Under the pieces are notes generated by a model. The model worked only from the letters and a program-made list of their open reading frames with translations. It was not told the DNA's origin and made no database searches. Shown one piece after another: positions 1-64,000 of a stretch of DNA of 64,000 bases. Every line of letters begins with the position of its first letter. The stretch's first letter is position 1. The DNA is taken from NCBI GenBank assembly GCA_017548075.1, contig JAFYNL010000027.1, positions 1-64,000 on the forward strand, in the 5' to 3' direction. This stretch comes from Bacteroidaceae bacterium (GTDB lineage Bacteria; Bacteroidota; Bacteroidia; Bacteroidales; Bacteroidaceae). The translations under genes and the position numbers were made by a program.

Positions 1-22
1 CTTCCCTGCAAGTTGGAGAGGT

Positions 23-56
23 CTTAATGACTTAATGACTAATGACTTAATGACTT
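23..56. repeat. Left arm of an inverted tandem-octamer repeat
   Basis: Tandem copies of TTAATGAC (with one 7-base copy TAATGAC). Bases 31-56 are the exact reverse complement of 771-796, so this array and the one at 764-797 form a 26-bp perfect inverted repeat around about 700 bp of decayed DNA. Confidence 0.85.
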
Positions 57-287
57 GGCAGAAATGTAAAGTGCTCATTATCAAGCCATTAGTCATTTCG
101 CACCGAAACCCATCCTTCCGTGCTACCGGCCATCGCTTCCCAACCCTCGCTCGGTAAATTTCCATTCATCCTTCGGTAGCTTTGTCAGTTTTTTTCTTCA
201 TCAGTGGAAAAGGGGGTCGCAAAACGCGACACCCTTGGAGGAAGAAGATAAAAAGGACGCCTGATTCGGGGCCCCCTTGGCAGAAAA

Positions 288-310
288 GGGGTGAACAAAT
301 CGGTCACCCC
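288..310. other. Hairpin in decayed region
   Basis: GGGGTGA (288-294) pairs with TCACCCC (304-310). It is one of several short palindromes between 210 and 360 (another is CCCTGA-T-TCAGGG near 345-357). No T-run follows, so a terminator role is not supported. Confidence 0.4.
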
Positions 311-351
311 TGAAGTCGCGTTCGCTACCTCAGGTCAAACCACTACCCTGA

Positions 352-468
352 TTCAGGGGACTCATCATAGATGACCGTATGAAACGTACGGTCATCGATA
401 ATCTGGGACGAAACCAACGGATGGTCATCATCAACGAGGGCACTGTCGCGATTCATGACACTGCCTGA
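352..468 (+). pseudogene. BRO-N/antirepressor-like fragment, copy 1
   Basis: An open stretch beginning after a stop codon, with a possible ATG at 379, ends with the peptide INEGTVAIHDTA. It aligns with the fragment at 614-772 along a pattern DD..KR..I.N..GR.Q....INEGTVAI.DT. The spacing and the GR.Q...INE core resemble the middle of phage antirepressor BRO-N domains, where the usual continuation is a GLY-type segment. Only about 38 residues remain and no intact gene can be built, so I treat it as a remnant. The family assignment is inference; the duplication is seen directly. Confidence 0.4.
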
Positions 469-503
469 GGAAAAATGATAAGCTGACCCGGCAAATCGCC
501 GAC

Positions 504-531
504 TCAGGTCAGAGATGAAGAAGACAAGCTG
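504..531. repeat. Direct repeat copy 1 (pair with 550-579)
   Basis: TCAGGTCAGAGAYGAAGAAG and the following bases recur at 550-579 with one substitution and a two-base length difference. The pair sits between the two BRO-like fragments, which suggests local duplication followed by decay. Confidence 0.7.
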
Positions 532-549
532 GAATCGCGAATCGCGATT

Positions 550-579
550 TCAGGTCAGAGACGAAGAAGACAAAAGCTG
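550..579. repeat. Direct repeat copy 2 (pair with 504-531)
   Basis: Second copy of the repeat described at 504-531. Confidence 0.7.
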
Positions 580-613
580 AGGCCCCGATTCAGGGCACCA
601 GTTCAAGGGGTGA

Positions 614-772
614 TGGAGTAACGATTCGTTACGCCATCGCAAACATGTTGATAGGGATGACTCCGCAAAACGCGAACTCATCAACTCGAAAGGTCGAAAA
701 CAACAGGCAATCTTCATCAACGAGGGTACCGTCGCGATTCGCGACACTACCTATGGAGGATGCAGTCATTAA
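614..772 (+). pseudogene. BRO-N/antirepressor-like fragment, copy 2
   Basis: Open stretch of 52 codons without a convincing start. It carries HVDRDDSAKRELINSKGR followed by KQQAIFINEGTVAIRDTT, clearly homologous to the fragment at 352-468. Its last codons run into the right octamer arm (764-797). The HVD..D..K....GR.Q..FINE pattern resembles BRO-N/antirepressor proteins; that link is inference. It is probably not expressed as a functional protein. Confidence 0.4.
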
Positions 773-797
773 GTCATTAAGTCATTAGTCATTAAGG
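764..797. repeat. Right arm of an inverted tandem-octamer repeat
   Basis: Tandem AGTCATTA units (one shortened to 7 bases). Bases 771-796 are the exact reverse complement of 31-56. The pair bounds the region that holds the two BRO-like fragments and the 28-30-bp direct repeats. Confidence 0.85.
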
Positions 798-838
798 AGG
801 GTAACAAGTCCTTCAACACAGATTTTCCTCTCATATCC

Positions 839-869
839 TTTGCCGTTTCAAGAAAACCTCGTATATTTG
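839..869 (+). promoter_or_regulatory. Bacteroidetes-type promoter for the DUF3791/DUF3990 module
   Basis: TTTG at 839-842, a 19-bp spacer, then TATATTTG at 862-869. This matches the -33/-7 consensus of the Bacteroidetes primary sigma factor. Predicted transcription starts near 874, about 23 nt before the first ATG. Confidence 0.75.
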
Positions 870-896
870 CAGCAGAAAACAAATCCTTAATCAAAC

Positions 897-1112
897 ATGA
901 GCAAGTACGAAATTCCATATCTGACTGCGTGCATACAAGCTTTCGGACGACGGTTTAATCTGACCAGACAAGCCGCTTTCCGCTATTTGCACGAACACAA
1001 AGGGCTGGCGTTCTTGATTGAGTTCTTCGATGTGGAACATCTGCAATCAATGGACGAGACAATTGACGACCTGCTCATCGTCTGCAAGAAAAACGGGGGA
1101 GCATTGGCATGA
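897..1112 (+). CDS. DUF3791-type small protein, candidate antitoxin
   Basis: A 71-residue protein resembling the DUF3791 family: an N-terminal ACIQAFGRRFNLTRQAAFRYL helix-turn-like segment, then a central FFDVEHLQSMDETIDDLLIV stretch. DUF3791 proteins are commonly encoded beside DUF3990 proteins, as here. The stop overlaps the next start as ATGA (1109-1112), implying translational coupling. By position it may bind or neutralise the DUF3990 product; that role is inferred. No enzymatic motif is visible. A good promoter lies at 839-869. Confidence 0.65.
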   Translation: MSKYEIPYLTACIQAFGRRFNLTRQAAFRYLHEHKGLAFLIEFFDVEHLQSMDETIDDLLIVCKKNGGALA

Positions 1113-1597
1113 TACTCTATCACGGTACCAACGAGGACATCAAGCGCATTGACCTCAAAAAGGGGTTGCGACACAAAGACTTTGGCAAAGGCTTCTATCT
1201 GACGTCTGACCGAAATACAGCCATTCGTATGGCACAGAAGAGAGCAAGACTCTTCGGAGGTCAAGCAACATTGATTACGTACGAATTCGACGAGAAAGCT
1301 TTGACGTCTGACCTTAAAGTGAAAGTTTTCCCAGAGAAAGCTTGTGTGGAATGGCTTCTCTTTGTAGATGCTAATCGCGACCGAAAGAACACGGAGCCTA
1401 TCCACGACTATGACATCATCATTGGTCCTATAGCCAACGATGGCGTAGTGCTTCAACTGACCAACTACCGCGAGGGAATATATTCGCCAGAACAGGTGGC
1501 TGCGTTGCTTCAGGACAGATTCCTTGACCAACAATACTACTTCGGAACAGAGCGAGCTTTGTCTTTCCTCAGCAAAACAAATACCGAACCCGTATGA
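1109..1597 (+). CDS. DUF3990 protein, ADP-ribosyltransferase-like, candidate toxin
   Basis: A 162-residue protein. The N-terminus ILYHGT, followed by KDFGKGFYLTSD and then an RMAQKRA helix, fits the NAD-binding start of ADP-ribosyltransferase-fold proteins (the His of YHGT and the Tyr of GFYLT). DUF3990 belongs to that fold group. The C-terminal part is less typical and I cannot point to the catalytic glutamate with certainty. It is flanked by two small proteins with 4-bp ATGA overlaps on both sides, the arrangement expected of a toxin held by its partners. The toxin role is inference; the target is unknown. Confidence 0.65.
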   Translation: MILYHGTNEDIKRIDLKKGLRHKDFGKGFYLTSDRNTAIRMAQKRARLFGGQATLITYEFDEKALTSDLKVKVFPEKACVEWLLFVDANRDRKNTEPIHDYDIIIGPIANDGVVLQLTNYREGIYSPEQVAALLQDRFLDQQYYFGTERALSFLSKTNTEPV

Positions 1598-1806
1598 ACC
1601 AGCCCTCGCATCACCAAATAGCAACATATTTGATTGACTACGCTTTGAGCGAACTCGTGAAATATGTGATGGAAGATACTGGCTGCACCATTGAACAGGC
1701 AATGGAGCGGGTTTACAATTCTCCGCTGATGCCCGCCTTGCAGGACGAGGAAGGTGAACTTTATGTGCAAAGCCCTGCCTATCTGTACGAACTGATGATG
1801 CAGTAA
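1594..1806 (+). CDS. Small protein coupled to DUF3990, candidate second antitoxin
   Basis: A 70-residue protein whose start overlaps the DUF3990 stop (ATGA at 1594-1597). It has a helical N-terminus (YLIDYALSELVKYVMEDTG) and a distinctive C-terminus (QSPAYLYELMMQ). The pattern EDTG...AM..VYNS.L...L.D.E.ELY..SPAYLYEL is, to my recollection, typical of small proteins found beside DUF3990 genes. Function is unknown; its tight coupling suggests it works with the two genes before it. Confidence 0.6.
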   Translation: MNQPSHHQIATYLIDYALSELVKYVMEDTGCTIEQAMERVYNSPLMPALQDEEGELYVQSPAYLYELMMQ

Positions 1807-1820
1807 CACAATTCGCCACC

Positions 1821-3011
1821 ATGAAATATACTTTAGCACTAAAGAAACTGCCTTTCGAGCCGCTGAAGAAGCAGATTATCTACGTCGAAAGCAGTTACGA
1901 CGAGGCCGTCAACAAATACATTCAGGACAACCTGGAGCACCTCTGCGTTTATTGCCACTTGCGCGGATACGAGTTCTGCTACTTCCCCAAGATGTTCGAG
2001 AAGGGAATAGACGAGGATGTCCTCTTCTATAATGCTCCGTATGCCAATCGGGATGCCCAGCCAGAGTCCATCGGCAGCGACTTTCTGCTCCGATATATGT
2101 CGCATCCCGAGAACAAGGAACTCATCCCGCCTTCGCTGATTTATCTCAGCAAAAAAATGAAGGAGAAGCCCGAAAAAGGGGAAACGCTTTTCAAGGCTGT
2201 GTCCGTAACGGATCAGGACGAATACCCCACCATAGCTGACATCTTCGACCTGAGGCTGAAAGAAATCGTCAAGGAACTGTTTGAAGGGGTTGAATCTTCT
2301 TCGCAGGATATGTTCGATTTTGACGATTCTGATGAAAGCCTCTCCTACGAAAGGAAAAGGAGGGATGCCAACTTCTCCATTTCGGAAGAAAAGGAAAAGA
2401 AGGAAAAGAAGAGACCTCTCAGAAAGATTTGGGTAACTTTTGAAGAAATGCTGGGGGGAGATGAAAAGCCACAGCCCCCAAAGTCGGCCGACGACAGATT
2501 CGAAGAGGAAAGCACCCAACTATCGCCCGAGGTCAAGAAAGAAATAAAGAAAATGGTGGTGAAGCAGGGGGTTGATGCGCTTCAGCTAATACAATACATC
2601 AAGAGTCTGGAGCCGCTGAGTCGCCTGCGTATCACAAAGGATTTCCACATCTTCGTGCCCGACTATGGCAACAAAGAGATTGAAATGTTTCCTCTGCACA
2701 AGGCCGTCTTTCTGCTCTTCTTGCGGCATCCGGAAGGTATCATTTTCAAGCATCTGCCCGACTATAAGGAAGAGTTGATGGAGATATATTCCCAACTGAG
2801 ACCGACGGGAAACAGGGAAAAGATGTTGGAAACTATCGAGGATGCGACACTTCCATTCGGCGACTCCATCAATATATGTTGTTCCCGTATTCGAGAGGCT
2901 TTCGTAAAAAAATTCAAAGAACATCTGGCCCGCAACTACTTTATTACTGGCGAAAGGGGCGAAGCAAAGAAAATCACGCTTCCAAGGGATTTGGTAGTTT
3001 GGGAAGAATAA
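1821..3011 (+). CDS. Conserved hypothetical protein, 396 aa
   Basis: I do not recognise a named family. The N-terminal ~130 residues are mixed alpha/beta. Residues ~165-240 are highly charged and low in complexity (EEKEKKEKKRPLRK) and probably a flexible linker. The C-terminal ~120 residues look globular and conserved (PLHKAVFLLFLRHPEGIIFK, then CSRIREAFV and ITGERG), a pattern I associate with uncharacterised Bacteroidetes proteins. There is no signal peptide or membrane segment, so it is likely cytoplasmic. It starts 14 bp after the DUF3990 module and may share its transcript. A terminator follows directly. Confidence 0.55.
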   Translation: MKYTLALKKLPFEPLKKQIIYVESSYDEAVNKYIQDNLEHLCVYCHLRGYEFCYFPKMFEKGIDEDVLFYNAPYANRDAQPESIGSDFLLRYMSHPENKELIPPSLIYLSKKMKEKPEKGETLFKAVSVTDQDEYPTIADIFDLRLKEIVKELFEGVESSSQDMFDFDDSDESLSYERKRRDANFSISEEKEKKEKKRPLRKIWVTFEEMLGGDEKPQPPKSADDRFEEESTQLSPEVKKEIKKMVVKQGVDALQLIQYIKSLEPLSRLRITKDFHIFVPDYGNKEIEMFPLHKAVFLLFLRHPEGIIFKHLPDYKEELMEIYSQLRPTGNREKMLETIEDATLPFGDSINICCSRIREAFVKKFKEHLARNYFITGERGEAKKITLPRDLVVWEE

Positions 3012-3037
3012 GGGGACTTTTGAAGTTCCCTTTTTTT
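3011..3037 (+). terminator. Rho-independent terminator
   Basis: GGGGACTT and AAGTTCCC form a stem with a short TTG loop and one bulge, followed by seven T residues. It sits at the stop codon of the 396-aa gene. A second, weaker stem (AAGGC/GCCTT) with a T-run lies at about 3047-3067. Together they separate the upstream operon from the Y RNA promoter. Confidence 0.8.
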
Positions 3038-3067
3038 GATTTCTGCAAGGCTTGCAGAGCCTTTTTA

Positions 3068-3100
3068 TTTGGAAGAAATTAGGGGAATGCCGTAAATTTG
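3068..3100 (+). promoter_or_regulatory. Promoter of the Y RNA-Ro60-FtsZ transcription unit
   Basis: TTTG at 3068-3071, a 21-bp spacer, and TAAATTTG at 3093-3100. Downstream bases (cactCGAAATC) resemble the initiation regions of other promoters here. The predicted start is near 3105, 40 nt before the first Y-like RNA. I see no terminator between this promoter and the end of the FtsZ gene, so one primary transcript may carry all six RNAs, the tRNA-like element and both proteins. Confidence 0.65.
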
Positions 3101-3144
3101 CACTCGAAATCAAATCGTTCTTTGAATTAATGATGGTAAAAAGC

Positions 3145-3257
3145 GTGGAGCTGCCGTAGTGAGGAGTTACTTCGTTTATATGGGATGGTGCAGGATTTAG
3201 TTCCTGATTACCTCCGTAAGATTTTCCTAAAGTCTCCTTCTGACTGTTGCGCTCCAC
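3145..3257 (+). ncRNA. Y-like RNA 1 of six (Ro60-associated)
   Basis: The ends pair over 7 bp: GTGGAGC (3145-3151) with GCTCCAC (3251-3257). Inside them lie the invariant TGCCGTA (3152-3158) and TGTTGC (3245-3250). A second helix, GTGAGGAG (3159-3166) with CTCCTTCT (3234-3241), contains G-U pairs and one mismatch. GAC separates it from TGTTGC, and TTACTTCG follows on the 5' side. The head includes a CAGGA/TCCTG hairpin (3191-3206). The same architecture, with different paired sequences, recurs in five neighbours immediately upstream of a Ro60 gene. The Y RNA identity is inferred from structure and context. Confidence 0.8.
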
Positions 3258-3261
3258 CTCC

Positions 3262-3369
3262 AAGAGGTGGCGATTGCCGTAGCAAAGGATTTCTTCAACC
3301 TTGGCCATGTGACGGAATACCGCCATGGCTACCATTACGAACCTTTGCGATTGTTGCATCCCACCTTTT
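3262..3369 (+). ncRNA. Y-like RNA 2 of six
   Basis: The terminal helix pairs 3262-3274 with 3358-3369 (AGGTGG-c-GAT with ATC-CCACCT, extended by three outer pairs; C3271 is bulged). TGCCGTA is at 3275-3281 and TGTTGC at 3352-3357. The second helix is perfect: GCAAAGG (3282-3288) with CCTTTGC (3342-3348), followed by the 3-nt GAT. TTTCTTCA follows on the 5' side. The head contains GCCATG/CATGGC (3304-3309/3324-3329). Only 4 nt separate it from RNA 1. Confidence 0.85.
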
Positions 3370-3375
3370 ATAATA

Positions 3376-3566
3376 TATGCGATTGCCGTAATCATGAATT
3401 ACTTCGCAGAAAGAGCCGTGAGATACCGAAAGGAAGAGGGTGGTATGGAGAAATGCCTGCCACTGGTCTCAGGGCAGGTCTCGGATATGTAGGACAGTTC
3501 GACAGCTTGTAAAATATAATTACAAGTGAGGCCATAATGCATTTATGATGAATGTTGCATCGCATA
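3376..3566 (+). ncRNA. Y-like RNA 3 of six, long head
   Basis: TATGCGAT (3376-3383) pairs perfectly with ATCGCATA (3559-3566). TGCCGTA is at 3384-3390 and TGTTGC at 3553-3558. The second helix is ATCAT (3391-3395) with ATGAT (3545-3549), followed by GAA. TTACTTCG lies on the 5' side. At 191 nt it is the longest unit. Its head includes CTTGTAA/TTACAAG (3506-3512/3520-3526) and other possible stems that I could not resolve. Confidence 0.8.
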
Positions 3567-3570
3567 ACAA

Positions 3571-3736
3571 AAGCAAGTGCCGTAGAAAAGAATTTCTTCG
3601 CGATTGGTGCCTTGGTCGCTGGTTCGAATCCAGCTCGCAATCAATCTCGTCCCAACGTTTGATTTGGCCAACGAAATATTGCGATAGCTCAGTTGGTAGA
3701 GCATTGATTAGAGTCTTTTCGAATGTTGCCTTGCTT
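3571..3736 (+). ncRNA. Y-like RNA 4 of six, YrlA-type with a permuted tRNA module
   Basis: AAGCAAG (3571-3577) pairs with CTTGCTT (3730-3736). TGCCGTA is at 3578-3584 and TGTTGC at 3724-3729. The second helix GAAAAGA (3585-3591) pairs with TCTTTTC (3714-3720), followed by GAA. The head is a circularly permuted tRNA. A T-arm with a 5-bp stem and TTCGAAT loop (3618-3634) is followed by the 3' acceptor strand TCGCAAT (3635-3641). A 36-nt connector leads to the 5' acceptor strand ATTGCGA (3678-3684), a perfect 7-bp match, and then a canonical D-arm GCTC-AGTTGGTA-GAGC (3687-3702). This is the order known for bacterial YrlA RNAs, where the Ro-binding stem takes the place of the anticodon arm. Confidence 0.9.
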
Positions 3737-3741
3737 AATTT

Positions 3742-3814
3742 GGCGGAGTGATAGCAGTGGTCAGCTAGCAAGTTTCATAAGCTTGAAGTCGCAGGTTCGA
3801 ATCCTGCCTCCGCC
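3742..3814 (+). tRNA. tRNA-Met(CAT)-like gene with an irregular D-arm linker
   Basis: The acceptor stem GGCGGAG/CTCCGCC has 7 perfect pairs. The D-arm is TAGC-AGTGGTCA-GCTA. The anticodon arm is CAAGT-TTCATAA-GCTTG with anticodon CAT, and the T-arm is GCAGG-TTCGAAT-CCTGC. CCA is not encoded. Three nucleotides (TGA) rather than the usual two join the acceptor and D stems. It lies 5 nt after Y-like RNA 4 and 5 nt before RNA 5, inside the array. It could be a working elongator or initiator tRNA, a diverged copy, or a tRNA mimic linked to Ro60; sequence alone does not decide. Confidence 0.65.
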
Positions 3815-3819
3815 CCTAG

Positions 3820-3914
3820 AGCAGAATGCCGTAGGGAAACGGATACTTCACCGCCTCCACTTTAGGGGATGTTAATGGCGATTCCCCGACCGTAACCCGC
3901 CTGTTGCTTCTGCT
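3820..3914 (+). ncRNA. Y-like RNA 5 of six
   Basis: AGCAGAA (3820-3826) pairs with TTCTGCT (3908-3914). TGCCGTA is at 3827-3833 and TGTTGC at 3902-3907. The second helix is GGG-aaa-CGG (3834-3842) with CCG-taa-CCC (3890-3898), that is two 3-bp stems around a symmetric internal loop, followed by GCC. TACTTCA lies on the 5' side. The head has GGGGA/TCCCC (3865-3869/3883-3887). At 95 nt it is the shortest unit. Confidence 0.8.
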
Positions 3915-3917
3915 GTT

Positions 3918-4017
3918 TAAACGGTTGCCGTAGTGTAGTGATACATCATCAGCAATGGCCCTTTGAATTCTGGGTTGGGCTCCAGATTAGTTCACTCCAC
4001 GAGTGTTGCACCGTTTA
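3918..4017 (+). ncRNA. Y-like RNA 6 of six
   Basis: TAAACGGT (3918-3925) pairs with ACCGTTTA (4010-4017). TGCCGTA is at 3926-3932 and TGTTGC at 4004-4009. The second helix is GTG-ta-GTGA (3933-3941) with TCAC-tc-CAC (3992-4000), followed by GAG. The head has TCTGG/CCAGA (3969-3973/3982-3986). It ends 30 nt before the chosen Ro60 start codon, so it may also form the 5' leader of the Ro60 mRNA. Confidence 0.8.
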
Positions 4018-4047
4018 TATAATATAATGTTATTAAAGATTACGAAG

Positions 4048-5568
4048 ATGAACTACAATTCGATGTTAAAAGAAATGAAGACTGAAAAAAACTATGAGGG
4101 TGCCAAAGCATATGCTATGACTCCCGAGTTGGAACTCTATTCTGCTGTTGTGACAGCTTCACTTAGCGATACTTTCTATGAAAAGCAAGACGAACGAGTT
4201 GAACGTATTGCCCAACTTATTAGTAAAGTATCACCTGAGTTTGTTGCTCGTCTTGCAGTTTATACACGAACACAGATGCATCTTCGTAGTATTCCATTGC
4301 TACTCTTGGTTGAACTGGCAAAGGTGCACAATGGCGACAATCTTGTGGCAAGAGCTGTAGAGAAGACAGTCCTTCGTGCAGATGAGATTATGGAACTGCT
4401 GATGTGTTATCAGTGGCGCAACCCTAGTGATGGGATCAAGAAGCTGGGCAAACTTTCGCGACAGATTCAGAATGGTTTGCAGAGAGCCTTCAATCGCTTT
4501 GATGAATACCAATTCGCAAAGTATAACCGAGACAATCTCGAGGTTAAACTTCGCGATGCATTATTCCTCGTCCACCCTAAAGCAAAGGATGAACAGCAGC
4601 AGGTTCTCTTCGATAAGATTGTAAATGATAAGTTAGAAACTCCTTATACCTGGGAAACTGAACTTTCTGCTCTTGGTCAACAAAAGTTTGAGTCGGATGA
4701 GTTGAAACAGGAAGCATTCCGCAAAAAGTGGGAAGAACTGATTGATAGTCGTAAGTTGGGCTATATGGCATTGATGCGAAATTTAAGAAATATGCTTCAG
4801 GCAAATGTTTCTATTCGTCAGATGCAAAAGGTAGGATATTGGATTTGTGATGATGAATCGGTCGCAGAATCAAAGCAATTGCCATTCCGCTATCTTTCTG
4901 CATATCGGGAGGTTGAGAAGATAGATTCCGTTCACACTACTAGGTTATTGAATGCTTTGGAGGCTGCGGTGAAATACTCAGCTTCAAACATCGAGGGATT
5001 CGACGAGAACACTCGAGTGCTATTAGCCTCCGACGTCAGTGGATCAATGGGTAAGTTAATCAGTCCGAGAAGTACTGTCCGCAACTTTGATATAGGGCTA
5101 TTACTATCTATGTTGCTTCGGAACCGATGCAAGCAGGTTGTTGCTGGCATTTTTGGAGATGATTGGAAAGTGGTGAATATGCCAAATGATAATATCTTAA
5201 TGGCAACCCGTCAGTTAGAACGCCTTGCTAATACTGTGGGATTCAGCACTAATGGTTACAAAGTCGTTGATTGGCTACTGGAGCAGAATCTTATCATGGA
5301 TAAAGTTATGATGTTCACAGATATGCAGATGTGGGATAATACCGGTCGTTACAAAACATTTGAGGACTCATGGAAAAGATACAAGCAGCTAGCTCCTAAT
5401 GCAAAACTCTATCTATTCGACCTTGATGGTTATGGCCAACTTCCCTTGCGACTTGCTGAGCCAGATGTGTTCCTTATTGCGGGTTGGAGCGATCGAGTGT
5501 TCGATGTTCTGTCTGCAATTGACAAAGGTGAAGATGCCCTTAGTGTTATAAATAAGGTTGAAATTTGA
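4048..5568 (+). CDS. rsr: Ro60 / TROVE-domain RNA-binding protein (Rsr)
   Basis: A 506-residue protein. The first ~310 residues are helical and HEAT-like, as in TROVE domains, which form a ring that clamps Y RNAs and grips misfolded RNA ends. A von Willebrand factor A-like domain follows, with an intact MIDAS motif DVSGSMG (Asp at ~329) and a later FTDMQMWD segment carrying the second acidic ligand (~425). An in-frame GTG at 4003 and ATG at 4027 exist, but the first lies inside Y-like RNA 6. I chose ATG 4048 because it fits the usual family length. The FtsZ homologue follows 11 bp later. Bacterial Ro60 proteins act with Y RNAs and nucleases in RNA quality control. Confidence 0.92.
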   Translation: MNYNSMLKEMKTEKNYEGAKAYAMTPELELYSAVVTASLSDTFYEKQDERVERIAQLISKVSPEFVARLAVYTRTQMHLRSIPLLLLVELAKVHNGDNLVARAVEKTVLRADEIMELLMCYQWRNPSDGIKKLGKLSRQIQNGLQRAFNRFDEYQFAKYNRDNLEVKLRDALFLVHPKAKDEQQQVLFDKIVNDKLETPYTWETELSALGQQKFESDELKQEAFRKKWEELIDSRKLGYMALMRNLRNMLQANVSIRQMQKVGYWICDDESVAESKQLPFRYLSAYREVEKIDSVHTTRLLNALEAAVKYSASNIEGFDENTRVLLASDVSGSMGKLISPRSTVRNFDIGLLLSMLLRNRCKQVVAGIFGDDWKVVNMPNDNILMATRQLERLANTVGFSTNGYKVVDWLLEQNLIMDKVMMFTDMQMWDNTGRYKTFEDSWKRYKQLAPNAKLYLFDLDGYGQLPLRLAEPDVFLIAGWSDRVFDVLSAIDKGEDALSVINKVEI

Positions 5569-5579
5569 GTTGCAGAACT

Positions 5580-6773
5580 ATGGAAGAGAAAATTGAGGGA
5601 ATTCAGTTTACTATCCCGACGGATAAAACGGAGCATCTGATAAAGGTGATTGGAGTTGGTGGTGGAGGCGGAAACGCCGTGAAGAGTATGTACGAGAAAG
5701 GGGTGAAGAACGTCACTTTCGCCGTCTGCAATACCGATAGTCAGGCTCTGAGCCGTTCTCCTATTCCCGTCAGAATCCAGCTTGGCGAGGAAGGTCTGGG
5801 CGTGGGCGGCAATCCCGAGAAAGGTCGCGAGAAAGCCGAGGAGAGCATGAAGGACATAGAACTCCTCTTCAACGACGAGACGAAGATGGTCTTCCTGACT
5901 GCAGGTCTGGGTGGAGGAACAGGAACGGGAGCCGCTCCCCTGATTGCCAAAGTGGCTCGTGAGAAAGGCATCCTGACCGTTGGCGTCGTCACCCTTCCTT
6001 TCCGCTTCGAGAAGAGGGCCAGAATGGAGAAAGCTCTGGCTGGAGTGGAGGAAATGAAGGAGAATGTGGATGCGCTCTTGGTGGTCAGCAACGAAAGACT
6101 CCTGGAGGTTTACAGCAACTCGATGCTCTCCATCGACGAGGCCTTCGGAAAGGCAAACGACATCCTCACCATCGCCACCAAAACCATCTCGGAAGTCATC
6201 ACAAAGGAAGGTATTGTGAACCGCGACTTCAAGGATGTGGAGACGGTGATGAAGGACAGTGGAAGAGCCATTGTAACTGTGGGCTACGGCAGCGGAGAGA
6301 AGCGCATCATCAAGGCTATGAAAGATGCTCTGAACTCGCCTCTCCTGAATACGAAGGAGATAGAGAAGGCTCAGCGTTTGCTCTATATCATCTATTCGTG
6401 CAACGAGAAGCCCGTGAGCATCACAGAACTGGGCGAGATAAACGACTTCATGGACACTCTGCCAGAGGATTTAGAGGTGCTCTGGGGACTTTATCCCGAC
6501 GATACGATAGGAGATCAGGTGAAGGTGGCTGTGGTGGCGACTGGCTTCGATAAGGCTCGGCAGCAAAAGGATTCGGAGAAAAGCGAGAACGTCAAAAAGC
6601 TTTGGGATATGTATTATCCTGAGCCCAAGCCCCTAGAACAAGAGGAAGCCGAACCGCTGGAAGACTCTCCAGAAGAAGAGGAAGAGGAGCCCCTGGTCGG
6701 ATGGAAAGAGAGAGGCCAGTCGTGGTTCAAAAGTTTTGTAGAATTTATGAAAAAGAGTTTGGAGGAGGAATAA
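5580..6773 (+). CDS. ftsZ: FtsZ homologue, probably a paralogue outside the dcw cluster
   Basis: A 397-residue tubulin-like GTPase. It has the N-terminal glycine loop GGGGGNA (27-33), the tubulin signature GGGTGTG (111-117), and the T7 catalytic loop with N214, D216 and D219, matching the residues needed for GTP hydrolysis. The C-terminus is unusual: a highly acidic stretch, then an amphipathic end (SWFKSFVEFMKKSLEEE) instead of the arginine-rich tail I expect in the main Bacteroidales FtsZ. It lies 11 bp after Ro60, away from ftsA, ftsQ or mur genes. That suggests a second FtsZ, though I cannot see the rest of the genome. The start at 5580 is preferred over an in-frame TTG at 5565 that overlaps the upstream stop. 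Confidence 0.85.
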   Translation: MEEKIEGIQFTIPTDKTEHLIKVIGVGGGGGNAVKSMYEKGVKNVTFAVCNTDSQALSRSPIPVRIQLGEEGLGVGGNPEKGREKAEESMKDIELLFNDETKMVFLTAGLGGGTGTGAAPLIAKVAREKGILTVGVVTLPFRFEKRARMEKALAGVEEMKENVDALLVVSNERLLEVYSNSMLSIDEAFGKANDILTIATKTISEVITKEGIVNRDFKDVETVMKDSGRAIVTVGYGSGEKRIIKAMKDALNSPLLNTKEIEKAQRLLYIIYSCNEKPVSITELGEINDFMDTLPEDLEVLWGLYPDDTIGDQVKVAVVATGFDKARQQKDSEKSENVKKLWDMYYPEPKPLEQEEAEPLEDSPEEEEEEPLVGWKERGQSWFKSFVEFMKKSLEEE

Positions 6774-6834
6774 AGATTATGGCAACATTAAATGAGTTCG
6801 CAGATTGATTCCGGACAATACGATTTCCAGACAG

Positions 6835-6865
6835 AGCCGCTCTGATTTTTCGGGGCGGCTTTTTG
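6835..6865 (+). terminator. Rho-independent terminator after the FtsZ homologue
   Basis: AGCCGC (6835-6840) pairs with GCGGCT (6855-6860), followed by a run of five T. It closes the Ro60-FtsZ unit about 60 bp after the stop codon. Confidence 0.8.
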
Positions 6866-6883
6866 TGTGTCATTTTGAAATGA

Positions 6884-6921
6884 AAAGCGTCCACGTTTAC
6901 ATGAGTAAGTGTGGACGCTTT
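6884..6921. terminator. Bidirectional hairpin between convergent genes
   Basis: An 11-bp perfect stem AAAGCGTCCAC/GTGGACGCTTT. It lies between the rightward FtsZ gene and the leftward efflux operon and can serve both, most clearly the efflux operon, which ends at 6944. Confidence 0.7.
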
Positions 6922-6943
6922 GTTGTGTTAAGAGTGACAGCTT

Positions 6944-8344
6944 TTACTGGGCTCCGCCGCCGAGGGCTTGGTAGAGGTCGATGGTGGCTCGGATGGCGTC
7001 CATGCGGTTCGCTATCTGGCTCATCTGGGCGGAAAGCAGGGAGTTCTGGGCGGTGATGACGTTCAGATAGTTTGTGCCGGTGTTGGCATAGAGCTTTTCT
7101 GTGGCGTCGAGTGCCTTGCCGAGCGACTCCACTTGCTTGTCGATGAGTCCTTGCATTTTGCGAGCGTTATAGATGTCGTCCATTGCAAGGTTCACTTCAT
7201 TGCCTGCCTTGATGATGGCTTGCTGGAAGTCGTTGGTGGCTATCTCCAGTTCTGCCTGCGAAATCTTGTACTGGGCACGGATTCGGCCATTGTCGAAGAG
7301 CGGCTGGGCAAGGGTTGCGACGGCTTGTCCGATAAGTACGCCCGGATTGACGATGGCTCCGATGTTGTTGGTGAACTGTCCGGAGGCGGAGATGTTGAGG
7401 TTGGGGAAGAAGCTGCTGTATGCGAGGTTCTTGTCGTAGAAAGCGGCTGCGAGCTTGTATTCTGCATCGCGCACATCGGGCCTGCGGTCGAGAATGGTGA
7501 TGGGCATGCCTGTAGAGCAGACTGCGGGTGCCTGGAATGTTGCGAGTGAGCCTCTCCGGATTTCGCCTTGAGTCTCGCCAAGCAGTGTGGCAAGGGCGTT
7601 CTCAATGGCATGGATGCTGTTCTTGATGGAGATGACGGAGGTCTGGATGCTGTAGTGGGTGGCTTCGATGCTTGCCACTGCAGCCAGATTGCTCTGTCCG
7701 GCTTCCATGAGTCTGTTCTGCATCTCGAGATACTTGCCCCAGTTCTGTTCCGTCTGCTCTGTGAGGACGAGTTGTTCGTCGAGCATGGCAAGGTTGTAGT
7801 ACATGGAAGCGATGCTTGCAACGAGTTGAGCCTGAATGGCTTGCTTGGCATTGCGAAGCTGGTCGCGCGTCACTTCAGCCTTCTTCTTGTTGTTGCGCAG
7901 AGAACCGATGCTGCCCACCTGCCAGCTTGCAGAGACAGGCAGGGAATAGGTCTTGGCGGCAGCGTATTCGTTGCGATCCCAAGGGTCCCAAGTCTTGCTG
8001 ACAGTTCCGCTTGGCTTGAAGTAGAAACTGGGAATGTAGGCGAGTTTGGCGCACTTCAGGGCATAGTCGGCTTCCTTGATGCGGAGGTCGGCGTTCTTCA
8101 TGTCGGTGTTCTGCTGCAGGCCACGCTCGATGAGGTTTTGCAGCAATGGGTCGGTGAAGATGTCGCGCCAACTGAGGTCGCCCAAAGAGTTGTCGCCGGC
8201 TGTCTGCATATCACCGTAGATGCCGTCGGTAATGATGTCGGAAGGACGCTCGTAGTTCTTGTAAAGTTGGCAGGAACTGAAGAGCAAGGCAAAAACTGCC
8301 AGTTTAAATATAAGTCTTATAGGTCTCATAAGTCTATAGGTCAT
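6944..8344 (-). CDS. RND efflux outer-membrane factor (OprM/NodT-type lipoprotein)
   Basis: A 466-residue protein with a lipoprotein signal ending LLFSSC. It has the duplicated outer-membrane-efflux pattern: long coiled-coil helices and paired beta strands, with the family motif ILDRRPDVRDAEYKL in the middle and GGGAQ at the end. It forms the trimeric exit duct of a tripartite drug pump. It starts 2 bp after the RND permease gene, so it is the last gene of an MFP-RND-OMF operon. Confidence 0.9.
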   Translation of the reverse strand: MTYRLMRPIRLIFKLAVFALLFSSCQLYKNYERPSDIITDGIYGDMQTAGDNSLGDLSWRDIFTDPLLQNLIERGLQQNTDMKNADLRIKEADYALKCAKLAYIPSFYFKPSGTVSKTWDPWDRNEYAAAKTYSLPVSASWQVGSIGSLRNNKKKAEVTRDQLRNAKQAIQAQLVASIASMYYNLAMLDEQLVLTEQTEQNWGKYLEMQNRLMEAGQSNLAAVASIEATHYSIQTSVISIKNSIHAIENALATLLGETQGEIRRGSLATFQAPAVCSTGMPITILDRRPDVRDAEYKLAAAFYDKNLAYSSFFPNLNISASGQFTNNIGAIVNPGVLIGQAVATLAQPLFDNGRIRAQYKISQAELEIATNDFQQAIIKAGNEVNLAMDDIYNARKMQGLIDKQVESLGKALDATEKLYANTGTNYLNVITAQNSLLSAQMSQIANRMDAIRATIDLYQALGGGAQ

Positions 8345-8346
8345 AT

Positions 8347-11300
8347 TTAAATTTCATTTTTCATTTCCTTCTCTCTCTGCGAACGCTCTCTTTCCTTGAG
8401 GAACTGCTGGTCGGCTTCTTCGTGCATGACCGGACGAATGCGCTCCTGTATGTACTCGAAGATGATAAAGAAGAGAGGCACGGTGAAGAGGATGGCAAGT
8501 GTACCAACCGTCATACCGCCTATCACACCAATACCGATGGTTCGGTTGCCGTTGGCTCCCGCTCCAGTTGCGAAGACGAGAGGAATCATACCGAAAATCA
8601 TGGTCAATACGGTCATCAGAATTGGACGCAAACGTGCTTCGGCAGCGGCAAAGGCGGCTTCCACGATGCCCATTCCCTTGCGGCGACGCTCGAGGGCGAA
8701 TTCCGTAATCAGGATGGCCGTCTTGGCAAGCAAACCAATCAGCATGATGACACCTGTTTGCAGGTAGATGTTGTTCTCAATCTGTCCCATGAAAAGCATA
8801 CGGCCAATCGGAGCTGCCTGCCCGTTCATGGTTATCGTCCAGTTGAAACCTGTATTCCAAAGCCAAGCGAATCCGTAGGTTCCCATCAAGCCTGCGGGAA
8901 CGGAAAGGATGACTGCAAATGGAACGAGGAAGCTCTCATACAAGCAACTCAAAATCAGGAAGATGAGTATCACGCAAATAGCATAGGTGAGGTAGGTGTC
9001 GTAGCTGCCGATGGTCTGTGCTTCCTCTCGAGCCATTCCGCCGAATTCGTAGCTGTAACCCTCTGGGAACACCTCTTTGTGCACTTGCTCGATGACCTTC
9101 ATTACCTCGGTATTGCTGACGCCAGTGTTGGCTGCAACGTTCACGGAAATGGAGCTGAAGAGGTTGAAGCGGTTATCGATTTCAGGACCGAGAACGGGCT
9201 TCAGTTTCACGAACTGACTCAAAGGAGCCATCTGGCCATTGTTGCGGACGAACATATTGCTCAGGTCGCTTTCTGTGGTTCTGCTCTGCGGATTGCTCTG
9301 CAGCATGACACGATAGACCTTCGAGAACTGGTTCATGTTGCTGACGTAAGAGCCGCCGCAATAGCTTGCCAAAGCACTCAAGACGGTAGTTGGCGACAGG
9401 CCTGCTCGCTTGCATTGAGCAGCATCCACCTCCACCTCGAACTGCGGGAAGTTGCGTTCGTAGGTTGTAATGCATCGGCCAACTTCGGGATGTTCGCCCA
9501 GTTTGGCAATGAACTTCTTGGCGTAGTCGAAGAACAGGGCTTTGTCGGCTGTACCTGTCTTGTCCTGCAACTGCAATTCGATGGAGCCCATACCATAACC
9601 GGGAATCATGCCAGGCTCGAACACAAAGCACTGTGCCTCTGGAATCTCTTTCAGCAGTCGGGCATTCAGTTTTGCATTTGCCACCATCGTGCTCGAACTC
9701 ATCATGTTATCGAGCGGATGATAGTTCATGATAGCCAAGATGGACAAGGCTCCAATCACTACGAAAGCCAATCCCTTCTTGAGCACATTCTTTCTCTTGA
9801 TAATGCCTGCGACAAATACAATCAGCGAGATGACGAAGGCCAAAAGCGCAAGTGTGGCAAGTCCGAAACCTATTCCATATTGGCGTTCGCTCCAAGGTTT
9901 CATTCGGATGACGGACATACCATAAGAGGTTCCCTGACCAGACATGAAGCCATAGCCTGCAACCTTCGTGTAATCCTTCACTTCGGGCACTTCCTCAATA
10001 ATCTTCTGTGCTTTGTTCAGGACATCGTAGGTCGATGCCACATTACTGCCAGGAACGGCACTCACATTCATCATGCAGACACCTTGGTCTTCGCTTGGAA
10101 CAAGTCCGCCAGGCAAGTGACTTCCGAAGAAAAGCACGCCCACAATGGCAACCGCCAAGGCACCAAAGCAGACATAGAACCTTACTTTTCTGGAAACCAT
10201 TCTGCGAAGGACATTGGCATATTTCTCCATCAAGGCAGAATAAGTGGCTTCGTAGGCAAGGCGAGTGCGGTAGTTGATGTTTCCGAAGAAACCTTTGCGC
10301 CTCTCCTCGCTTGCAGGTCGCATCATCATGGCACAAAGAGCAGGGCAGAGCACAAGAGCACTCACGCAAGAAAGACCTACTGCAGTTGCCAAAGTCATAC
10401 CGAATTGGGTGTAGAAGATGCCGGCAGTTCCGCCAGTAAAGCTGACAGGAATGAACACAGCCATGAAGACAAAGGTACAGGAAATAACGGCCATCGTTAC
10501 ATCGCTCATCGCATCCTTTGTTGCTTCATAACTGCTTGTATATCCGGCATCGAACTTAGCCTGAACGGCTTCCACCACCACAATGGCATCGTCGACGACA
10601 GTACCGATGGCAAGCACTAAGGCAAAGAGCGTCAGCAAGTTAAGCGTAAATCCTGCTAAAGCAAGGCAGGCAAATGTTCCCACCAAAGAAACGATGATGG
10701 AGATGGAAGGAATAAGGGTTGCTCGGAAGTCTTGCAGGAAGAAGTAAACCACAAGTACCACCAAGATGATGGCAATGAAGAGCGTTTCTTCCACATTCGA
10801 GATGGATGCCAAGAGGAAGTCGTTGCTCGACATCATCTTGACGAACTTCATACCCTTCGGCAAATCCTTGCTCAACTCCTCAAGTTTCTGGCTAACGCGG
10901 TCGTTTGTTGCCTTTGCATTGGCTCCAGCCAGCTGGAAGCAGAGGAAAGTGACACCTGGATGTCCGTTGGCTTCGCCGTGGAAGGAGTAACTGACTGCAC
11001 CCAGTTCCACATCGGCAATATCCTTGAGTCGAAGAAGCGTTCCGTCTTGGTTTGCGCGAATCACAATGTCCTCGAACTCGGAGATTTCCTTCAGACGACC
11101 TTTGTACTTCAAGGTGTATTGATAGTAGTTGTCGATGCCGTCGCCATGAGTTCCATTGACTGGCTTCTCGCCCAACTGACCTGCAGGCGACTCCAAGTTC
11201 TGTTCAGCCAAAGCATTCGAGATATCGCTTGGAATGACGTCGTATTGCGCCATCAATTCTGGCTTCATCCATATTCTCAGGGAGTATGTGCCGCCAAGCA

Positions 11301-11832
11301 AAGTGACATCGCCCACACCTTCAACGCGCTTAATCTGAGGGATGACGTTAATGTCCAGATAGTTTGAGATAAAGTCCTCGTCGAATGTTCCGTCCTCGCT
11401 GCAAAGTGCATTAATCTGCAGGAAGGAAGTCTGGCGTTTGATTGTCTGCACGCCAACTCTCGTTACATCGGAAGGCAGTAAGCCTTGAGCCCTCGATACG
11501 CGGTTCTGCACATTCACGGCAGCCATATCTGGGTCGGTGCCCTGTTTGAAGACGACATTGATGGTTGCAGAACCCGCATTGGTGGCAGTACTGCTCATAT
11601 AGAGCATGTTCTCCACACCATTGATGGCCTCTTCGAGAGGCTGAATAACAGCTTTCATCACAGCGTCTGCACTTGCGCCAGTGTAGGTGGTATAGACACT
11701 TACCGTTGGCGGGGCAATATCCGGGTACTGCTCCAAAGGCAGAGAGGTGAATGAAATTAAGCCAACCAAAAGAATCATAATGGCAATCGAAATCGCCATT
11801 ACCGGTCGCTTAATGAATATATTTCCTTTCAT
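8347..11832 (-). CDS. RND efflux permease (AcrB/HAE1 family) with an extra membrane insert
   Basis: A 1161-residue inner-membrane proton-driven drug exporter. N-terminal FIKRPVMAISIAIM, the paired aspartates in VVDDAIVVV (D414, D415) of the proton relay, and the C-terminal FERRRKG/ARLRPILMT segment identify the HAE1 family. Canonical members are about 1040 residues. The extra length includes a ~60-residue hydrophobic stretch at about 651-712, in the second periplasmic half directly after IRMKPWSER, which reads as two membrane-spanning segments joined by a basic turn (KRKNVLKK). It is the middle gene of the efflux operon. Substrate is unknown. Confidence 0.9.
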   Translation of the reverse strand: MKGNIFIKRPVMAISIAIMILLVGLISFTSLPLEQYPDIAPPTVSVYTTYTGASADAVMKAVIQPLEEAINGVENMLYMSSTATNAGSATINVVFKQGTDPDMAAVNVQNRVSRAQGLLPSDVTRVGVQTIKRQTSFLQINALCSEDGTFDEDFISNYLDINVIPQIKRVEGVGDVTLLGGTYSLRIWMKPELMAQYDVIPSDISNALAEQNLESPAGQLGEKPVNGTHGDGIDNYYQYTLKYKGRLKEISEFEDIVIRANQDGTLLRLKDIADVELGAVSYSFHGEANGHPGVTFLCFQLAGANAKATNDRVSQKLEELSKDLPKGMKFVKMMSSNDFLLASISNVEETLFIAIILVVLVVYFFLQDFRATLIPSISIIVSLVGTFACLALAGFTLNLLTLFALVLAIGTVVDDAIVVVEAVQAKFDAGYTSSYEATKDAMSDVTMAVISCTFVFMAVFIPVSFTGGTAGIFYTQFGMTLATAVGLSCVSALVLCPALCAMMMRPASEERRKGFFGNINYRTRLAYEATYSALMEKYANVLRRMVSRKVRFYVCFGALAVAIVGVLFFGSHLPGGLVPSEDQGVCMMNVSAVPGSNVASTYDVLNKAQKIIEEVPEVKDYTKVAGYGFMSGQGTSYGMSVIRMKPWSERQYGIGFGLATLALLAFVISLIVFVAGIIKRKNVLKKGLAFVVIGALSILAIMNYHPLDNMMSSSTMVANAKLNARLLKEIPEAQCFVFEPGMIPGYGMGSIELQLQDKTGTADKALFFDYAKKFIAKLGEHPEVGRCITTYERNFPQFEVEVDAAQCKRAGLSPTTVLSALASYCGGSYVSNMNQFSKVYRVMLQSNPQSRTTESDLSNMFVRNNGQMAPLSQFVKLKPVLGPEIDNRFNLFSSISVNVAANTGVSNTEVMKVIEQVHKEVFPEGYSYEFGGMAREEAQTIGSYDTYLTYAICVILIFLILSCLYESFLVPFAVILSVPAGLMGTYGFAWLWNTGFNWTITMNGQAAPIGRMLFMGQIENNIYLQTGVIMLIGLLAKTAILITEFALERRRKGMGIVEAAFAAAEARLRPILMTVLTMIFGMIPLVFATGAGANGNRTIGIGVIGGMTVGTLAILFTVPLFFIIFEYIQERIRPVMHEEADQQFLKERERSQREKEMKNEI

Positions 11833-11911
11833 GTTTGATATTTAGAAATGTAGAAATGAAGAGAATAAGAAAAGGAACGAGCCTCTCTTTTCTCTTATTT
11901 TCTTATTTTCA

Positions 11912-13042
11912 TTATTTCTTATTTTCCTCCTTATTAGGCTTTATGTCTTGGCCGTCTCTCAACATACCTGCACCTTCGGCCACAATGATGTCACCCACTT
12001 GCAAGCCTTCTTTTATCACATATTCCTTACCATTGGAAGTGGGTTCTGTGGTGACAAGCTTTTCGTGTGCAATGTTGTCTTTGTCAACGAGATAGACCTT
12101 GAACTTATCCTGAATCTGTACCGTAGCAGTAGCAGGAATGACAATCTTGTCCTTATAAACTGTGGGAATGACGACACTACCGGTACTTCCGCTATGCAGC
12201 AGTTTTTCGGGGTTTTCGAAGACGGCACGAACCTGAACTGTTCCAGTGCTGCGGTCAACCACTCCACTCACACTTTCCACTTTGCCCTTGTAGGGATATT
12301 CGCTGCCATCCACAAGAAGCAGTTTGACATCGGGCATTGCGCCGATAGCCGCTTCTGCACTACCGCTCTCTCTCGTCATTGCCAGCAACTGAGCTTCGCT
12401 GATTGAGAAATAGACATACATCTGATTGTTGTCGCTGACAGTAGTAAGAGGCTGAGCCATTGCGCTGCTCACCAAAGCACCTTGACGATAAGGAAGTGTG
12501 CCCACAACACCATTTGCAGGACTCTTCACAACTGTGTAACTGAGGCTGTTTCGAGCATTAACTACTTGCGCATTCGACTGGGCAACTTGAGCCTTAGCAC
12601 TAAGCAGAGCATTTTGTGCCGTTTGAAGTTCAACGTCGCTAATGATTCCGTCGTCGAAGAGTTTCTTCTTGCTGTCGTAAGTCAGCTGGGCAGTTGCGAG
12701 GCTTGCATTAGCTGCTTGCTGAGAAGCCAAAGCCGTATTCAAAGCAGCCTGATAGGGAACCTGGTCGATGATGAAGAGCGTCTGGCCTTTTCCAACCTTC
12801 TGGCCTTCAACGACGCACAACCTTTGCAGAGTTCCGCTCACTTGCGGATAAACCTCGATATCCTGACGACCACGAATGGTTGCGCTGTACTTTGTGGTCA
12901 TCGTTACGTCTTGGGTGGAGACCGTCATGGTCTCGAAGTTAGCTGATGGCATTTGTTGTTGCTGTGTCTTACCGCCGCAAGAACTCAGGGCGACCATCAA
13001 AATCGTTGACAGAGTTACGAAAAGAGATGATTTGATTTTCAT
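11912..13042 (-). CDS. RND efflux periplasmic adaptor (AcrA-type membrane fusion protein)
   Basis: A 376-residue lipoprotein with signal MKIKSSLFVTLSTILMVALS and lipobox cysteine in SSCGG. The order is a lipoyl half (EVYPQVSGTLQRLCVVEGQKV), an alpha-helical hairpin rich in Ala/Gln, then beta-barrel and membrane-proximal domains. It links the permease to the outer-membrane factor. An upstream in-frame ATG adds ten residues before the signal; I prefer 13042 because it places MKIK directly before the hydrophobic core. A 79-bp gap, rich in TTATTTTC-like repeats, precedes the permease gene. Confidence 0.9.
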   Translation of the reverse strand: MKIKSSLFVTLSTILMVALSSCGGKTQQQQMPSANFETMTVSTQDVTMTTKYSATIRGRQDIEVYPQVSGTLQRLCVVEGQKVGKGQTLFIIDQVPYQAALNTALASQQAANASLATAQLTYDSKKKLFDDGIISDVELQTAQNALLSAKAQVAQSNAQVVNARNSLSYTVVKSPANGVVGTLPYRQGALVSSAMAQPLTTVSDNNQMYVYFSISEAQLLAMTRESGSAEAAIGAMPDVKLLLVDGSEYPYKGKVESVSGVVDRSTGTVQVRAVFENPEKLLHSGSTGSVVIPTVYKDKIVIPATATVQIQDKFKVYLVDKDNIAHEKLVTTEPTSNGKEYVIKEGLQVGDIIVAEGAGMLRDGQDIKPNKEENKK

Positions 13043-13360
13043 AAGATATGTAGTCATTATTATATAATCCATTATAATTCGAGCGCAAAATTACAAAAAA
13101 ATACTGAAACTTTACGACACAGCTTGACCTAAATGGCACACAGAATTGTTCTATATCTCCGATTCTGTGAAATTTTTAAGGTTTTTTAATATCGCTTCCT
13201 CCTTCGTTCTTCTAAAATACAAAAGATGAAAGATTCTGCTGCCATATATGTGAAAATGCACATATTTGAAGAATTTTTCTGCAAAAATGTAAGCAGGAAA
13301 GAGATTTTTTTGTAATTTCGCCGAAGTTTCTCGTTTATTAACAAAAATAGTTACACACAA
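13043..13360. other. Divergent intergenic region between efflux operon and porin
   Basis: On the minus strand TAATTTTG (13086-13093 reversed) is a plausible -7 element for the efflux operon, with no clear TTTG partner. On the plus strand TAATTTCG (13313-13320) is a weak -7 candidate for the porin. No repressor gene (TetR or MarR type) or palindromic operator is visible. Confidence 0.35.
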
Positions 13361-14512
13361 ATGAAAAAACAAGCATTTTTCGTAAAGGCTACGCTGGCTG
13401 TGGCTTTGGCCATCTTCAGCAGCACAGCCGCAATGGGACAACAGGATTCCACTGCCATTCAAAATGGTTCGTCTGAAAAGAAGTCAACCGCACTCTATCA
13501 GAAAATCATCGGAGAGAATGCTCCCGATTGGCTTAAAGACGTTTCAAGTCGTATTAAACTTCATGGTTACGCTCAAGGCGGCTACACCTACTCTCACAAA
13601 GGAGGTGCCAACACAAACACCTTCGATTTAAAACGCGTTCTTTTTTGGGCAGAAGCCCGCATTACCGACCGTTGGTCATTTCTTTTCATGCACGACTTCT
13701 CGAGTGTCGTACAGGAATTCTACACAGACTATCGCATTACAAAGAATAAGGCTTTGACCGTCCGATTAGGACAATTCAAGAATGGTCTGTCTCTCGAGAA
13801 TCCCCTTTCCCCAACAGCAATGGAAGCCATCGACGTTTATAGCGAGGCTGTCACTTTCCTTACCGGTTGTGGTAGTGATCCGCTTTTTGGCGTTCAGTAT
13901 GGTCGTGACTTAGGTCTTTCGCTTTTTGGCGAGACGAACAATGCCAAGTTCCGTTATGAGTTGGATGTTATGAACGGACAGGGAATTAACAAAAAAGACG
14001 GCAATAATTTCAAGGATATCATTACCCGACTCGAATATCGGCCTGCAAAGGGTTTGAACCTCGTTGCTACAGGGCAGTTCGGTCGTGGTCATGCTATTGC
14101 TTACTCTCTATACAATCCCAAACTTTTTAATCTCGAGACGGGCAAAGGTCTCGACTACAAGCGTCATCGTTGCACAATAGGTGCCGACTACAAATCGAAG
14201 GCTTTCAATGTTCATGGCGAATATCTGAATGGCTGGGATGGCGATGCCCACAGTTGTGGTGCTTATGTTACTGGAGCCGTTCCTTTGGGTACGCCCAAAG
14301 TGGAGTTTGTAGGCTCTTACGATTTCTTCAATTTCAATACCGACCTTGGCATGGATCAGCACAAAGCCATTGCGGGCTTCCAGTACTGGTTCTTCAAGAA
14401 ATGCCGTGTGCAGTTGCAGTATGTTTATAAGAATGCATACGTTGCCGGAGGTCAGTTTGTGCATGGTGCCAATCATGCAATCATGGGTCAAATGCAAATT
14501 CGTTTCAATTAA
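13361..14512 (+). CDS. Outer-membrane porin (OprO/OprP-like family)
   Basis: A 383-residue protein with a signal peptide ending TAAMGQQ and a beta-barrel pattern of alternating aromatic strands. SRIKLHGYAQGGYTY and FDLKRVLFWAEARITDRW near the start, and YVYKNAYVAGG near the end, are typical of phosphate-selective or general porins of Bacteroidetes. The end lies 3 bp before the symporter gene, so the two are probably cotranscribed: one carries a solute across the outer membrane, the other across the inner. The substrate cannot be read from sequence; the downstream aryl-CoA ligases hint at an aromatic acid. Confidence 0.75.
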   Translation: MKKQAFFVKATLAVALAIFSSTAAMGQQDSTAIQNGSSEKKSTALYQKIIGENAPDWLKDVSSRIKLHGYAQGGYTYSHKGGANTNTFDLKRVLFWAEARITDRWSFLFMHDFSSVVQEFYTDYRITKNKALTVRLGQFKNGLSLENPLSPTAMEAIDVYSEAVTFLTGCGSDPLFGVQYGRDLGLSLFGETNNAKFRYELDVMNGQGINKKDGNNFKDIITRLEYRPAKGLNLVATGQFGRGHAIAYSLYNPKLFNLETGKGLDYKRHRCTIGADYKSKAFNVHGEYLNGWDGDAHSCGAYVTGAVPLGTPKVEFVGSYDFFNFNTDLGMDQHKAIAGFQYWFFKKCRVQLQYVYKNAYVAGGQFVHGANHAIMGQMQIRFN

Positions 14513-14515
14513 GAT

Positions 14516-16042
14516 ATGTTTATTAAAGTTCTCCTGACCATCATTTTTCTGGTTGTGATGGTAGGTGTGGGAATCTATTCCCGCAAGCAAGCCAGAAGTG
14601 TAGAGGGTTTTGTTCTTGGTGGAAGAGCCGTAGGTCCGTGGCTTACTGCTTTTGCTTTTGGAACGAGCTATTTCTCTGCAGTCGTTTTCGTAGGTTATGC
14701 AGGTCAGTTTGGCTGGAAGTATGGCCTCTCGAGCGCTTGGATTGGTATTGGTAATGCCGTTATCGGTTCGCTTTTGGCGTGGATTCTTTTGGGAAGACGC
14801 ACCAAGCTGATGACGCAACATATTGAGAGCCGCACAATGCCCGATTTCTTTGGCACTCGCTTTGGTGACCAAGGTTTACGAGTTGTGGCTTCCGTCATTG
14901 CTTTTGTGTTCCTGATTCCTTATACGGCAGGCGTTTATAGTGGAATTTCCCGCCTCTTTGAGATGGGTTTCGAGATTCCTTACGAATATTGCGTCATCAT
15001 TATGTCTATCCTGACTGCCGTTTATGTGATTATAGGCGGTTATAAGGCAACGGCAATGAACGACTTCATTCAGGGCATCATCATGCTTTTCGGTATTGTA
15101 GCCGTGATTATAGCTGTGCTGAATGCTCAGGGCGGATTGGTAAATGCCGTCAACGAGTTGGCGAAACTTCCTTCCGATTCCGATCCTTCTGTGAACGGAG
15201 GTTTTGCCTCGTGGTTTGGTCCCGATCCTTGGGGATTGCTGGGCGTCGTCATCCTGACTTCCCTCGGCACAATGGGACTTCCGCAAATGGTGGGCAAATT
15301 CTACTCTATTACCGACGAGAGCGCCATTAAGCGCGGCACAATCATCTCTACCATCTTTGCTTTCATCGTGGCTGGAGGTTGCTATTTCCTTGGAGGTTTT
15401 GGTCGCCTTTACGAGCCCGTCATCAACGAAGCGACAGGCAAGATTGCTTTCGACTCCATTGTCCCTGCAATGCTCGTCACTTTGCCAAACATCCTCATTG
15501 CGCTTGTAGTTTTGTTGGTACTTTCCGCATCAATGTCAACCCTTGCTTCTTTGGTGCTGACTTCAAGTTCAACCATGACGCTCGACCTCATCTATCGCGA
15601 CAAGAAATCCTTGCCTGGCGAGGTTGAAGAGGGTAGTATCGACGACGTTGTGGCCGAAAAGATTGAGCGCAGAAAGGTCGTTATCATGCGAGTTCTGATT
15701 GTGTTCTTCATCGTCATCTCGCTCCTGATAGCCCTCAATCCGCCCACCTTCATTGCTCAGCTCATGGGCATTTCGTGGGGCGCTTTGGCCGGAGCTTTCC
15801 TTGCTCCCTTCATGCTCGGTCTTTATTGGAGAGGCGTTACCCCCGCATCCGTTTGGGCTTGCTTTGTTTGGGGCGTAGGCTTGACCGTCATCAATATGCT
15901 GGCAGGCAACCCCATCAATCCAATTAACTGCGGAGCCATCGCTATGCTGGGCGGCTTCCCGGTTGTTTGGCTGGTAAGTCTCTTCACGAAGAAGATGCCC
16001 AGAACCGAAGTAGAACATATGTTTGAATGTTATAAGAAATAA
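14516..16042 (+). CDS. Sodium:solute symporter (SSS family)
   Basis: A 508-residue polytopic membrane protein with about 13 hydrophobic segments. Family features include VEGFVLGGRAVGPWLTAFAF near the N-terminus, GYKATAMNDFIQG in the middle and the SASMSTLASLVLTSSSTM segment. Such proteins use a sodium gradient to import amino acids, carboxylates or sugars. It sits between a porin and two phenylacetate-CoA-ligase-type genes, the first of which starts 4 bp later, so uptake of an aromatic or other organic acid is a reasonable inference. Confidence 0.88.
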   Translation: MFIKVLLTIIFLVVMVGVGIYSRKQARSVEGFVLGGRAVGPWLTAFAFGTSYFSAVVFVGYAGQFGWKYGLSSAWIGIGNAVIGSLLAWILLGRRTKLMTQHIESRTMPDFFGTRFGDQGLRVVASVIAFVFLIPYTAGVYSGISRLFEMGFEIPYEYCVIIMSILTAVYVIIGGYKATAMNDFIQGIIMLFGIVAVIIAVLNAQGGLVNAVNELAKLPSDSDPSVNGGFASWFGPDPWGLLGVVILTSLGTMGLPQMVGKFYSITDESAIKRGTIISTIFAFIVAGGCYFLGGFGRLYEPVINEATGKIAFDSIVPAMLVTLPNILIALVVLLVLSASMSTLASLVLTSSSTMTLDLIYRDKKSLPGEVEEGSIDDVVAEKIERRKVVIMRVLIVFFIVISLLIALNPPTFIAQLMGISWGALAGAFLAPFMLGLYWRGVTPASVWACFVWGVGLTVINMLAGNPINPINCGAIAMLGGFPVVWLVSLFTKKMPRTEVEHMFECYKK

Positions 16043-16046
16043 GAAT

Positions 16047-17354
16047 ATGATTTGGAATCCCAATAAAGAATGCATGAGTCGCGACGAAATGAGTGCCTTG
16101 CAAGGCAAGCGACTCCATAAGATTGTTGAATACGTTTATCATAATGTCCCTTTCTACCGCAATAAACTGCAGGAAATGGACATTCGTCCCGATGACATTC
16201 AGACCATCGAGGACATCAAGAAACTGCCTTTCACCACAAAGAAAGACCTTCGCGACAACTATCCTTTCGGCCTTCAGGCTGCCCCGCAGAGCGAGATTAT
16301 CCGCGTTCATGCAAGTAGCGGCACTACGGGCAATCCCACGATTGTGGGCTATACCCGCAAGGATATTGGAGTTTGGAGCGAGTGTATGGCGCGTTGCTTG
16401 ACCGCTTACGGCATTACCCGCGACGATATTTTCTCTGTGGCTTACGGCTACGGACTCTTTACAGGCGGTTTGGGCGCTCATTATGGCGTAGAGCATTTGG
16501 GTGCCAGCGTTATTCCTGCCGGAACGGGCAATACGGAAAAGCATCTCAAACTCATTCGCGACTTGGGCATTACCGGCATTGCCTGTACGCCCTCTTATGC
16601 CTTGTATTTGGCCGAGACGATGGACAAGCTGGGCATCAAGAAAGAAGAGCTGAAACTGCGTTCCGGAGCCTTTGGCGCCGAGCCTTGGACCGAGAATATG
16701 CGCAAAGAGATTGAAGACCGCTTGGGCCTGAAGGGTTACAACCTCTATGGCCTTTCCGAGATTATGGGCCCTTGTGTGAGCTACGAATGCCAAGAGCAGA
16801 ACGGTTCTCACATCTGCGAAGACCATTTCTATCCCGAAATCATCAATCCTGTGACTTTGGAGTCTATGCCGAACGGCCAGTCGGGCGAGCTTGTCTTCAC
16901 CACTCTTACCAAGGAAGGTATGCCTCTGCTTCGCTACCGTACTCGCGACCTCTGTTCGCTGATGACGGGCCAATGCAATTGCGGTCGTACAAGCATTCGT
17001 ATGAGCCGCATAGAAGGCCGTAGCGACGATATGCTCATCATTCGCGGTATTAACGTCTTCCCCTCTCAGGTGGAAAGCGTCGTGCTCTCCATGCCCGAAT
17101 TTGCGCCTCGCTATCTGCTTGTTGTGGATCGCGTCAACAACCTCGACACCCTTCAAGTTCAGGTCGAGCTTCGCCAGGAATACTTCACTGCCACCTTCGA
17201 TACGCCGGCCGCCATCGACGAACTGGAGAGGAAACTGGCCGCCAAGCTCAAGAGCGTGCTCAGCATCTCGGCTAAGGTTCAGCTCAAGGCACCCAACACC
17301 ATCGAGCGCAGCCAGGGCAAGAGCGCACACATCATAGACAAGAGAAAACTCTAA
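16047..17354 (+). CDS. paaK: Phenylacetate-CoA ligase family protein, copy 1
   Basis: A 435-residue adenylate-forming enzyme. The AMP/ATP loop SSGTTGNPT, the LYGLSEIMGP motif and the C-terminal RSDDMLIIRGINVFPSQVE hinge are diagnostic of the PaaK family, which couples arylacetates to CoA. Cysteines CSLMTGQCNCGR may form the metal site often seen in this family. The start at 16047 is chosen because an upstream in-frame TTG would overlap the symporter. Together with copy 2 and the ACT protein it forms a group often associated in Bacteroidales with indolepyruvate/arylpyruvate oxidation, although ior genes are not present here. Confidence 0.88.
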   Translation: MIWNPNKECMSRDEMSALQGKRLHKIVEYVYHNVPFYRNKLQEMDIRPDDIQTIEDIKKLPFTTKKDLRDNYPFGLQAAPQSEIIRVHASSGTTGNPTIVGYTRKDIGVWSECMARCLTAYGITRDDIFSVAYGYGLFTGGLGAHYGVEHLGASVIPAGTGNTEKHLKLIRDLGITGIACTPSYALYLAETMDKLGIKKEELKLRSGAFGAEPWTENMRKEIEDRLGLKGYNLYGLSEIMGPCVSYECQEQNGSHICEDHFYPEIINPVTLESMPNGQSGELVFTTLTKEGMPLLRYRTRDLCSLMTGQCNCGRTSIRMSRIEGRSDDMLIIRGINVFPSQVESVVLSMPEFAPRYLLVVDRVNNLDTLQVQVELRQEYFTATFDTPAAIDELERKLAAKLKSVLSISAKVQLKAPNTIERSQGKSAHIIDKRKL

Positions 17355-17355
17355 C

Positions 17356-17392
17356 GGACAACAGACAACATACAACAGACAACGGACAACAG
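17356..17392 (+). repeat. Heptamer tandem repeat RGACAAC between the paaK genes
   Basis: Five consecutive 7-bp units: GGACAAC, AGACAAC, ATACAAC, AGACAAC, GGACAAC. The same heptamer recurs at 49570-49625 and 54427-54454, both inside coding sequence. Confidence 0.85.
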
Positions 17393-17405
17393 AAATTTAA
17401 CTATA

Positions 17406-18713
17406 ATGAATTCACCTTATTTTAATCCGGAAATCGAAACCATGTCGAGGGAGCAGCTCGAAGCGCTCCAACTCGAACGATTGCAGAAGACGGTCCGCCA
17501 CTGCATGAACAATGAGTTCTATCGCAAGAAATTTGCGGAGGCAGGCATTGCGCCCGACGGCATCAAGTCGCTGGCCGATGTGCGCAAACTGCCCTTCACA
17601 ACCAAGCAGGACTTGCGCGAGACCTATCCTTTCGGACTCTCTTGCGTGCCTTTGAAAGATTGCGTTCGTTTGCATTCTTCCAGCGGTACTACGGGCAATC
17701 CCACGGTCATTCTGCACACCAAGAAAGACCTTGACGAATGGGCAAACCAAGTGGCTCGAAACCTTTGGATGGTAGGTCTTCGTCCCGACGATGTCTTCCA
17801 GAACTCCTCTGGTTATGGCATGTTCACGGGCGGTCTGGGCTTCCAGTACGGAGCCGAGAAACTGGGCATGCTTACTGTTCCTGCTGCTGCGGGCAATTCC
17901 CTTCGTCAGATCAAGTTCATAACCGACTTCGGCACCACAGCCATCCACGCCGTTCCCAGCTATATCACGCGTCTTTACGAAGTGATGAAGGAGCAGGGCG
18001 TCGATCCGCGTCGCGACACCAAGCTGAAAGTCCTTGCCATCGGCGCAGAGCCTCATAGCGAGGAGCAACGCAAGCGCATCGAGGACATGATGGGCGTCAA
18101 GGCCTACAACTCCTTCGGAATGAGCGAGATGTGCGGCCCTGGTGTCGGCTTCGAATGCCCCGAACAGAACGGCATGCACTTCTGGGAGGACTACTACATC
18201 GTAGAGATAGTCAATCCCGAGACGCTGGAACCCGTTCCCGACGGCGAGATAGGCGAGCTGGTGCTCACAACCCTCTGTCGCGAGGCCATGCCGCTGTTGC
18301 GCTATCGTACACGCGACCTTACCCGAGTCCTTGGGCGCACTTGTCCTTGTGGCCGCAACCATATTCGTCTGGACCGCATGAAAGGCCGCAGCGACGATAT
18401 GATGGTATTGCGTGGCGTGAACATCTTCCCCATCCAGATCGAGAAGATACTCATGCAATTCAGCGAACTTGCCAACAACTACCTCATCACGCTCACAACC
18501 GACGAGGAGAACGACAACATGACCGTGGAAGTCGAACTGGCACAGTCCACCGACGACTACGCCAAGCTGCAGGCATTGGAGAAGGAAATCCGCCGTCGTT
18601 TGAAGGACGAAATCCTGCTCACGCCCATTGTGAAGCTTGTGCCTCTCGGCGCCCTGCCTGTAAGCGAAGGCAAAGCCGTCCGCGTCGTCGACAAACGCAA
18701 AGTATACCAATAG
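17406..18713 (+). CDS. paaK: Phenylacetate-CoA ligase family protein, copy 2
   Basis: A 435-residue paralogue of the preceding gene with exactly the same length. It retains SSGTTGNPT, NSFGMSEMCGPG and RSDDMMVLRGVNIFPIQIE, plus the CPCGR cysteines. The two copies differ around the presumed acyl pocket (YGLFTGGLGAHYG versus YGMFTGGLGFQYG), so they may accept different aryl acids; this is inference. The 51-bp gap between them consists largely of the RGACAAC heptamer array. Confidence 0.88.
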   Translation: MNSPYFNPEIETMSREQLEALQLERLQKTVRHCMNNEFYRKKFAEAGIAPDGIKSLADVRKLPFTTKQDLRETYPFGLSCVPLKDCVRLHSSSGTTGNPTVILHTKKDLDEWANQVARNLWMVGLRPDDVFQNSSGYGMFTGGLGFQYGAEKLGMLTVPAAAGNSLRQIKFITDFGTTAIHAVPSYITRLYEVMKEQGVDPRRDTKLKVLAIGAEPHSEEQRKRIEDMMGVKAYNSFGMSEMCGPGVGFECPEQNGMHFWEDYYIVEIVNPETLEPVPDGEIGELVLTTLCREAMPLLRYRTRDLTRVLGRTCPCGRNHIRLDRMKGRSDDMMVLRGVNIFPIQIEKILMQFSELANNYLITLTTDEENDNMTVEVELAQSTDDYAKLQALEKEIRRRLKDEILLTPIVKLVPLGALPVSEGKAVRVVDKRKVYQ

Positions 18714-18717
18714 GGAA

Positions 18718-18745
18718 GTGAAGAGTGAAGAATGAAGAGTGAAGA
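18718..18745. repeat. Left heptamer arm (GTGAAGA)4 of a four-helix-bundle cassette
   Basis: Four consecutive units: GTGAAGA, GTGAAGA, ATGAAGA, GTGAAGA. It is the inverse of (TCTTCAC)4 at 19170-19197. The two arms enclose one small gene, making a cassette of 480 bp. Confidence 0.9.
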
Positions 18746-18763
18746 ATAATATTGCAACTGCTC

Positions 18764-19144
18764 ATGACACAATTTAACAGAGAAAACGGTCCTTTGCACA
18801 TTAAAAGCTACGCATTTGGTGTGCGGATTGTGAAGATGTTTCTCCATTTTTCAGCGAACGACTGGAAATTGCAGACACTTTACAAACAAGTGTTGAAATC
18901 GGGAACATCAATCTCTGCCAATGTTCACGAGTCGGAATTTGCTCAAAGTCCTTCAGACTTCGCTTCAAAACTTCATATTGCCCTAAAAGAGGCTAATGAG
19001 ACAATGAACTGGCTCAACTTATTGCACGATGTCTCTGTCTTGGACGACAAGGCTTTCGAAAGCATGTCTAAAGATTGCAGCGAGATAATTGCCTTACTAG
19101 TTTCATCAATTAAAACAATAAAAAATAATATTAATACCGAGTGA
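18764..19144 (+). CDS. Four-helix-bundle protein (23S rRNA intervening-sequence protein-like)
   Basis: A 126-residue all-helical protein. IKSYAFGVRIVKMFLHF, then LYKQVLKSGTSISANVHES, then a FASKLHIALKEANETMNWL helix, fits the S23/IVP family first seen in intervening sequences of 23S rRNA genes. Function is unknown. I start it at ATG 18764 rather than 18752 because MTQFN matches the family start better. The gene is bounded by inverted heptamer arms (18718-18745 and 19170-19197) and interrupts an otherwise metabolic operon, which suggests it arrived as a discrete unit. Confidence 0.8.
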   Translation: MTQFNRENGPLHIKSYAFGVRIVKMFLHFSANDWKLQTLYKQVLKSGTSISANVHESEFAQSPSDFASKLHIALKEANETMNWLNLLHDVSVLDDKAFESMSKDCSEIIALLVSSIKTIKNNINTE

Positions 19145-19169
19145 ACCGCGAAGAATTTCATTACCCAAT

Positions 19170-19197
19170 TCTTCACTCTTCACTCTTCACTCTTAAC
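19170..19197. repeat. Right heptamer arm (TCTTCAC)4 of the cassette
   Basis: TCTTCAC three times and then TCTTAAC, the reverse complement of the array at 18718-18745. No target-site duplication is evident outside the arms. Confidence 0.9.
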
Positions 19198-19207
19198 TTA
19201 AATAGTT

Positions 19208-19636
19208 ATGACAATACATCAATTATCCATCTTCATTGAGAACCGCTCAGGTACACTCGTTAAGGTTCTCGAAGCCCTGAAGGAAGCAAACATTCAGATT
19301 ATTGCCTCCACCATTGCCGATACGGCCGAGTACGGAATCCTTCGCATCGTTTGTGCAGAGCCCCAGCGCGCTTGCGACGAACTGAAGAAAGCCGGCATTG
19401 CCGTTGCCATTTCCGATGTTTTCGCACTGCAGCTCGACAACAAACCAGGTTGCGCAGCCGATGTCATCGAGCTTTTCAGCAAAGCAGGCATCAGCATCAC
19501 CTACATCTACACCTTCCTCTATGCAGGAAAGGGCATCTTGGTGTTCCGTACCGACAATACCGAGCTGGCTCGCAAGACCATTTCCGAGAACAATCTCCCC
19601 TTCATTTCGGAAGAAGCCCTCGCCCAACAGGCATAA
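19208..19636 (+). CDS. Tandem ACT-domain protein
   Basis: A 142-residue protein made of two ACT domains: IHQLSIFIENRSGTLVKVLE (first ~65 residues) and then QLDNKPGCAADVIELFSKAG (about 72-140). ACT domains bind amino acids and regulate enzymes or transporters. Stand-alone ACT proteins next to PaaK-type ligases are common in anaerobes that oxidise aromatic amino acids, so sensing an aromatic amino acid is a fair inference. It is the last gene before the terminator at 19661. Confidence 0.8.
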   Translation: MTIHQLSIFIENRSGTLVKVLEALKEANIQIIASTIADTAEYGILRIVCAEPQRACDELKKAGIAVAISDVFALQLDNKPGCAADVIELFSKAGISITYIYTFLYAGKGILVFRTDNTELARKTISENNLPFISEEALAQQA

Positions 19637-19660
19637 CGGGAAATTCTCAGAAAACAAACA

Positions 19661-19690
19661 AAAAAGGGTGGAGTAATTTCCACCCTTTTT
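19661..19690 (+). terminator. Rho-independent terminator
   Basis: AAAAAGGGTGGA (19661-19672) pairs with TCCACCCTTTTT (19679-19690), giving a 12-bp perfect stem ending in a T-run. It ends the porin-symporter-paaK-ACT unit and could work in both directions. Confidence 0.9.
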
Positions 19691-19751
19691 CTGTTGAAAT
19701 ACCCCGATTTCAGCAGTCGAAATGCCATTTTAGGCAGTCAAAACACCAAAT

Positions 19752-19839
19752 TAACGTAGGTTAATTGCAAACTTAACGTGTTATGTTGGCGATTTTAACG
19801 TGTTACGATAGCAATCATAACGTGTTACGTTTGGATTTT
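19752..19839. repeat. 22-bp phased dyad repeat, locus A (4 units)
   Basis: TAACGTGTTA-type 10-mers begin at 19752 (degenerate), 19774, 19796 and 19818, exactly 22 bp apart. The 12-bp spacers resemble AGTTTGCAAACT, itself a palindrome. The locus lies 62 bp after the terminator. The same family is at 28705, 41587, 50904 and 61169. Confidence 0.85.
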
Positions 19840-19918
19840 ACCTTGCATTTGCTGGATTTTCTTTCTTGCAGAGGCGGAATTTTTGTCCGATTTTGCCTTG
19901 ATTTTTGAGCGCGAAAAC

Positions 19919-19945
19919 TGCAAAAATCGCCCATTTCATCGAGAA
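19919..19945. repeat. 27-bp interspersed repeat, copy 1
   Basis: Bases 19919-19945 (starting TGCAAAAATCGCCC, ending ATCGAGAA) are identical to 50984-51010. Both copies lie just downstream of a 22-bp repeat array. Otherwise the 19840-20169 stretch is AT-rich and shows no gene. Confidence 0.8.
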
Positions 19946-20169
19946 ATTTGGCATTTTGCAGAGATGTCATTTTGCTGGTCGACAGAAGTTATTCAACATT
20001 TCAACAAATTAAACACGCGAAAAATTGGCAAGAGGTTCTGCTTATATTTATAATTTAAGGAAACAATTACTTATTTATATAAATATATATAGTCGCCGCT
20101 TTTCTCTCGAAAACCGTTGTTTAAGTTGTTTAATGTGTTGAAAAAACACTAAAAATACTTGCTGAAAAA

Positions 20170-20201
20170 TTTGGAAGTTTCGAAAAATTGTTGTAACTTT
20201 G
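20170..20201 (+). promoter_or_regulatory. Promoter of the BspA-like gene
   Basis: TTTG at 20170-20173, a 20-bp spacer, and TAACTTTG at 20194-20201. The predicted start is about 27 nt before the chosen ATG. Confidence 0.75.
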
Positions 20202-20232
20202 TAGCCAGAAAGGAAACCTAAAAATGCAAATC

Positions 20233-21294
20233 ATGAAAAAGATAATTCTACTCTCCCTACTGCTTCTTGTGCAATTCGGTCTCTATGCTCAGGAACTGAC
20301 AGTCTCTGATGTTCAAAACAGCGACTGCTTGGGCAGCACACGGGCTGAAGTTAAAGAGACGATTATCCTGACAAAAGAAGGTAATAGTCTGTTGGTACAA
20401 CTGTTTAATTATGAAGCCAACTGCGCAGCATATAAATTTAATATTACTCCCGTTGTAAGTAGAGGCAGTAACAGCGAACCCTATTCTGTGTCAATTCGAA
20501 TTGATTACCAAGGTGATGATGCTGATTGTATCTGCCCATACAATATCTCGTTCACCCTCCATGGCTTGGAAACCAACAGTTTCTTCTTTTCGTGCTGTTG
20601 GTACCAGGGACAAATCAACTTGACAGAAGGTGAGCCATTGGTGCTGGGGGATATTGATGGGATTATTATGGAAGAGATTAGCATTGATGGTTTTGATTAC
20701 ACTTTAGAAAGGATAACGAATACCGCCAGATTAGTATCAGGACCATATGGAAAGGCAGAGGGAAAGTTGAACATCCCATCGCAATTAACTTATAACGGTC
20801 AGAAATACAGCGTAACCAGCATTGGTGAATATGCTTTTGCGTTTCGCGAGAATACGCCGTCCATCACTATCCCCAACAGCGTGACAAGCATTAAAAGAGG
20901 TGCCTTCTATCATTGCGAAGGTCTAACTTCTATTGTCATAGGTAGTGGTGTAACAAGTATCGGCGAATATGCCTTTAATTACTGTTTAGGATTGGCAGAT
21001 GTCTATTGCTATGCGGACAGTGTCCCCAAAACTGCAAACGACAGGGTGTTTTACAACTCTCCAATAGCCTCTGCCACGCTTCATGTTCCAGCTGCTTCAA
21101 TAGAAGCATATAGAACTACTTCACCTTGGAGCGATTTTGGAACAATTGTTGCACTTAAAGCTGACGATCCTACAGGAATAGCAAATGTCGAGAATGCAAA
21201 GAGCGTTAGCATCTTTGACCTCGAAGGCCGAAAGGTCGCTAATCCGCGAAAGGGACTCTACATCAAGAACGGAAAAAAGGTCTTGATTGAATGA
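20233..21294 (+). CDS. Secreted BspA-like leucine-rich-repeat protein with C-terminal tail
   Basis: A 353-residue exported protein. The signal peptide is MKKIILLSLLLLVQFGLYAQ; an upstream ATG at 20224 adds three residues. After a non-repeat N-terminal region come BspA-type repeats (SITIPNSVTSIKRGAFYHCE, then TSIVIGSGVTSIGEYAFNYC). BspA repeats mediate adhesion in oral and gut bacteria. The end, VSIFDLEGRKV followed by KGLYIKNGKKVLIE, matches the tail of three other secreted proteins in this window and resembles a shortened type IX secretion sorting domain. That sorting role is inference. Confidence 0.82.
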   Translation: MKKIILLSLLLLVQFGLYAQELTVSDVQNSDCLGSTRAEVKETIILTKEGNSLLVQLFNYEANCAAYKFNITPVVSRGSNSEPYSVSIRIDYQGDDADCICPYNISFTLHGLETNSFFFSCCWYQGQINLTEGEPLVLGDIDGIIMEEISIDGFDYTLERITNTARLVSGPYGKAEGKLNIPSQLTYNGQKYSVTSIGEYAFAFRENTPSITIPNSVTSIKRGAFYHCEGLTSIVIGSGVTSIGEYAFNYCLGLADVYCYADSVPKTANDRVFYNSPIASATLHVPAASIEAYRTTSPWSDFGTIVALKADDPTGIANVENAKSVSIFDLEGRKVANPRKGLYIKNGKKVLIE

Positions 21295-21308
21295 GGGCAG
21301 GCCCGATG

Positions 21309-22436
21309 CTATAGTTCTCTGGTTCGGAGGCGAATGATGGCCAGGAGCAATGCCAGATAAATGAGAACGACTGCTGCAAGGCTGGGGTGAATGTCGTTCA
21401 GGGTGTTGCCCGGAATGTTCCCCGTCCAATCGATAAAGCTCTGCTGAAAGGCTTCTACGCCGTTCAAAACCCGTCCAAACGGAGCAATGGGGAATGCCAT
21501 TACCAAGAGGGTGAGGTAGATGATGAGGGTTGTGGCCGGTATCAGTACGAGGCTCAAAAGGGGCGAGAGCAGGGGCAATCGGTGGAAATAATAGCAGACG
21601 AGTGGCATCGTTCCCAAAGTGGCGACAAACGATACTGCCAACAGCCTCACTGCCCAAGGCAGTCTGTAAAACCTGTCGCGAATAGGTCCCCAAAGTGCCA
21701 GAATGAAGAAAACGGCCGAGAAGGAGAGCTGAAAGCTGACGCTCAGCAGGTCGGATGGCGCTATCAGCAGTATGATGATGGCACTCAAAGCGAGTGGATG
21801 CAATAGGTCGGTGTTGTACCCCATCAAAGAGATGATGGTAAAGACGGAGAGCATGATGGCGGCTCTCACCAGCGAAACAGGCATTCCCGCTATCAAGGCG
21901 TAACCCCACAGACAAAGCAAAATGATGGGCAAGGCGAACCATCGACTTCGAGTGAACCGCACCCAACTGATGAATACGAAGTAGAGAAAGCCGTAGATAA
22001 TGCCCAGATGCATGCCGCTCAAAGCCAGGAGATGAGCCGCTCCCACCTTTCTGTAGGCTTCTTTCGTCTCATATTGCAAACCGCTCTTTTCGCCTATGGT
22101 CAGGGCGGAAGTGAGGGCAAGTGTGCTCGGAGAAAGTCCTGCCTTTTGAAGTCGTGAAACAAGGGTGGTTTGAATCTGCTTAGCCTCTTGCCTGATGCTG
22201 CTTTGCCAAGCCGGTTCTTCGTTTACGGGAGCAATTGAGGCCCTGCTGCAGCCCAATAGAAACCAGACAAGAAGCGTCAGGACATCGTGCCAATGACGGG
22301 AATTGCGAAGCAGGGTGCACAATATGACCAGAGCGGCCAATAAGGGCAGATAATAGGGTAGAGGAAAGTAGAGTGCGACGGCAATGCCTGCTGCCAGAAA
22401 GGCAGCGCACCATAGCATGGGGTGCTGGACTATCAT
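21309..22436 (-). CDS. ComEC/Rec2-family membrane protein, short form
   Basis: A 375-residue polytopic protein. The conserved ComEC core HLLALSGMHLGIIYG is followed by PVSLVRAAIM and a series of membrane helices. Full ComEC proteins run to about 700 residues with an OB-fold at the N-terminus and a metallo-beta-lactamase-like domain at the C-terminus. This one has only the membrane competence domain and ends soon after it. It may be a reduced DNA-uptake channel. It is convergent with the BspA-like gene (14 bp apart), and it begins 21 bp after rpe in the same direction. Confidence 0.82.
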   Translation of the reverse strand: MIVQHPMLWCAAFLAAGIAVALYFPLPYYLPLLAALVILCTLLRNSRHWHDVLTLLVWFLLGCSRASIAPVNEEPAWQSSIRQEAKQIQTTLVSRLQKAGLSPSTLALTSALTIGEKSGLQYETKEAYRKVGAAHLLALSGMHLGIIYGFLYFVFISWVRFTRSRWFALPIILLCLWGYALIAGMPVSLVRAAIMLSVFTIISLMGYNTDLLHPLALSAIIILLIAPSDLLSVSFQLSFSAVFFILALWGPIRDRFYRLPWAVRLLAVSFVATLGTMPLVCYYFHRLPLLSPLLSLVLIPATTLIIYLTLLVMAFPIAPFGRVLNGVEAFQQSFIDWTGNIPGNTLNDIHPSLAAVVLIYLALLLAIIRLRTREL

Positions 22437-22457
22437 AATATACGGAAGAGTCCTCTA

Positions 22458-23108
22458 TCAAAGGGCTGAGAGGGCTTCGCAGGCTTTGGCGGGATCGGGG
22501 GCTCGGAAAATGTAGTTGCCTGCCACTAGGACGTCAACTCCGGCTTCTTTCAGCTGCCGGCCTGTCTCCAGATTGACTCCGCCATCTACTTCAATGAGGG
22601 CTTTGCTACCGGTCCTGTCGAGCAACTGGCGCAACTCCCTGACTTTCTCCAAGGTGTGCGTGATGAACTTCTGACCGCCGAAACCGGGATTGACACTCAT
22701 CAAGAGTACCAGATCCACATCGGCTGCTATGTCCTCCAATACGCTGACGGGAGTGGCGGGATTGAGCGTGACACCAGCTTTCATGCCGGCTTCGTGAATC
22801 TGTCCGACAACGCGATGCAGGTGCGGACAAGCCTCGTAGTGAACGTTCATCAGATAGGCACCGAGATCCTTCACCTCGTTCACGAATTTCTCGGGTTGCA
22901 CTATCATGAGATGCACGTCGAGGGGCTTCTTGCAGATGCGTGCTACATGCTTCAGGACTGGGAAGCCGAAGGATATGTTCGGCACGAAAACGCCGTCCAT
23001 TACATCGATGTGGAGCCAGTCGGCACTACTCTGGTTGAACCACTTCATCTCTTCCTCGAGATTTGCGAAGTTGGCTGCGAGCAAAGATGGGGAAATCATA
23101 TCAGACAA
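22458..23108 (-). CDS. rpe: Ribulose-phosphate 3-epimerase
   Basis: A 216-residue TIM-barrel enzyme that interconverts ribulose 5-phosphate and xylulose 5-phosphate in the pentose phosphate pathway. Motifs are SPSLLAANFANLEEE, LHIDVMDGVFVPNISFG with the metal-binding His and Asp, the MSVNPGFGGQKF phosphate loop, and IEVDGGVN with the second catalytic Asp. Length and motifs are complete. It probably heads a two-gene unit with the comEC-like gene. Confidence 0.93.
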   Translation of the reverse strand: MSDMISPSLLAANFANLEEEMKWFNQSSADWLHIDVMDGVFVPNISFGFPVLKHVARICKKPLDVHLMIVQPEKFVNEVKDLGAYLMNVHYEACPHLHRVVGQIHEAGMKAGVTLNPATPVSVLEDIAADVDLVLLMSVNPGFGGQKFITHTLEKVRELRQLLDRTGSKALIEVDGGVNLETGRQLKEAGVDVLVAGNYIFRAPDPAKACEALSAL

Positions 23109-23595
23109 GTATTACTGTGTAAGGCTGTGGTCGGTAAGTGCGAGCAAACTGACGAATCTTTGCCAGAACGGCAGTGCTTGGCTGAAAATAGGGTAGGGGT
23201 AAAGTTTGTTCCATAGGCGGAATTTATGGGTGGTTAATGCTATCCTGCAAGTCGGGTGGCTTGCTTCTATATGAAAAACGTAAGTCGGGGGCATTTTATT
23301 GTGAAGAAAGACAAGTTTTTTAAGAATCTTTCTATCTTTCCGTTATTTAGATTTTTGCGAAATAGTGGAGATGCGAATTTCGGTCAGTACCAAAATACTA
23401 ACTCTATATAATTGCGAGGGTTATGGTTCTGTCCGCCATGGCCGATTCGTCGGGTTTGGAGAGTGTAAGCCGTTGGGTTGCAGGGAGTTGTATATTTGCA
23501 ATAGGTAAAAAAGAGTCTGTTTTAGGCTTTTTCTTTGGCTCGTTGAAACACAGAGGGTTATGGAATTGAGCACTTTTCGGGGCAAGACATTTTTT
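23109..23595. other. Gene-free stretch between rpe and the dnaA promoter
   Basis: Nothing convincing is seen in this ~490-bp divergent spacer. I looked for DnaA boxes (TTATNCACA and its complement) and found none, so it is not supported as a replication origin. No clear minus-strand promoter for rpe was found either. Confidence 0.5.
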
Positions 23596-23626
23596 TTTGC
23601 AGATTGAGGAAATTGTCGTAACTTTG
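23596..23626 (+). promoter_or_regulatory. Promoter of dnaA
   Basis: TTTG (23596-23599), a 19-bp spacer, TAACTTTG (23619-23626). A close match to the Bacteroidetes primary-sigma consensus. The predicted 5' leader of the dnaA mRNA is about 90 nt. Confidence 0.85.
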
Positions 23627-23725
23627 CAACCGAATTCGCCAAAAAACTTAGTGAACCAAAATGGGCATGAATTTGCCCGCCCAGCGCTACATTATTTAAT
23701 ATACATGTGCGCGAAAAAGAGTTAA

Positions 23726-25135
23726 ATGACAAAGAACGAACAGATATTATGGCAGCGTTGCATGGAAGTGTTCCGAAGCAACGTCACCGAGCAGCAATAC
23801 GAGACTTGGTTCTCTCCGATGAGAATCAAGTCGTATGATGCTGTGCAGAAGGAGCTGGCGGTCTACATTCCGTCGCAGTTCTTCTTCGAATATCTGGAAG
23901 AGCACTTCCGTCGTTTGATTCATTTCACCATCGCTCGTTTCTTTGGCGAAGACGTCACTCTCTCCTATATGGTGGAGGTTGCCGGCGATGTGACCGTCAG
24001 TCAGGAGAGCGATAGCAACATGGTGCCCAATACGGAACCATCGACTCGCGAAGCAAACAAATCGCCCCTTTTAGCACAAGCCGTTGGTATGCCCGAAGAC
24101 CTCGACTCGCAGCTGAACGCCCATCAGACTTTCAGCAATTTCATCGAGGGTACGAGCAACAAACTGCCTCGCAGCGTGGGTCAGGCTATTGCCGAACATC
24201 CTGAACAGATGACCTTCAACCCGCTCTTCATCTACGGACCGAGTGGTGTGGGCAAAACGCATCTGGTAAACGCTATCGGTATGCGCACCAAAGAACTGCA
24301 TCCGGAGAAGCGTGTCCTCTATCTGAGCGCACATCTCTTTATGGTGCAGTTCACGGATGCCCGCAAAAACAATGTCTTCAACGACTTCGTGCATTTCTAC
24401 CAGAGCATCGATATGCTCATTGTGGACGATATGCAGGAGTTGGCAGGCATGACTGCAACGCAGAACGCTTTCTTCCATATCTTCGACCACCTTCGCCGGA
24501 TGGGCAAGCAAATCATCATGACTTGCGACCGACCTCCCGTTTCTCTGCAAGGAATGGAAGACCGCCTGATAACCCGCTTCAAGAGCGGACTGATGGCCGA
24601 GATGGAGAAGCCGGAAGAGAGTCTGCGTCGCAACATCCTTCACACTATCGTAAAGCACGACGGATTGAACATCCCGGACGAGGTGCTGGACTACATCTCT
24701 CATAATGTATGCAATAGCGTTCGTGAGTTGGAAGGCATCATCCACAGCCTGCTGGCCTATTCTGTCGTTTACGGAAAGGACGTCGACCTGGAGTTCGCCC
24801 AACGCATTCTGGCTGGTCGCATCAGGTTCGAGAGGAAGAATGTCACTATCGACCAGATCATCAGTACCACCTGCGAGCACTTCAATGTGAAAGAGGAAGA
24901 GGTCTTTGGCAAGAGCAGGAAAGCCAACATCGTGACCGTCCGGCATATGAGCATGTATCTTGCTCACAAGCATACGAAACTTACTTACGGCAAGATTGGT
25001 ATCTATGTGGGCAATCGCGATCATGCAACCGTTCTTCACGGCATAAAGACGATAGACGGACGATTAAAACTTGAGAAGGATCTGCAACAGGCACTAGAAG
25101 AACTGGAAGGAAAACTAATAGGAAAGACACTATGA
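23726..25135 (+). CDS. dnaA: Chromosomal replication initiator DnaA
   Basis: A 469-residue AAA+ ATPase. The N-terminal helicase-interacting domain (LWQRCMEVFRSNVTEQQYE), a linker (~95-130), Walker A GPSGVGKTHL and Walker B MLIVDDMQ, and the C-terminal DNA-binding domain with VRHMSMYLAHKHTK and the DHATVLHG helix that reads DnaA boxes are all present. Its stop overlaps the next start (25132-25135, ATGA), tying it to the nitroreductase fusion gene. DnaA is ordinarily essential. Confidence 0.97.
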   Translation: MTKNEQILWQRCMEVFRSNVTEQQYETWFSPMRIKSYDAVQKELAVYIPSQFFFEYLEEHFRRLIHFTIARFFGEDVTLSYMVEVAGDVTVSQESDSNMVPNTEPSTREANKSPLLAQAVGMPEDLDSQLNAHQTFSNFIEGTSNKLPRSVGQAIAEHPEQMTFNPLFIYGPSGVGKTHLVNAIGMRTKELHPEKRVLYLSAHLFMVQFTDARKNNVFNDFVHFYQSIDMLIVDDMQELAGMTATQNAFFHIFDHLRRMGKQIIMTCDRPPVSLQGMEDRLITRFKSGLMAEMEKPEESLRRNILHTIVKHDGLNIPDEVLDYISHNVCNSVRELEGIIHSLLAYSVVYGKDVDLEFAQRILAGRIRFERKNVTIDQIISTTCEHFNVKEEEVFGKSRKANIVTVRHMSMYLAHKHTKLTYGKIGIYVGNRDHATVLHGIKTIDGRLKLEKDLQQALEELEGKLIGKTL

Positions 25136-26370
25136 ACATCAAGCAGAGGAGAACCATCCGCAAGTATACTCAGCAGCCCGTCAGCGACGAGCTGCTGAAT
25201 CGGTTAATAGAGGAAGCTTCGCGTACGCAAACCATGGGCAACCTGCAACTCTATAGCGTTGTGGTGACTCGCTCGGAAGAAATGAAGGAAAAACTGGCTC
25301 CGGCCCACTTCTTCCAACCAATGGTAACGCAAGCTCCGGTTGTGCTGACCATTTGTGCCGACTTCCGCAGAACAACCGACTGGTGTTTGCAAAGACAGGC
25401 AAGTCCGGGCTACGACAATGCTCTGAGTTTCGTGAATGCCGCCACCGACGCTTTGCTCTTCACACAGACTTTCTGTTGCTTGGCAGAAGAGGAAGGCTTG
25501 GGCGTTTGCTTCTTGGGTACGACCATCTACCAGCCGCAACCTATCATCGAGGCACTCGAATTGCCCGAACTCGTCTTTCCTGTCGCAACGCTTACTATAG
25601 GCTGGCCTGCAGAGAAACCCCGCCAAACAGATCGTTTGCCTCTACAAGCTATCGTTCATCAGGAAACCTACAACCCCTTCACTCCGGAGCGCATTGATGC
25701 CTGCTACAAGAAGCGCGAGTCGCTTGCCGTAAACAAGCATTTTGTGGAGCTGAATGAGAAGGAGACGCTTGCTCAGGTCTTTACCGACATTCGCTATACT
25801 CGCAAAGATAACGAGGTGATGTCGGAAAACCTCCTCGCAACCTTGATTCGCCAGAAGTTCCTGAAGGCTGACAATTTGCTGGATGAGGTTCCCGTTGTGG
25901 AGCGTCGCCCCGATATCTTGGAGTGCGATGTTGTGCGCTTCCAGAACAAGAAAGAGAAGTGGGTGGCTTTTGTCGGAATGCTCGATGGCTTCCCCTACGA
26001 GATATTCACTGGTTTGCAGGACGACGAGGAAGGTATTGCCATTCCGAAGAGCGTGAATAAGGGCTTTATCATTAAGCATTACGACCGCGAAGGCCAGAAG
26101 CGCTACGACTTCCAGTTTGTCAACAAGCGTGGCTACAAGACGACTATCGAGGGCTTGAGTGAACGCTTCAACCCGAAATATTGGGACTATGCAAAGCTCA
26201 TTAGCGGTGTGCTTCGCTACCGTATGCCCATCGATCATGTGATTAGCCTCATTACATCCCTTCAATTGGAAAACGATACCATCAATTCCTGGACGGCAGG
26301 CGTGGCAAGAGTCTTGAAGAAGTATCTGCCCGATTCTTCACCAATGTACGACGAGGAGGAACAAGAGTGA
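25132..26370 (+). CDS. Nitroreductase fused to a ribonucleotide-reductase C-terminal tail
   Basis: A 412-residue protein. Residues 1 to ~190 are a flavin nitroreductase: QRRTIRKYTQQPVSDELLNR at the start, QTMGNLQLYSVVV for flavin contact, and TLTIGWPAEKPRQTDRLP at the end. From about 220 the sequence changes to GMLDGFPYEIFTGLQDDEEG, FVNKRGYKTTIEGLSERFNP and LISGVLRYRMPIDHVISLIT, which resemble the C-terminal part of adenosylcobalamin-type ribonucleotide reductases of Bacteroidetes. The RNR catalytic core is absent. In related genomes I recall nitroreductase and nrdJ adjacent after dnaA, so this may be a fusion produced by deletion of most of nrdJ. Confidence 0.75.
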   Translation: MNIKQRRTIRKYTQQPVSDELLNRLIEEASRTQTMGNLQLYSVVVTRSEEMKEKLAPAHFFQPMVTQAPVVLTICADFRRTTDWCLQRQASPGYDNALSFVNAATDALLFTQTFCCLAEEEGLGVCFLGTTIYQPQPIIEALELPELVFPVATLTIGWPAEKPRQTDRLPLQAIVHQETYNPFTPERIDACYKKRESLAVNKHFVELNEKETLAQVFTDIRYTRKDNEVMSENLLATLIRQKFLKADNLLDEVPVVERRPDILECDVVRFQNKKEKWVAFVGMLDGFPYEIFTGLQDDEEGIAIPKSVNKGFIIKHYDREGQKRYDFQFVNKRGYKTTIEGLSERFNPKYWDYAKLISGVLRYRMPIDHVISLITSLQLENDTINSWTAGVARVLKKYLPDSSPMYDEEEQE

Positions 26371-26735
26371 AAAGAGTTGCAGAGATAACGGTCAATCGCA
26401 TCAAGGTTCATGCCTTTCATGGTGTTTCGCCTCAGGAACGCGTAGTTGGGGCGGAATTCTATGTCACAGTCTCTGCTCTTGTAGAGGTGGAGGCTTCGGC
26501 ATGGAAAGACGACCAGCTAGAAGGTACGGCAGATTATTCTCGTTTTGTCAGCATTACGAAGAGAGAGATGGCCGTTCCCTCGAATCTCTTGGAAAATGTT
26601 GCCTCCAGAATAGCATCTGCAGTTCTCGAGGAATGTCCTGCAGTCTTGAAGGTAAGTGTTACCGTTGAGAAGGAAAACCCGCCTTTTGGTGTTCTTTGCC
26701 AAGGAGTTAGCGTCAAAATGGAGCAAACAAGATAA
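26367..26735 (+). CDS. folB: Dihydroneopterin aldolase
   Basis: A 122-residue enzyme of folate synthesis that converts dihydroneopterin to hydroxymethyl-dihydropterin and glycolaldehyde. The start VNRIKVHAFHGVSPQERVVG, the central TADYSRF, the LLENVASRIA helix with its active-site Glu, and SVTVEKENPP match the family. Translation starts at GTG, overlapping the upstream stop (26367-26370), so it is coupled to the fusion gene and probably to dnaA. Confidence 0.9.
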   Translation: MKRVAEITVNRIKVHAFHGVSPQERVVGAEFYVTVSALVEVEASAWKDDQLEGTADYSRFVSITKREMAVPSNLLENVASRIASAVLEECPAVLKVSVTVEKENPPFGVLCQGVSVKMEQTR

Positions 26736-26795
26736 GTTTCCCTTGTCTTAGCGTTTTTTCTTATTTTCTTTTTTCCTTATTTCTTAAAATCTTTG

Positions 26796-26803
26796 TATCT
26801 TTG
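26796..26803 (+). promoter_or_regulatory. -7 element of the carboxylase-like gene
   Basis: TATCTTTG followed by TGCCC, like other start regions here. The -33 region is only T-rich with no exact TTTG, so this is a partial promoter match. Confidence 0.55.
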
Positions 26804-26843
26804 TGCCCAATAAACAATTACGAAGATATTTCAAGGTAACATA

Positions 26844-28616
26844 ATGAAAAAGAAAGTTCGTTTCAGTCTCGTTTATAGAGACATGTGGCAGAGCAGCGGC
26901 AAGTTCCAACCGCGCAAGGATCAGTTGGCTCGCATAGCTCCCGTAATTATTGAGATGGGTTGCTTCGACCGCGTAGAGACCAATGGCGGAGCATTCGAAC
27001 AGGTGAACCTGCTTGCAGGCGAGAATCCTAACGAAGCAGTCCGTGCCTTCTGTAAGCCTTTCAACGAAGTTGGCATCAAGACTCACATGCTCGATCGTGG
27101 CCTTAATGCCCTTCGCATGTACCCTGTTCCCGACGATGTGCGTCAGTTGATGTACAAGGTAAAGAAGAAGCAAGGTACCGATATTACTCGTATTTTCTGC
27201 GGCTTGAACGACGTCCGCAATATCATTCCAAGCATCAAGTATGCTAAGGAAGGCGGCATGATTCCGCAGGCCACTCTTTGCATTACTACCAGTCCTATCC
27301 ATACTGCCGAGTACTATTCTGCAATCGCCAATCAGTTGATTGAGGCAGGAGCTGCCGAGATTTGCCTGAAGGATATGGCCGGAATAGGTCAGCCTGCTAT
27401 GCTCGGAAAGCTTGTTGGCATGATAAAGAAGAGCCATCCCGACATCATCATTCAGTATCACGGACATAGTGGTCCCGGCCTCTCAATGGCAAGTATCTTG
27501 GAGGTCTGCAATAACGGCGCAGACATTATCGATACAGCTATCGAGCCTCTTTCTTGGGGTAAGGTGCATCCGGATATCATCTCTGTTCAGTCGATGCTCA
27601 AGAACGAAGGTTTCGATGTGCCCGAAATCAATATGTCGGCTTACATGAAAGCTCGTTCGCTCACCCAAGAGTTCATCGATGATTGGTTGGGTTACTTCAT
27701 CAATCCCGCCAACAAACACATGTCCAGCCTCTTGCTTGGAAGCGGTCTTCCAGGCGGCATGATGGGTTCCATGATGGCCGATTTGGGTGGTATTCAGGCT
27801 GCTATAAATGGCATTCGCAAGCAGAAAGGTGAGCCCGAACTGAACACTGACGATATGCTTGTGGCCCTGTTCAACGAGGTAGAGCATGTTTGGCCGATGG
27901 TTGGCTATCCTCCATTGGTAACGCCTTTCAGCCAATACACCAAGAACATCGCTCTCATGAACTTGCTCACAATGGCTCAAGGCAAGGGACGCTTTGTGAT
28001 GATGGACGATGCAATGTGGGGCATGATATTGGGCAAGAGCGGAAAAGTGCCAGGTCCAATTGCTCCAGAACTGGTTGCTCTCGCAAAAGAGAAGGGCAAA
28101 GAGTTCACAGATACCGACCCGCATACCCTCTATCCAAATGCTCTCGACGACTTCCGCAAAGAGATGGACGAGAACGGATGGGATTACGGACAGGACGACG
28201 AAGAACTCTTCGAACTGGCTATGCACCCAGAACAGTATCGCAACTTCAAGAGCGGACAGGCTAAGAAGAACTTCCTCGCCGACTTGCAGAAGGCTAAGGA
28301 AGCAAGGATGAGCAAGTCTATCAATCCTGAAGTTTTGGCAGCTTTCAAGCATGCAAAGGCCGATGCGGTGGTTAGTCCTGTCGATGGTCAGGTCTTCTAC
28401 GAGTTCCATGGCGATGGCGAAGGTATTCCTTGCCTCGAACCCTCTATCGGACAGACGTATAAAGACGGCGACATTCTCTGTTATGTTCAGGCAACTTGGG
28501 GCGAATTCATTCCCATTCCGGCAGGCATTGGTGGCCGTCTCGTAGATATTTCTGCAAAGAAATCTTCTCATGTCCGTCGTGGCGACACACTTGCTTGGAT
28601 AGAGCGTGAGAAGTAG
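26844..28616 (+). CDS. Carboxyltransferase (PycB/OadA-like) whose carrier domain lacks the biotin lysine
   Basis: A 590-residue protein. The N-terminal TIM barrel (FSLVYRDMWQSSGKFQPRKD, ICLKDMAGIGQP with a carboxyltransferase-type KDM motif, IQYHGHSGPG) and central conserved domain match the pyruvate carboxylase B/oxaloacetate decarboxylase alpha family. The end has the fold pattern of a biotinyl carrier (SPVDGQVFYEFHGDGEG), but the usual AMKM is replaced by QATWG, so there is no lysine to biotinylate. It may use a separate carrier protein, or have another role. It is monocistronic, followed by a terminator. Confidence 0.8.
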   Translation: MKKKVRFSLVYRDMWQSSGKFQPRKDQLARIAPVIIEMGCFDRVETNGGAFEQVNLLAGENPNEAVRAFCKPFNEVGIKTHMLDRGLNALRMYPVPDDVRQLMYKVKKKQGTDITRIFCGLNDVRNIIPSIKYAKEGGMIPQATLCITTSPIHTAEYYSAIANQLIEAGAAEICLKDMAGIGQPAMLGKLVGMIKKSHPDIIIQYHGHSGPGLSMASILEVCNNGADIIDTAIEPLSWGKVHPDIISVQSMLKNEGFDVPEINMSAYMKARSLTQEFIDDWLGYFINPANKHMSSLLLGSGLPGGMMGSMMADLGGIQAAINGIRKQKGEPELNTDDMLVALFNEVEHVWPMVGYPPLVTPFSQYTKNIALMNLLTMAQGKGRFVMMDDAMWGMILGKSGKVPGPIAPELVALAKEKGKEFTDTDPHTLYPNALDDFRKEMDENGWDYGQDDEELFELAMHPEQYRNFKSGQAKKNFLADLQKAKEARMSKSINPEVLAAFKHAKADAVVSPVDGQVFYEFHGDGEGIPCLEPSIGQTYKDGDILCYVQATWGEFIPIPAGIGGRLVDISAKKSSHVRRGDTLAWIEREK

Positions 28617-28638
28617 ATAAAAAACTTGATAATAGATG

Positions 28639-28680
28639 ATGTGCGCTTCTGGAATCGGAGGCGCACATTTTCTTTTTTTA
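28639..28680 (+). terminator. Rho-independent terminator
   Basis: ATGTGCGC (28639-28646) pairs with GCGCACAT (28661-28668), followed by a T-rich run. It ends the carboxylase-like gene. Confidence 0.9.
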
Positions 28681-28704
28681 CATCACACAGTTAAGTCGTC
28701 AACT

Positions 28705-28770
28705 TAACACGTTACGATGGCCAACTTAACACGTTAACTTTGCAATCATAACACGTTACGTTTGCCAACG
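28705..28770. repeat. 22-bp phased dyad repeat, locus B (3 units)
   Basis: TAACACGTTA begins at 28705, 28727 and 28749, exactly 22 bp apart, with spacers such as ACTTTGCAATCA. A degenerate fourth unit precedes at about 28683. Compared with locus A the central two bases are inverted, meaning the array is on the other strand. It lies between a terminator and the SusC promoter. Confidence 0.85.
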
Positions 28771-28858
28771 ACACTGGTGTTCTTTTCGTGTACTTTTATT
28801 CGATAATGAGCATAAAAGTGTGTAAATTCGTCACTTTTTCTTAATTTGTGCGGTACAA

Positions 28859-28892
28859 TTTGCAAATATTTCGAAAAATCTTCTTACCTTTG
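28859..28892 (+). promoter_or_regulatory. Promoter of the SusC/SusD locus
   Basis: TTTG at 28859-28862, a 22-bp spacer, TACCTTTG at 28885-28892. The spacer is slightly long. A 5' leader of about 75 nt is predicted. Confidence 0.6.
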
Positions 28893-28969
28893 CCGCTCGA
28901 ATTGTCTAATTGCGTGTACGTGTACACATTATATATAAGGTAAAAACAAGAAGAATTAACTCTTAAAAG

Positions 28970-31900
28970 ATGTTTTTATATAGAAAATTTATTCTTGTCT
29001 TAGCGCTGCTGTTCCTATCTATCGGAGTGGCGATAGCGCAGACAACAGTATCAGGAACAGTGTTTTCCGCCGATGACAACGAGCCCTTGATGGGTGCAAA
29101 TGTTCTGGTGGAAGGAACACAGAACAGAGCCATTACGGATTTAGATGGTAAGTTTACCCTTAAAGACGTTAAGTCGAATGCCGTTTTGGTGGTATCAATG
29201 ATAGGTATGCGCACCGAGAAGGTAAAAGCCAAGAATGGCATGCGTATCCTAATGCAGGGTGAAGATGTTCAGATGACGGAGGTCATCGTGAACGGTCAGC
29301 AACAGATTGACAAGCGATTGTTTACTGGTGCGGCAACGACGGTGGATGCCGAGAAAATCAAACTATCGGGTCTCGCCGATGTGAGTCGCTCGCTGGAAGG
29401 TCGCGTGGCAGGTGTGCAAGTAACTAACGTGACAGGCACTTTCGGTGCTTCTCCAAAGATTCGAGTTCGCGGTGCAACCTCTATTTATGGTAACTCCAAG
29501 CCCCTTTGGGTTGTGGATGGCGTCATCTATGAGGACAATGTTGACGTGAGTGCCGACGATCTGGCTTCCGGCGATGCAAAGACCCTTATTTCTTCTGCAG
29601 TCGCAGGTTTGAACTCAGACGATATCGAGTCATTCACAGTCTTGAAGGACGGCTCGGCAACCTCTATCTATGGTGCTCGTGCTATGGGTGGTGTGATTGT
29701 CGTTACCACAAAGCGAGGCTCGAAAGGTCATGCAAGTGTAAACTACACAGGCGAGTTCACATCTCGTCTCAAGCCCAGCTACAACGACTTCAATATCATG
29801 AACTCGCAAGAGGTGATGGGTGTTTATAAGGAGATGTGCGACAAGGGTTGGCTGCAACTGGATCACATGGTTAATTCTCAGAATACGGGTATATATGGCT
29901 ATATGTTCCAGCAACTGCGCGCTTACGATCCTGTGACGGGAACTTACGGCTTGCAGAATACTGAGGCTGCTCGCAATGCATACCTCCAGGCTGCTGAGTT
30001 CCGCAATACCGACTGGTTCGATCTTCTGTTTACCAACAAGGTGCAGCAGAATCATTCGGTCAGCATCAGTGGCGGTACTGATCGTTCGCAGAACTACTTC
30101 TCTATGTCGATTCTCACTGATCCGGGTCATTTTGTAAACCGCAGCAGCGTGAATCGTTATACTTTCAATGGCAATACTTCCTACGATATTCTGAAGGACA
30201 GGAAGGGCTGTAACCTCCTTTCTGTAAAGTTGGCCGCTCAGGGTAGCTATCGTAAGCAAGAAGCCCCAGGCTCGCTGAATCGTACTACAGATGTTGTGAC
30301 TGGTGAGGTGAAGCGTGACTTCGATATCAACCCTTTCAGTTACGCAATGAATACAAGCCGCTGTCTTGATCCTAACATCAACTACACTCGCTTCTATACG
30401 GGCTTCAATATCTTCGATGAGTTGGAGTACAACTATAACGATATTAACGTAACAGAGTTGATGTTCCGTGGTGAATTGGAATACAAACCCTCAAAGGCTT
30501 GGCGTTTGAACGGACTTATTTCATCTCGTATTTCGCACACCAAGCGTCAACACAACGTAATGGATAAGTCCAACCAGGCTAATGCCTATCGTGCAGGTGT
30601 TGATGAACAGGACGATAACTCCACAATTCGCGACAACAATAGCTTGCTCTATACCGACCCGGATAACGAGTTGGCTTTGCCCGAATCCATCCTTCCAACA
30701 GGTGGTATCAAATATCAGTACGACGACAATATGCGTTCGAATACTTTCCGCTTCATGACAGGTTATAACAATGTGTTCAACGAATTGCACACACTCAATG
30801 GTATGGTGGGAACAGAGTATTCATCGGTTCGTCGTACCGCAACAACTTGGACAGGTTGGGGCTATCAATTCGAAAATGGTGGCATCACATATACCCCGTA
30901 TCTCTGGCTCAAGCAGATGAACGAAGAGAACACGGAGTACTTTGGTGAGTCATATACTTTGACCAACACCTTGGCTTACTATGGTCAGGTGAACTACAAC
31001 TATGACCAGCGTTATACTTTGAATGGCACATTGCGCTACGAAGGAACTAACCGCTTGGGTAAGAGCCGTCAGAGCCGTTGGCTTCCCACATGGAACGTGT
31101 CAGCCGCTTGGGATGTTTCCAACGAGAAGTTCATGGAGAGCACAAAGTCTTGGCTTTCCCAAGTTAAGTTCCGCGCCAGTTATTCTTTGACTGCCGATAC
31201 TGGTCCATCATGGGTAACCAATGCCAAGGCCATCTTTATGACTCAAAACTCTTGGCGTCCCTTTACCTCTGCTGCCGAATCGCAGATCTATATCTCATCT
31301 CTCGGTAACTCAGAACTGACTTACGAGAAGAAACATGAATGGAACTTCGGTATTGATATGAGTTTCCTGAAGGAACGTATAGCTTTAACTTTCGATGTTT
31401 ATGGTCGTAATAACTATGACCTGATAGGTCGCACTTATACGCAGGGTGCTGGTGGTGAGATTGCGAAATATGCTAACGTGGCAGATATGAAGTCTCATGG
31501 TGTTGAAATAGGTCTTTCTACTGTCAATATAGATAAGGCTGGTTTCAAGTGGACATCCGACTTTATCTTCTCCAAGGCGAAGAACAAGATTACTTCTCTT
31601 GAGGTCGCAAGTCGTGCCGTTGACTTGGTAACCGGTTTGGGTTATGCTATTGAGGGTTATCCCGTCCGCTCTATCTTCAGTTACCAGTTTGCAGGACTTA
31701 ATTCCGAAGGCCTTCCTCAGGTTTATAACGAATCTGGAGTTAAGACAGTTGGCGACGTGAATTTCCAGGAGACAGAAGGTTTGAAGGACTTCCTCGTCTA
31801 TGAAGGCCCATCCGACCCCACATTCTATGGCTCGTTCAATAATACACTCAGTTATAAAAGTAAGAGTTGGGGTTCCCTTTCGTTGGACCTCTTCCTGACC

Positions 31901-32356
31901 TATGCTGGTGGTAACGTCGTTCGCCTCGATCCCGTCTTCTCTTCTGGTTACAGTGATCTGTTGGCATTCCCGCGAGAATTCAAGAATCGATGGATGATAG
32001 CAGGCGATGAGGCTGTGACAAACATTCCAACGATTGCCTCTCGCAATCAGGTTGACCGTTATGGTTCTTATACTCTGCGTACAGCCTATAATGCATACAA
32101 CTATTCTACAGAACGTATAGCAAACGGCGATTTTATCCGTTTGAAGGAAGTTGCTCTTACCTATGTGTTGCCCGATGAATGGCTTAAGAAGACAACATTC
32201 ATCAACCGTGCTTCTTTGAAAGTGGCAGCAACGAACCTTTGCCTGCTCTATGCTGATAAGAAATTGAACGGACAAGATCCAGAGTTTATCAACTCAGGTG
32301 GTGTGGCTGCTCCTATTTCTAAGCAGTTTACCGCAACGGTGCGTCTAGGCTTTTAA
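28970..32356 (+). CDS. SusC/RagA-family TonB-dependent transporter
   Basis: An 1128-residue outer-membrane protein. After the signal peptide (ending VAIAQ) comes a carboxypeptidase-regulatory-like domain (VSGTVFSADDNEPLMGANVL) and a plug domain with IRVRGATSIYGNSKPLWVVDG. The 22-strand barrel ends in QFTATVRLGF with the terminal Phe needed for barrel assembly. It works with the SusD-like lipoprotein encoded next to import a nutrient through TonB energy. Because both proteases and a metallopeptidase are linked, peptides rather than glycans are a likely substrate; this is inference. Confidence 0.93.
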   Translation: MFLYRKFILVLALLFLSIGVAIAQTTVSGTVFSADDNEPLMGANVLVEGTQNRAITDLDGKFTLKDVKSNAVLVVSMIGMRTEKVKAKNGMRILMQGEDVQMTEVIVNGQQQIDKRLFTGAATTVDAEKIKLSGLADVSRSLEGRVAGVQVTNVTGTFGASPKIRVRGATSIYGNSKPLWVVDGVIYEDNVDVSADDLASGDAKTLISSAVAGLNSDDIESFTVLKDGSATSIYGARAMGGVIVVTTKRGSKGHASVNYTGEFTSRLKPSYNDFNIMNSQEVMGVYKEMCDKGWLQLDHMVNSQNTGIYGYMFQQLRAYDPVTGTYGLQNTEAARNAYLQAAEFRNTDWFDLLFTNKVQQNHSVSISGGTDRSQNYFSMSILTDPGHFVNRSSVNRYTFNGNTSYDILKDRKGCNLLSVKLAAQGSYRKQEAPGSLNRTTDVVTGEVKRDFDINPFSYAMNTSRCLDPNINYTRFYTGFNIFDELEYNYNDINVTELMFRGELEYKPSKAWRLNGLISSRISHTKRQHNVMDKSNQANAYRAGVDEQDDNSTIRDNNSLLYTDPDNELALPESILPTGGIKYQYDDNMRSNTFRFMTGYNNVFNELHTLNGMVGTEYSSVRRTATTWTGWGYQFENGGITYTPYLWLKQMNEENTEYFGESYTLTNTLAYYGQVNYNYDQRYTLNGTLRYEGTNRLGKSRQSRWLPTWNVSAAWDVSNEKFMESTKSWLSQVKFRASYSLTADTGPSWVTNAKAIFMTQNSWRPFTSAAESQIYISSLGNSELTYEKKHEWNFGIDMSFLKERIALTFDVYGRNNYDLIGRTYTQGAGGEIAKYANVADMKSHGVEIGLSTVNIDKAGFKWTSDFIFSKAKNKITSLEVASRAVDLVTGLGYAIEGYPVRSIFSYQFAGLNSEGLPQVYNESGVKTVGDVNFQETEGLKDFLVYEGPSDPTFYGSFNNTLSYKSKSWGSLSLDLFLTYAGGNVVRLDPVFSSGYSDLLAFPREFKNRWMIAGDEAVTNIPTIASRNQVDRYGSYTLRTAYNAYNYSTERIANGDFIRLKEVALTYVLPDEWLKKTTFINRASLKVAATNLCLLYADKKLNGQDPEFINSGGVAAPISKQFTATVRLGF

Positions 32357-32382
32357 TGAACAGAATAAGTAATATAAAGACT

Positions 32383-34104
32383 ATGAAAAGAAATATATAC
32401 AGCCTCTTTTTTATTTGCTTGCTTTGCATCATGAGTATCTGCTCTTGCACAGCGCTTGACGAGGCTCCCGACAATCGTACTGAAATCGATGCTGCCGATA
32501 AGGTAAGCAAACTGTTGACATCAGCCTATCCTTTGTCCACTCCTGCTGTTATCTGCGAATTGTCGAGCGACAATATGGTTGATGATAATGTTGTGGTTCC
32601 TGCCACTCATAATGATGCTTACTATAAGTTCCATGAGGAGGCCTATTATTGGAAAGATATAGAGGAATACTCAACTGGTGAAGATGATACTCCATATCAA
32701 GTATGGGAAGCCTACTATTCTGGTATAGCCATATGTAATCATGCTATTCAAGCAATGGAGACTATGAGCAATGACCCCGCCAATGATCCTGAACTGTCTC
32801 ATTCATGGGGCGAAGCTCATGTTTTACGTGCTTATCTTCATTTTATTCTTGTCAACGTGTTTGCTGAAGCATATAAAGATGATGCACGTAGTTCACAAGA
32901 ACGTGGTATTCCTTATGTAACTATTCCCGAGTCAACGGTAAAGGTTGATTATAGCAAATCTGAGTTTTTGCATGATGTCAAGACAACCTATGATTTGATA
33001 GAAAAGGACATCCTTGAAGGAATAGATTTAATTCAGGATTCAAAGTATCAGGTTCCAGCTTATCATTTCAACAAAAAAGCAGCCAATGCCTTTGCTGCAC
33101 GTTTCTATCTCTTTAAGCGCAATTATGAGAAGTGCTTGAAGTATGCGAACGAAGCATTGGGAGCCAATCCTCAATTGCGTAACTGGCAGGCCATCAACAA
33201 AAATACTTTGGCAACAAAGGTTAACGATTACAATGATGAAAAACTGTCTTGTAATTATCTGATTCAGTCGACTTATTCTTTGCAATGGCGTATGCATGTT
33301 GCCAGTGCTCGTTTTGCCGTTAATACGGGTGGTACATTCAAATCTTCTGATGGCAGAAGTTGGCGTGTACCTTCAGCGTTGGATGTTACTATTTGGGGTA
33401 ATGGTCCCAACTGGTCGGGAGTTCTCCCTGCCTATCAGGCAGCTGGTGTCTATATCAATGGTGCTGGACAACAATTTGGGGCTTGGCTATTCCGTCTTTA
33501 TGAGTATTTCGAATATACGGACAAGATTGCCGGAATTGGTTATGTGCATCAGTTATACCAACCCTTTACGGCTGATGAAACAATATTGTGTCGTGCAGAA
33601 GCAAAGCTTTACCTAGGAGATCGTGACGGAGCAATTCGGGACTTGGAATTGTGGACAAATTCGCATATGGTTACGAACCCGTTAACACTTGATAGAATTA
33701 GAAGCAAATACAAGCGTACGTCCGCCAATAATGATTTTGTTAGTGAACTTTATCCTCAAGAGATGGGATTTGAGAAGGTGCTGACGGGGGATGACTTGAG
33801 CGTGCTGGATTGCATCTTGCATTTCCGTCGTATTGAAACCATCCATGAAGGTCAGCGTTGGTTCGACATCAAACGCTATGGTATCAAGATATTCCATTTC
33901 TATCGTGGTCCGTTAGAAGATGAGATTCATATTGATTCTTTGACGTGGGATGACCCTCGCCGTGTACTCGAGATTCCTGATAACGTGATACAGGCAGGAT
34001 ATCCAAGCAACCGTCAGACAGGTTCTTACGGGACTTCAAGCGATGGCGGTTATTTGATGCCAGCAAACACAAACACTCATATAGAGTTATATAAGGATAA
34101 ATAA
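32383..34104 (+). CDS. SusD/RagB-family nutrient-binding lipoprotein
   Basis: A 573-residue lipoprotein, the lid of the SusC transporter. The lipoprotein signal ends CIMSICSC. SusD features include WEAYYSGIAICNHAIQAME, the TPR-like SWGEAHVLRAYLHFILVN, and the C-terminal FRRIETIHEGQRWFDIKRYG block. The start at 32383 is chosen because it places MKRN before the hydrophobic core; the in-frame ATG at 32356 directly overlaps the SusC stop. Confidence 0.92.
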   Translation: MKRNIYSLFFICLLCIMSICSCTALDEAPDNRTEIDAADKVSKLLTSAYPLSTPAVICELSSDNMVDDNVVVPATHNDAYYKFHEEAYYWKDIEEYSTGEDDTPYQVWEAYYSGIAICNHAIQAMETMSNDPANDPELSHSWGEAHVLRAYLHFILVNVFAEAYKDDARSSQERGIPYVTIPESTVKVDYSKSEFLHDVKTTYDLIEKDILEGIDLIQDSKYQVPAYHFNKKAANAFAARFYLFKRNYEKCLKYANEALGANPQLRNWQAINKNTLATKVNDYNDEKLSCNYLIQSTYSLQWRMHVASARFAVNTGGTFKSSDGRSWRVPSALDVTIWGNGPNWSGVLPAYQAAGVYINGAGQQFGAWLFRLYEYFEYTDKIAGIGYVHQLYQPFTADETILCRAEAKLYLGDRDGAIRDLELWTNSHMVTNPLTLDRIRSKYKRTSANNDFVSELYPQEMGFEKVLTGDDLSVLDCILHFRRIETIHEGQRWFDIKRYGIKIFHFYRGPLEDEIHIDSLTWDDPRRVLEIPDNVIQAGYPSNRQTGSYGTSSDGGYLMPANTNTHIELYKDK

Positions 34105-34116
34105 AACAGGGATAAG

Positions 34117-35349
34117 ATGATGATGAAAAAGTTAATATATATATTGTGTGTTGCAGTCGTTGTCATGTCTGTAAGCTCATGTAGAGACGATGGTGATTTC
34201 ACTGAATCCATTTTCGACACGACGATACCAGCAGTTGACCCGAATTCTGCGACGGCACCATTTGACCAATGGCTCTACGACAATTTCGTCGTACCATATA
34301 ATCTGGAGATTCAATACAGGTTTAATATGCCAGCATCGAAGTTGGAGTACCAGTTGGCTCCTGCTGACTATAAGAAGTCACAAATGCTTGCGTATTTTAT
34401 CAAATACCTGTTCTATGATGTTTATACTAAGTATTCTGGTGAAGAGTTCATGAAGAAATATGGACCTCGTATTATTCATTTTATCGGTTCTTCAGCATAT
34501 TCTCCAACTACGGGTACGGAAGAGTTAGGTTATGCTTCGGCTGGTGTTAAGATTACACTGATTAAGGTCAATGAAATGAAAATGTGGACACCTACGAACC
34601 CATATTCACCATCAGACATGGATGACCTCAACGAACATCAATTCCACACTATGCATCATGAGTTTTCTCATATCTTGCATCAGACCAAGTCCTATCCCGT
34701 AACTTTCGGACAGATAACTCCTGCTGATTATGACGGGCGTGACTGGCAGAAGCGGGATTCTGTGAAGTCTCATAGTCTGGGTTTCATTACTCAATATGCT
34801 TCGTCTGCTACTTATGAGGACTTTGTAGAAACCCTGTCCTGCACCATTACTGATACAGATTGCCGTTGGATGCATACTATTATTGATGCGTGTGCCAATG
34901 GTGGTGTGAAGGAAGGTGACAAGGAACGCATATATGAACTTATTGATTCATTAGAGATTGCAGGCCTTGACGATTCCGACAAGCCATGGAATAACTTTAC
35001 AATAAAGAAGGAGATTTCTGTTGATAGCGAGACTGGCGAAGAAAGTGAGCGTTTTGTACCTGACTTCCACGAGAGAGATGCCAGGGCTCATACCGAAAAC
35101 ACCGTAACCTATGAAACTGTAAAGAAATTCACTTCTTTCCGCGATTACCTTGACAATTGGGTAGAAACGGATAACAATAGCTCCACAGGAGGAATGAATG
35201 CCATTTTGAAGAAGCTTGAGATTGCTACCAAATGGTATACAGAGAAATGGGGATTGTATCTTTTCAAGATTCGTAAAGAGGTAAAGCAACGTCAAGCTCA
35301 TGTTAACGACTATGTTAGAGACGAAGTTACCATCTACGAACTTGATTAA
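34117..35349 (+). CDS. Putative zinc metallopeptidase lipoprotein of the SusCD locus
   Basis: A 410-residue lipoprotein (signal ending MSVSSC). The zinc motif is in MHHEFSHILHQ, an HExxH with both histidines and the catalytic Glu present. It resembles the Bacteroidetes family of surface metallopeptidases encoded next to SusD genes (Peptidase_Mx type). It probably cuts proteins or peptides at the cell surface before import. It lies 12 bp after the SusD gene and 15 bp before the DUF4302 gene, in the same operon. Confidence 0.8.
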   Translation: MMMKKLIYILCVAVVVMSVSSCRDDGDFTESIFDTTIPAVDPNSATAPFDQWLYDNFVVPYNLEIQYRFNMPASKLEYQLAPADYKKSQMLAYFIKYLFYDVYTKYSGEEFMKKYGPRIIHFIGSSAYSPTTGTEELGYASAGVKITLIKVNEMKMWTPTNPYSPSDMDDLNEHQFHTMHHEFSHILHQTKSYPVTFGQITPADYDGRDWQKRDSVKSHSLGFITQYASSATYEDFVETLSCTITDTDCRWMHTIIDACANGGVKEGDKERIYELIDSLEIAGLDDSDKPWNNFTIKKEISVDSETGEESERFVPDFHERDARAHTENTVTYETVKKFTSFRDYLDNWVETDNNSSTGGMNAILKKLEIATKWYTEKWGLYLFKIRKEVKQRQAHVNDYVRDEVTIYELD

Positions 35350-35364
35350 CTATAAAGGAGGATT

Positions 35365-36723
35365 ATGATGAAAAGAGATATAAGATATATTGCAATAGGT
35401 GTGGCATTGGCCTCCATTGCATTTGTTAGCTGTTCTCATTTTCAGGAGGATGATCTCTTTGATGAGAATGCTGCGTCGCGAATCACACATTTCAACAAAG
35501 AATTAAAGTCCCGTCTGGTTGCTCAAAGTAGCGATGGTAAATATGGTTGGGTGATACAATACTTTGTGGCAGGAACAGATGAAATGGATTTCGAAGGATT
35601 CAATCTTTTTGGACGTTTCTATGATAATGGTAAAGTAACGTTAGCCAGCAATCATCGTTATTTACGTAATGGTAATGCAGATAAATATACAGAGTACAGC
35701 AGCACTTATGAACTATTGAAAGAAGAAGGACCTGTATTGGCTTTCAATACATGGAATGATATACTGACGGTCTTTGTTGACCCTGTTGATCCTAGTAGTG
35801 CCCCTTCTCTTATCGTAAATGATGGTGAAGGTATGAATGGAGATCAGAATCTCGTATTCTACGGCTATGAGAAAGATAACATTGTGTTCCGTGGGCAACG
35901 TCATTCCGCAAAACTATGTTTCGTTCCATGCGATCGTCCGTGGGAAACTTATATTCGTGATACAGAGACCACGAAGAACTATATTACCAATAACACCATT
36001 ACGTCCTACTATGTTGTTTGTGGTACAGATACTCTGTATTTTAAGAACTTACGCAGTGGCATTATTACATACTGCGAACGTATCAACGATCCGCTTTCTC
36101 CAAGTACCATCAATTGTGTATTCACCCCCAATGGTTTCCGCTTGCAGCATAGAAACAGCATTGGAAATACAACGTTCCAAGAGTTTACCTTGGCACCGGA
36201 TAACACATGTCTGATGTCTGAAAACGATAGCGTTCAGGTATATGCTACGTGGGATAATTACATCATCAACCACTCTGCTGTATGGGAGATGGATCCTGAA
36301 CTGTTCACCGAAGAACAACAGTCTCTGTTCGATCAGATTGCAACGGAAATGAATACACTAAACAAGCAATGGTCTTTAAAGAGCGTTGGCATTGGCCGCT
36401 CTACTGGTAAGAATCCCGTTAATGGTTTGATTTTGACCTATTATACAAATACGGCTAAGACAAAGACCAATAATGCAGGTCTGGAACTTGCACTCTCAAA
36501 GCCACAGAGTAAACAACTGAGTATCAATTGTACAGAAGACAATGTTGTAGACAACAATTTGTCTGTCTTTACCACCCGAGGTTCTGCCGTTGAAGCCCTG
36601 TTGCGACAATTCGCTGCTACTCTCGTAGGAACCTACGATATGACTCCCAACGATTATTTCCTTCCTACGTCTGTTCATTGCACTCCAATTAGTAGTGGAA
36701 CGGCGTTCACGATAGGCAGTTAA
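35365..36723 (+). CDS. DUF4302 surface lipoprotein
   Basis: A 452-residue lipoprotein (signal ending IAFVSCSH). It fits DUF4302: KSRLVAQSSDGKYGWVIQYF near the start and a beta-rich body. Proteins of this family are found in SusCD loci with zinc metallopeptidases, as here; the biochemical role is unknown and ligand binding is the likeliest guess. A strong Shine-Dalgarno-like AAAGGAGG precedes the start, which is uncommon in this phylum. Confidence 0.72.
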   Translation: MMKRDIRYIAIGVALASIAFVSCSHFQEDDLFDENAASRITHFNKELKSRLVAQSSDGKYGWVIQYFVAGTDEMDFEGFNLFGRFYDNGKVTLASNHRYLRNGNADKYTEYSSTYELLKEEGPVLAFNTWNDILTVFVDPVDPSSAPSLIVNDGEGMNGDQNLVFYGYEKDNIVFRGQRHSAKLCFVPCDRPWETYIRDTETTKNYITNNTITSYYVVCGTDTLYFKNLRSGIITYCERINDPLSPSTINCVFTPNGFRLQHRNSIGNTTFQEFTLAPDNTCLMSENDSVQVYATWDNYIINHSAVWEMDPELFTEEQQSLFDQIATEMNTLNKQWSLKSVGIGRSTGKNPVNGLILTYYTNTAKTKTNNAGLELALSKPQSKQLSINCTEDNVVDNNLSVFTTRGSAVEALLRQFAATLVGTYDMTPNDYFLPTSVHCTPISSGTAFTIGS

Positions 36724-36766
36724 GGTAAAAGATGTTAAAGCATATTATTAATCAATTTTATAGGAT

Positions 36767-39004
36767 ATGAAAAAGATTCTACTCATTGCTATGGCTGCCA
36801 TGATGGCTAGCGTGGCTGGTGCTCAGGCACTGAATTCAAACAAAAGCGATAAGGTTTTGTCGAGTAAGCCGAAACCCGCTATGATGCAGGTGAAGAAGGA
36901 GAGTCCCATTAAGGCTGCCCCTCAGATTCACTCCAAAATGGTTACAAAGGACTTGAACGTAGGTCATGAACTCACGCTCAGTAAGAAAGCGAAGCAGTCT
37001 CTGAAAGTCACTTCGCGTGCTTCTGCGCTGAGTGCTCCCCACAAGGCTCCTGCTTTTCAAGATAAATATACTGGTATTGGCGCAAACTATGATACTGGTA
37101 TCAAGGATTATTGGACAATGACTCCTGGCACGCTTTCTGACGAGGACTCAACGCCTTGTCTCATAGATGTGCTACCTGTTCCAGAAAGTTTTGCGGAACT
37201 AGAGGCTATAGGTGTACCATACACACAAAACGAAGACAAGATAGTTATCCAGCCCACCGTTGTTGCTCAGGGCGAGGACGAAGATGGCGTATTTTATGTC
37301 ATTCTTTTCAGTGCTGTCGATGATGAAGGTTGCATTCGCTTGACCATTGGAGAAGATGGAAAGCTCACAACCTCGAAGAGTGACTATTATGTCTATGGTG
37401 CTTGGGAACAGCCCGAATACATTTGTGATGAAGATGATGAAGGTCAGGTGGAACTTGTAGGTTATCTGGGTTACTATTCCTTGTACACAAATGTGCAATA
37501 TCTTACCGATGACGAAACTCCTGTGCCAGAAGCTCGCTATGAGCCTGCTGCTACCTATCTCCACATCGGTTCTTCATCTAGTGGTTATGGATATGTTGCA
37601 AACTATGCCGTTATACCTCCTTATGCTACTATTCCATTCAAGAACCTTACAACCGACATGGCTGACTCTTGGGCATGGAGCATGGTTCAGTTGGATTATA
37701 ACAGCGAAACTAAGGATTACGATGAGGCAGAAGTTTTTACTGCCAACACAAAGGACTTCTCCATCAATACATTAGCCGAAACCTATTCGCCTGCTCAACT
37801 TACTGCTTCGTTTTCCAACGCAGTTGGCGAACCATTCCAATGGGGAATGCCATATGAATACAATGGAAATCTTAACGACCCATACATCTTTGGCGGCGAG
37901 ATGACTTCCTCGATGATTTTCTCCGATGATACGGAGGCTACCCTGACACGTGCCAATACTAAGGACTTTGGTTATTATTATTGGAGTAGCCTTGCAACCC
38001 CAGGTCTAAGCGAAGAGGATAAACAGTTCAGCACTGTGATTTCATATCAGGGCAAGCCTGCTGCTCCATTATACATTACTGGTGTTCACTTTGGGACTTA
38101 TCAGTTAGAAGCAAATGAGGACTTCAATTTGAAATGTAAAATCCAGAAGATGAGCTTCGACGAAGAAGGAAAAGTAGTGCTTGGTGATGTTCTGGCTGAG
38201 TCTGAAATTACATATGATGATATTGCCGACAAAATTGAGGATGGCTCCCTTGATTGGACGGAATTCTATGTGGAAGATGAATGGGGCATGACTGAAAGTA
38301 TTGACTATCTGTTCGTGGAGGATGAGTTTGCCGTCGTTATCGAGGGTTGGGACAATGGTACATTCAATTGCTACTCACTCATCGATGGTTGCGAATTCGG
38401 CGATGTATCCAATACATACTTTACCGTAGTTGGTGATGAAGAGCAGGCAATTTATCATTATGTCAACAACTACTTCCACCTTGACTTAGGCTTCTATGGC
38501 GGCTGGGGTTACCTGCATACTGAGGACGATACAGACTTGACCTTCCATGTAGATGGCGGCACTTCCACTATTCATGTTGACCCCATGCTTTATAGTCTTG
38601 ATGAAGAAACAGAAGAACCTACTTACAGACTCTTTATTGAGAGTATAACTGAAGAAGGTGAAGAGGTGGAAGAACTTCCTGAATGGATTACTATTGAGGT
38701 TGCCAACGAGGATTATTCTACGGACGAAGAAGGAAACTTGCTTAATGGTCTTGACTATGACATGGTAGTTAGCGTAGAACCTATTCCCGAAGGCGTAGAA
38801 AACCGTACAGCTCAGGTTGTATTCTTCCAAGAAGGAGCCAAGTTGACTGTTACTATCACACAAGACAACGAACCTGATGGCATTGGCACTGTCGTTGCTG
38901 ATACTCCCATCAAGAATAGCCGTGCTTTCAATATGGCCGGACAGCCAGTCAATCGCAACAAGGGTATTGTTGTGAAGGACGGCAAGAAGGTCCTTTTTAA
39001 ATGA
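36767..39004 (+). CDS. Large secreted protein with BACON-like domain and C-terminal tail
   Basis: A 745-residue exported protein; signal MKKILLIAMAAMMASVAGAQ. Residues ~20-90 are basic and low in complexity. The body is acidic and beta-rich without a motif I can name. Near 610-705 the pattern EELPEWITIEVAN...NRTAQVVFFQEG...TVTITQ resembles a BACON domain. The end, SRAFNMAGQPVNRNKGIVVK plus DGKKVLFK, is the shared Prevotella-type tail. The stop overlaps the start of the M6 protease (ATGA), so the two are made together and may act together. Confidence 0.65.
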   Translation: MKKILLIAMAAMMASVAGAQALNSNKSDKVLSSKPKPAMMQVKKESPIKAAPQIHSKMVTKDLNVGHELTLSKKAKQSLKVTSRASALSAPHKAPAFQDKYTGIGANYDTGIKDYWTMTPGTLSDEDSTPCLIDVLPVPESFAELEAIGVPYTQNEDKIVIQPTVVAQGEDEDGVFYVILFSAVDDEGCIRLTIGEDGKLTTSKSDYYVYGAWEQPEYICDEDDEGQVELVGYLGYYSLYTNVQYLTDDETPVPEARYEPAATYLHIGSSSSGYGYVANYAVIPPYATIPFKNLTTDMADSWAWSMVQLDYNSETKDYDEAEVFTANTKDFSINTLAETYSPAQLTASFSNAVGEPFQWGMPYEYNGNLNDPYIFGGEMTSSMIFSDDTEATLTRANTKDFGYYYWSSLATPGLSEEDKQFSTVISYQGKPAAPLYITGVHFGTYQLEANEDFNLKCKIQKMSFDEEGKVVLGDVLAESEITYDDIADKIEDGSLDWTEFYVEDEWGMTESIDYLFVEDEFAVVIEGWDNGTFNCYSLIDGCEFGDVSNTYFTVVGDEEQAIYHYVNNYFHLDLGFYGGWGYLHTEDDTDLTFHVDGGTSTIHVDPMLYSLDEETEEPTYRLFIESITEEGEEVEELPEWITIEVANEDYSTDEEGNLLNGLDYDMVVSVEPIPEGVENRTAQVVFFQEGAKLTVTITQDNEPDGIGTVVADTPIKNSRAFNMAGQPVNRNKGIVVKDGKKVLFK

Positions 39005-41556
39005 GAAGACTCACATTAACTATAATGGCGATGCTGTTAGGCGTCGCCATTTTCTATGCTCGTCCGGCTTATAGAAGCATTACGCGAGTAAGCCAACCAG
39101 ATGGCTCAACTATCGATGTCCGTCTGGTGGGCGACGAGTATCTCCATTACAATGTCACGACCGACGGCTACTCGTTGATTCGTCGTGACGATGGCGCCTT
39201 TGTCTATGCCCAGTTAAATGATAAAGGGCAGCTTGAGCCTACTACCATGCTGGCTCATGATGTCAATGAGCGCTCGACAGAAGAACGTAAGTATTTGAAA
39301 AATGTTGGACGATTGCTACCGCAGCCTACGACACAAGCGGAGCAGATGCGTAGTCAGAATCAGGTTCAACGTGCCCGAATGCTTAGCCAAAGACGCGCAG
39401 CCCTCTATGACTACTCGCAGTTCCGAGGATTGGTGTTGCTTGTGGAGTATAACGATTGCGCTTTCCGCTATAACGATTACGCTGATATCATGGAGGACAT
39501 GATTAATGCCGACAACTACACCGGAAACAATCGTACCAACATTAGTTCTTATGGGATTCGTTGCACGGGTAGCATACGCGACTACTACCGCGACAACTCT
39601 GATGGTATATTCGTTCCTACTTTCGACGTAGTGGGTCCAGTAAAGGTGGACCATAGCCAATACTATGTTAATAGTTGGGAGAATGCTACTCAACTGATGG
39701 TTGATGCATGTACAGCTGCCGATTCTTTGGTGAACTTCAGTGACTATGATGTCGATGAAGATGGTATGGTAGATATGGTCTACTTTATCTTCTCAGGATT
39801 GGGCTCATACATTCAAGGCAACGACAGCCGATTGCTGTGGCCTCATCAGTCTGACATCAGCTATGAGCGTAATGTGCGCATGGATGGTGTACGCTTGGGA
39901 CGCTATGCTTGCTCAACCGAGCTTTTCGGCACAAATGAGTGGAGCGTGCTTGAAGGTATTGGTACTATGTGCCACGAGTTCAGTCATGTGTTGGGCCTGC
40001 CTGATTTCTATGATACCGGCAATCAATACGACGGTGAGTGCGTAACTCCCGATGCATGGTCGGTAATGGCAACGGGTGCAGATCATAACTATGGACGTAC
40101 ACCATGTGGCTTTTCGCTCTTTGAACGTTATGCATTGGGCTTTGCCACGCCGCAACTTATTAGTACAGAAGGCATATTCAGCCTTGAGGCTCTCAATAAG
40201 AGCAATACAGGTTATCGGTTGAATACGCCTGTAAGGAAAGAGTTCTTCATGATAGAGAATCGCCAGAAAAGCAAATGGGATTCCGCTTTGCCTGGTCATG
40301 GAATGCTCATCTTCCGAGTGGACTCTACTAATAATGGAGTTTGGAATTACAATTCCGTGAATGATAATCCTGACCATCCTTACTACGAACTGCTTCGTGC
40401 AGGTGGCGTGAAGTCGGATGGATACAGTGTCTCTGCAGCTTCTTCTAGTGATCCATTCCCTGGTTCGCAACGTGTGACGACCATTAACAATGACACTTCG
40501 CCGAATTTGAAGACCTGGACGGGGAAGAAACCTAATTTCCTGGGGCTTCGCAACATCAACGAGAGGAATGGAATTATTACTTTTGAGACATATAACGTGA
40601 ACATCCTCACATCCATAAGTTTCCCTAGTGATAGTTATAAACTTAGTGTAGGCACTCAGTTGCAACTCACTACTATTGCGGAGCCAGAGTCTGCCTCCTC
40701 CTATGAACTCAACTTTGTCAGCGACAATGATTCGGTGGCTACTGTTGATGACGAGGGTTTGGTGACTGCATTAAACGAGGGTGTTGCTAATATCACGGCC
40801 ATTGCAAATGATAGTATCACTGCAACTTGTACTGTGACAGTGACTCTGCTCAACGAGGTTCCAGACATTGCTTCGTTCCTTGCTATGGATGAGGGAGATG
40901 ATGCTCTTCTTTTGTTGACCGATGCACAAGTGCTCTATGTCTTTAACGACGAGATCTATCTGCGTGATGCAACTGGTAGCATAATTCTCAAAGGAACGGG
41001 TCTCAGTGTCAGTAAGTATGATGTGCTTAACGGAAACATACTTGGTAAGTTGAGTTATAACAATCTTATGCCGCAACTTATACCTGCCGACGGCGAATTG
41101 ACTACGCAGGATATCTCCATCAGTAGTGGCGAGACACCTCTGCCCAAGGAAATCTTTGGCGACGAACTTACTGCTGATCGTTATGCCGATATGGTTCTTG
41201 TGAAAGGATTGACGTTGGTTCGCGATGGTGGCATTTTTGCTGTTATTGATGACCGTCGAGTGCGTCTTTGGAACAAGTTCCAGATTAAATCGCCCAAGAT
41301 TAGCTTGCCTTCGAACATTGTTGGCAAGTTTTATGATGTTACTGCCATCTATGGCACTGACGTAATTAATGGCGAAGTTGTTGATGAACTTTATGTGCTT
41401 AGTTCGCCTGTGGAAGGCGAAGATCCTGATGCTATCAGCGCTCCTCTGGCGCAAGAGCCTTCCTCGCAAGCCCTTTATAACTTATATGGGCAGAAGGTTG
41501 GCAAGTACTACAAGGGCATTGTGGTAAAGAGCGGACATAAGTTCATTCAGAAGTAA
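39001..41556 (+). CDS. Secreted M6-type metalloprotease with Big_2-like domain
   Basis: An 851-residue exported protein. The zinc site is MCHEFSHVLGLPDFYD, an HExxH extended to HEFSHVLGLPD as in M6 (immune inhibitor A-like) proteases, followed by DAWSVMATGADHNYG. A bacterial Ig-like (Big_2) segment with SDNDSVATVDDEGLVTALNE comes at about 540-615, then a beta-rich region. The end ALYNLYGQKVGKYYKGIVVK matches the shared tail. It probably digests extracellular protein, supplying peptides to the SusCD importer upstream. Confidence 0.85.
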   Translation: MRRLTLTIMAMLLGVAIFYARPAYRSITRVSQPDGSTIDVRLVGDEYLHYNVTTDGYSLIRRDDGAFVYAQLNDKGQLEPTTMLAHDVNERSTEERKYLKNVGRLLPQPTTQAEQMRSQNQVQRARMLSQRRAALYDYSQFRGLVLLVEYNDCAFRYNDYADIMEDMINADNYTGNNRTNISSYGIRCTGSIRDYYRDNSDGIFVPTFDVVGPVKVDHSQYYVNSWENATQLMVDACTAADSLVNFSDYDVDEDGMVDMVYFIFSGLGSYIQGNDSRLLWPHQSDISYERNVRMDGVRLGRYACSTELFGTNEWSVLEGIGTMCHEFSHVLGLPDFYDTGNQYDGECVTPDAWSVMATGADHNYGRTPCGFSLFERYALGFATPQLISTEGIFSLEALNKSNTGYRLNTPVRKEFFMIENRQKSKWDSALPGHGMLIFRVDSTNNGVWNYNSVNDNPDHPYYELLRAGGVKSDGYSVSAASSSDPFPGSQRVTTINNDTSPNLKTWTGKKPNFLGLRNINERNGIITFETYNVNILTSISFPSDSYKLSVGTQLQLTTIAEPESASSYELNFVSDNDSVATVDDEGLVTALNEGVANITAIANDSITATCTVTVTLLNEVPDIASFLAMDEGDDALLLLTDAQVLYVFNDEIYLRDATGSIILKGTGLSVSKYDVLNGNILGKLSYNNLMPQLIPADGELTTQDISISSGETPLPKEIFGDELTADRYADMVLVKGLTLVRDGGIFAVIDDRRVRLWNKFQIKSPKISLPSNIVGKFYDVTAIYGTDVINGEVVDELYVLSSPVEGEDPDAISAPLAQEPSSQALYNLYGQKVGKYYKGIVVKSGHKFIQK

Positions 41557-41586
41557 AAAAAAGATCTGCAGTGAAGTTTGTAAAGA

Positions 41587-41706
41587 TCACGTGTGAAGTT
41601 TGCAAAGTTCACACGTGAAGATGAGCAACTTCACGTGTGTTGTTTGAGAACTTAACGTGCTTAGTTGGCAAACTTAACGTGTCTAGTTGACCAACTAGAC
41701 GTGCCT
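41587..41706. repeat. 22-bp phased dyad repeat, locus C (6 units, TCAC variants)
   Basis: Units begin at 41587 (TCACGTGTGA), 41609 (TCACACGTGA), 41631, 41653 (TAACGTGCTT), 41675 and 41697, all 22 bp apart. The first two are exact reverse complements of each other. The spacer AGTTTGCAAAGT is nearly palindromic. It fills the gap between the M6 protease and the convergent ppiD gene, and its last unit touches the terminator. Confidence 0.88.
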
Positions 41707-41713
41707 AATAAGA

Positions 41714-41748
41714 AAAGCCCCCTGCAAGCGTTTGCTGCAAGGGGCTTT
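41714..41748. terminator. Bidirectional terminator between convergent genes
   Basis: AAAGCCCC-C-TGCA pairs with TGCA-A-GGGGCTTT. Stem ends are A/T rich on both sides, so it can serve both the M6 protease gene and ppiD. Confidence 0.85.
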
Positions 41749-41768
41749 CGTTTGTGTAAGATTCTTCT

Positions 41769-43922
41769 TTAGAAGAAGATGTATCGCTTGTCGCTAATGT
41801 TAGCTTTCTTGAGGAGTTCGTTGGTGAAGTTAGAAACGTTGCGAGCAATGCTCTGTTGCAACTTCTGCTTTTCTTCCTTCTGGTCGAACTTCGATTCAGT
41901 CTTCTTCTGATCGAGCACTTGGTAAGCATAAACGGCAGTCTTACCCTTAATGCCAGACTTGAACTCACCCTTCTTGGCTTTGCTTACAGAACCGCTCAAT
42001 GCAGGCTCACTAGCTCCAAGCTTAGAAACAAAGGCGTTGCTGGCGAAAGTGATGTGGCTGATGGTATCGGTGACTGCACCTTCCATCTTTGCAACATCGG
42101 CTACACTCTTCGCGCTCTTCATCTTCTCTGCCAGAAGGGCTGCCTTCTTGTCCTTCATAACCTCGCCAGTCAGGAAGGTACGAATCTGCTCGTCATCCCA
42201 AGCAAGATAGCCTTTCTTGTGGATACCTGTGAGCATGAGAACAAGCAAATGGTTGTTTTCGCCACACTCATAGAGGGGAGATACGTCGCCAACCTTGGTC
42301 TTCTCATCGAAGATCCAGCGCAAAGCATCGCGAGTGCTACGTACATTTGCTACATTATGCTCTGTGCTGCTCATGTTTTCGCGAGTCTGTACGTTGTAGC
42401 CAGCCTGTGCAGCGTTGGCTTCAATGTCTTCTGCCTTAGGATTGCCAGCAAGGAAGCTGCTGAAGTCGTTGTAAGCCTTTCCGTATGTATCCTTGCTGAA
42501 GTCGATGGCACGCTTGATGACAACTGCGTCATACTTGGCAATGATGTTGCGACGATCAGTAATCTGAGCTACGATGACACCTTGTCCGTCAAGCACAATC
42601 TTGTTGTAGCTACCTACTGCAGCAGTTGTGATGGTGCTCAAGAACTTGCGGTTGTTCTCGTCGATAGTCTGACCTTCATACTGACTGCTTGTGATCCAAG
42701 TCTTGGTAGCGGGTTGGTCGTACTTCTTAGCGATAGTGTCGAAGTTAGCACCAGCAGCGAGAGCATTCATAATGCTGTCAGCAGTCTTCTCGATGGCAGC
42801 CATATCGTTGCCAGGAGCAGCAATCTGACGAACCTCTACAGAGTCAGGAAGATTAACTTTATTAATGAGGCGAACAATGTTGATGGTATTGTCATGCTCG
42901 TGTACGAAAGGACCTACCTGATCACCTACACTCAGTGAATCGAGTTTCTCAGCAATGTCGTGAGGCAGAGCCTTTGCGCTTACAGGCAGAACGCTATAAG
43001 GCACTTGGCTTGCAGCTTCGCGGACAGTCTTGGCAGGATCTGCACCTTCAGCAAGAGCCTGAGCATAGCCTTCCATCTCTTTCTGCAGATTGGCCTTATC
43101 AGCTTCGCTAGCAGTAACGTTAATGTCAATGTACTTGATGTCGCGAGTTTCCTGATCAGCAAGGAACAACTCCTTCAGCTCCTCATACTTAGCCTTGAGC
43201 TCACTATCCTCAACCTTCACGTCGTCATCCTTGATGCTGGAGAAGGGGAGAGCTGCCATGTAGATGTCGCTTTCGTTGGTACGACCTTCGAAACTAGCTT
43301 GTGCAGCTACAGGGTTGCTGACCATCAAACCGGTAAGCAAAGCCTGATACTTGTTGCCAAGAGTCTGGCGACGAATGGTCTTCTCAATGAACTTCCAGTA
43401 GTTGTTCATTTGCTGGTACTGTTCCTTAACTTCACTACTAAGTTGAGGATTAGTCATAACCTCATTGTACTGGTTCAGGAACTGCTTGAGCGCATTCACG
43501 TCGAAAGTGCCTTGCTGAGTGCGGAAAGGCGTCTGAGCAAGCAACTGGCTGCGTCCGTTATTGATAATGTCCTGCATCTCTGCATCGGTAACGGTAATGC
43601 CGAGCTTCTCACATTCGTGCTCCATGAGTTTGTCGTTGACAAGAGTCTGCCAAACCTGATCGCGCATCATGGAAACTTGGTCGTCGGACAAAGTGTTGAC
43701 ACCTTGGGTAAACTTCACAACGTCGGTGTATTCCTCAACCTGAGAATTGAATTCCTGTACGTTGATTTTCTCGCCGTAGATCTTGCCGACACGTTGGTGA
43801 CGCTCCGTCTGAGTGTAAGAGAGAGAGCGCACAAACTCTTCAGCAATGAAGGCGAACAGAGCAAGACCTACAGTAGCGATGAGAATCTTACCTCTGTTAC
43901 GAATTTTTTGTAATGTTGCCAT
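41769..43922 (-). CDS. ppiD: PpiD/SurA-type peptidylprolyl isomerase, membrane-anchored
   Basis: A 717-residue protein with one N-terminal membrane anchor (GKILIATVGLALFAFIAEEF) and a periplasmic body. The SurA-like N-terminal chaperone region is clear (VGKIYGEKINVQEFNSQVEE, DQVWQTLVNDKLMEHECEKL), followed by a degenerate parvulin domain around residues 350-460. PpiD proteins help fold outer-membrane proteins leaving the Sec translocon, which fits its place downstream of secA. TACCTTTG on the minus strand (43965-43972) is a likely -7 element. Confidence 0.88.
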   Translation of the reverse strand: MATLQKIRNRGKILIATVGLALFAFIAEEFVRSLSYTQTERHQRVGKIYGEKINVQEFNSQVEEYTDVVKFTQGVNTLSDDQVSMMRDQVWQTLVNDKLMEHECEKLGITVTDAEMQDIINNGRSQLLAQTPFRTQQGTFDVNALKQFLNQYNEVMTNPQLSSEVKEQYQQMNNYWKFIEKTIRRQTLGNKYQALLTGLMVSNPVAAQASFEGRTNESDIYMAALPFSSIKDDDVKVEDSELKAKYEELKELFLADQETRDIKYIDINVTASEADKANLQKEMEGYAQALAEGADPAKTVREAASQVPYSVLPVSAKALPHDIAEKLDSLSVGDQVGPFVHEHDNTINIVRLINKVNLPDSVEVRQIAAPGNDMAAIEKTADSIMNALAAGANFDTIAKKYDQPATKTWITSSQYEGQTIDENNRKFLSTITTAAVGSYNKIVLDGQGVIVAQITDRRNIIAKYDAVVIKRAIDFSKDTYGKAYNDFSSFLAGNPKAEDIEANAAQAGYNVQTRENMSSTEHNVANVRSTRDALRWIFDEKTKVGDVSPLYECGENNHLLVLMLTGIHKKGYLAWDDEQIRTFLTGEVMKDKKAALLAEKMKSAKSVADVAKMEGAVTDTISHITFASNAFVSKLGASEPALSGSVSKAKKGEFKSGIKGKTAVYAYQVLDQKKTESKFDQKEEKQKLQQSIARNVSNFTNELLKKANISDKRYIFF

Positions 43923-44073
43923 TTGTTATTTATGTTTTGTTTATTATTTTTCGCTTAAAGCGCACAAAGGTACGCATTTTTTTTCATATAACGGTAATTT
44001 ACATGAAGAAAAAGTGCGTTCCAGTTGTGTTTTTGCTTTGCAAACGTCGTTGCAGTGTTTGCCGCAAGTCAAC

Positions 44074-44514
44074 TCAATCCTCCAATAATTGTTTAAGGAA
44101 AGCATCCAAGTCTTCCTCAAGCCCGTCGAGCAGAGTACTGTCGAGCATTACTGTTTCCTCGCTATCGATGATAACCAAATCCTGCAACGTTTCATGATCC
44201 TCATCGATGAGAACGAAACTGAAAGGCTGCATGATGCTCATCTGTTCGATGCTTGGACGCATGTTCTCGATGCAACTGCGCAGGATGGGGACAATGTCCT
44301 CGTAGAATTCCTCGTCGGAACTCTTTATCCATTCCTCCACGACACAACGGTCGAGTTCCTCGTCATCGTCGTTGTAGGTGCGTATCTCGCCTGTATAGTT
44401 GCTCACCAAGAGGTGAATGTCAGTCATAACAGGCTCTGCTTCAGCAGGAAACTTGGCGATGACTTTGCGCAGAGTGCGCTCAATCTGCTGGATTGTCTGT
44501 GTGCTTGCTTCCAT
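44074..44514 (-). CDS. Small acidic conserved hypothetical protein
   Basis: A 146-residue cytoplasmic protein, strongly acidic at its end (LDGLEEDLDAFLKQLLED). A helical N-terminus (QQIERTLRKVIAKFPAEAEP) is followed by MTDIHLLVSNYTGEIRTY and a central IEQMSIMQPFSFVLIDED. I do not recognise a family with known function. It starts 24 bp after secA in the same direction and is probably cotranscribed with it. Confidence 0.6.
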   Translation of the reverse strand: MEASTQTIQQIERTLRKVIAKFPAEAEPVMTDIHLLVSNYTGEIRTYNDDDEELDRCVVEEWIKSSDEEFYEDIVPILRSCIENMRPSIEQMSIMQPFSFVLIDEDHETLQDLVIIDSEETVMLDSTLLDGLEEDLDAFLKQLLED

Positions 44515-44538
44515 AGTATAGTAGCTAGATGTAATTGC

Positions 44539-47500
44539 TTAGATGTTTCTTCCGTGACACTGCTTGAACTTTTTGCCGCTACCGCAAGGACAGGGATCGT
44601 TACGTCCAGGCAGGTTCTCACGACGAATGGGTTGTACAGGCTGACGATCACGAGTGTCTCGAGCCGCAGCTTGTTGCATTCCTGCATCAGTAAGTTCTCC
44701 GCGAGACTCTTGCAGACGAGGTTGCTCTCGACGAGGCATTTCCTGTTGAGGTGCGCCCTGAATCTGAAGTTCAGGTATCATGGCGCGCATGATGATTCCT
44801 ACAGTGCGGTCGTTTATCTGATTAATCATGTCGTCGAACAACTTGGCACTCTCCAGTTTGAAGATGAGCAGGGGGTCTTTCTGCTCGTAGCTGGCATTGT
44901 GTACGCTGTGCTTGAGTTCGTCGAGCAATCGCAGGTTCTCCTTCCATGCGTCGTCAATAATGTGAAGGATGATGGCTTTGTGGAAAGCGGTCACGACAGA
45001 GCGCGACTGACTCTCATAAGCTTCCTTGAGGTTCGATGGGATGTTGTATTGGCGGTTGCCTGCAATGACGGGCACCATGAGGTTTTCATACATTGCTCCC
45101 TGCGGCCCTTCGTAGATGGCTGTCACGACTTTATGAGCATTGTGCATCATGATTTCCGTCTTTTGCTGGAAGCGCTCCAATACCTTCTGGTAAGCGAGTT
45201 CAGCCACATCGTCGAGTTTCATTGTTTCCAACTGCTCGGCTGTGAAAGGAACTTCCATTGCCATGATTTCAAGGAAACGCAAGCGGCAACCCTCGTAATC
45301 GTTGTTCTCAAGGATGTTGCAGACGCGGTCCCAAATCATGTTACTTATGTCCATGCCGAGACGTTCGCCGATGAGGGCGTGACGACGCTTCTCGTAGATA
45401 ACCGTACGTTGCTTGTTCATCACGTCATCATACTCCAGCAAGTTCTTACGAATACCGAAGTGGTTTTCCTCGACACGCTTCTGTGCATTCTCAATGCTGC
45501 GAGTAATCATGCTGTGCTCAATCATCTCGCCATCCTTGAAGCCAAGACTGTCCATCACTCTGGCAATGCGTTCGCTGGCAAAGAGACGCATCAACTTGTC
45601 CTCGATACTAACGAAGAAGACGCTGCTGCCTGGGTCACCTTGACGACCGGAACGTCCGCGCAACTGCCTATCCACACGACGGCTTTCATGACGTTCTGTG
45701 CCGACAATAGCCAAACCGCCTGCTTCCTTTACTTCAGGCGAGAGCTTAATATCCGTACCACGACCTGCCATGTTAGTGGCAATTGTCACAGTGCCAAGCA
45801 TGCGTTCCTCAGTTGTTATGAGTTCTGCGGCATCGTTGGGCTCACGCTTCTCCTTCTTGGCGATTTCTGCCTCGATGCGTGTCTGATAGTTGATGGCAGC
45901 ACTTCGTTCCGTAAAAGCTCGACCATTGGTGGCAACATAGACGGTGCCCATTGCACTTTGACCTGCCAAAGCAACGATGTCGGCTTCCTTTTGGTGAAGT
46001 TTTGCATTCAATACCTGATGAGGTATCTTGCGCATCTGAAGCATCTTGGAGAGCATCTCGGAAATCTCCACGCTCGTAGTACCTACAAGAACGGGACGGC
46101 CACTGGTGCGCATGAGTTCAACCTCTTCGATAACTGCCTTATATTTCTCTCGCTGGGTACGATAGACGCGGTCGTTCATATCCTTACGAACAACGGGACG
46201 ATTGGTGGGAACCTCAACGACATCGAGTTTATAGATATCCCAGAACTCGCCTGCCTCTGTGACTGCAGTACCCGTCATACCAGCCAACTTGTGGTACATA
46301 CGGAAGTAGTTCTGTAGGGTAATGGTGGCATAAGTCTGTGTGGCGGCCTGCACTTGAACATGTTCTTTTGCTTCGACAGCCTGATGAAGTCCATCGCTCC
46401 AACGACGACCTTCCATGATACGGCCAGTCTGTTCATCCACAATCTTGACCTCGCCATCTTGAATGACATACTCATCATTGAGGTTGAACATTGTATAAGC
46501 CTTCAGCAGCTGCTGAATGGTATGAACGCGTTCGCTCTTGGTAGCATAGTCATTGAAGATGCGGTCCTTCTCCTCGAGCTTTTCTTCATCGGTCTTGGTT
46601 GAATGATCGATTTGCGAAAGAATAGTGGCAATGTCGGGCAAGATGAAGAGTTCGGGGTCGTTGACCTGCGAAGCCAACCATTCGTTACCCTTGTCGGTCA
46701 GTTCCACACTATTCATCTTCTCGTCCACTACAAAGTAGAGCGGGTCGGTAGCCTCGTGCATACGGCGGTTGTTGTTCTCCATATAAATCTCTTCTGTGGA
46801 GAGCATACCTGCCTTGATGCCAGGTTCGGAAAGGAACTTGATAAGTGGTTTGTTCTTAGGCAGAGCCTTGTGACTGCGGAAGAGAGCGAGGAAGCCTTCG
46901 GCTGTCTTCTGCTTGTCGTTGGCCTCTGTGCCTTCGGTAATCTGCTTCTTAGCATCGGCAAGATACTGCGTGGCCAATTGCCTTTGCACACCAACGAGAC
47001 GCTCAACCAAAGGCTGGTACTGCTCAAACTGCTGGTCGTCTCCCTTTGGAACAGGACCAGAGATTATAAGAGGTGTACGAGCATCATCGATAAGGACGGA
47101 GTCCACCTCATCGACAATTGCATAGTTATGAGAGCGTTGCACAAGGTCTTTCGGGTCTTGCGCCATGTTGTCACGCAGATAGTCGAAACCGAACTCGTTG
47201 TTTGTGCCGAAGGTAATGTCGGCGAGATAGGCTTTGCGGCGCTCAGGACTGTTGGGCTGATGCTTATCGATACAATCTACACTCAAGCCGTGGAACATAT
47301 AGATGGGGCCCATCCATTCGGAGTCACGCTTTGCCAGATAGTCGTTGACGGTGACAACGTGAACGCCGTTGCCTGTAAGGGCATTCAGGAAGACGGGGAG
47401 TGTGGCGGTAAGTGTCTTACCCTCACCCGTGAACATCTCGGCAATCTTGCCTTGATGAAGCACTGTACCACCAAAGAGCTGAACGTCGAAGTGTATCATG

Positions 47501-48003
47501 TCCCACTTCAAATCGTTTCCGCCAGCCACCCAGTGATTGTGATAGATAGCCTTGTCGTCCTCGATATCCACAAAGTCGTGCTTTGCTGCGAGGTCGCGGT
47601 CAAAGTCGTTTGCAGTAACTTCCACCGTCTCGTTTGTAGCGAAGAGTTCTGCAGTACGCTTAACGATAGCAAAAACCTCTGCACGCTCTTTGTCGAGAGC
47701 CTTTTCGAAGGTTTCGAGTACGTCCTTCTCCAACTTGTCAATCTGAGCGAAGATGGGAGCACGGTCCTGTATGTCGGTCGATGGAATCTTGTCTTTTAAA
47801 ACTTGTATTTGCCCACGCAAATCCGTAACGGAGTCTTGAATGCGTTGGCGGATTGCCTTAGAGCGTTCGCGAAGCTCGTCGTTCGAAAGAGCCTGAATCT
47901 CGGGATAGACCTGCAACACCGCCTCTACCATGGGGCGATAGGCTTTCAGGTCGCGGCTTTTCTTGTCACCAAATATCTTTACTAAAAACTTGGAAATGTC
48001 CAT
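44539..48003 (-). CDS. secA: Preprotein translocase ATPase SecA
   Basis: An 1154-residue motor of the Sec export pathway, longer than the ~900 residues of the E. coli protein, as is usual in Bacteroidetes. Walker [18 protein letters not shown], Walker [16 protein letters not shown], the GRGTDIKLS motif VI region with [13 protein letters not shown], and a C-terminal zinc/SecB-binding motif [14 protein letters not shown] are all intact. It belongs to a minus-strand unit with DUF4105 and PafA-like genes upstream and a small acidic protein downstream. Confidence 0.97.
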
Positions 48004-48036
48004 ATATTATAAATGTATTGTGCGTTGATAAATGTT

Positions 48037-49638
48037 TCAATAGTTAAGTGGAGCTTGCGGACAAGCGTTCGGAGCACGGATGCGAAGTGTCTGTGCAATG
48101 GTGGGTGCAACATGGTCGATGCTGACGGGAATGCGAACCTTTTCCGGCACGATGTTTGCCCCAAAGAAGAAGAGCGGGAAGCTCAAATAGGATTCGCGGC
48201 TGAGCGTTTGTTCGTGTGTGTTCTCGTTTTTGAGAAGCCAGCCGGGAGAAACTTGTATTAGAATGTCGCCCGAACATTTCGGGTTGTAAGCGTTGCGAAG
48301 TTTGCTGATGCCTGTCGTTCCTGCACCAAGAGCGAGACGCTGACTTGTGTAAACGTCCTTGACGCCGCTCAGTTGGATGAGGAAAGCGCTGCAGCGGTCG
48401 AGCACCTCTGTCAGGTTGAGATTGCGGTTCTCAATGAGTTTGAGGTTGAGATAGAGCTGATTGTCGATGGCCGTCTCAACATAATCGCCTGGGCCATAAA
48501 CGGCGATGAGATACATATTGAGCAGAGCCTGAGCCTTCGTGATGGAGAAAACACCTGTGGGAATGCGGTATTTGCTCAGGTCCATCAGCTCTTCGGAATC
48601 GAAATACCCCGTGCTGGTAACGATGAACAAAGTCTTGTCCATGCCAACCTTTTCCTCAACGAAGTCGAAGAGTTCCTCCAGTTGGCGGTCGAGCCGAGCA
48701 TAGGTGTCCTGCATTTCCATGCCGTACTTTGCAGCCGTCTGATGGTCGTAGGCTCCGGCATAGTAGGTGAGCGTCAGCAGGTCGGTTACTGCGTCTGTGC
48801 CAAGTCCTGCCTTTTCGATGGTTTGCTTGGCAAAGAGGTTGATTTCGTCGTTGACGCAAGCCGTTGCCTTAAACTCGCGGAACTTGCGGCCACTCTTGAA
48901 CTTGTGGCTGAAAGGCTTGGCTTTTGCTCCGTCCGAAACAAAGTAGTGGAAGTTCGCTACCTGCTCGTTGAGAGGCTCCCAACGGATATCGTCGATGCGG
49001 TCTTCAAGGGAAGACTGCCTGTCGTATTCTGTTGCCCAATCGGGATAGTCGTCGTAGTAACAAGTCGTTGCCCACTTGCCCGTCCAGTCGTCGAGCCAGA
49101 AAGCGCCGTTCCCGGCGTGTCCTGCACCCAGAATGGCAGATTCGCGAGAAGGAGCGATGGAGTAGATGAGGCTCTTTCCCTCGGAAGACACCTTCAACTC
49201 ATCTCCGATAGTAGAGACGGCAAGATGCTTGGGCGAGGACTTCTCGTCGGTAAGGATGCCAGGATAGGTCTCGTCGTCCACACAGAAGACAGGCAAGAGC
49301 GTCTGTCGGTCGAGCCAATGTGTGCCTACAATCCCGTTAGCATAAGGACTTGTGCCCGTCATCAGGCAAGCCATTGCAGAGGCTTGGTCGGGCGAACTGA
49401 ACGGATATTCTGCTTGAGAGTAGAAGCGTCCCTGTTCCTTGAGCCTTTGGAATCCTCCTTGTCCATAAAGCGGAGTGAAGGCGTCCATATAGTCGCTCCT
49501 CAACTGGTCGATGACAATGTTTACAACCAGCGATGGAACTTGTGGCGCATCCTGTGCCTGTGCACTAATGGACAACAGACAACAGACGGCGGACAACGGA
49601 CCGCAGACGACAGACAATAGACGCTCTTTATTTTTCAC
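48037..49638 (-). CDS. PafA-like alkaline phosphatase family protein, apparently lacking metal ligands
   Basis: A 533-residue periplasmic protein of the type I phosphodiesterase/PafA group. VVNIVIDQLRSDYMDAF keeps the first metal-binding Asp, and MTGTSPYANGIVGTHW is clear. But the usual threonine nucleophile region reads PFSSPDQASAM, the second-site D..GH motif reads AGAYDH, and the usual TADHG reads TSTGYF, so key His/Asp ligands seem lost. It may be an inactive paralogue or bind a ligand without hydrolysis. Its signal peptide is encoded by a heptamer repeat (49570-49625). The start overlaps the end of the DUF4105 gene by 11 bp. Confidence 0.7.
   Translation of the reverse strand: MKNKERLLSVVCGPLSAVCCLLSISAQAQDAPQVPSLVVNIVIDQLRSDYMDAFTPLYGQGGFQRLKEQGRFYSQAEYPFSSPDQASAMACLMTGTSPYANGIVGTHWLDRQTLLPVFCVDDETYPGILTDEKSSPKHLAVSTIGDELKVSSEGKSLIYSIAPSRESAILGAGHAGNGAFWLDDWTGKWATTCYYDDYPDWATEYDRQSSLEDRIDDIRWEPLNEQVANFHYFVSDGAKAKPFSHKFKSGRKFREFKATACVNDEINLFAKQTIEKAGLGTDAVTDLLTLTYYAGAYDHQTAAKYGMEMQDTYARLDRQLEELFDFVEEKVGMDKTLFIVTSTGYFDSEELMDLSKYRIPTGVFSITKAQALLNMYLIAVYGPGDYVETAIDNQLYLNLKLIENRNLNLTEVLDRCSAFLIQLSGVKDVYTSQRLALGAGTTGISKLRNAYNPKCSGDILIQVSPGWLLKNENTHEQTLSRESYLSFPLFFFGANIVPEKVRIPVSIDHVAPTIAQTLRIRAPNACPQAPLNY
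49570..49625 (+). repeat. Heptamer repeat RGACAAC within the PafA-like signal peptide codons
   Basis: Eight consecutive 7-bp units: GGACAAC, AGACAAC, AGACGGC, GGACAAC, GGACCGC, AGACGAC, AGACAAT, AGACGCT. On the minus strand they encode residues ~5-23 (LLSVVCGPLSAVCCLLSI), the hydrophobic core of the signal peptide. Confidence 0.85.
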
Positions 49639-50797
49639 GCTTTACTTTGTAATAACTTATAGGTCTTGTGAGCAAACACAATGCCAAAGGTACGGTTATT
49701 TTCGCAAATACTTGCGGTATCCACGGAGAAAATAACAAGAATAGTGCCAAAACGACAAAATAGAAGGCGTACCAGAGTGTTCGCTTATGGTTGATGGCAG
49801 CTTTTATGACAAGAGGAATACCTATCAGGAAGATGGGATTCAGCAGCCAAACCTGCCAATTTGAGTCCACTGCGGGGTGTTTCGAGAAGAAAAACATGAA
49901 GGCGAGTAGGGTGCCTGCGGAGCCTTGAAGGAGCAGAAGCAGGACGTCCCAAAGCCAGAAGAGACGATTTGTCCAAAACTCGAGCAGCATGATGACGATG
50001 CAAATTGCTGCAAAGACAAGCATTGCCTGATAGGGAGAGAGCGGGAACTCTTTTTCAACGACCTGCGGCTTTGCTTCCAGAAGGACGGCGGTCTGCTTCA
50101 CAAGAGGACGCATATCGCCTTTGGGATTGCAGATGAAGGCTCCGCCAAAGGCCTGCATCATGTTTTCGGGGATGAACATTGCGGCGTGTTCCGACATAAT
50201 TGTGTCCACTTCCGCACCAAGCAAAAGGTCGTTCCCTTCCTGTGCCCATGGGTGCTCGGCTGTATAATTGTGCAGAATTTCGCGAGCCGTTAGGTGGGGT
50301 AGGTTGTCGGGGTATTGAATGCGGCCTGCTACGACCTTTTCCACCAAGTCGCGCACCATCGTCGTGCAGTTCTTATAGAGGAAACTGTATCGGTACTCGC
50401 AGTTCTCCGGAAGGCTGTTTTCTATGAGCAGGCTCGTCAGTTTTTGTGCTTCGAAGGGTGTCAGGTTCAGTTCCTGCTCCGTGATGCTCGAACCTCGTTC
50501 CTCATAATCCCTAACAAAATAGTTCCAAGGAATGGGTTGCACCATGTAATCGGTCTGCCCGAGCACAAAATGCCATGCAAAATGAGGTTTCGACATATCG
50601 AAAACGCCATAATTGAAGATGGCATCGAGGCCTTTATTGGGTTGTTGACAGCGAATTGCGGTGTGTCCATAGAGTTCGTAGACCTCCTGACCTGGCGAAC
50701 AGGTGAGAAGCGTCACTCGAATGCTGTCTTCTGCGGCAAAATTCTGCCCCCAAACGCCCAAAATAAGGCTCAAAAATATGACTATTTTCTTAAACAC
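49628..50797 (-). CDS. DUF4105 (Lnb-type N-terminal periplasmic domain) membrane protein
   Basis: A 389-residue protein from GTG 50797: signal FKKIVIFLSLILGVWGQNFA, then the DUF4105 domain with LLTCSPGQEVYELYGHTAIR and a YKNCTTMVRD motif that carries a likely catalytic Cys. Four or five C-terminal membrane helices follow. An ATG at 50857 would add 20 residues, but the promoter (50803-50834) lies inside that stretch, so the downstream GTG is the real start. DUF4105 is papain-like and related to lipoprotein-processing Lnb. It heads the secA unit. Confidence 0.8.
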   Translation of the reverse strand: MFKKIVIFLSLILGVWGQNFAAEDSIRVTLLTCSPGQEVYELYGHTAIRCQQPNKGLDAIFNYGVFDMSKPHFAWHFVLGQTDYMVQPIPWNYFVRDYEERGSSITEQELNLTPFEAQKLTSLLIENSLPENCEYRYSFLYKNCTTMVRDLVEKVVAGRIQYPDNLPHLTAREILHNYTAEHPWAQEGNDLLLGAEVDTIMSEHAAMFIPENMMQAFGGAFICNPKGDMRPLVKQTAVLLEAKPQVVEKEFPLSPYQAMLVFAAICIVIMLLEFWTNRLFWLWDVLLLLLQGSAGTLLAFMFFFSKHPAVDSNWQVWLLNPIFLIGIPLVIKAAINHKRTLWYAFYFVVLALFLLFSPWIPQVFAKITVPLALCLLTRPISYYKVKREK

Positions 50798-50802
50798 GGG
50801 CG

Positions 50803-50834
50803 CAAAGTTACGAATAAGTGAGCAAATAGCCAAA
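50803..50834 (-). promoter_or_regulatory. Promoter giving a leaderless DUF4105 mRNA
   Basis: Reading the minus strand: TTTG (50834-50831), a 20-bp spacer, TAACTTTG (50810-50803), then only CGCCC before the GTG at 50797. With initiation a few bases after the -7 element, the leader would be about 0-3 nt. Confidence 0.75.
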
Positions 50835-50903
50835 TTTATTTGTGTATTTCCGAGCAAAAATGTGGCTCGACGAGGTCAATATCCTCAGTGTCGTGGGCAA
50901 ACT

Positions 50904-50991
50904 TAACGTGTTACGATGGCGAATGTAACGTGTTGCGTTTGCATTTTTAACGTGTGACGTGGACCAATTTCATGTGCCATGAGTGCAAAAA
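50904..50991. repeat. 22-bp phased dyad repeat, locus D (4 units)
   Basis: Units start at 50904 and 50926 (TAACGTGTT), 50948 (TAACGTGTGA) and 50970 (TCATGTGCCA, degenerate), exactly 22 bp apart. It lies in the divergent spacer between DUF4105 and the large esterase. Confidence 0.85.
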
Positions 50992-51010
50992 TCGCCCATT
51001 TCATCGAGAA
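50984..51010. repeat. 27-bp interspersed repeat, copy 2
   Basis: Identical to 19919-19945. It overlaps the last degenerate unit of locus D. Confidence 0.8.
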
Positions 51011-51037
51011 TTTTGACATTTCTAAGGCAGTATTAGA

Positions 51038-51225
51038 GTGACTCAGATATCAGATATCAGTTTTCTCATGAGCACATGTCAGGATAAGAAAATATAGGTT
51101 ATAATATTTATTATATATAATATAATAATTATAATATACTCCTTTACCGTTCGGTTTAGTTCTCTTTTTCTAACTTGAATGTACACCCTACCTCCAAAAA
51201 AACTGATATCTGATATCTGAGTCAC
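51038..51225. repeat. 188-bp element with 27-bp perfect inverted ends built from CAGATAT heptamers
   Basis: Left end 51038-51064 (GTGACT followed by CAGATAT units, then CAGTTTT) is the exact reverse complement of 51199-51225. The 134 bp between them is very AT-rich and non-coding. It resembles a miniature inverted-repeat element, but no transposase or target duplication is seen. Confidence 0.85.
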
Positions 51226-51268
51226 AAAGAAAAAATACTCCACGCACTTACACTTTTTGTGTAAAAGT

Positions 51269-51300
51269 CTTGCAAATTCCGAAAAAATGTTGTATCTTTG
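51269..51300 (+). promoter_or_regulatory. Promoter of the large esterase gene
   Basis: CTTG at 51269-51272, a 20-bp spacer, and TATCTTTG at 51293-51300. A leader of about 40 nt is predicted. Confidence 0.65.
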
Positions 51301-51343
51301 TAGTCGAAAAAGAACTAACAACAAGCTAACAACTGTCTGCAAT

Positions 51344-54300
51344 ATGAAAAGATTTCTTTCGTTTTTAATGTGTGCTACGCTCGCGCTAGTGTATACGTCC
51401 CTGCGAGCTGAACTGGTGTGGAAGAAGGGCGAGGCTCTGATTACGGATGCTTCGCAGATAACGGGTACGCCGCCTCAGGACTCGCGTTTCACCGTGGCCA
51501 ATCTCATCCGTCCCGAGAGCGATGGCGTGGGCACGAACCAGTACATCTATCATACTGCTTGGAGCGGAGACGATATGATAGGGCCGGATGTAGATCCGTT
51601 CCTGCAGTTCCATCTCCCCAAAGCTGAGCAACATCTCATTTTCTCTATGATTGGTTCGGCTTGGCAAGCTACCTACGACACGCCGACGGAAGTGGTCATT
51701 CAGGCTGCCAACCTGCCAGGAGAGTGGACGGATATCATAACGCTCACAGATATGGGAGAGGACTTTACTTCCTATAACCCAGAGCGTTACACCTCGCCGC
51801 ACATCGACCTCGGAGCCGAATATACCGACGTGAAGTTCCTCGTCAAGAAGACTTATGCCAACAGAAGGCAGTCGGCAGGCGGTTTGTTGCTTTCTTTGGG
51901 CAGATTCCAGATTTATGAGGCTTACGAAGGCGAGCCCGATCCCCTCGGGCCGGTTTGGAAGAAGGACGAGGCTCTGCTGACCGATGCATCCCAGATAACT
52001 GCCAACAGCTGGCAGAGCGGCTTCCCGCCAAGCAACCTGCTGCGTCCTGAGAGCGACGGCGTAGGCACCAATCAGTACATTTGGCACACGGCTTGGAGCA
52101 ATCCGGCACCGCTTCCTGCTAATACCGACCCCTATCTGCAGGTTCATCTCAACCAGCCTGAGACGGACATCATCTTCACCATGATTGGAACCACTTGGGG
52201 CAGTGCCAACGATACACCTACGGATGTAATTATCGAAGCAGCCAACCTGCCCGACGACAACTGGACAGAGGTGGAGCATCTGACGGGCATGAATGCGGAC
52301 TTCACTGGCTATAGTCCCGACCGATATCAGTCGCCTCACATTGCCCTCGGAGCTGGTTATACCGACCTCCGCTTCGTGGTAAAACAGACTGTCAATGTGG
52401 CCAAGGCTGACCGCTACGATGCCAATGGAAATCCCTTCGTAGCACTTGGCCGCTTCCAAGTTTATCGTGCGGTTGAAGGAGAGCCCGACCCAATCGACCC
52501 GAAGGACAACATCAACCTGCTCTTCATCGGCAACAGCATCACGGCTGGAGCCACGCTCAGCAACGCCTCCACACAGGCTCCGCCCATCGTTTGCCGCGCT
52601 TTGATAGAAGAGGCAACGGGGGTAACGACGAACGTTTATAACGGCGGACATTCCGGCATCACCACTTGGGGCTACCTGCCTGGCCGTGATGACTTCACCC
52701 GTATCATCAATAATGCAAGGGTCTTCAAGAAGCAGAATGGTGGTCTTATCTACATCTCAATCATGCTTGGTACAAACGATAGTGCCTGCACAACAACGGA
52801 AGGAGCACCTGTTTCGCCCGATACCTACGCCGATAACATCAGGACAATCATCAATAAACTCCTTGAGTCTGTGCCCGATTGCAAGATTCTCCTCAACTAT
52901 CCTATCTGGTATAGTCCCAGCACTTACAACGGAGCGATGTATCTGCAGGAAGGCCTCGACCGCCTGCGCAGCTACTATCCCTACCTGGATGCCATAGTGG
53001 AGGAATACGACCAAGTCTATGCCGGTAATCGCGGAGTTTGGGAATATTTCGAGAACAATAAGGCTCTCTTCACTCGCGAAAACGGCAATGCGGGCTACTT
53101 CTACCTGCATCCCAATGTGAATGGTGCAAAGCGTCTGGCCGAGATATGGGCAAAGAGTCTCCTCGAACTCATTGAGGCTGACGGCATTGAGGTGAAGAAT
53201 CCGCTTCCCGAGTGGAACACTTTCAAGCCTCAGAACAACAAGAAGTACAGCATGAAAACTCCTCGAGGCGATATGGGAACCTTGGACGGAAAGATGTCGA
53301 GTACCGTAAAGACCGGCATCGGCGCCACCAAAGGTGAATTCGCTTTCATCACCTACGAAGGGCAGCTCTACCTCTATAGCATTGCCGACCATTCGTTCAT
53401 GTATCGCGACCCCATTTCCTACTCTAGCGACTGGAGCAATATCATCTGCTCGAACGAATATCTGCAGCCCATCAAGGTGAACTATACGGGCATTCCCGAG
53501 GACTATCCCTACTACCTGACGATGGACGAATACGTCTTCAATAGCGCATCCAGCACTCAGACAGGCATTTGTGCAAACACCTATACGCCGCACGACGAGG
53601 GCAATCAGACTGCCATTACCGAAGAGGGTGACTTCGATCCGACTGAGGCACTCGAAATCCTCGCAAACTATGTCGCCAAGCAACCTACCGTTTATAACGT
53701 GCAACTCCCTACTGGTGCTAGGCTCCAGATGTTTTGTGTGAACGAGGAGAAGGCGAACGGCAAAGCGGTGATTATCATTCCTGGAGGCGGCTATGCTTAT
53801 GTTGCGGGGGAGTACGAAGGTGCTGATTGGGCCCCTTTTTACAACGACCTCGGGTTCACAGCAGCGGTGCTCACTTATAATCTCCCTAATGGAAACCCCG
53901 AGGTTCCCTTGAACGATGGCCGAGCAGCCTTGCAATACTTGCGCGACCATGCAGAAGAACTCTATATTGAGCCCGACCTGATAGGCGTGATGGGGTTTAG
54001 TGCAGGCGGACATTTGGCTAGTACCATAGCCACACATCTTACCGGAAGCGAGTTGCCGGCCTTCCAGATATTGTACTATCCCGTCATCACTATGGACAGC
54101 CGCTACACCCATGCGGGTTCTCGCGAAAACCTCCTGGGCAGCAATCCCAGCGACGAACTCGTAGAACTCTACAGTAGCGATAAACAAGTGACTGCAGAAA
54201 CGCCTCCAGCCTACCTCTGCTGGGCAAGCGACGACAGCACCGTAAAGCCTACCAATAGCTTGATGTATAAGAAAGCTTTGACCAACGCAGGCGTGTCTGT

Positions 54301-54550
54301 CAAGAACAGGACCTTCACTTCTGGCGGTCACGGCTTTGGCTTCAAAACCACTTTTACCTACCATACCCAAATGGTTCAGCATCTGACAAATTGGCTGCTT
54401 GGATTGGATGAGATTATTACGGGGATAGACAACAGGCTACAGACAACAGACAACGGCGTGCAGGCCATCTATAATCTTGCAGGTCAGCGCGTCATGAACC
54501 CGCAGCACGGCATCTACATCATGCAGGGCAAGAAGGTTCTGATTAAATAG
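51344..54550 (+). CDS. Multidomain secreted esterase: two discoidin-like repeats, SGNH hydrolase and alpha/beta hydrolase
   Basis: A 1068-residue exported protein. The start at 51344 gives signal peptide MKRFLSFLMCATLALVYTSL. Two homologous ~180-residue beta-rich modules follow (VWKKGEALITDASQ and VWKKDEALLTDASQ). Next is an SGNH/GDSL esterase (FIGNSITAG, GTND, HPNVNGA; ~390-610). Last is an alpha/beta hydrolase of acetyl-xylan-esterase type (IIPGGGYAY, GFSAGGH; ~800-1020). The end YNLAGQRVMNPQHGIYIMQG is the shared tail. It probably removes acyl groups from plant polysaccharides outside the cell. Confidence 0.85.
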   Translation: MKRFLSFLMCATLALVYTSLRAELVWKKGEALITDASQITGTPPQDSRFTVANLIRPESDGVGTNQYIYHTAWSGDDMIGPDVDPFLQFHLPKAEQHLIFSMIGSAWQATYDTPTEVVIQAANLPGEWTDIITLTDMGEDFTSYNPERYTSPHIDLGAEYTDVKFLVKKTYANRRQSAGGLLLSLGRFQIYEAYEGEPDPLGPVWKKDEALLTDASQITANSWQSGFPPSNLLRPESDGVGTNQYIWHTAWSNPAPLPANTDPYLQVHLNQPETDIIFTMIGTTWGSANDTPTDVIIEAANLPDDNWTEVEHLTGMNADFTGYSPDRYQSPHIALGAGYTDLRFVVKQTVNVAKADRYDANGNPFVALGRFQVYRAVEGEPDPIDPKDNINLLFIGNSITAGATLSNASTQAPPIVCRALIEEATGVTTNVYNGGHSGITTWGYLPGRDDFTRIINNARVFKKQNGGLIYISIMLGTNDSACTTTEGAPVSPDTYADNIRTIINKLLESVPDCKILLNYPIWYSPSTYNGAMYLQEGLDRLRSYYPYLDAIVEEYDQVYAGNRGVWEYFENNKALFTRENGNAGYFYLHPNVNGAKRLAEIWAKSLLELIEADGIEVKNPLPEWNTFKPQNNKKYSMKTPRGDMGTLDGKMSSTVKTGIGATKGEFAFITYEGQLYLYSIADHSFMYRDPISYSSDWSNIICSNEYLQPIKVNYTGIPEDYPYYLTMDEYVFNSASSTQTGICANTYTPHDEGNQTAITEEGDFDPTEALEILANYVAKQPTVYNVQLPTGARLQMFCVNEEKANGKAVIIIPGGGYAYVAGEYEGADWAPFYNDLGFTAAVLTYNLPNGNPEVPLNDGRAALQYLRDHAEELYIEPDLIGVMGFSAGGHLASTIATHLTGSELPAFQILYYPVITMDSRYTHAGSRENLLGSNPSDELVELYSSDKQVTAETPPAYLCWASDDSTVKPTNSLMYKKALTNAGVSVKNRTFTSGGHGFGFKTTFTYHTQMVQHLTNWLLGLDEIITGIDNRLQTTDNGVQAIYNLAGQRVMNPQHGIYIMQGKKVLIK
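54427..54454 (+). repeat. Heptamer repeat RGACAAC in the esterase C-terminal linker
   Basis: AGACAAC, AGGCTAC, AGACAAC, AGACAAC. It is read in frame as DNRLQTTDN, linking the alpha/beta hydrolase domain to the C-terminal tail. Confidence 0.8.
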
Positions 54551-54624
54551 GGCTGCATTTTGCGTTAACAATAAAAATAAGTTAATTTATTTTATATTGT
54601 TTTCGCTTATTCATACCTTTTTCG

Positions 54625-54632
54625 TAACTTTG
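54625..54632 (+). promoter_or_regulatory. -7 element giving a leaderless coaX mRNA
   Basis: TAACTTTG followed by CAGCC and then the GTG start. The spacing is identical to that at DUF4105 (50797). The -33 region (about 54600) is T-rich without an exact TTTG. Confidence 0.6.
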
Positions 54633-54637
54633 CAGCC

Positions 54638-55363
54638 GTGAAATTGATTATAGACATAGGAAACACTGTCGTGAAGATGGTTGCTTTCCGTGGCGATGAG
54701 CCTGTCGATGTGGTGCGGGCAGAGGATGGTATGCTCTCTGGCCTCGACGATTTTGTGGCTAAACATAGTTTCAGCAAGGGTATTGTGGGGAGCGTTCGCA
54801 ATCTCACCCCTGGCGAGGAAGCGGCACTTGGCCGTTTGCAGTTCCCACTCTTGCGTTTCTCTTCCGACACACCTGTCCCCATAACGAATCGTTATCGCAC
54901 ACCAGAAACGCTGGGTAGCGACCGCTTGGCTGCTGTGATTGGTGCCAGTTCTCTGAGGCCAGGCAAGGACCTCCTCATCATCGATGCGGGCACTTGCATT
55001 ACCTACGAGGTGATTGATGCTCGCGGCAACTACTGGGGCGGCAACATTGCTCCGGGCATGCAGATGCGACTGAGGGCTTTGCACGAGTTCACGGCTCGTC
55101 TCCCTCTCGTAGATGCGGAAGGCGAGGTGCCTGGAATGGGCTACAACACCGAAACGGCCATTCGCAGTGGTGTGCTCAGAGGCATGAAGTACGAGATTGA
55201 GGGCTACATCAAGTCCATGCGCTCCAAGTTCCCGCATCTGGAAATCTTCCTGACTGGCGGCGATCAGATCAACTTCGACACAAACATCAAGAACCTGATT
55301 TTCACTGATAAGTACATTGTCCCAAGAGGACTCAATAAGATACTGGACTTTAATTCAAAATGA
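54638..55363 (+). CDS. coaX: Type III pantothenate kinase
   Basis: A 241-residue kinase for the first step of coenzyme A synthesis. DIGNTVVKMVAF (phosphate/Mg loop), GSDRLAAVIGAS, and IDAGTCITYEVIDARGNYWG with the catalytic Asp are the ASKHA-type motifs of CoaX. Translation begins at GTG, five bases after the -7 promoter element; the next in-frame Met would remove the first loop. Its stop overlaps the next start (55360-55363, ATGA). Confidence 0.93.
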   Translation: MKLIIDIGNTVVKMVAFRGDEPVDVVRAEDGMLSGLDDFVAKHSFSKGIVGSVRNLTPGEEAALGRLQFPLLRFSSDTPVPITNRYRTPETLGSDRLAAVIGASSLRPGKDLLIIDAGTCITYEVIDARGNYWGGNIAPGMQMRLRALHEFTARLPLVDAEGEVPGMGYNTETAIRSGVLRGMKYEIEGYIKSMRSKFPHLEIFLTGGDQINFDTNIKNLIFTDKYIVPRGLNKILDFNSK

Positions 55364-56667
55364 GAAAAATCAAATTTCAGATATTCCTGTTAGCCAGCCT
55401 CCTTTCTTTAACTGTGCAGGCTCAAACGGCGGGCACCATCTCGTCTTATTCCCGCTTCGGGCTTGGTGTGCTCAGCGACCAGTCCAATGGCTTCAATAAG
55501 ACAATGGGCGGCGCCGGTGTGGGTGTGCGTATAGGCAACAGGATAAACACAATCAATCCTGCCTCTTATTCCGCTATCGACTCGCTGAGTCTCATTCTCG
55601 ATGCAGGTATGAGCGGCTCGTTCGGAAGGATGACTCAGGGCGCAACAAAGGTGGGAGTGAACAATGCGTCGCTCGACTACGTTCATGTGGGCATGCATAT
55701 TGCCAAAAGGCTTGGTCTGGCGCTCGGCTATATGCCTTATACAAGTATAGGATACGACTTCTCGTCACCAGAAACTCCCATTACGACCGATGCCAACACA
55801 ACTCAAACAATTACTGCAAGCAACGCTTATAGTGGCAGTGGAGGCCTGAATCAGGCTTATCTGGGTTTAGGTTGGAAGGCGTTCAAGAACTTCTCTATAG
55901 GTGTGAATGCCAGTTTCCTTTGGGGGCAGTACAATCATTCCCTCGTGCCTATGTTTAGGGAAGACGGCACAACGAGTGACTCGTACAGTAGAACTATCAA
56001 GAACTACAATGCCTCGATAAAGACATATAAGATAGATTTGGGCGTGCAATATCCCGTCCGCCTCACACCTCAGGACTGGTTATATTTGGGTGCGACTGCT
56101 GGCATCGGACATAAGATTGCTCAGGACGCCACGCTCATGCTCTATACCACAAAAGGCGATACGACTACCTATACTGCACCTAAGGCTTTCGACCTTCCCT
56201 ATACTTTTGCGTTTGGTGCTGCTTGGCAACACAAGAACACGCTTTTGGTGGCTGCCGATGTGCATTATGATCTTTGGGAAGATTGCCGTATGCCAGTTGA
56301 GACGATAGGCGGCTATGTGTCCTCGAAAGACTGCTACAAGAATATGATGAAGGTGGCTGTGGGTGCTCAGTGGACACCCAATCCCTTCGGCAAGTTCGTG
56401 GAGCGCATCCAGTATCGTGCAGGCATGAACTTCTCTACTCCTTACCTGAAAGTGAACGAACAGGACGGACCTTACGAAATGCGCATGAATGTGGGTGCAG
56501 GCATACCTATTACAAACAAACTGAACAACCGCTCTGTTGTTAATGTGGGGCTTGGATGGCTCAGGCGTTCGGCAAGCGGAGCAGGCATGATAAAGGAAGA
56601 TTATTTCGTCCTGAACTTGGGTGTGACATTCAATGAACGCTGGTTCATGAAGTACAAGATTAACTGA
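55360..56667 (+). CDS. Outer-membrane beta-barrel protein of unknown role
   Basis: A 435-residue protein with a signal peptide ending LTVQAQT and strand patterns of an outer-membrane barrel. SSYSRFGLGVLSDQSNGFNK followed by NPASYSAIDSLSLILDAGMS resembles FadL/PorV-like barrels common in Bacteroidetes. It is translationally coupled to coaX and to lptC, so a role in envelope assembly is possible but not shown. Confidence 0.7.
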   Translation: MRKIKFQIFLLASLLSLTVQAQTAGTISSYSRFGLGVLSDQSNGFNKTMGGAGVGVRIGNRINTINPASYSAIDSLSLILDAGMSGSFGRMTQGATKVGVNNASLDYVHVGMHIAKRLGLALGYMPYTSIGYDFSSPETPITTDANTTQTITASNAYSGSGGLNQAYLGLGWKAFKNFSIGVNASFLWGQYNHSLVPMFREDGTTSDSYSRTIKNYNASIKTYKIDLGVQYPVRLTPQDWLYLGATAGIGHKIAQDATLMLYTTKGDTTTYTAPKAFDLPYTFAFGAAWQHKNTLLVAADVHYDLWEDCRMPVETIGGYVSSKDCYKNMMKVAVGAQWTPNPFGKFVERIQYRAGMNFSTPYLKVNEQDGPYEMRMNVGAGIPITNKLNNRSVVNVGLGWLRRSASGAGMIKEDYFVLNLGVTFNERWFMKYKIN

Positions 56668-57275
56668 TGAAACGCCTCTTCAAAGCAAGCCTCCTTCCTC
56701 TCCTCTTTGCGCTTTTGCTGATTCCCTACGGTTGTTCCAACGAGGTAGAGCATTTAGCGGAGCCCATCACAGGAAAGGATACGCTCCTCTTCATGCATGC
56801 ATCGGGCATCAATACGTTTATCAGCGATAGCGGCGTGATGCGTTACCACATGGTAGTAGAGGAGTGGGACATCTATAATGGTGCAAACGGGGAACCTCCA
56901 TCCTGGTATTTCCTGAAAGGCCTGCTGATGGAACGCTATGACGAAACATTCCATATAGACCTCTTCGTGCAGGCCGATACCGCATATCTCCACAAACAAC
57001 AGCTCTGGGAACTGCGAGGCAGAGTAGTGGTGCGCAATGTGAATGGTGATGTTTTCCGCACAGAAGAACTCTTTTGGGACTTGAACTTGCACGAGATGTG
57101 GAACACCCAATATATGCATATCACGACTCCTGAACGAGAATTGGAGGGTACGGAGTTTCATAGCAATGAACAAATGACGCGATATACTGTGTTTAATTCC
57201 ATAGGTGCATTCCCCGTTGCAGAGACGGAAGCAGCCACTCCTTCCTCAGGTCCCTCAAAGGCGAAGGGAAGGTAA
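56667..57275 (+). CDS. lptC: LPS export protein LptC
   Basis: A 202-residue lipoprotein-like protein (LLLIPYGCSN). The pattern SDSGVMRYHMVVEEW...PSWYFLKGLLMERYDE, then LWELRGRVVVRNVNGDVFRT and EELFWDLN, matches the LptC/DUF1239 fold, which passes lipopolysaccharide from the inner-membrane LptBFG complex toward LptA/D. It starts at the last base of the preceding stop codon and precedes the CNNM gene by 16 bp. Confidence 0.83.
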   Translation: MKRLFKASLLPLLFALLLIPYGCSNEVEHLAEPITGKDTLLFMHASGINTFISDSGVMRYHMVVEEWDIYNGANGEPPSWYFLKGLLMERYDETFHIDLFVQADTAYLHKQQLWELRGRVVVRNVNGDVFRTEELFWDLNLHEMWNTQYMHITTPERELEGTEFHSNEQMTRYTVFNSIGAFPVAETEAATPSSGPSKAKGR

Positions 57276-57291
57276 CATAAGAAAAAGGTAA

Positions 57292-58596
57292 ATGAACATA
57301 GATTCTTCAATCATAATAGCCACAATAGCCATCCTGATTCTCTCGGGTTTCTTCTCGGGAATGGAGATTGCCTTTGTCTCGAGCAGTAAGCTTCGCTTCG
57401 AGATGGATAGGGAGGAACAAGGCTTTTCGGCCCGACTTATCGACACTTTCTATCGCCATCCCAATAGTTTCATCTCGACGCTTTTGGTGGGAAACAATAT
57501 TGCTTTGGTCATTTACGGCATTTTGATGGCAAAGATTGTGAGCGCGCTCATTCTCATTCCTTCAGGCATCCATCAACCCGACGGCAATTGTCCGAACGAA
57601 GCACTCTGCCTCTTCCTGCAAACGATTCTCGCCACACTTATTGTGCTCGTTACCGGCGAGTTCCTTCCAAAGACGCTCTTCCGTATTAATCCTAACAAGA
57701 TGATGCGCATTTTCGCCTTGCCCGCTTACATCTTTTATATTCTGCTCTGGCCAATCAGCAAGTTTACGAGTTCGCTGGGAAAACTTTTGTTGTGGATGAT
57801 GGGCAAGAAAGTGAAGAAAGCCGAACTGGAAAAGACATTCAGTAGGGAAGACTTGGACTACCTCATTCAAAGCAACATCGATAAGGCAACCGACGAGGAA
57901 GACATCGAGGACGAGGTGAAGATCTTCCAGAATGCACTCGATTTCAGTTCGGTTAAAGTGCGAGATTGCATAGTGCCGCGAACCGAGATAACTGCCGTTT
58001 CTGCCGATACTTCCTTGCAAGATCTTCGTGCTCAGTTTGTGGAAAGTGGTCATAGTAAAATTCTCGTCTATAAAGAAGATATTGACGACATTGTGGGTTA
58101 CATCCATACGGTAGAGATGTTCCGCCTTGAAGAAGGTGAGGATTGGACAAAGCACGTTCGCGAAGTCTCAATTGTGCCTGAAACGATGAATGCTCAAAAG
58201 TTGCTCGGCATCTTTATTAACCAGAAGCGTTCGCTTGCAGTTATTGTGGATGAGTTCGGCGGAACAAGTGGAATCGTCACAATGGAAGACCTTGTGGAGG
58301 AAATCTTTGGTGAGATAGAGGACGAGCATGACAGTAAGAATTATACTGCTCGCCAGACTGCTCCTAACGAATACCTGCTTTCAGGACGACTTGAGATTGC
58401 TCAAGCCAACGAACTTCTCGACCTTGATTTGCCTGAAAGCGACGAGTATCTGACCGTAGGTGGACTTATTCTTCATGAATTCCAGAACTTCCCCAAACTG
58501 AATGAGCCTGTTCGATTTGGGCATTGGGAGTTCAAAGTCACCAAGAAGACCACTACAAAGATAGAACTTGTTCAGTTGCGAGTTCTTGACGATTGA
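57292..58596 (+). CDS. CNNM/HlyC-CorC family membrane protein (GldE-like)
   Basis: A 434-residue protein: a DUF21 membrane domain with three to four helices (ILILSGFFSGMEIAFVSS, LLVGNNIALVIYG, TGEFLPKTLF), a paired CBS domain (VKVRDCIVPRTEITAVS to AVIVDEFGGTSGIVTMEDLV), and a C-terminal CorC_HlyC domain. Members transport Mg2+ or sense it; in gliding Bacteroidetes the GldE homologue supports lipoprotein and gliding machinery. Which role applies here is not evident. Confidence 0.85.
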   Translation: MNIDSSIIIATIAILILSGFFSGMEIAFVSSSKLRFEMDREEQGFSARLIDTFYRHPNSFISTLLVGNNIALVIYGILMAKIVSALILIPSGIHQPDGNCPNEALCLFLQTILATLIVLVTGEFLPKTLFRINPNKMMRIFALPAYIFYILLWPISKFTSSLGKLLLWMMGKKVKKAELEKTFSREDLDYLIQSNIDKATDEEDIEDEVKIFQNALDFSSVKVRDCIVPRTEITAVSADTSLQDLRAQFVESGHSKILVYKEDIDDIVGYIHTVEMFRLEEGEDWTKHVREVSIVPETMNAQKLLGIFINQKRSLAVIVDEFGGTSGIVTMEDLVEEIFGEIEDEHDSKNYTARQTAPNEYLLSGRLEIAQANELLDLDLPESDEYLTVGGLILHEFQNFPKLNEPVRFGHWEFKVTKKTTTKIELVQLRVLDD

Positions 58597-58634
58597 GGCT
58601 TTTCCTCTCGTCGAAAAGTGTCTTTTTCCTTAAA

Positions 58635-58720
58635 TATGCAGGCAAAACACCCTTATTATGCAGAAAAAAGCACAAAATAGCGCATATTATGCGTGAAAAG
58701 TTGTGCAGTTTTGCATAAAA
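58635..58720. promoter_or_regulatory. Candidate ArgR operator cluster
   Basis: Four copies of a TTATGCR(n)AAAA motif: TATGCAGGCAAAA (58635), TTATGCAGAAAA (58656), TTATGCGTGAAAA (58687) and, inverted, TTTTGCATAAAA (58709-58720). They lie just upstream of and over the argR promoter, as expected for autoregulation by the arginine repressor. The operator identity is inferred from position and repetition. Confidence 0.55.
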
Positions 58721-58725
58721 TGTTA

Positions 58726-58733
58726 TAACTTTG
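58726..58733 (+). promoter_or_regulatory. -7 element of the arginine operon
   Basis: TAACTTTG followed by TGCCCGC, like other promoters here. The -33 is imperfect (GTTG near 58700). Confidence 0.65.
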
Positions 58734-58765
58734 TGCCCGCAAACTCACAAAATGGAGGAAAGATT

Positions 58766-59245
58766 ATGCAAAAGACATTCAAAAGGCTGGACAAGAAGAC
58801 GAGACTCCAAGCGATTCGCCGTATTGTAAGCACAAACAGCCTGGAAAGCCAAGAAGATCTGCTTAACGCACTCAAAGAGGAAGGCTATATCAGTACACAA
58901 ACTACGCTGAGCCGCGACCTCAAGGCGTTGCGCATCAGTAAGGTGAGAGCCCGTAGTGGACTTAATGTTTATGCTTTGCCTCGCGAAGGACAGTTCGACA
59001 TAGTTCCTACACTTGAGGAGATTAACCAGGCAAAATGGCGTCTCAACTTCTCAGGGAACTTGATGGTGGTTCACACTCCACCCGGACACGCCAGTATGGT
59101 TGCTTATGATGTGGATAACGTCAAGCATCCATCCTTCCTTGGAACCATTGCTGGCGACGATACGGTTCTTGTCGTGTTGACTGAAGATGCAGACAAAGAA
59201 GAGGCTGCCAACATTGTTCGCGACTTGTTCCCTAAGTTGTCATAA
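58766..59245 (+). CDS. argR: Arginine repressor ArgR
   Basis: A 159-residue regulator. The N-terminal winged helix (RLQAIRRIVSTNSLESQEDL, TQTTLSRDLKALRISKV) binds operators. The C-terminal domain (HTPPGHASMVAYDVD, GTIAGDDTVLVV) binds arginine and forms hexamers. An upstream in-frame ATG at 58703 lies before the promoter's -7 element, so ATG 58766 is the real start. It heads the arginine cluster and probably controls it, using the repeated motif at 58635-58720. Confidence 0.93.
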   Translation: MQKTFKRLDKKTRLQAIRRIVSTNSLESQEDLLNALKEEGYISTQTTLSRDLKALRISKVRARSGLNVYALPREGQFDIVPTLEEINQAKWRLNFSGNLMVVHTPPGHASMVAYDVDNVKHPSFLGTIAGDDTVLVVLTEDADKEEAANIVRDLFPKLS

Positions 59246-59284
59246 GGACTTTTCACATTATTATATTATTAAGGAGACGTTTTG

Positions 59285-59908
59285 ATGATGAAAGATATAA
59301 AGGTTGAAGACATACAAGTGCTTGTGGCTGATGTTGAGCACGAAAAGTATGTGGATACTATTATCAACACTATTCGAGATGCCGCTCGCAAGCGTGGAAC
59401 AGGTATTGCCGAGCGAACTCACGAATATGTGGCTACCAAGATGCGTGAAGGCAAAGCGGTTCTGGCCCTTCATGGCGATAAGTTTGTGGGCTTCAGCTAT
59501 ATCGAGACTTGGGGCAACAAACATTATGTCACCACTTCAGGCCTGATTGTTCATCCCGATTATCAGGGACTTGGAGTGGCAAAGCGCATTAAGGACTATA
59601 CTTTTACGCTGGCTCGTTTGCGTTGGCCTCATGCTAAGATATTCAGTCTGACGAGTGGAGATGCCGTCATGAAGATGAATACGGCTCTCGGATATGTGCC
59701 CGTCAGCTTCAATCAGCTTACCGACGATGATGCTTTCTGGCAAGGATGTCAGGGATGCATCAATCATGATATCCTTGAAGCAAAAGGCCGCAAGTTCTGT
59801 GTTTGCACAGGTATGCTATGGGACCCAGACAAACATAAGGGCGAGCCGACTTCCCTCGAGGTCATCAAGGATGTAATGAGAACTTTGGTTTTACGTGGAA
59901 TTGCATAA
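59285..59908 (+). CDS. GNAT N-acyltransferase, probable first enzyme of arginine synthesis
   Basis: A 207-residue acyltransferase. GLIVHPDYQGLGVAKRIKDY is the acyl-CoA-binding motif A. It sits between argR and argG. Bacteroides make arginine through N-succinyl rather than N-acetyl intermediates and lack classical ArgA; the GNAT in this operon position has been proposed as the N-acylglutamate (succinylglutamate) synthase. That assignment is by synteny. An AAGGAGA Shine-Dalgarno lies 7 nt before ATG 59285. A second ATG at 59288 is equally possible. Confidence 0.75.
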   Translation: MMKDIKVEDIQVLVADVEHEKYVDTIINTIRDAARKRGTGIAERTHEYVATKMREGKAVLALHGDKFVGFSYIETWGNKHYVTTSGLIVHPDYQGLGVAKRIKDYTFTLARLRWPHAKIFSLTSGDAVMKMNTALGYVPVSFNQLTDDDAFWQGCQGCINHDILEAKGRKFCVCTGMLWDPDKHKGEPTSLEVIKDVMRTLVLRGIA

Positions 59909-59922
59909 TACGACAAACAGAT

Positions 59923-61125
59923 ATGGAAAAGAAGAAAGTAGTTGTTGCCTTTAGCGGAGGCTTGGATACCAGTTACACAGTCATGTATCTGGCTAAGGAA
60001 AAGGGTTATGAGGTGTATGCCGCTTGCGCAAATACTGGGGGCTTCAGCGAGGAACAACTCAAGACAAACGAGGAGAACGCCTACAAGTTGGGAGCAAAAG
60101 CTTACGTTACCCTCGATGTAACTCAGGAATATTACGAGAAGTCTCTGAAATATATGGTGTTTGGAAATGTGCTTCGCAACAACTGTTATCCTATTTCAGT
60201 AAGTAGCGAACGCATCTTCCAGGCTTTGGCTATTGCCCGATATGCAAAGGAAATAGGTGCCTCGGCTATTGCTCATGGCTCTACTGGAGCAGGAAACGAC
60301 CAGATTCGCTTCGATATGACTTTCCTCGTTATGTGTCCTGGAGTTGAGATTATCACTTTGACTCGCGACGGAAATCTCTCGCGTCAAGAGGAAGTAGACT
60401 ACCTCAACAAGAACGGTTACTTTGCCGATTTCACCAAACTGAAATACAGTTATAATGTAGGTCTTTGGGGGACAAGCATTTGCGGTGGCGAGATCCTCGA
60501 CTCGAAACAGGGTTTGCCCGAAAGTGCTTACCTGAAGCATCCTACCGAAGAAGGCCCGGAGTTGCTCAAGATAGGCTTCGAGAAGGGAGAGATTTACTCT
60601 GTGAATGGAGAGCATTTCGACGATAAGATCAAGGCGATACAAAAGGTTGAGGAAATTGGTGCTCGCTATGGAATTGGTAGAGATTGCCATGTTGGCGATA
60701 CGATTATCGGCATTAAAGGTCGTGTAGGCTTTGAGGCTGCGGCACCTATGCTCATCATTGGAGCCCATCGTTACCTCGAGAAGTTTACCCTCTCAAAGTG
60801 GCAACAGTACTGGAAAGAGCAGGTTGCAAACTGGTACGGAATGTTCCTCCACGAAAGCCAATACCTGGAGCCTGTAATGCCGGATATAGAGGCGATGCTG
60901 ACAAGCAGTCAGAGGAATGTGACGGGCGAAGTGACGCTCGAACTCCGTCCTCTTTGCTTCCAAACCGTCGGAGTTGACAGTCCTAACGATCTCGTCAAGA
61001 ATAAACTTGGCGAATATGGTGAGACGGCAAAGGCTTGGACGAGCGAAGATGCCAAAGGTTTCATCAAGGTTACGTCCACAGCTTTGCGAGCATATTATCT
61101 TGCTCATCCCGACGAAAGAAAGTAA
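59923..61125 (+). CDS. argG: Argininosuccinate synthase
   Basis: A 400-residue ATP-dependent enzyme joining citrulline and aspartate. The PP-loop AFSGGLDTSYTVMYLA binds ATP, and IAHGSTGAGNDQIRFD and YNVGLWGTSICGGE are conserved active-site blocks. Length is normal. It lies 14 bp after the GNAT gene. A 156-bp gap carrying a 22-bp repeat array separates it from argC. Confidence 0.95.
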   Translation: MEKKKVVVAFSGGLDTSYTVMYLAKEKGYEVYAACANTGGFSEEQLKTNEENAYKLGAKAYVTLDVTQEYYEKSLKYMVFGNVLRNNCYPISVSSERIFQALAIARYAKEIGASAIAHGSTGAGNDQIRFDMTFLVMCPGVEIITLTRDGNLSRQEEVDYLNKNGYFADFTKLKYSYNVGLWGTSICGGEILDSKQGLPESAYLKHPTEEGPELLKIGFEKGEIYSVNGEHFDDKIKAIQKVEEIGARYGIGRDCHVGDTIIGIKGRVGFEAAAPMLIIGAHRYLEKFTLSKWQQYWKEQVANWYGMFLHESQYLEPVMPDIEAMLTSSQRNVTGEVTLELRPLCFQTVGVDSPNDLVKNKLGEYGETAKAWTSEDAKGFIKVTSTALRAYYLAHPDERK

Positions 61126-61168
61126 AACGAGTGAAGATGTAAAACGACTGCAGTTAAGTTGGTCAACG

Positions 61169-61256
61169 TAACACGTTAACTTTGCAAACGTAACACGTTA
61201 AGTTTGCGATTTAACCACGTTAACTTTGGCAACTTCACTAAGGTAGTTTGAAAGAA
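61169..61256. repeat. 22-bp phased dyad repeat, locus E, inside the arginine operon (4 units)
   Basis: TAACACGTTA at 61169 and 61191, AACCACGTTA at 61213 and a degenerate TCACTAAGGT at 61235, exactly 22 bp apart. Spacers include ACTTTGCAAACG and AGTTTGCGATTT. The array lies between argG and argC, ending 26 bp before the argC start. Confidence 0.85.
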
Positions 61257-61281
61257 GAGCGAGTTACGACAGAAAAGTACT

Positions 61282-62250
61282 ATGATTAAGATAGGAATAT
61301 TAGGTGCAGCCGGCTATACTGGCGGCGAGTTGATAAGGGTTTTGCTCTGTCATCCGGAGGCGAAGATTGTGTTTGCCAATAGCGAGAGCAACGCAGGAAA
61401 TCCTGTCTGCGAAGTGCATGAAGGACTAATCGGCGAGACTGACCTTTGCTTCACAGACAAGATGCCTTTCGACGAAGTGGATGTCGTCTTCCTTTGTTTC
61501 GGACATGGGAAGAGCGAACAATTCCTTTCGGAACACAAGATTCCTGCAAGCGTGAAGATTATCGACCTTGCTCAGGACTTCCGCATAGCCGCAGATAATC
61601 ACGACTTCATCTATGGTCTTCCAGAGACTCATCGCGAGCAAATCCGTTCGGCTCAGCACCTTGCAAACCCGGGTTGCTTCGCTACTTGCATTCAGTTGGC
61701 TATGCTTCCTGCCTTGAAGGCCGGCATCATTAGCGGAGACATCCATGTGAACGGTATTACAGGAAGTACGGGAGCGGGGCAGAAACCTGCGTCAACCACC
61801 CATTTTTCTTGGCGAAACGATAATATTTCGGTCTATAAAACCTTCACTCATCAGCACCTTCTCGAGATAAATCAAACTGTTCAGGAACTTTGTCCGGGCT
61901 ATGATGGAAGGGTGCTTTTCGTTCCTCAAAGAGGGTGTTTCACTCGCGGAATCTTCGTTACGGCTTATGCAAAGTGCAATCTTCCCCTCGAGGAAGTGCA
62001 GAAGATTTATGCCGACTACTATAAGGACGCGGCTTTCACGCACTTTGTCATCAAGAGTCCCGATATGAAGCAGGTCGTCAACACAAACAAAGCAGTTGTT
62101 TATGTGGAGAAATTCGAAGACCAGTTGCTCATGATTTCCTGTATCGACAACCTCCTCAAAGGAGCCGTCGGTCAGGCAGTTCAGAATATGAATCTCATGT
62201 TTGGCCTCGATGAAAAGGCTGGGTTGAACTTAAAAGCAAGCGCATTCTAA
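61282..62250 (+). CDS. argC: N-acyl-gamma-glutamyl-phosphate reductase
   Basis: A 322-residue NADPH-dependent enzyme of ornithine synthesis. GILGAAGYTGGELIRVLL is the dinucleotide-binding loop, NPGCFATCIQLAML holds the catalytic Cys, and TGSTGAGQKPASTTHFSWRN is the substrate loop. It is directly followed by argD with no gap (62250/62251). In this phylum the acyl group is probably succinyl. Confidence 0.94.
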   Translation: MIKIGILGAAGYTGGELIRVLLCHPEAKIVFANSESNAGNPVCEVHEGLIGETDLCFTDKMPFDEVDVVFLCFGHGKSEQFLSEHKIPASVKIIDLAQDFRIAADNHDFIYGLPETHREQIRSAQHLANPGCFATCIQLAMLPALKAGIISGDIHVNGITGSTGAGQKPASTTHFSWRNDNISVYKTFTHQHLLEINQTVQELCPGYDGRVLFVPQRGCFTRGIFVTAYAKCNLPLEEVQKIYADYYKDAAFTHFVIKSPDMKQVVNTNKAVVYVEKFEDQLLMISCIDNLLKGAVGQAVQNMNLMFGLDEKAGLNLKASAF

Positions 62251-63378
62251 ATGGAATTATTCGACGTATATCCCCTTATGGATGTGACCATAGCCAGGGG
62301 CAAAGGTTGCAAGGTTTGGGATTCTGAAGGTCAGGAATACCTCGATCTTTATGGTGGACATGCAGTCATTAGCGTGGGCCATTGCCATCCTCATTATGTG
62401 GAGGCAATGACCAAGCAACTGCAAACGCTTGGCTTCTACAGTAACTCTGTGCAAAATCCTTTGCAGAAGGAGTTCGCGAAGCGTTTAGGAAAAGCTTGCG
62501 GCTATGAAGATTACAAGCTCTTTCTCGTAAATTCTGGTGCCGAAGCGAACGAAAATGCCCTGAAGTTGGCATCATTTTATAATGGTAGGACCCGCATTTT
62601 GTCACTTGAAAAGGCTTTCCATGGTCGCACATCTTTGGCTGTGGAAGCAACTGCGAATCCCAAGATTATTGCCCCCATCAATGCGAACGGGCACGTTACT
62701 TACCTTCCTCTCAACGATATAGAGGCTTGGAAGACTGAACTCGAGAAGGGAGATGTCTGCGCTTGCATTCTGGAATGCATACAAGGAGTGGGCGGCATAC
62801 GCTTGGTCGAAGCCGATTTCCTGCAAGAACTTCAAAGGCTTTGCCACACTTACGGAACCGTCCTGATTTGTGACGAGATTCAATGCGGCTATGGTCGAAG
62901 CGGCAAATTCTTCGCTCATCAGCATCTCGGAGTTCGTCCCGATATGATTACTGTCGCGAAAGGTATCTGCAATGGATTCCCCATGAGTGGTCTTCTCATC
63001 AGTCCCGAGTTCACTCCTGTCTATGGTCAACTCGGTACGACCTTCGGAGGAAATCATCTTGCTTGTGCAGGAGCCATCGCAGTTCTCGAGATTATGGAAG
63101 AGGAAAGACTCGTCGAGAATGCCGCCGAAGTTGGTGAATATTTGATGCAAAGCATTCGAGAAGCGCAGATTCCGCATGTCGTAGAAGTTCGTGGACGAGG
63201 TCTTATGATTGGCATCGAACTGGATATTCCTTATAAGGAACCGCGTCAGAAACTTGTTAAGGAACAACATTGTTTCACAGGTTGCTCGGGAACTAATGTT
63301 CTGCGACTGCTTCCACCTCTCTGTTTAACTAAGGTCGAGGCCGATTGCTTCGTGGAAAAACTAAGAAAAGTACTATGA
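62251..63378 (+). CDS. argD: Acyl-ornithine aminotransferase
   Basis: A 375-residue class III PLP aminotransferase. LYGGHAVISVGHCHPHYVE, the NSGAEANENALKLA PLP-phosphate loop, ICDEIQCGYGRSGKF with the pyridine-binding Asp, and TVAKGICNGFPMSG with the Schiff-base Lys are intact. It produces N-acyl-ornithine. The stop overlaps the proC start (ATGA). Confidence 0.93.
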   Translation: MELFDVYPLMDVTIARGKGCKVWDSEGQEYLDLYGGHAVISVGHCHPHYVEAMTKQLQTLGFYSNSVQNPLQKEFAKRLGKACGYEDYKLFLVNSGAEANENALKLASFYNGRTRILSLEKAFHGRTSLAVEATANPKIIAPINANGHVTYLPLNDIEAWKTELEKGDVCACILECIQGVGGIRLVEADFLQELQRLCHTYGTVLICDEIQCGYGRSGKFFAHQHLGVRPDMITVAKGICNGFPMSGLLISPEFTPVYGQLGTTFGGNHLACAGAIAVLEIMEEERLVENAAEVGEYLMQSIREAQIPHVVEVRGRGLMIGIELDIPYKEPRQKLVKEQHCFTGCSGTNVLRLLPPLCLTKVEADCFVEKLRKVL

Positions 63379-64000
63379 AAATAACTGTTATAGGCGCGGG
63401 AAATATGGGTGGAGCCCTCGTGAAAGGATGGGCAAAGGCTGGTTTGTCGACCAATCTTACCGTTACTGCTCGCACACAAGAAACGCTCGACCGGCTCGTT
63501 GAGGCTTGTCCTGGCATTACGACTATGCTTGATAACAAGCAGGCTACAAAAGGAGCGGATGTCGTTTTACTTGCTGTAAAACCTTGGCTTGTAGAGCAGG
63601 TAATAGAAGAGATAAAGCCTGAATTGGCAGACAAACTGCTTATTTCCGTCGCCGCAAATGTGCGTCATGAACGCATCAATGTCTATGCGATGCCCAACAT
63701 AGCTGCCGAATTTGGTGAGAGCATGACTTTCATCGAGGAGGCAGAACAGGCAAATGTAGCTGCCGACCTCTTTGGCAAGTTGGGACAAAGCAAGATTGTT
63801 CCGCAGAGATTGATGGATGCGGGCATGATGATGGCAGGTTGCGGCATTGCTTACGTCATGCGTTTCTTACGTGCCATGATGGAAGGAGGAGTCGAGATGG
63901 GCTTCTATCCCGACGAAGCAAAGGCGATAGCCATGCAGACCATGCAAGGTGCAGTTACTATGCTTCGCCAGACTGGTTTGCATCCGGAGGCAGCCATCGA
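63375..64000 (+). CDS. proC: Pyrroline-5-carboxylate reductase, cut by the window end
   Basis: The first ~208 residues are visible: MKITVIGAGNMGGALVKGWA is the NAD(P)-binding Rossmann start, followed by VVLLAVKPWLVEQVIEEIKP and YAMPNIAAEFGESMT. The C-terminal dimer domain begins (GCGIAYVMRFLRAMMEGGVE). It makes proline from pyrroline-5-carboxylate. Coupled by ATGA to argD; proC in this arginine cluster is a known Bacteroides arrangement. The 3' end lies beyond base 64000. Confidence 0.9.
   Translation, partial: MKITVIGAGNMGGALVKGWAKAGLSTNLTVTARTQETLDRLVEACPGITTMLDNKQATKGADVVLLAVKPWLVEQVIEEIKPELADKLLISVAANVRHERINVYAMPNIAAEFGESMTFIEEAEQANVAADLFGKLGQSKIVPQRLMDAGMMMAGCGIAYVMRFLRAMMEGGVEMGFYPDEAKAIAMQTMQGAVTMLRQTGLHPEAAI

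What the first reader, a model, noticed from the sequence alone, without database searches (positions are those of the whole stretch)
3145..4017. Tandem array of six Y-like RNAs directly upstream of a Ro60 gene
Six consecutive units (3145-3257, 3262-3369, 3376-3566, 3571-3736, 3820-3914, 3918-4017) share one architecture. Terminal helices of 7-12 bp differ completely between units yet always pair. Inside them TGCCGTA (5') and TGTTGC (3') are invariant in all six. A second helix of differing but mostly complementary sequence follows (for example GCAAAGG/CCTTTGC and GAAAAGA/TCTTTTC; weakest, with a mismatch, in RNA 1). Exactly three bases (usually GAN) lie before TGTTGC, and a TWCTTCR-like block follows on the 5' side in five of the six. 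This is strong covariation for a structured RNA family with a fixed protein-binding core and six different heads. Bacterial Ro60 loci usually show one or two Y RNAs; an array of six with mostly non-tRNA-like heads is, to my knowledge, not described.
Basis: partly seen in the sequence, partly recalled or inferred. Interest (0 to 1): 0.95.

Follow-up and report, generated by a model that had tools for sequence, protein, structure and literature searches.

The report
Six-gene Y RNA array beside Ro60
A gut-type bacterium carries, just before its gene for the RNA-binding ring protein Ro60, six different small Y RNA genes and a tRNA gene in a row; relatives carry similar sets in a kept order whose heads imitate different parts of transfer RNA, which suggests a toolkit for handling damaged tRNA.

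Summary
All six units are present; the true arm pairing is the best of 720 for both helices, and 15 of 18 core pairs change on both sides. A covariance model of the six cores gives 136 matches in 87 Ro60 loci of relatives. Joined with a descriptor scan, 237 of 238 units lie within 2 kb of Ro60, all on its strand. In 393 genomes of the order, strong matches occur only in Ro60-bearing genomes. By layout and linkage these are bacterial Y RNAs; binding is untested. Arrays are common among these relatives (three or more units in 46 of 82 loci), so six is the top of a range. New, as far as I could check: units fall into classes kept in the order A-B-C-(tRNA-Met)-D-E (7 of 122 pairs out of order), and in relatives the Y core is grafted into different places of a tRNA. 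Class C is YrlA-like without an anticodon arm; class B and many class E units carry covarying anticodon arms. Relatives' neighbours include RNA-repair genes. Key papers were not held, so novelty is provisional.

The parts
3068..3100 (+). Bacteroidota-type promoter-like site, TTTG-N21-TAAATTTG; predicted start of the array transcript just downstream
   Evidence: regular-expression match; consensus TAnnTTTG / TTTG as stated in passages of PMC7366714
3145..3257 (+). Y RNA unit 1 (class A); head carries a hairpin CAGGA-TTTAGT-TCCTG, anticodon-arm-like but with a 6-base loop
   Evidence: fold z -3.97; not matched by model R1 up to E 10
3264..3369 (+). Y RNA unit 2 (class A by stem)
   Evidence: 57.1 bits; fold z -4.37 for 3263-3369
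3376..3566 (+). Y RNA unit 3, long head (stem of no class)
   Evidence: model R1 finds only its two ends separately, E 0.28 and 0.8; fold z -2.98
3571..3736 (+). Y RNA unit 4 (class C): circularly permuted tRNA-like head (T arm, acceptor, D arm), Y core in place of the anticodon loop (read by eye)
   Evidence: Rfam YrlA RF02553 31.5 bits, below gathering 69; read as tRNA by ARAGORN only after rotation; R1 matches its 5' part only
3742..3816 (+). tRNA-Met(CAT) gene inside the array, close to units 4 and 5
   Evidence: (57.6 bits); no near copy found in the genome, 88% complete
3820..3914 (+). Y RNA unit 5 (class D)
   Evidence: 49.9 bits; fold z -0.66
3918..4017 (+). Y RNA unit 6 (class E by stem); head conserved in L027 and L032, hairpin with possible pseudoknot GCCC/GGGC (read by eye)
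   Evidence: (60.6 bits); fold z -1.48
4048..5568 (+). Ro60 ortholog (TROVE and vWA), 506 aa
   Evidence: PF05731 3e-27; PF25045 vWA_Ro60 4.5e-6, 27.1 bits, just under its cut-off 27.7
5580..6773 (+). second FtsZ paralog directly downstream of Ro60
   Evidence: PF00091, PF12327; the other FtsZ is on contig C29
1821..3011 (+). 396-aa protein of unknown family, with relatives near Ro60 elsewhere
   Evidence: 9 copies in 7 of 87 loci, the window included; no Pfam match

Best explanation
The locus makes six different Y RNAs, probably from one transcript that also carries tRNA-Met and Ro60 itself. Each has the same stem core, which Ro60 should grip on its outer face, and a different head. Shown by sequence: the array, the core, the linkage to Ro60, the class order in relatives, and tRNA-derived heads of classes B, C and E there. 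Inferred: cutting at the tRNA and between the abutting stems frees the units; each Y RNA gates the Ro60 ring; and each head is an interchangeable adaptor that brings Ro60 to a different partner. Those partners would be tRNA-recognising enzymes (modification, repair or nuclease enzymes) and PNPase, because relatives encode RtcB, RlaP, PNKP and Thg1-like enzymes near the array. The array would give one Ro60 several alternative specificities in handling damaged structured RNA, tRNA above all.
For: Core and covariation. Model matches tied to Ro60. Conserved class order, 7 of 122 pairs out of order against a shuffled mean of 60.6, minimum 35 of 1000. 32 of 111 long heads read as tRNA only after rotation, 0 of 111 in each of 10 shuffles. 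Anticodon-arm-like hairpins in 30 of 203 units against a mean of 2.1 and a maximum of 6 in 50 shuffles. Covariation of class E arms and of the class B permuted tRNA. RNA-repair neighbours in relatives. Tethering of PNPase by a Y RNA in Deinococcus, as described in passages of PMC7790460 and PMC8394870.
Against: No expression or binding data. No RtcB was found in the window's genome and no RNA-repair family among the six neighbouring proteins tested; an FtsZ paralog follows instead. Five of the window's six heads are not clearly tRNA-like. By stem rule alone only 15 of 35 class E units have the anticodon-arm hairpin, and the window's own is not among them. Model R1 does not match an Rfam-confirmed YrlA of Rhizobium etli. 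Units 4-6 fold only slightly better than shuffles. One weak R1 match (L156) resembles the core in a genome with no TROVE match.
Confidence: 0.6

Rival explanations
1. The heads are decoys: tRNA-shaped baits held on Ro60 that soak up anticodon nucleases or tRNA-modifying toxins, sparing real tRNAs.
For: In relatives, classes B and E carry anticodon arms with many triplets (12 kinds in 18 class E units, three of which I added by hand; 6 of 9 class B units are NCG; U33 and a purine at 37 were part of the search rule). Passages of PMC7790460 propose that YrlA could competitively inhibit an anticodon nuclease. A tRNA-Met adjoins a unit in 16 of 61 loci examined.
Against: The window's units lack a standard anticodon arm; unit 1 has only a 6-base-loop hairpin. 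Class C lacks the anticodon arm: its 26 loose hairpins of 37 units are T loops except 5, of which 4 are D arms by reading. I did not search the loci for nuclease genes.
Confidence: 0.2
2. The array is mainly a cis-acting leader that regulates Ro60: free Ro60 binds the stems of its own transcript and changes its processing or translation.
For: In the window the array lies between a promoter-like site and Ro60; 150 of 237 units are upstream of Ro60.
Against: 87 of 237 units lie downstream of Ro60; class order and tRNA-like heads are not needed for this.
Confidence: 0.1
3. Ordinary tandem duplication of one Y RNA with heads drifting without selection.
For: Same core in all units; heads differ strongly; many of the loci compared are related by descent.
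Against: Order and class-specific stems persist in related loci; heads covary as tRNA parts; the unit 6 head is conserved in three loci.
Confidence: 0.07

Closest known systems
YrlA bacterial Y RNA (Rfam RF02553; seen here in Rhizobium etli)
   Same: Stem formed by both ends, internal loop with 3' TGTYGC, TACWTC-like block after the inner helix (read by eye), head = T arm, acceptor and D arm of a permuted tRNA (unit 4 and class C); lies next to Ro60.
   Different: Window units do not reach the Rfam gathering score (31.5 of 69 for unit 4; no match for the others). Several units per locus, kept order, and heads with anticodon arms in relatives.
Deinococcus radiodurans Y RNA in the RYPER complex (Rsr-Y RNA-PNPase)
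   Same: Y RNA of an Ro60-bearing bacterium; tethering and gating role (passages).
   Different: PNPase binding is unknown here; six different heads in one array.
rsr-yrlBA-rtcBA RNA repair operon of Salmonella
   Same: RtcB lies near Ro60 in 37 of 87 loci of relatives.
   Different: A WYL-domain regulator lies near Ro60 in 43 of 87 loci; RtcR was not looked for. No RtcB found in the window's genome.
Circularly permuted tRNA genes (recalled)
   Same: Class B and C heads read as tRNA only after rotation.
   Different: The acceptor end is closed by a loop with no CCA end, and the break is filled by the Y core, so a mature tRNA is not expected (inference).

Membership tests
Bacterial Y RNA | Encoded beside an Ro60 ortholog | tested here: met
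   30 bases between unit 6 and the Ro60 ATG; 237 of 238 units within 2 kb and on the same strand; genome control
Bacterial Y RNA | Long stem from base pairing of the 5' and 3' ends | tested here: met
Bacterial Y RNA | Conserved Ro60-binding motif in the stem shared with proven Y RNAs | tested here: inconclusive
   R. etli YrlA shows UGUCGC, UGC and CUACAUC at matching places (read by eye), but model R1 gives no match there up to E 5
Bacterial Y RNA | At least one tRNA-like Y RNA in the species (feature recalled from the abstract of Chen 2014) | tested here: met
   unit 4
Bacterial Y RNA | Physical binding to Ro60 | not testable with these tools
   needs pulldown
Rfam YrlA RF02553 | Score at or above the gathering threshold | tested here: not met
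   31.5 against 69 for unit 4, no match for the others; none in 12 related loci
RYPER complex | Y RNA tethers Ro60 to PNPase | not testable with these tools
   needs biochemistry
Ro60-RtcB RNA repair operon | RtcB in the same locus | tested here: not met
   no RtcB match in the window's genome, 88% complete; RtcB cluster present in 37 of 87 loci of relatives
tRNA gene | Head reads as tRNA in its natural order | tested here: not met
   2 of 203 distinct heads do, neither in the window

The most novel reading that the evidence does not exclude
Bacteroidota Ro60 loci encode an ordered kit of Y RNAs in which the same Ro60-binding core is grafted into different points of the tRNA fold (anticodon loop in class C, D loop in class B, acceptor half in class E). 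Together they present every face of a tRNA, including anticodon arms that differ from genome to genome. The kit lets one Ro60 engage, or serve as bait for, enzymes that act on each part of tRNA, as part of tRNA damage repair and conflict with phages or toxins.
Probability: 0.35. Interest if true: 0.85.

Novelty: new variant of a known kind. Interest (0 to 1): 0.68.

Why it matters
What bacterial Y RNAs are for is open beyond Deinococcus. A kit of Y RNAs with one core and several heads, kept in order and mimicking separate tRNA parts, makes the adaptor idea directly testable: swap or delete single heads and ask which partner is lost. Anticodon arms on Y RNAs bear on the suggestion in PMC7790460 (passage) that a Y RNA may compete for an anticodon nuclease; the YrlA discussed there has no such arm. 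The group also matters because lupus sera precipitate Ro60 particles, with bacterial Y RNAs, from Bacteroides thetaiotaomicron, as a passage of the review PMC11277228 reports. At gathering score Rfam names none of the units as Y RNA in the window or in 12 related loci.

Tried and rejected
Rejected: chance helices; a family of repeats unrelated to Ro60; real permuted tRNA genes, since the acceptor end is closed by a loop without CCA and the break is filled by the Y core. Led nowhere: Rfam at gathering score sees only tRNA in the window and no YrlA in 12 related or 12 viral loci. Model R1 gave no match in 5 phage or plasmid Ro60 loci, though Rfam YrlA scored 98.4 bits in one of them. The 396-aa neighbour has no Pfam match and only weak matches in solved structures (E 0.0093 and 0.81), and a viral-contig scan for close relatives of it confirmed none. 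Of 4 weak R1 matches in genomes without TROVE, I saw the alignment of two (L156, L157) and only the score of a third (L158); the fourth was not fetched; L156 resembles the core. MAFFT on whole units misplaced unit 5, so joined arms were used. My loose hairpin rule also accepts T arms: it flags 26 of 37 class C units and one class B unit (L044), so I count 9, not 10, of 11 class B units. In one search the class E rule held a clause that added three units by hand (L065, L069, L081) after I had seen their hairpins; by stem alone the count is 15 of 35, or 14 when T-like loops are struck out. One search put one L027 unit downstream because of an over-long reading frame; one search mends this (150 up, 87 down). 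In one search two L027 units stand downstream for the same reason and so are missing from the order test.

Full report
What is there. The stretch 3145-4017 holds six units with one layout: a terminal helix, TGCCGTA, an inner helix, a TWCTTCR-like block, a variable head, the inner helix's partner, three bases (GAN in five of six), TGTTGC, and the terminal helix's partner. If the 3' arms are dealt out among the units in all 720 ways, only the true pairing reaches its own score, for each helix separately. On an alignment of the joined arms 15 of 18 pairs have changes on both sides and no shuffle of 500 reaches any of the five measures. The constant GC/GC step means that the terminal helix continues past a bulged T. 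Energy alone is a weak witness: fold z-scores are -3.97, -4.37, -2.98, -1.34, -0.66 and -1.48.

Between units 4 and 5 lies a tRNA-Met(CAT) gene, 3742-3816. No near copy was found in the genome. I ran ARAGORN on 60 of the 87 related loci; with the window, a tRNA-Met stands within 12 bases of a unit in 16 of 61. A promoter-like site of the Bacteroidota type (TTTG-N21-TAAATTTG, 3068-3100) lies before unit 1 (consensus from passages of PMC7366714). A looser pattern, TTG-N17-23-TAnnTTTG, precedes the first unit in only 5 of 51 loci, against 0.35 in shuffles, so it is not a general rule.

Surroundings. Ro60 (TROVE; the vWA domain just under its Pfam cut-off) starts 30 bases after unit 6. Then comes an FtsZ paralog; the genome's other FtsZ is on contig C29. 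Upstream is a 396-aa protein without Pfam match; its cluster has 9 copies in 7 of 87 Ro60 loci, the window included. The genome, 2.66 Mb in 66 contigs and 88% complete, gave no RtcB match.

Linkage to Ro60. The model R1 built from the six cores recovers units 2, 5 and 6 in full, units 3 and 4 in part and unit 1 not at all up to E 10. In the own genome its 4 matches at E up to 1 are all in the array. TROVE occurs in 2 of 139 genomes of the genus and 6 of 393 of the order, the own genome included. In a draw of 393 genomes of the order with the same handles, R1 gives strong matches (E below 1e-7) in 5 genomes, all TROVE-positive; the sixth TROVE genome has none, and 4 genomes without TROVE have weak matches (4e-4 to 8e-3), near the 3.9 expected at E 0.01. 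This is the unbiased test. In a second set, 87 Ro60 loci, R1 gives 136 matches at E up to 0.05; since only Ro60 loci were searched there, the point is where in them the matches lie. 80 of the 87 are the best of 452 relatives found in a capped scan, so they are the kin nearest to the window; nearly all are labelled Bacteroidota (L076 is labelled Limnohabitans). My descriptor scan has no hit in 1.03 Mb of shuffled sequence, one strand.

Array sizes. Joining both searches, and leaving out L059 because its Ro60 was not in my gene list, gives 238 units in 82 loci; 237 are within 2 kb of Ro60 and all 238 are on its strand; 150 are upstream and 87 downstream. Units per locus: 14 loci with one, 22 with two, 19 with three, 16 with four, 8 with five, 3 with six. 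Of the 88 loci scanned (window, L015, L017-L022, L027-L106) 83 have a unit by either search; L022, L055, L073, L079 and L094 have none, and the contigs of L055 and L079 begin at or inside the Ro60 gene. L107 is the same contig as L015. Among viral contigs with Ro60, R1 gives 26 matches at E up to 0.5 in 20 of 44 loci, all on the Ro60 strand.

Classes and order. By the terminal stem, units fall into classes that I name A to E. In the loci with units upstream of Ro60, 122 pairs of units of different class can be compared; 7 are out of the order A-B-C-D-E, against a mean of 60.6 and a minimum of 35 in 1000 shuffles. The window reads A, A, no class, C, tRNA-Met, D, E. 33 upstream units and 74 of 92 downstream ones have no class, and many of these loci are related by descent, so the events are fewer than the counts.

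Heads as pieces of tRNA. Unit 4 matches the tRNA-like part of Rfam YrlA below the gathering score (31.5 against 69). Of 111 heads that are at least 60 bases long after trimming, 32 are read as tRNA by ARAGORN only after circular rotation; shuffled heads give 0 in each of 10 trials, and 2 of 203 read as tRNA unrotated. The anticodons that ARAGORN prints for class C are not to be trusted: that class has no anticodon arm (its loose hairpins are T loops in all but 5 of 26 units, 4 of these being D arms by reading). Class B is a permuted tRNA with its anticodon arm and with the Y core in the D loop. On 11 sequences that I chose for this likeness (L061 has a class C stem; L020 was left out), 99.2% of cells pair, all five anticodon-stem pairs, two of five T-stem pairs and two of six acceptor pairs change on both sides, and four of five measures exceed every shuffle (the number of pair types does not, 99 of 500). 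The four D-stem pairs never vary and so say nothing. Class E often shows a D arm followed by an anticodon arm: on 16 sequences chosen for having the hairpin, 6 of 8 pairs change on both sides and 0 of 500 shuffles reach this. That choice favours pairing; by stem rule alone 15 of 35 class E units have the hairpin (14 when T-like loops are struck out, against a shuffled mean of 2.2 and maximum of 7 in 100). Over all units a stricter rule gives 30 of 203 against a mean of 2.1 and a maximum of 6 in 50 dinucleotide shuffles; a few of the 30 do not sit in an anticodon-arm context. The 18 class E triplets, three added by hand, are of 12 kinds (CAT three times; TGT, GAT, GTA and CTT twice; TTT, AAT, TGG, GAA, CGG, CCT and AAA once), and 6 of 9 class B triplets are NCG. 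The window's unit 6 has instead a hairpin whose stem covaries in three loci and whose loop could pair upstream, a possible pseudoknot (read by eye).

Neighbours in relatives. Clustering open reading frames of 87 loci gives a cluster with a WYL-domain member near 43 and one with an RtcB member near 37. Smaller clusters hold RlaP polymerases (8 and 7 loci), a PNKP-type kinase-phosphatase (7), a Thg1-like enzyme (6) and a T4-type RNA ligase (3). The family was tested on one representative each. These are RNA-repair functions, in line with the Salmonella operon in passages of PMC7790460.

Known or new. Y RNAs near Ro60, the tRNA-like YrlA module and the link to RtcB are known. Passages of PMC8394870 describe bacterial Y RNA as having D, T and acceptor arms. 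Nine literature searches, of which I saw listings (capped at 25 of 51 and 25 of 250) and passages of seven papers, showed no account of Bacteroidota arrays, their order or anticodon-bearing Y RNAs. The main papers (Chen 2014, Sim and Wolin 2018, Sim 2020, Burroughs and Aravind 2016) are not held, so the claim of novelty is provisional. From recall, the abstract of Chen 2014 says that at least one Y RNA per species is tRNA-like, which implies that several per species were already seen.

Mechanism. Shown by sequence: array, core, linkage, order, tRNA-derived heads in relatives. Inferred: processing at the tRNA and between abutting stems, Ro60 binding, and heads as adaptors for tRNA-handling enzymes and PNPase. 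A decoy role against anticodon nucleases is the main rival. Neither has been tested, and in the window itself, without RtcB and with mainly non-tRNA heads, the case rests on its relatives. The checked facts did not require a change of odds.

Noticed in passing
window 3742-3816: tRNA-Met(CAT) gene inside the Y RNA array, no near copy found elsewhere in the genome; a tRNA-Met adjoins a unit in 16 of 61 loci examined.
   Followed up: yes
window 5580-6773: Second FtsZ paralog right behind Ro60; the genome's other FtsZ (441-codon frame) is on contig C29. It was not among the shared neighbour clusters printed.
   Followed up: partly
window 1821-3011: 396-aa protein of unknown family whose relatives, long and short, recur near Ro60 (7 of 87 loci, the window included); weak profile match to PDB 6n7m (E 0.0093).
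   Followed up: partly
window 897-1803: Three small genes: DUF3791, DUF3990 (weakly ADP-ribosyltransferase-like) and a 70-aa gene, matching PADLOC candidate systems PDC-M13A, M13B and M13C.
   Followed up: no
L107 (IMG/VR contig; L108 is similar but was not analysed): Ro60 85% identical to the window's, with homologs of units 4-6, tRNA-Met and RtcB, behind a gene with a weak terminase match (phrog_2, E 1.2e-5); perhaps carried by a phage.
   Followed up: partly
window 3254-3270: The 3' end of unit 1 and the 5' end of unit 2 could form their own hairpin (CCACCTC-caa-GAGGTGG), a possible processing signal.
   Followed up: no
L098 8546-8620, L101 7958-8032, L076 8174-8308: Y units whose heads hold CCTGTCACGC right after the TTCG block, like the anticodon loop of tRNA-Asp (likeness recalled).
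   Followed up: no
L059 6402-7563; L163: Large tRNA gene clusters beside Ro60: 13 tRNAs in 1.2 kb in L059, and 18 annotated tRNAs in the stretch of Arthrobacter phage Atuin, where R1 found no Y unit.
   Followed up: no
L156 1501-1558 (genome G323): Weak R1 match that resembles the Y core without a head, in a genome where no TROVE match was found.
   Followed up: partly
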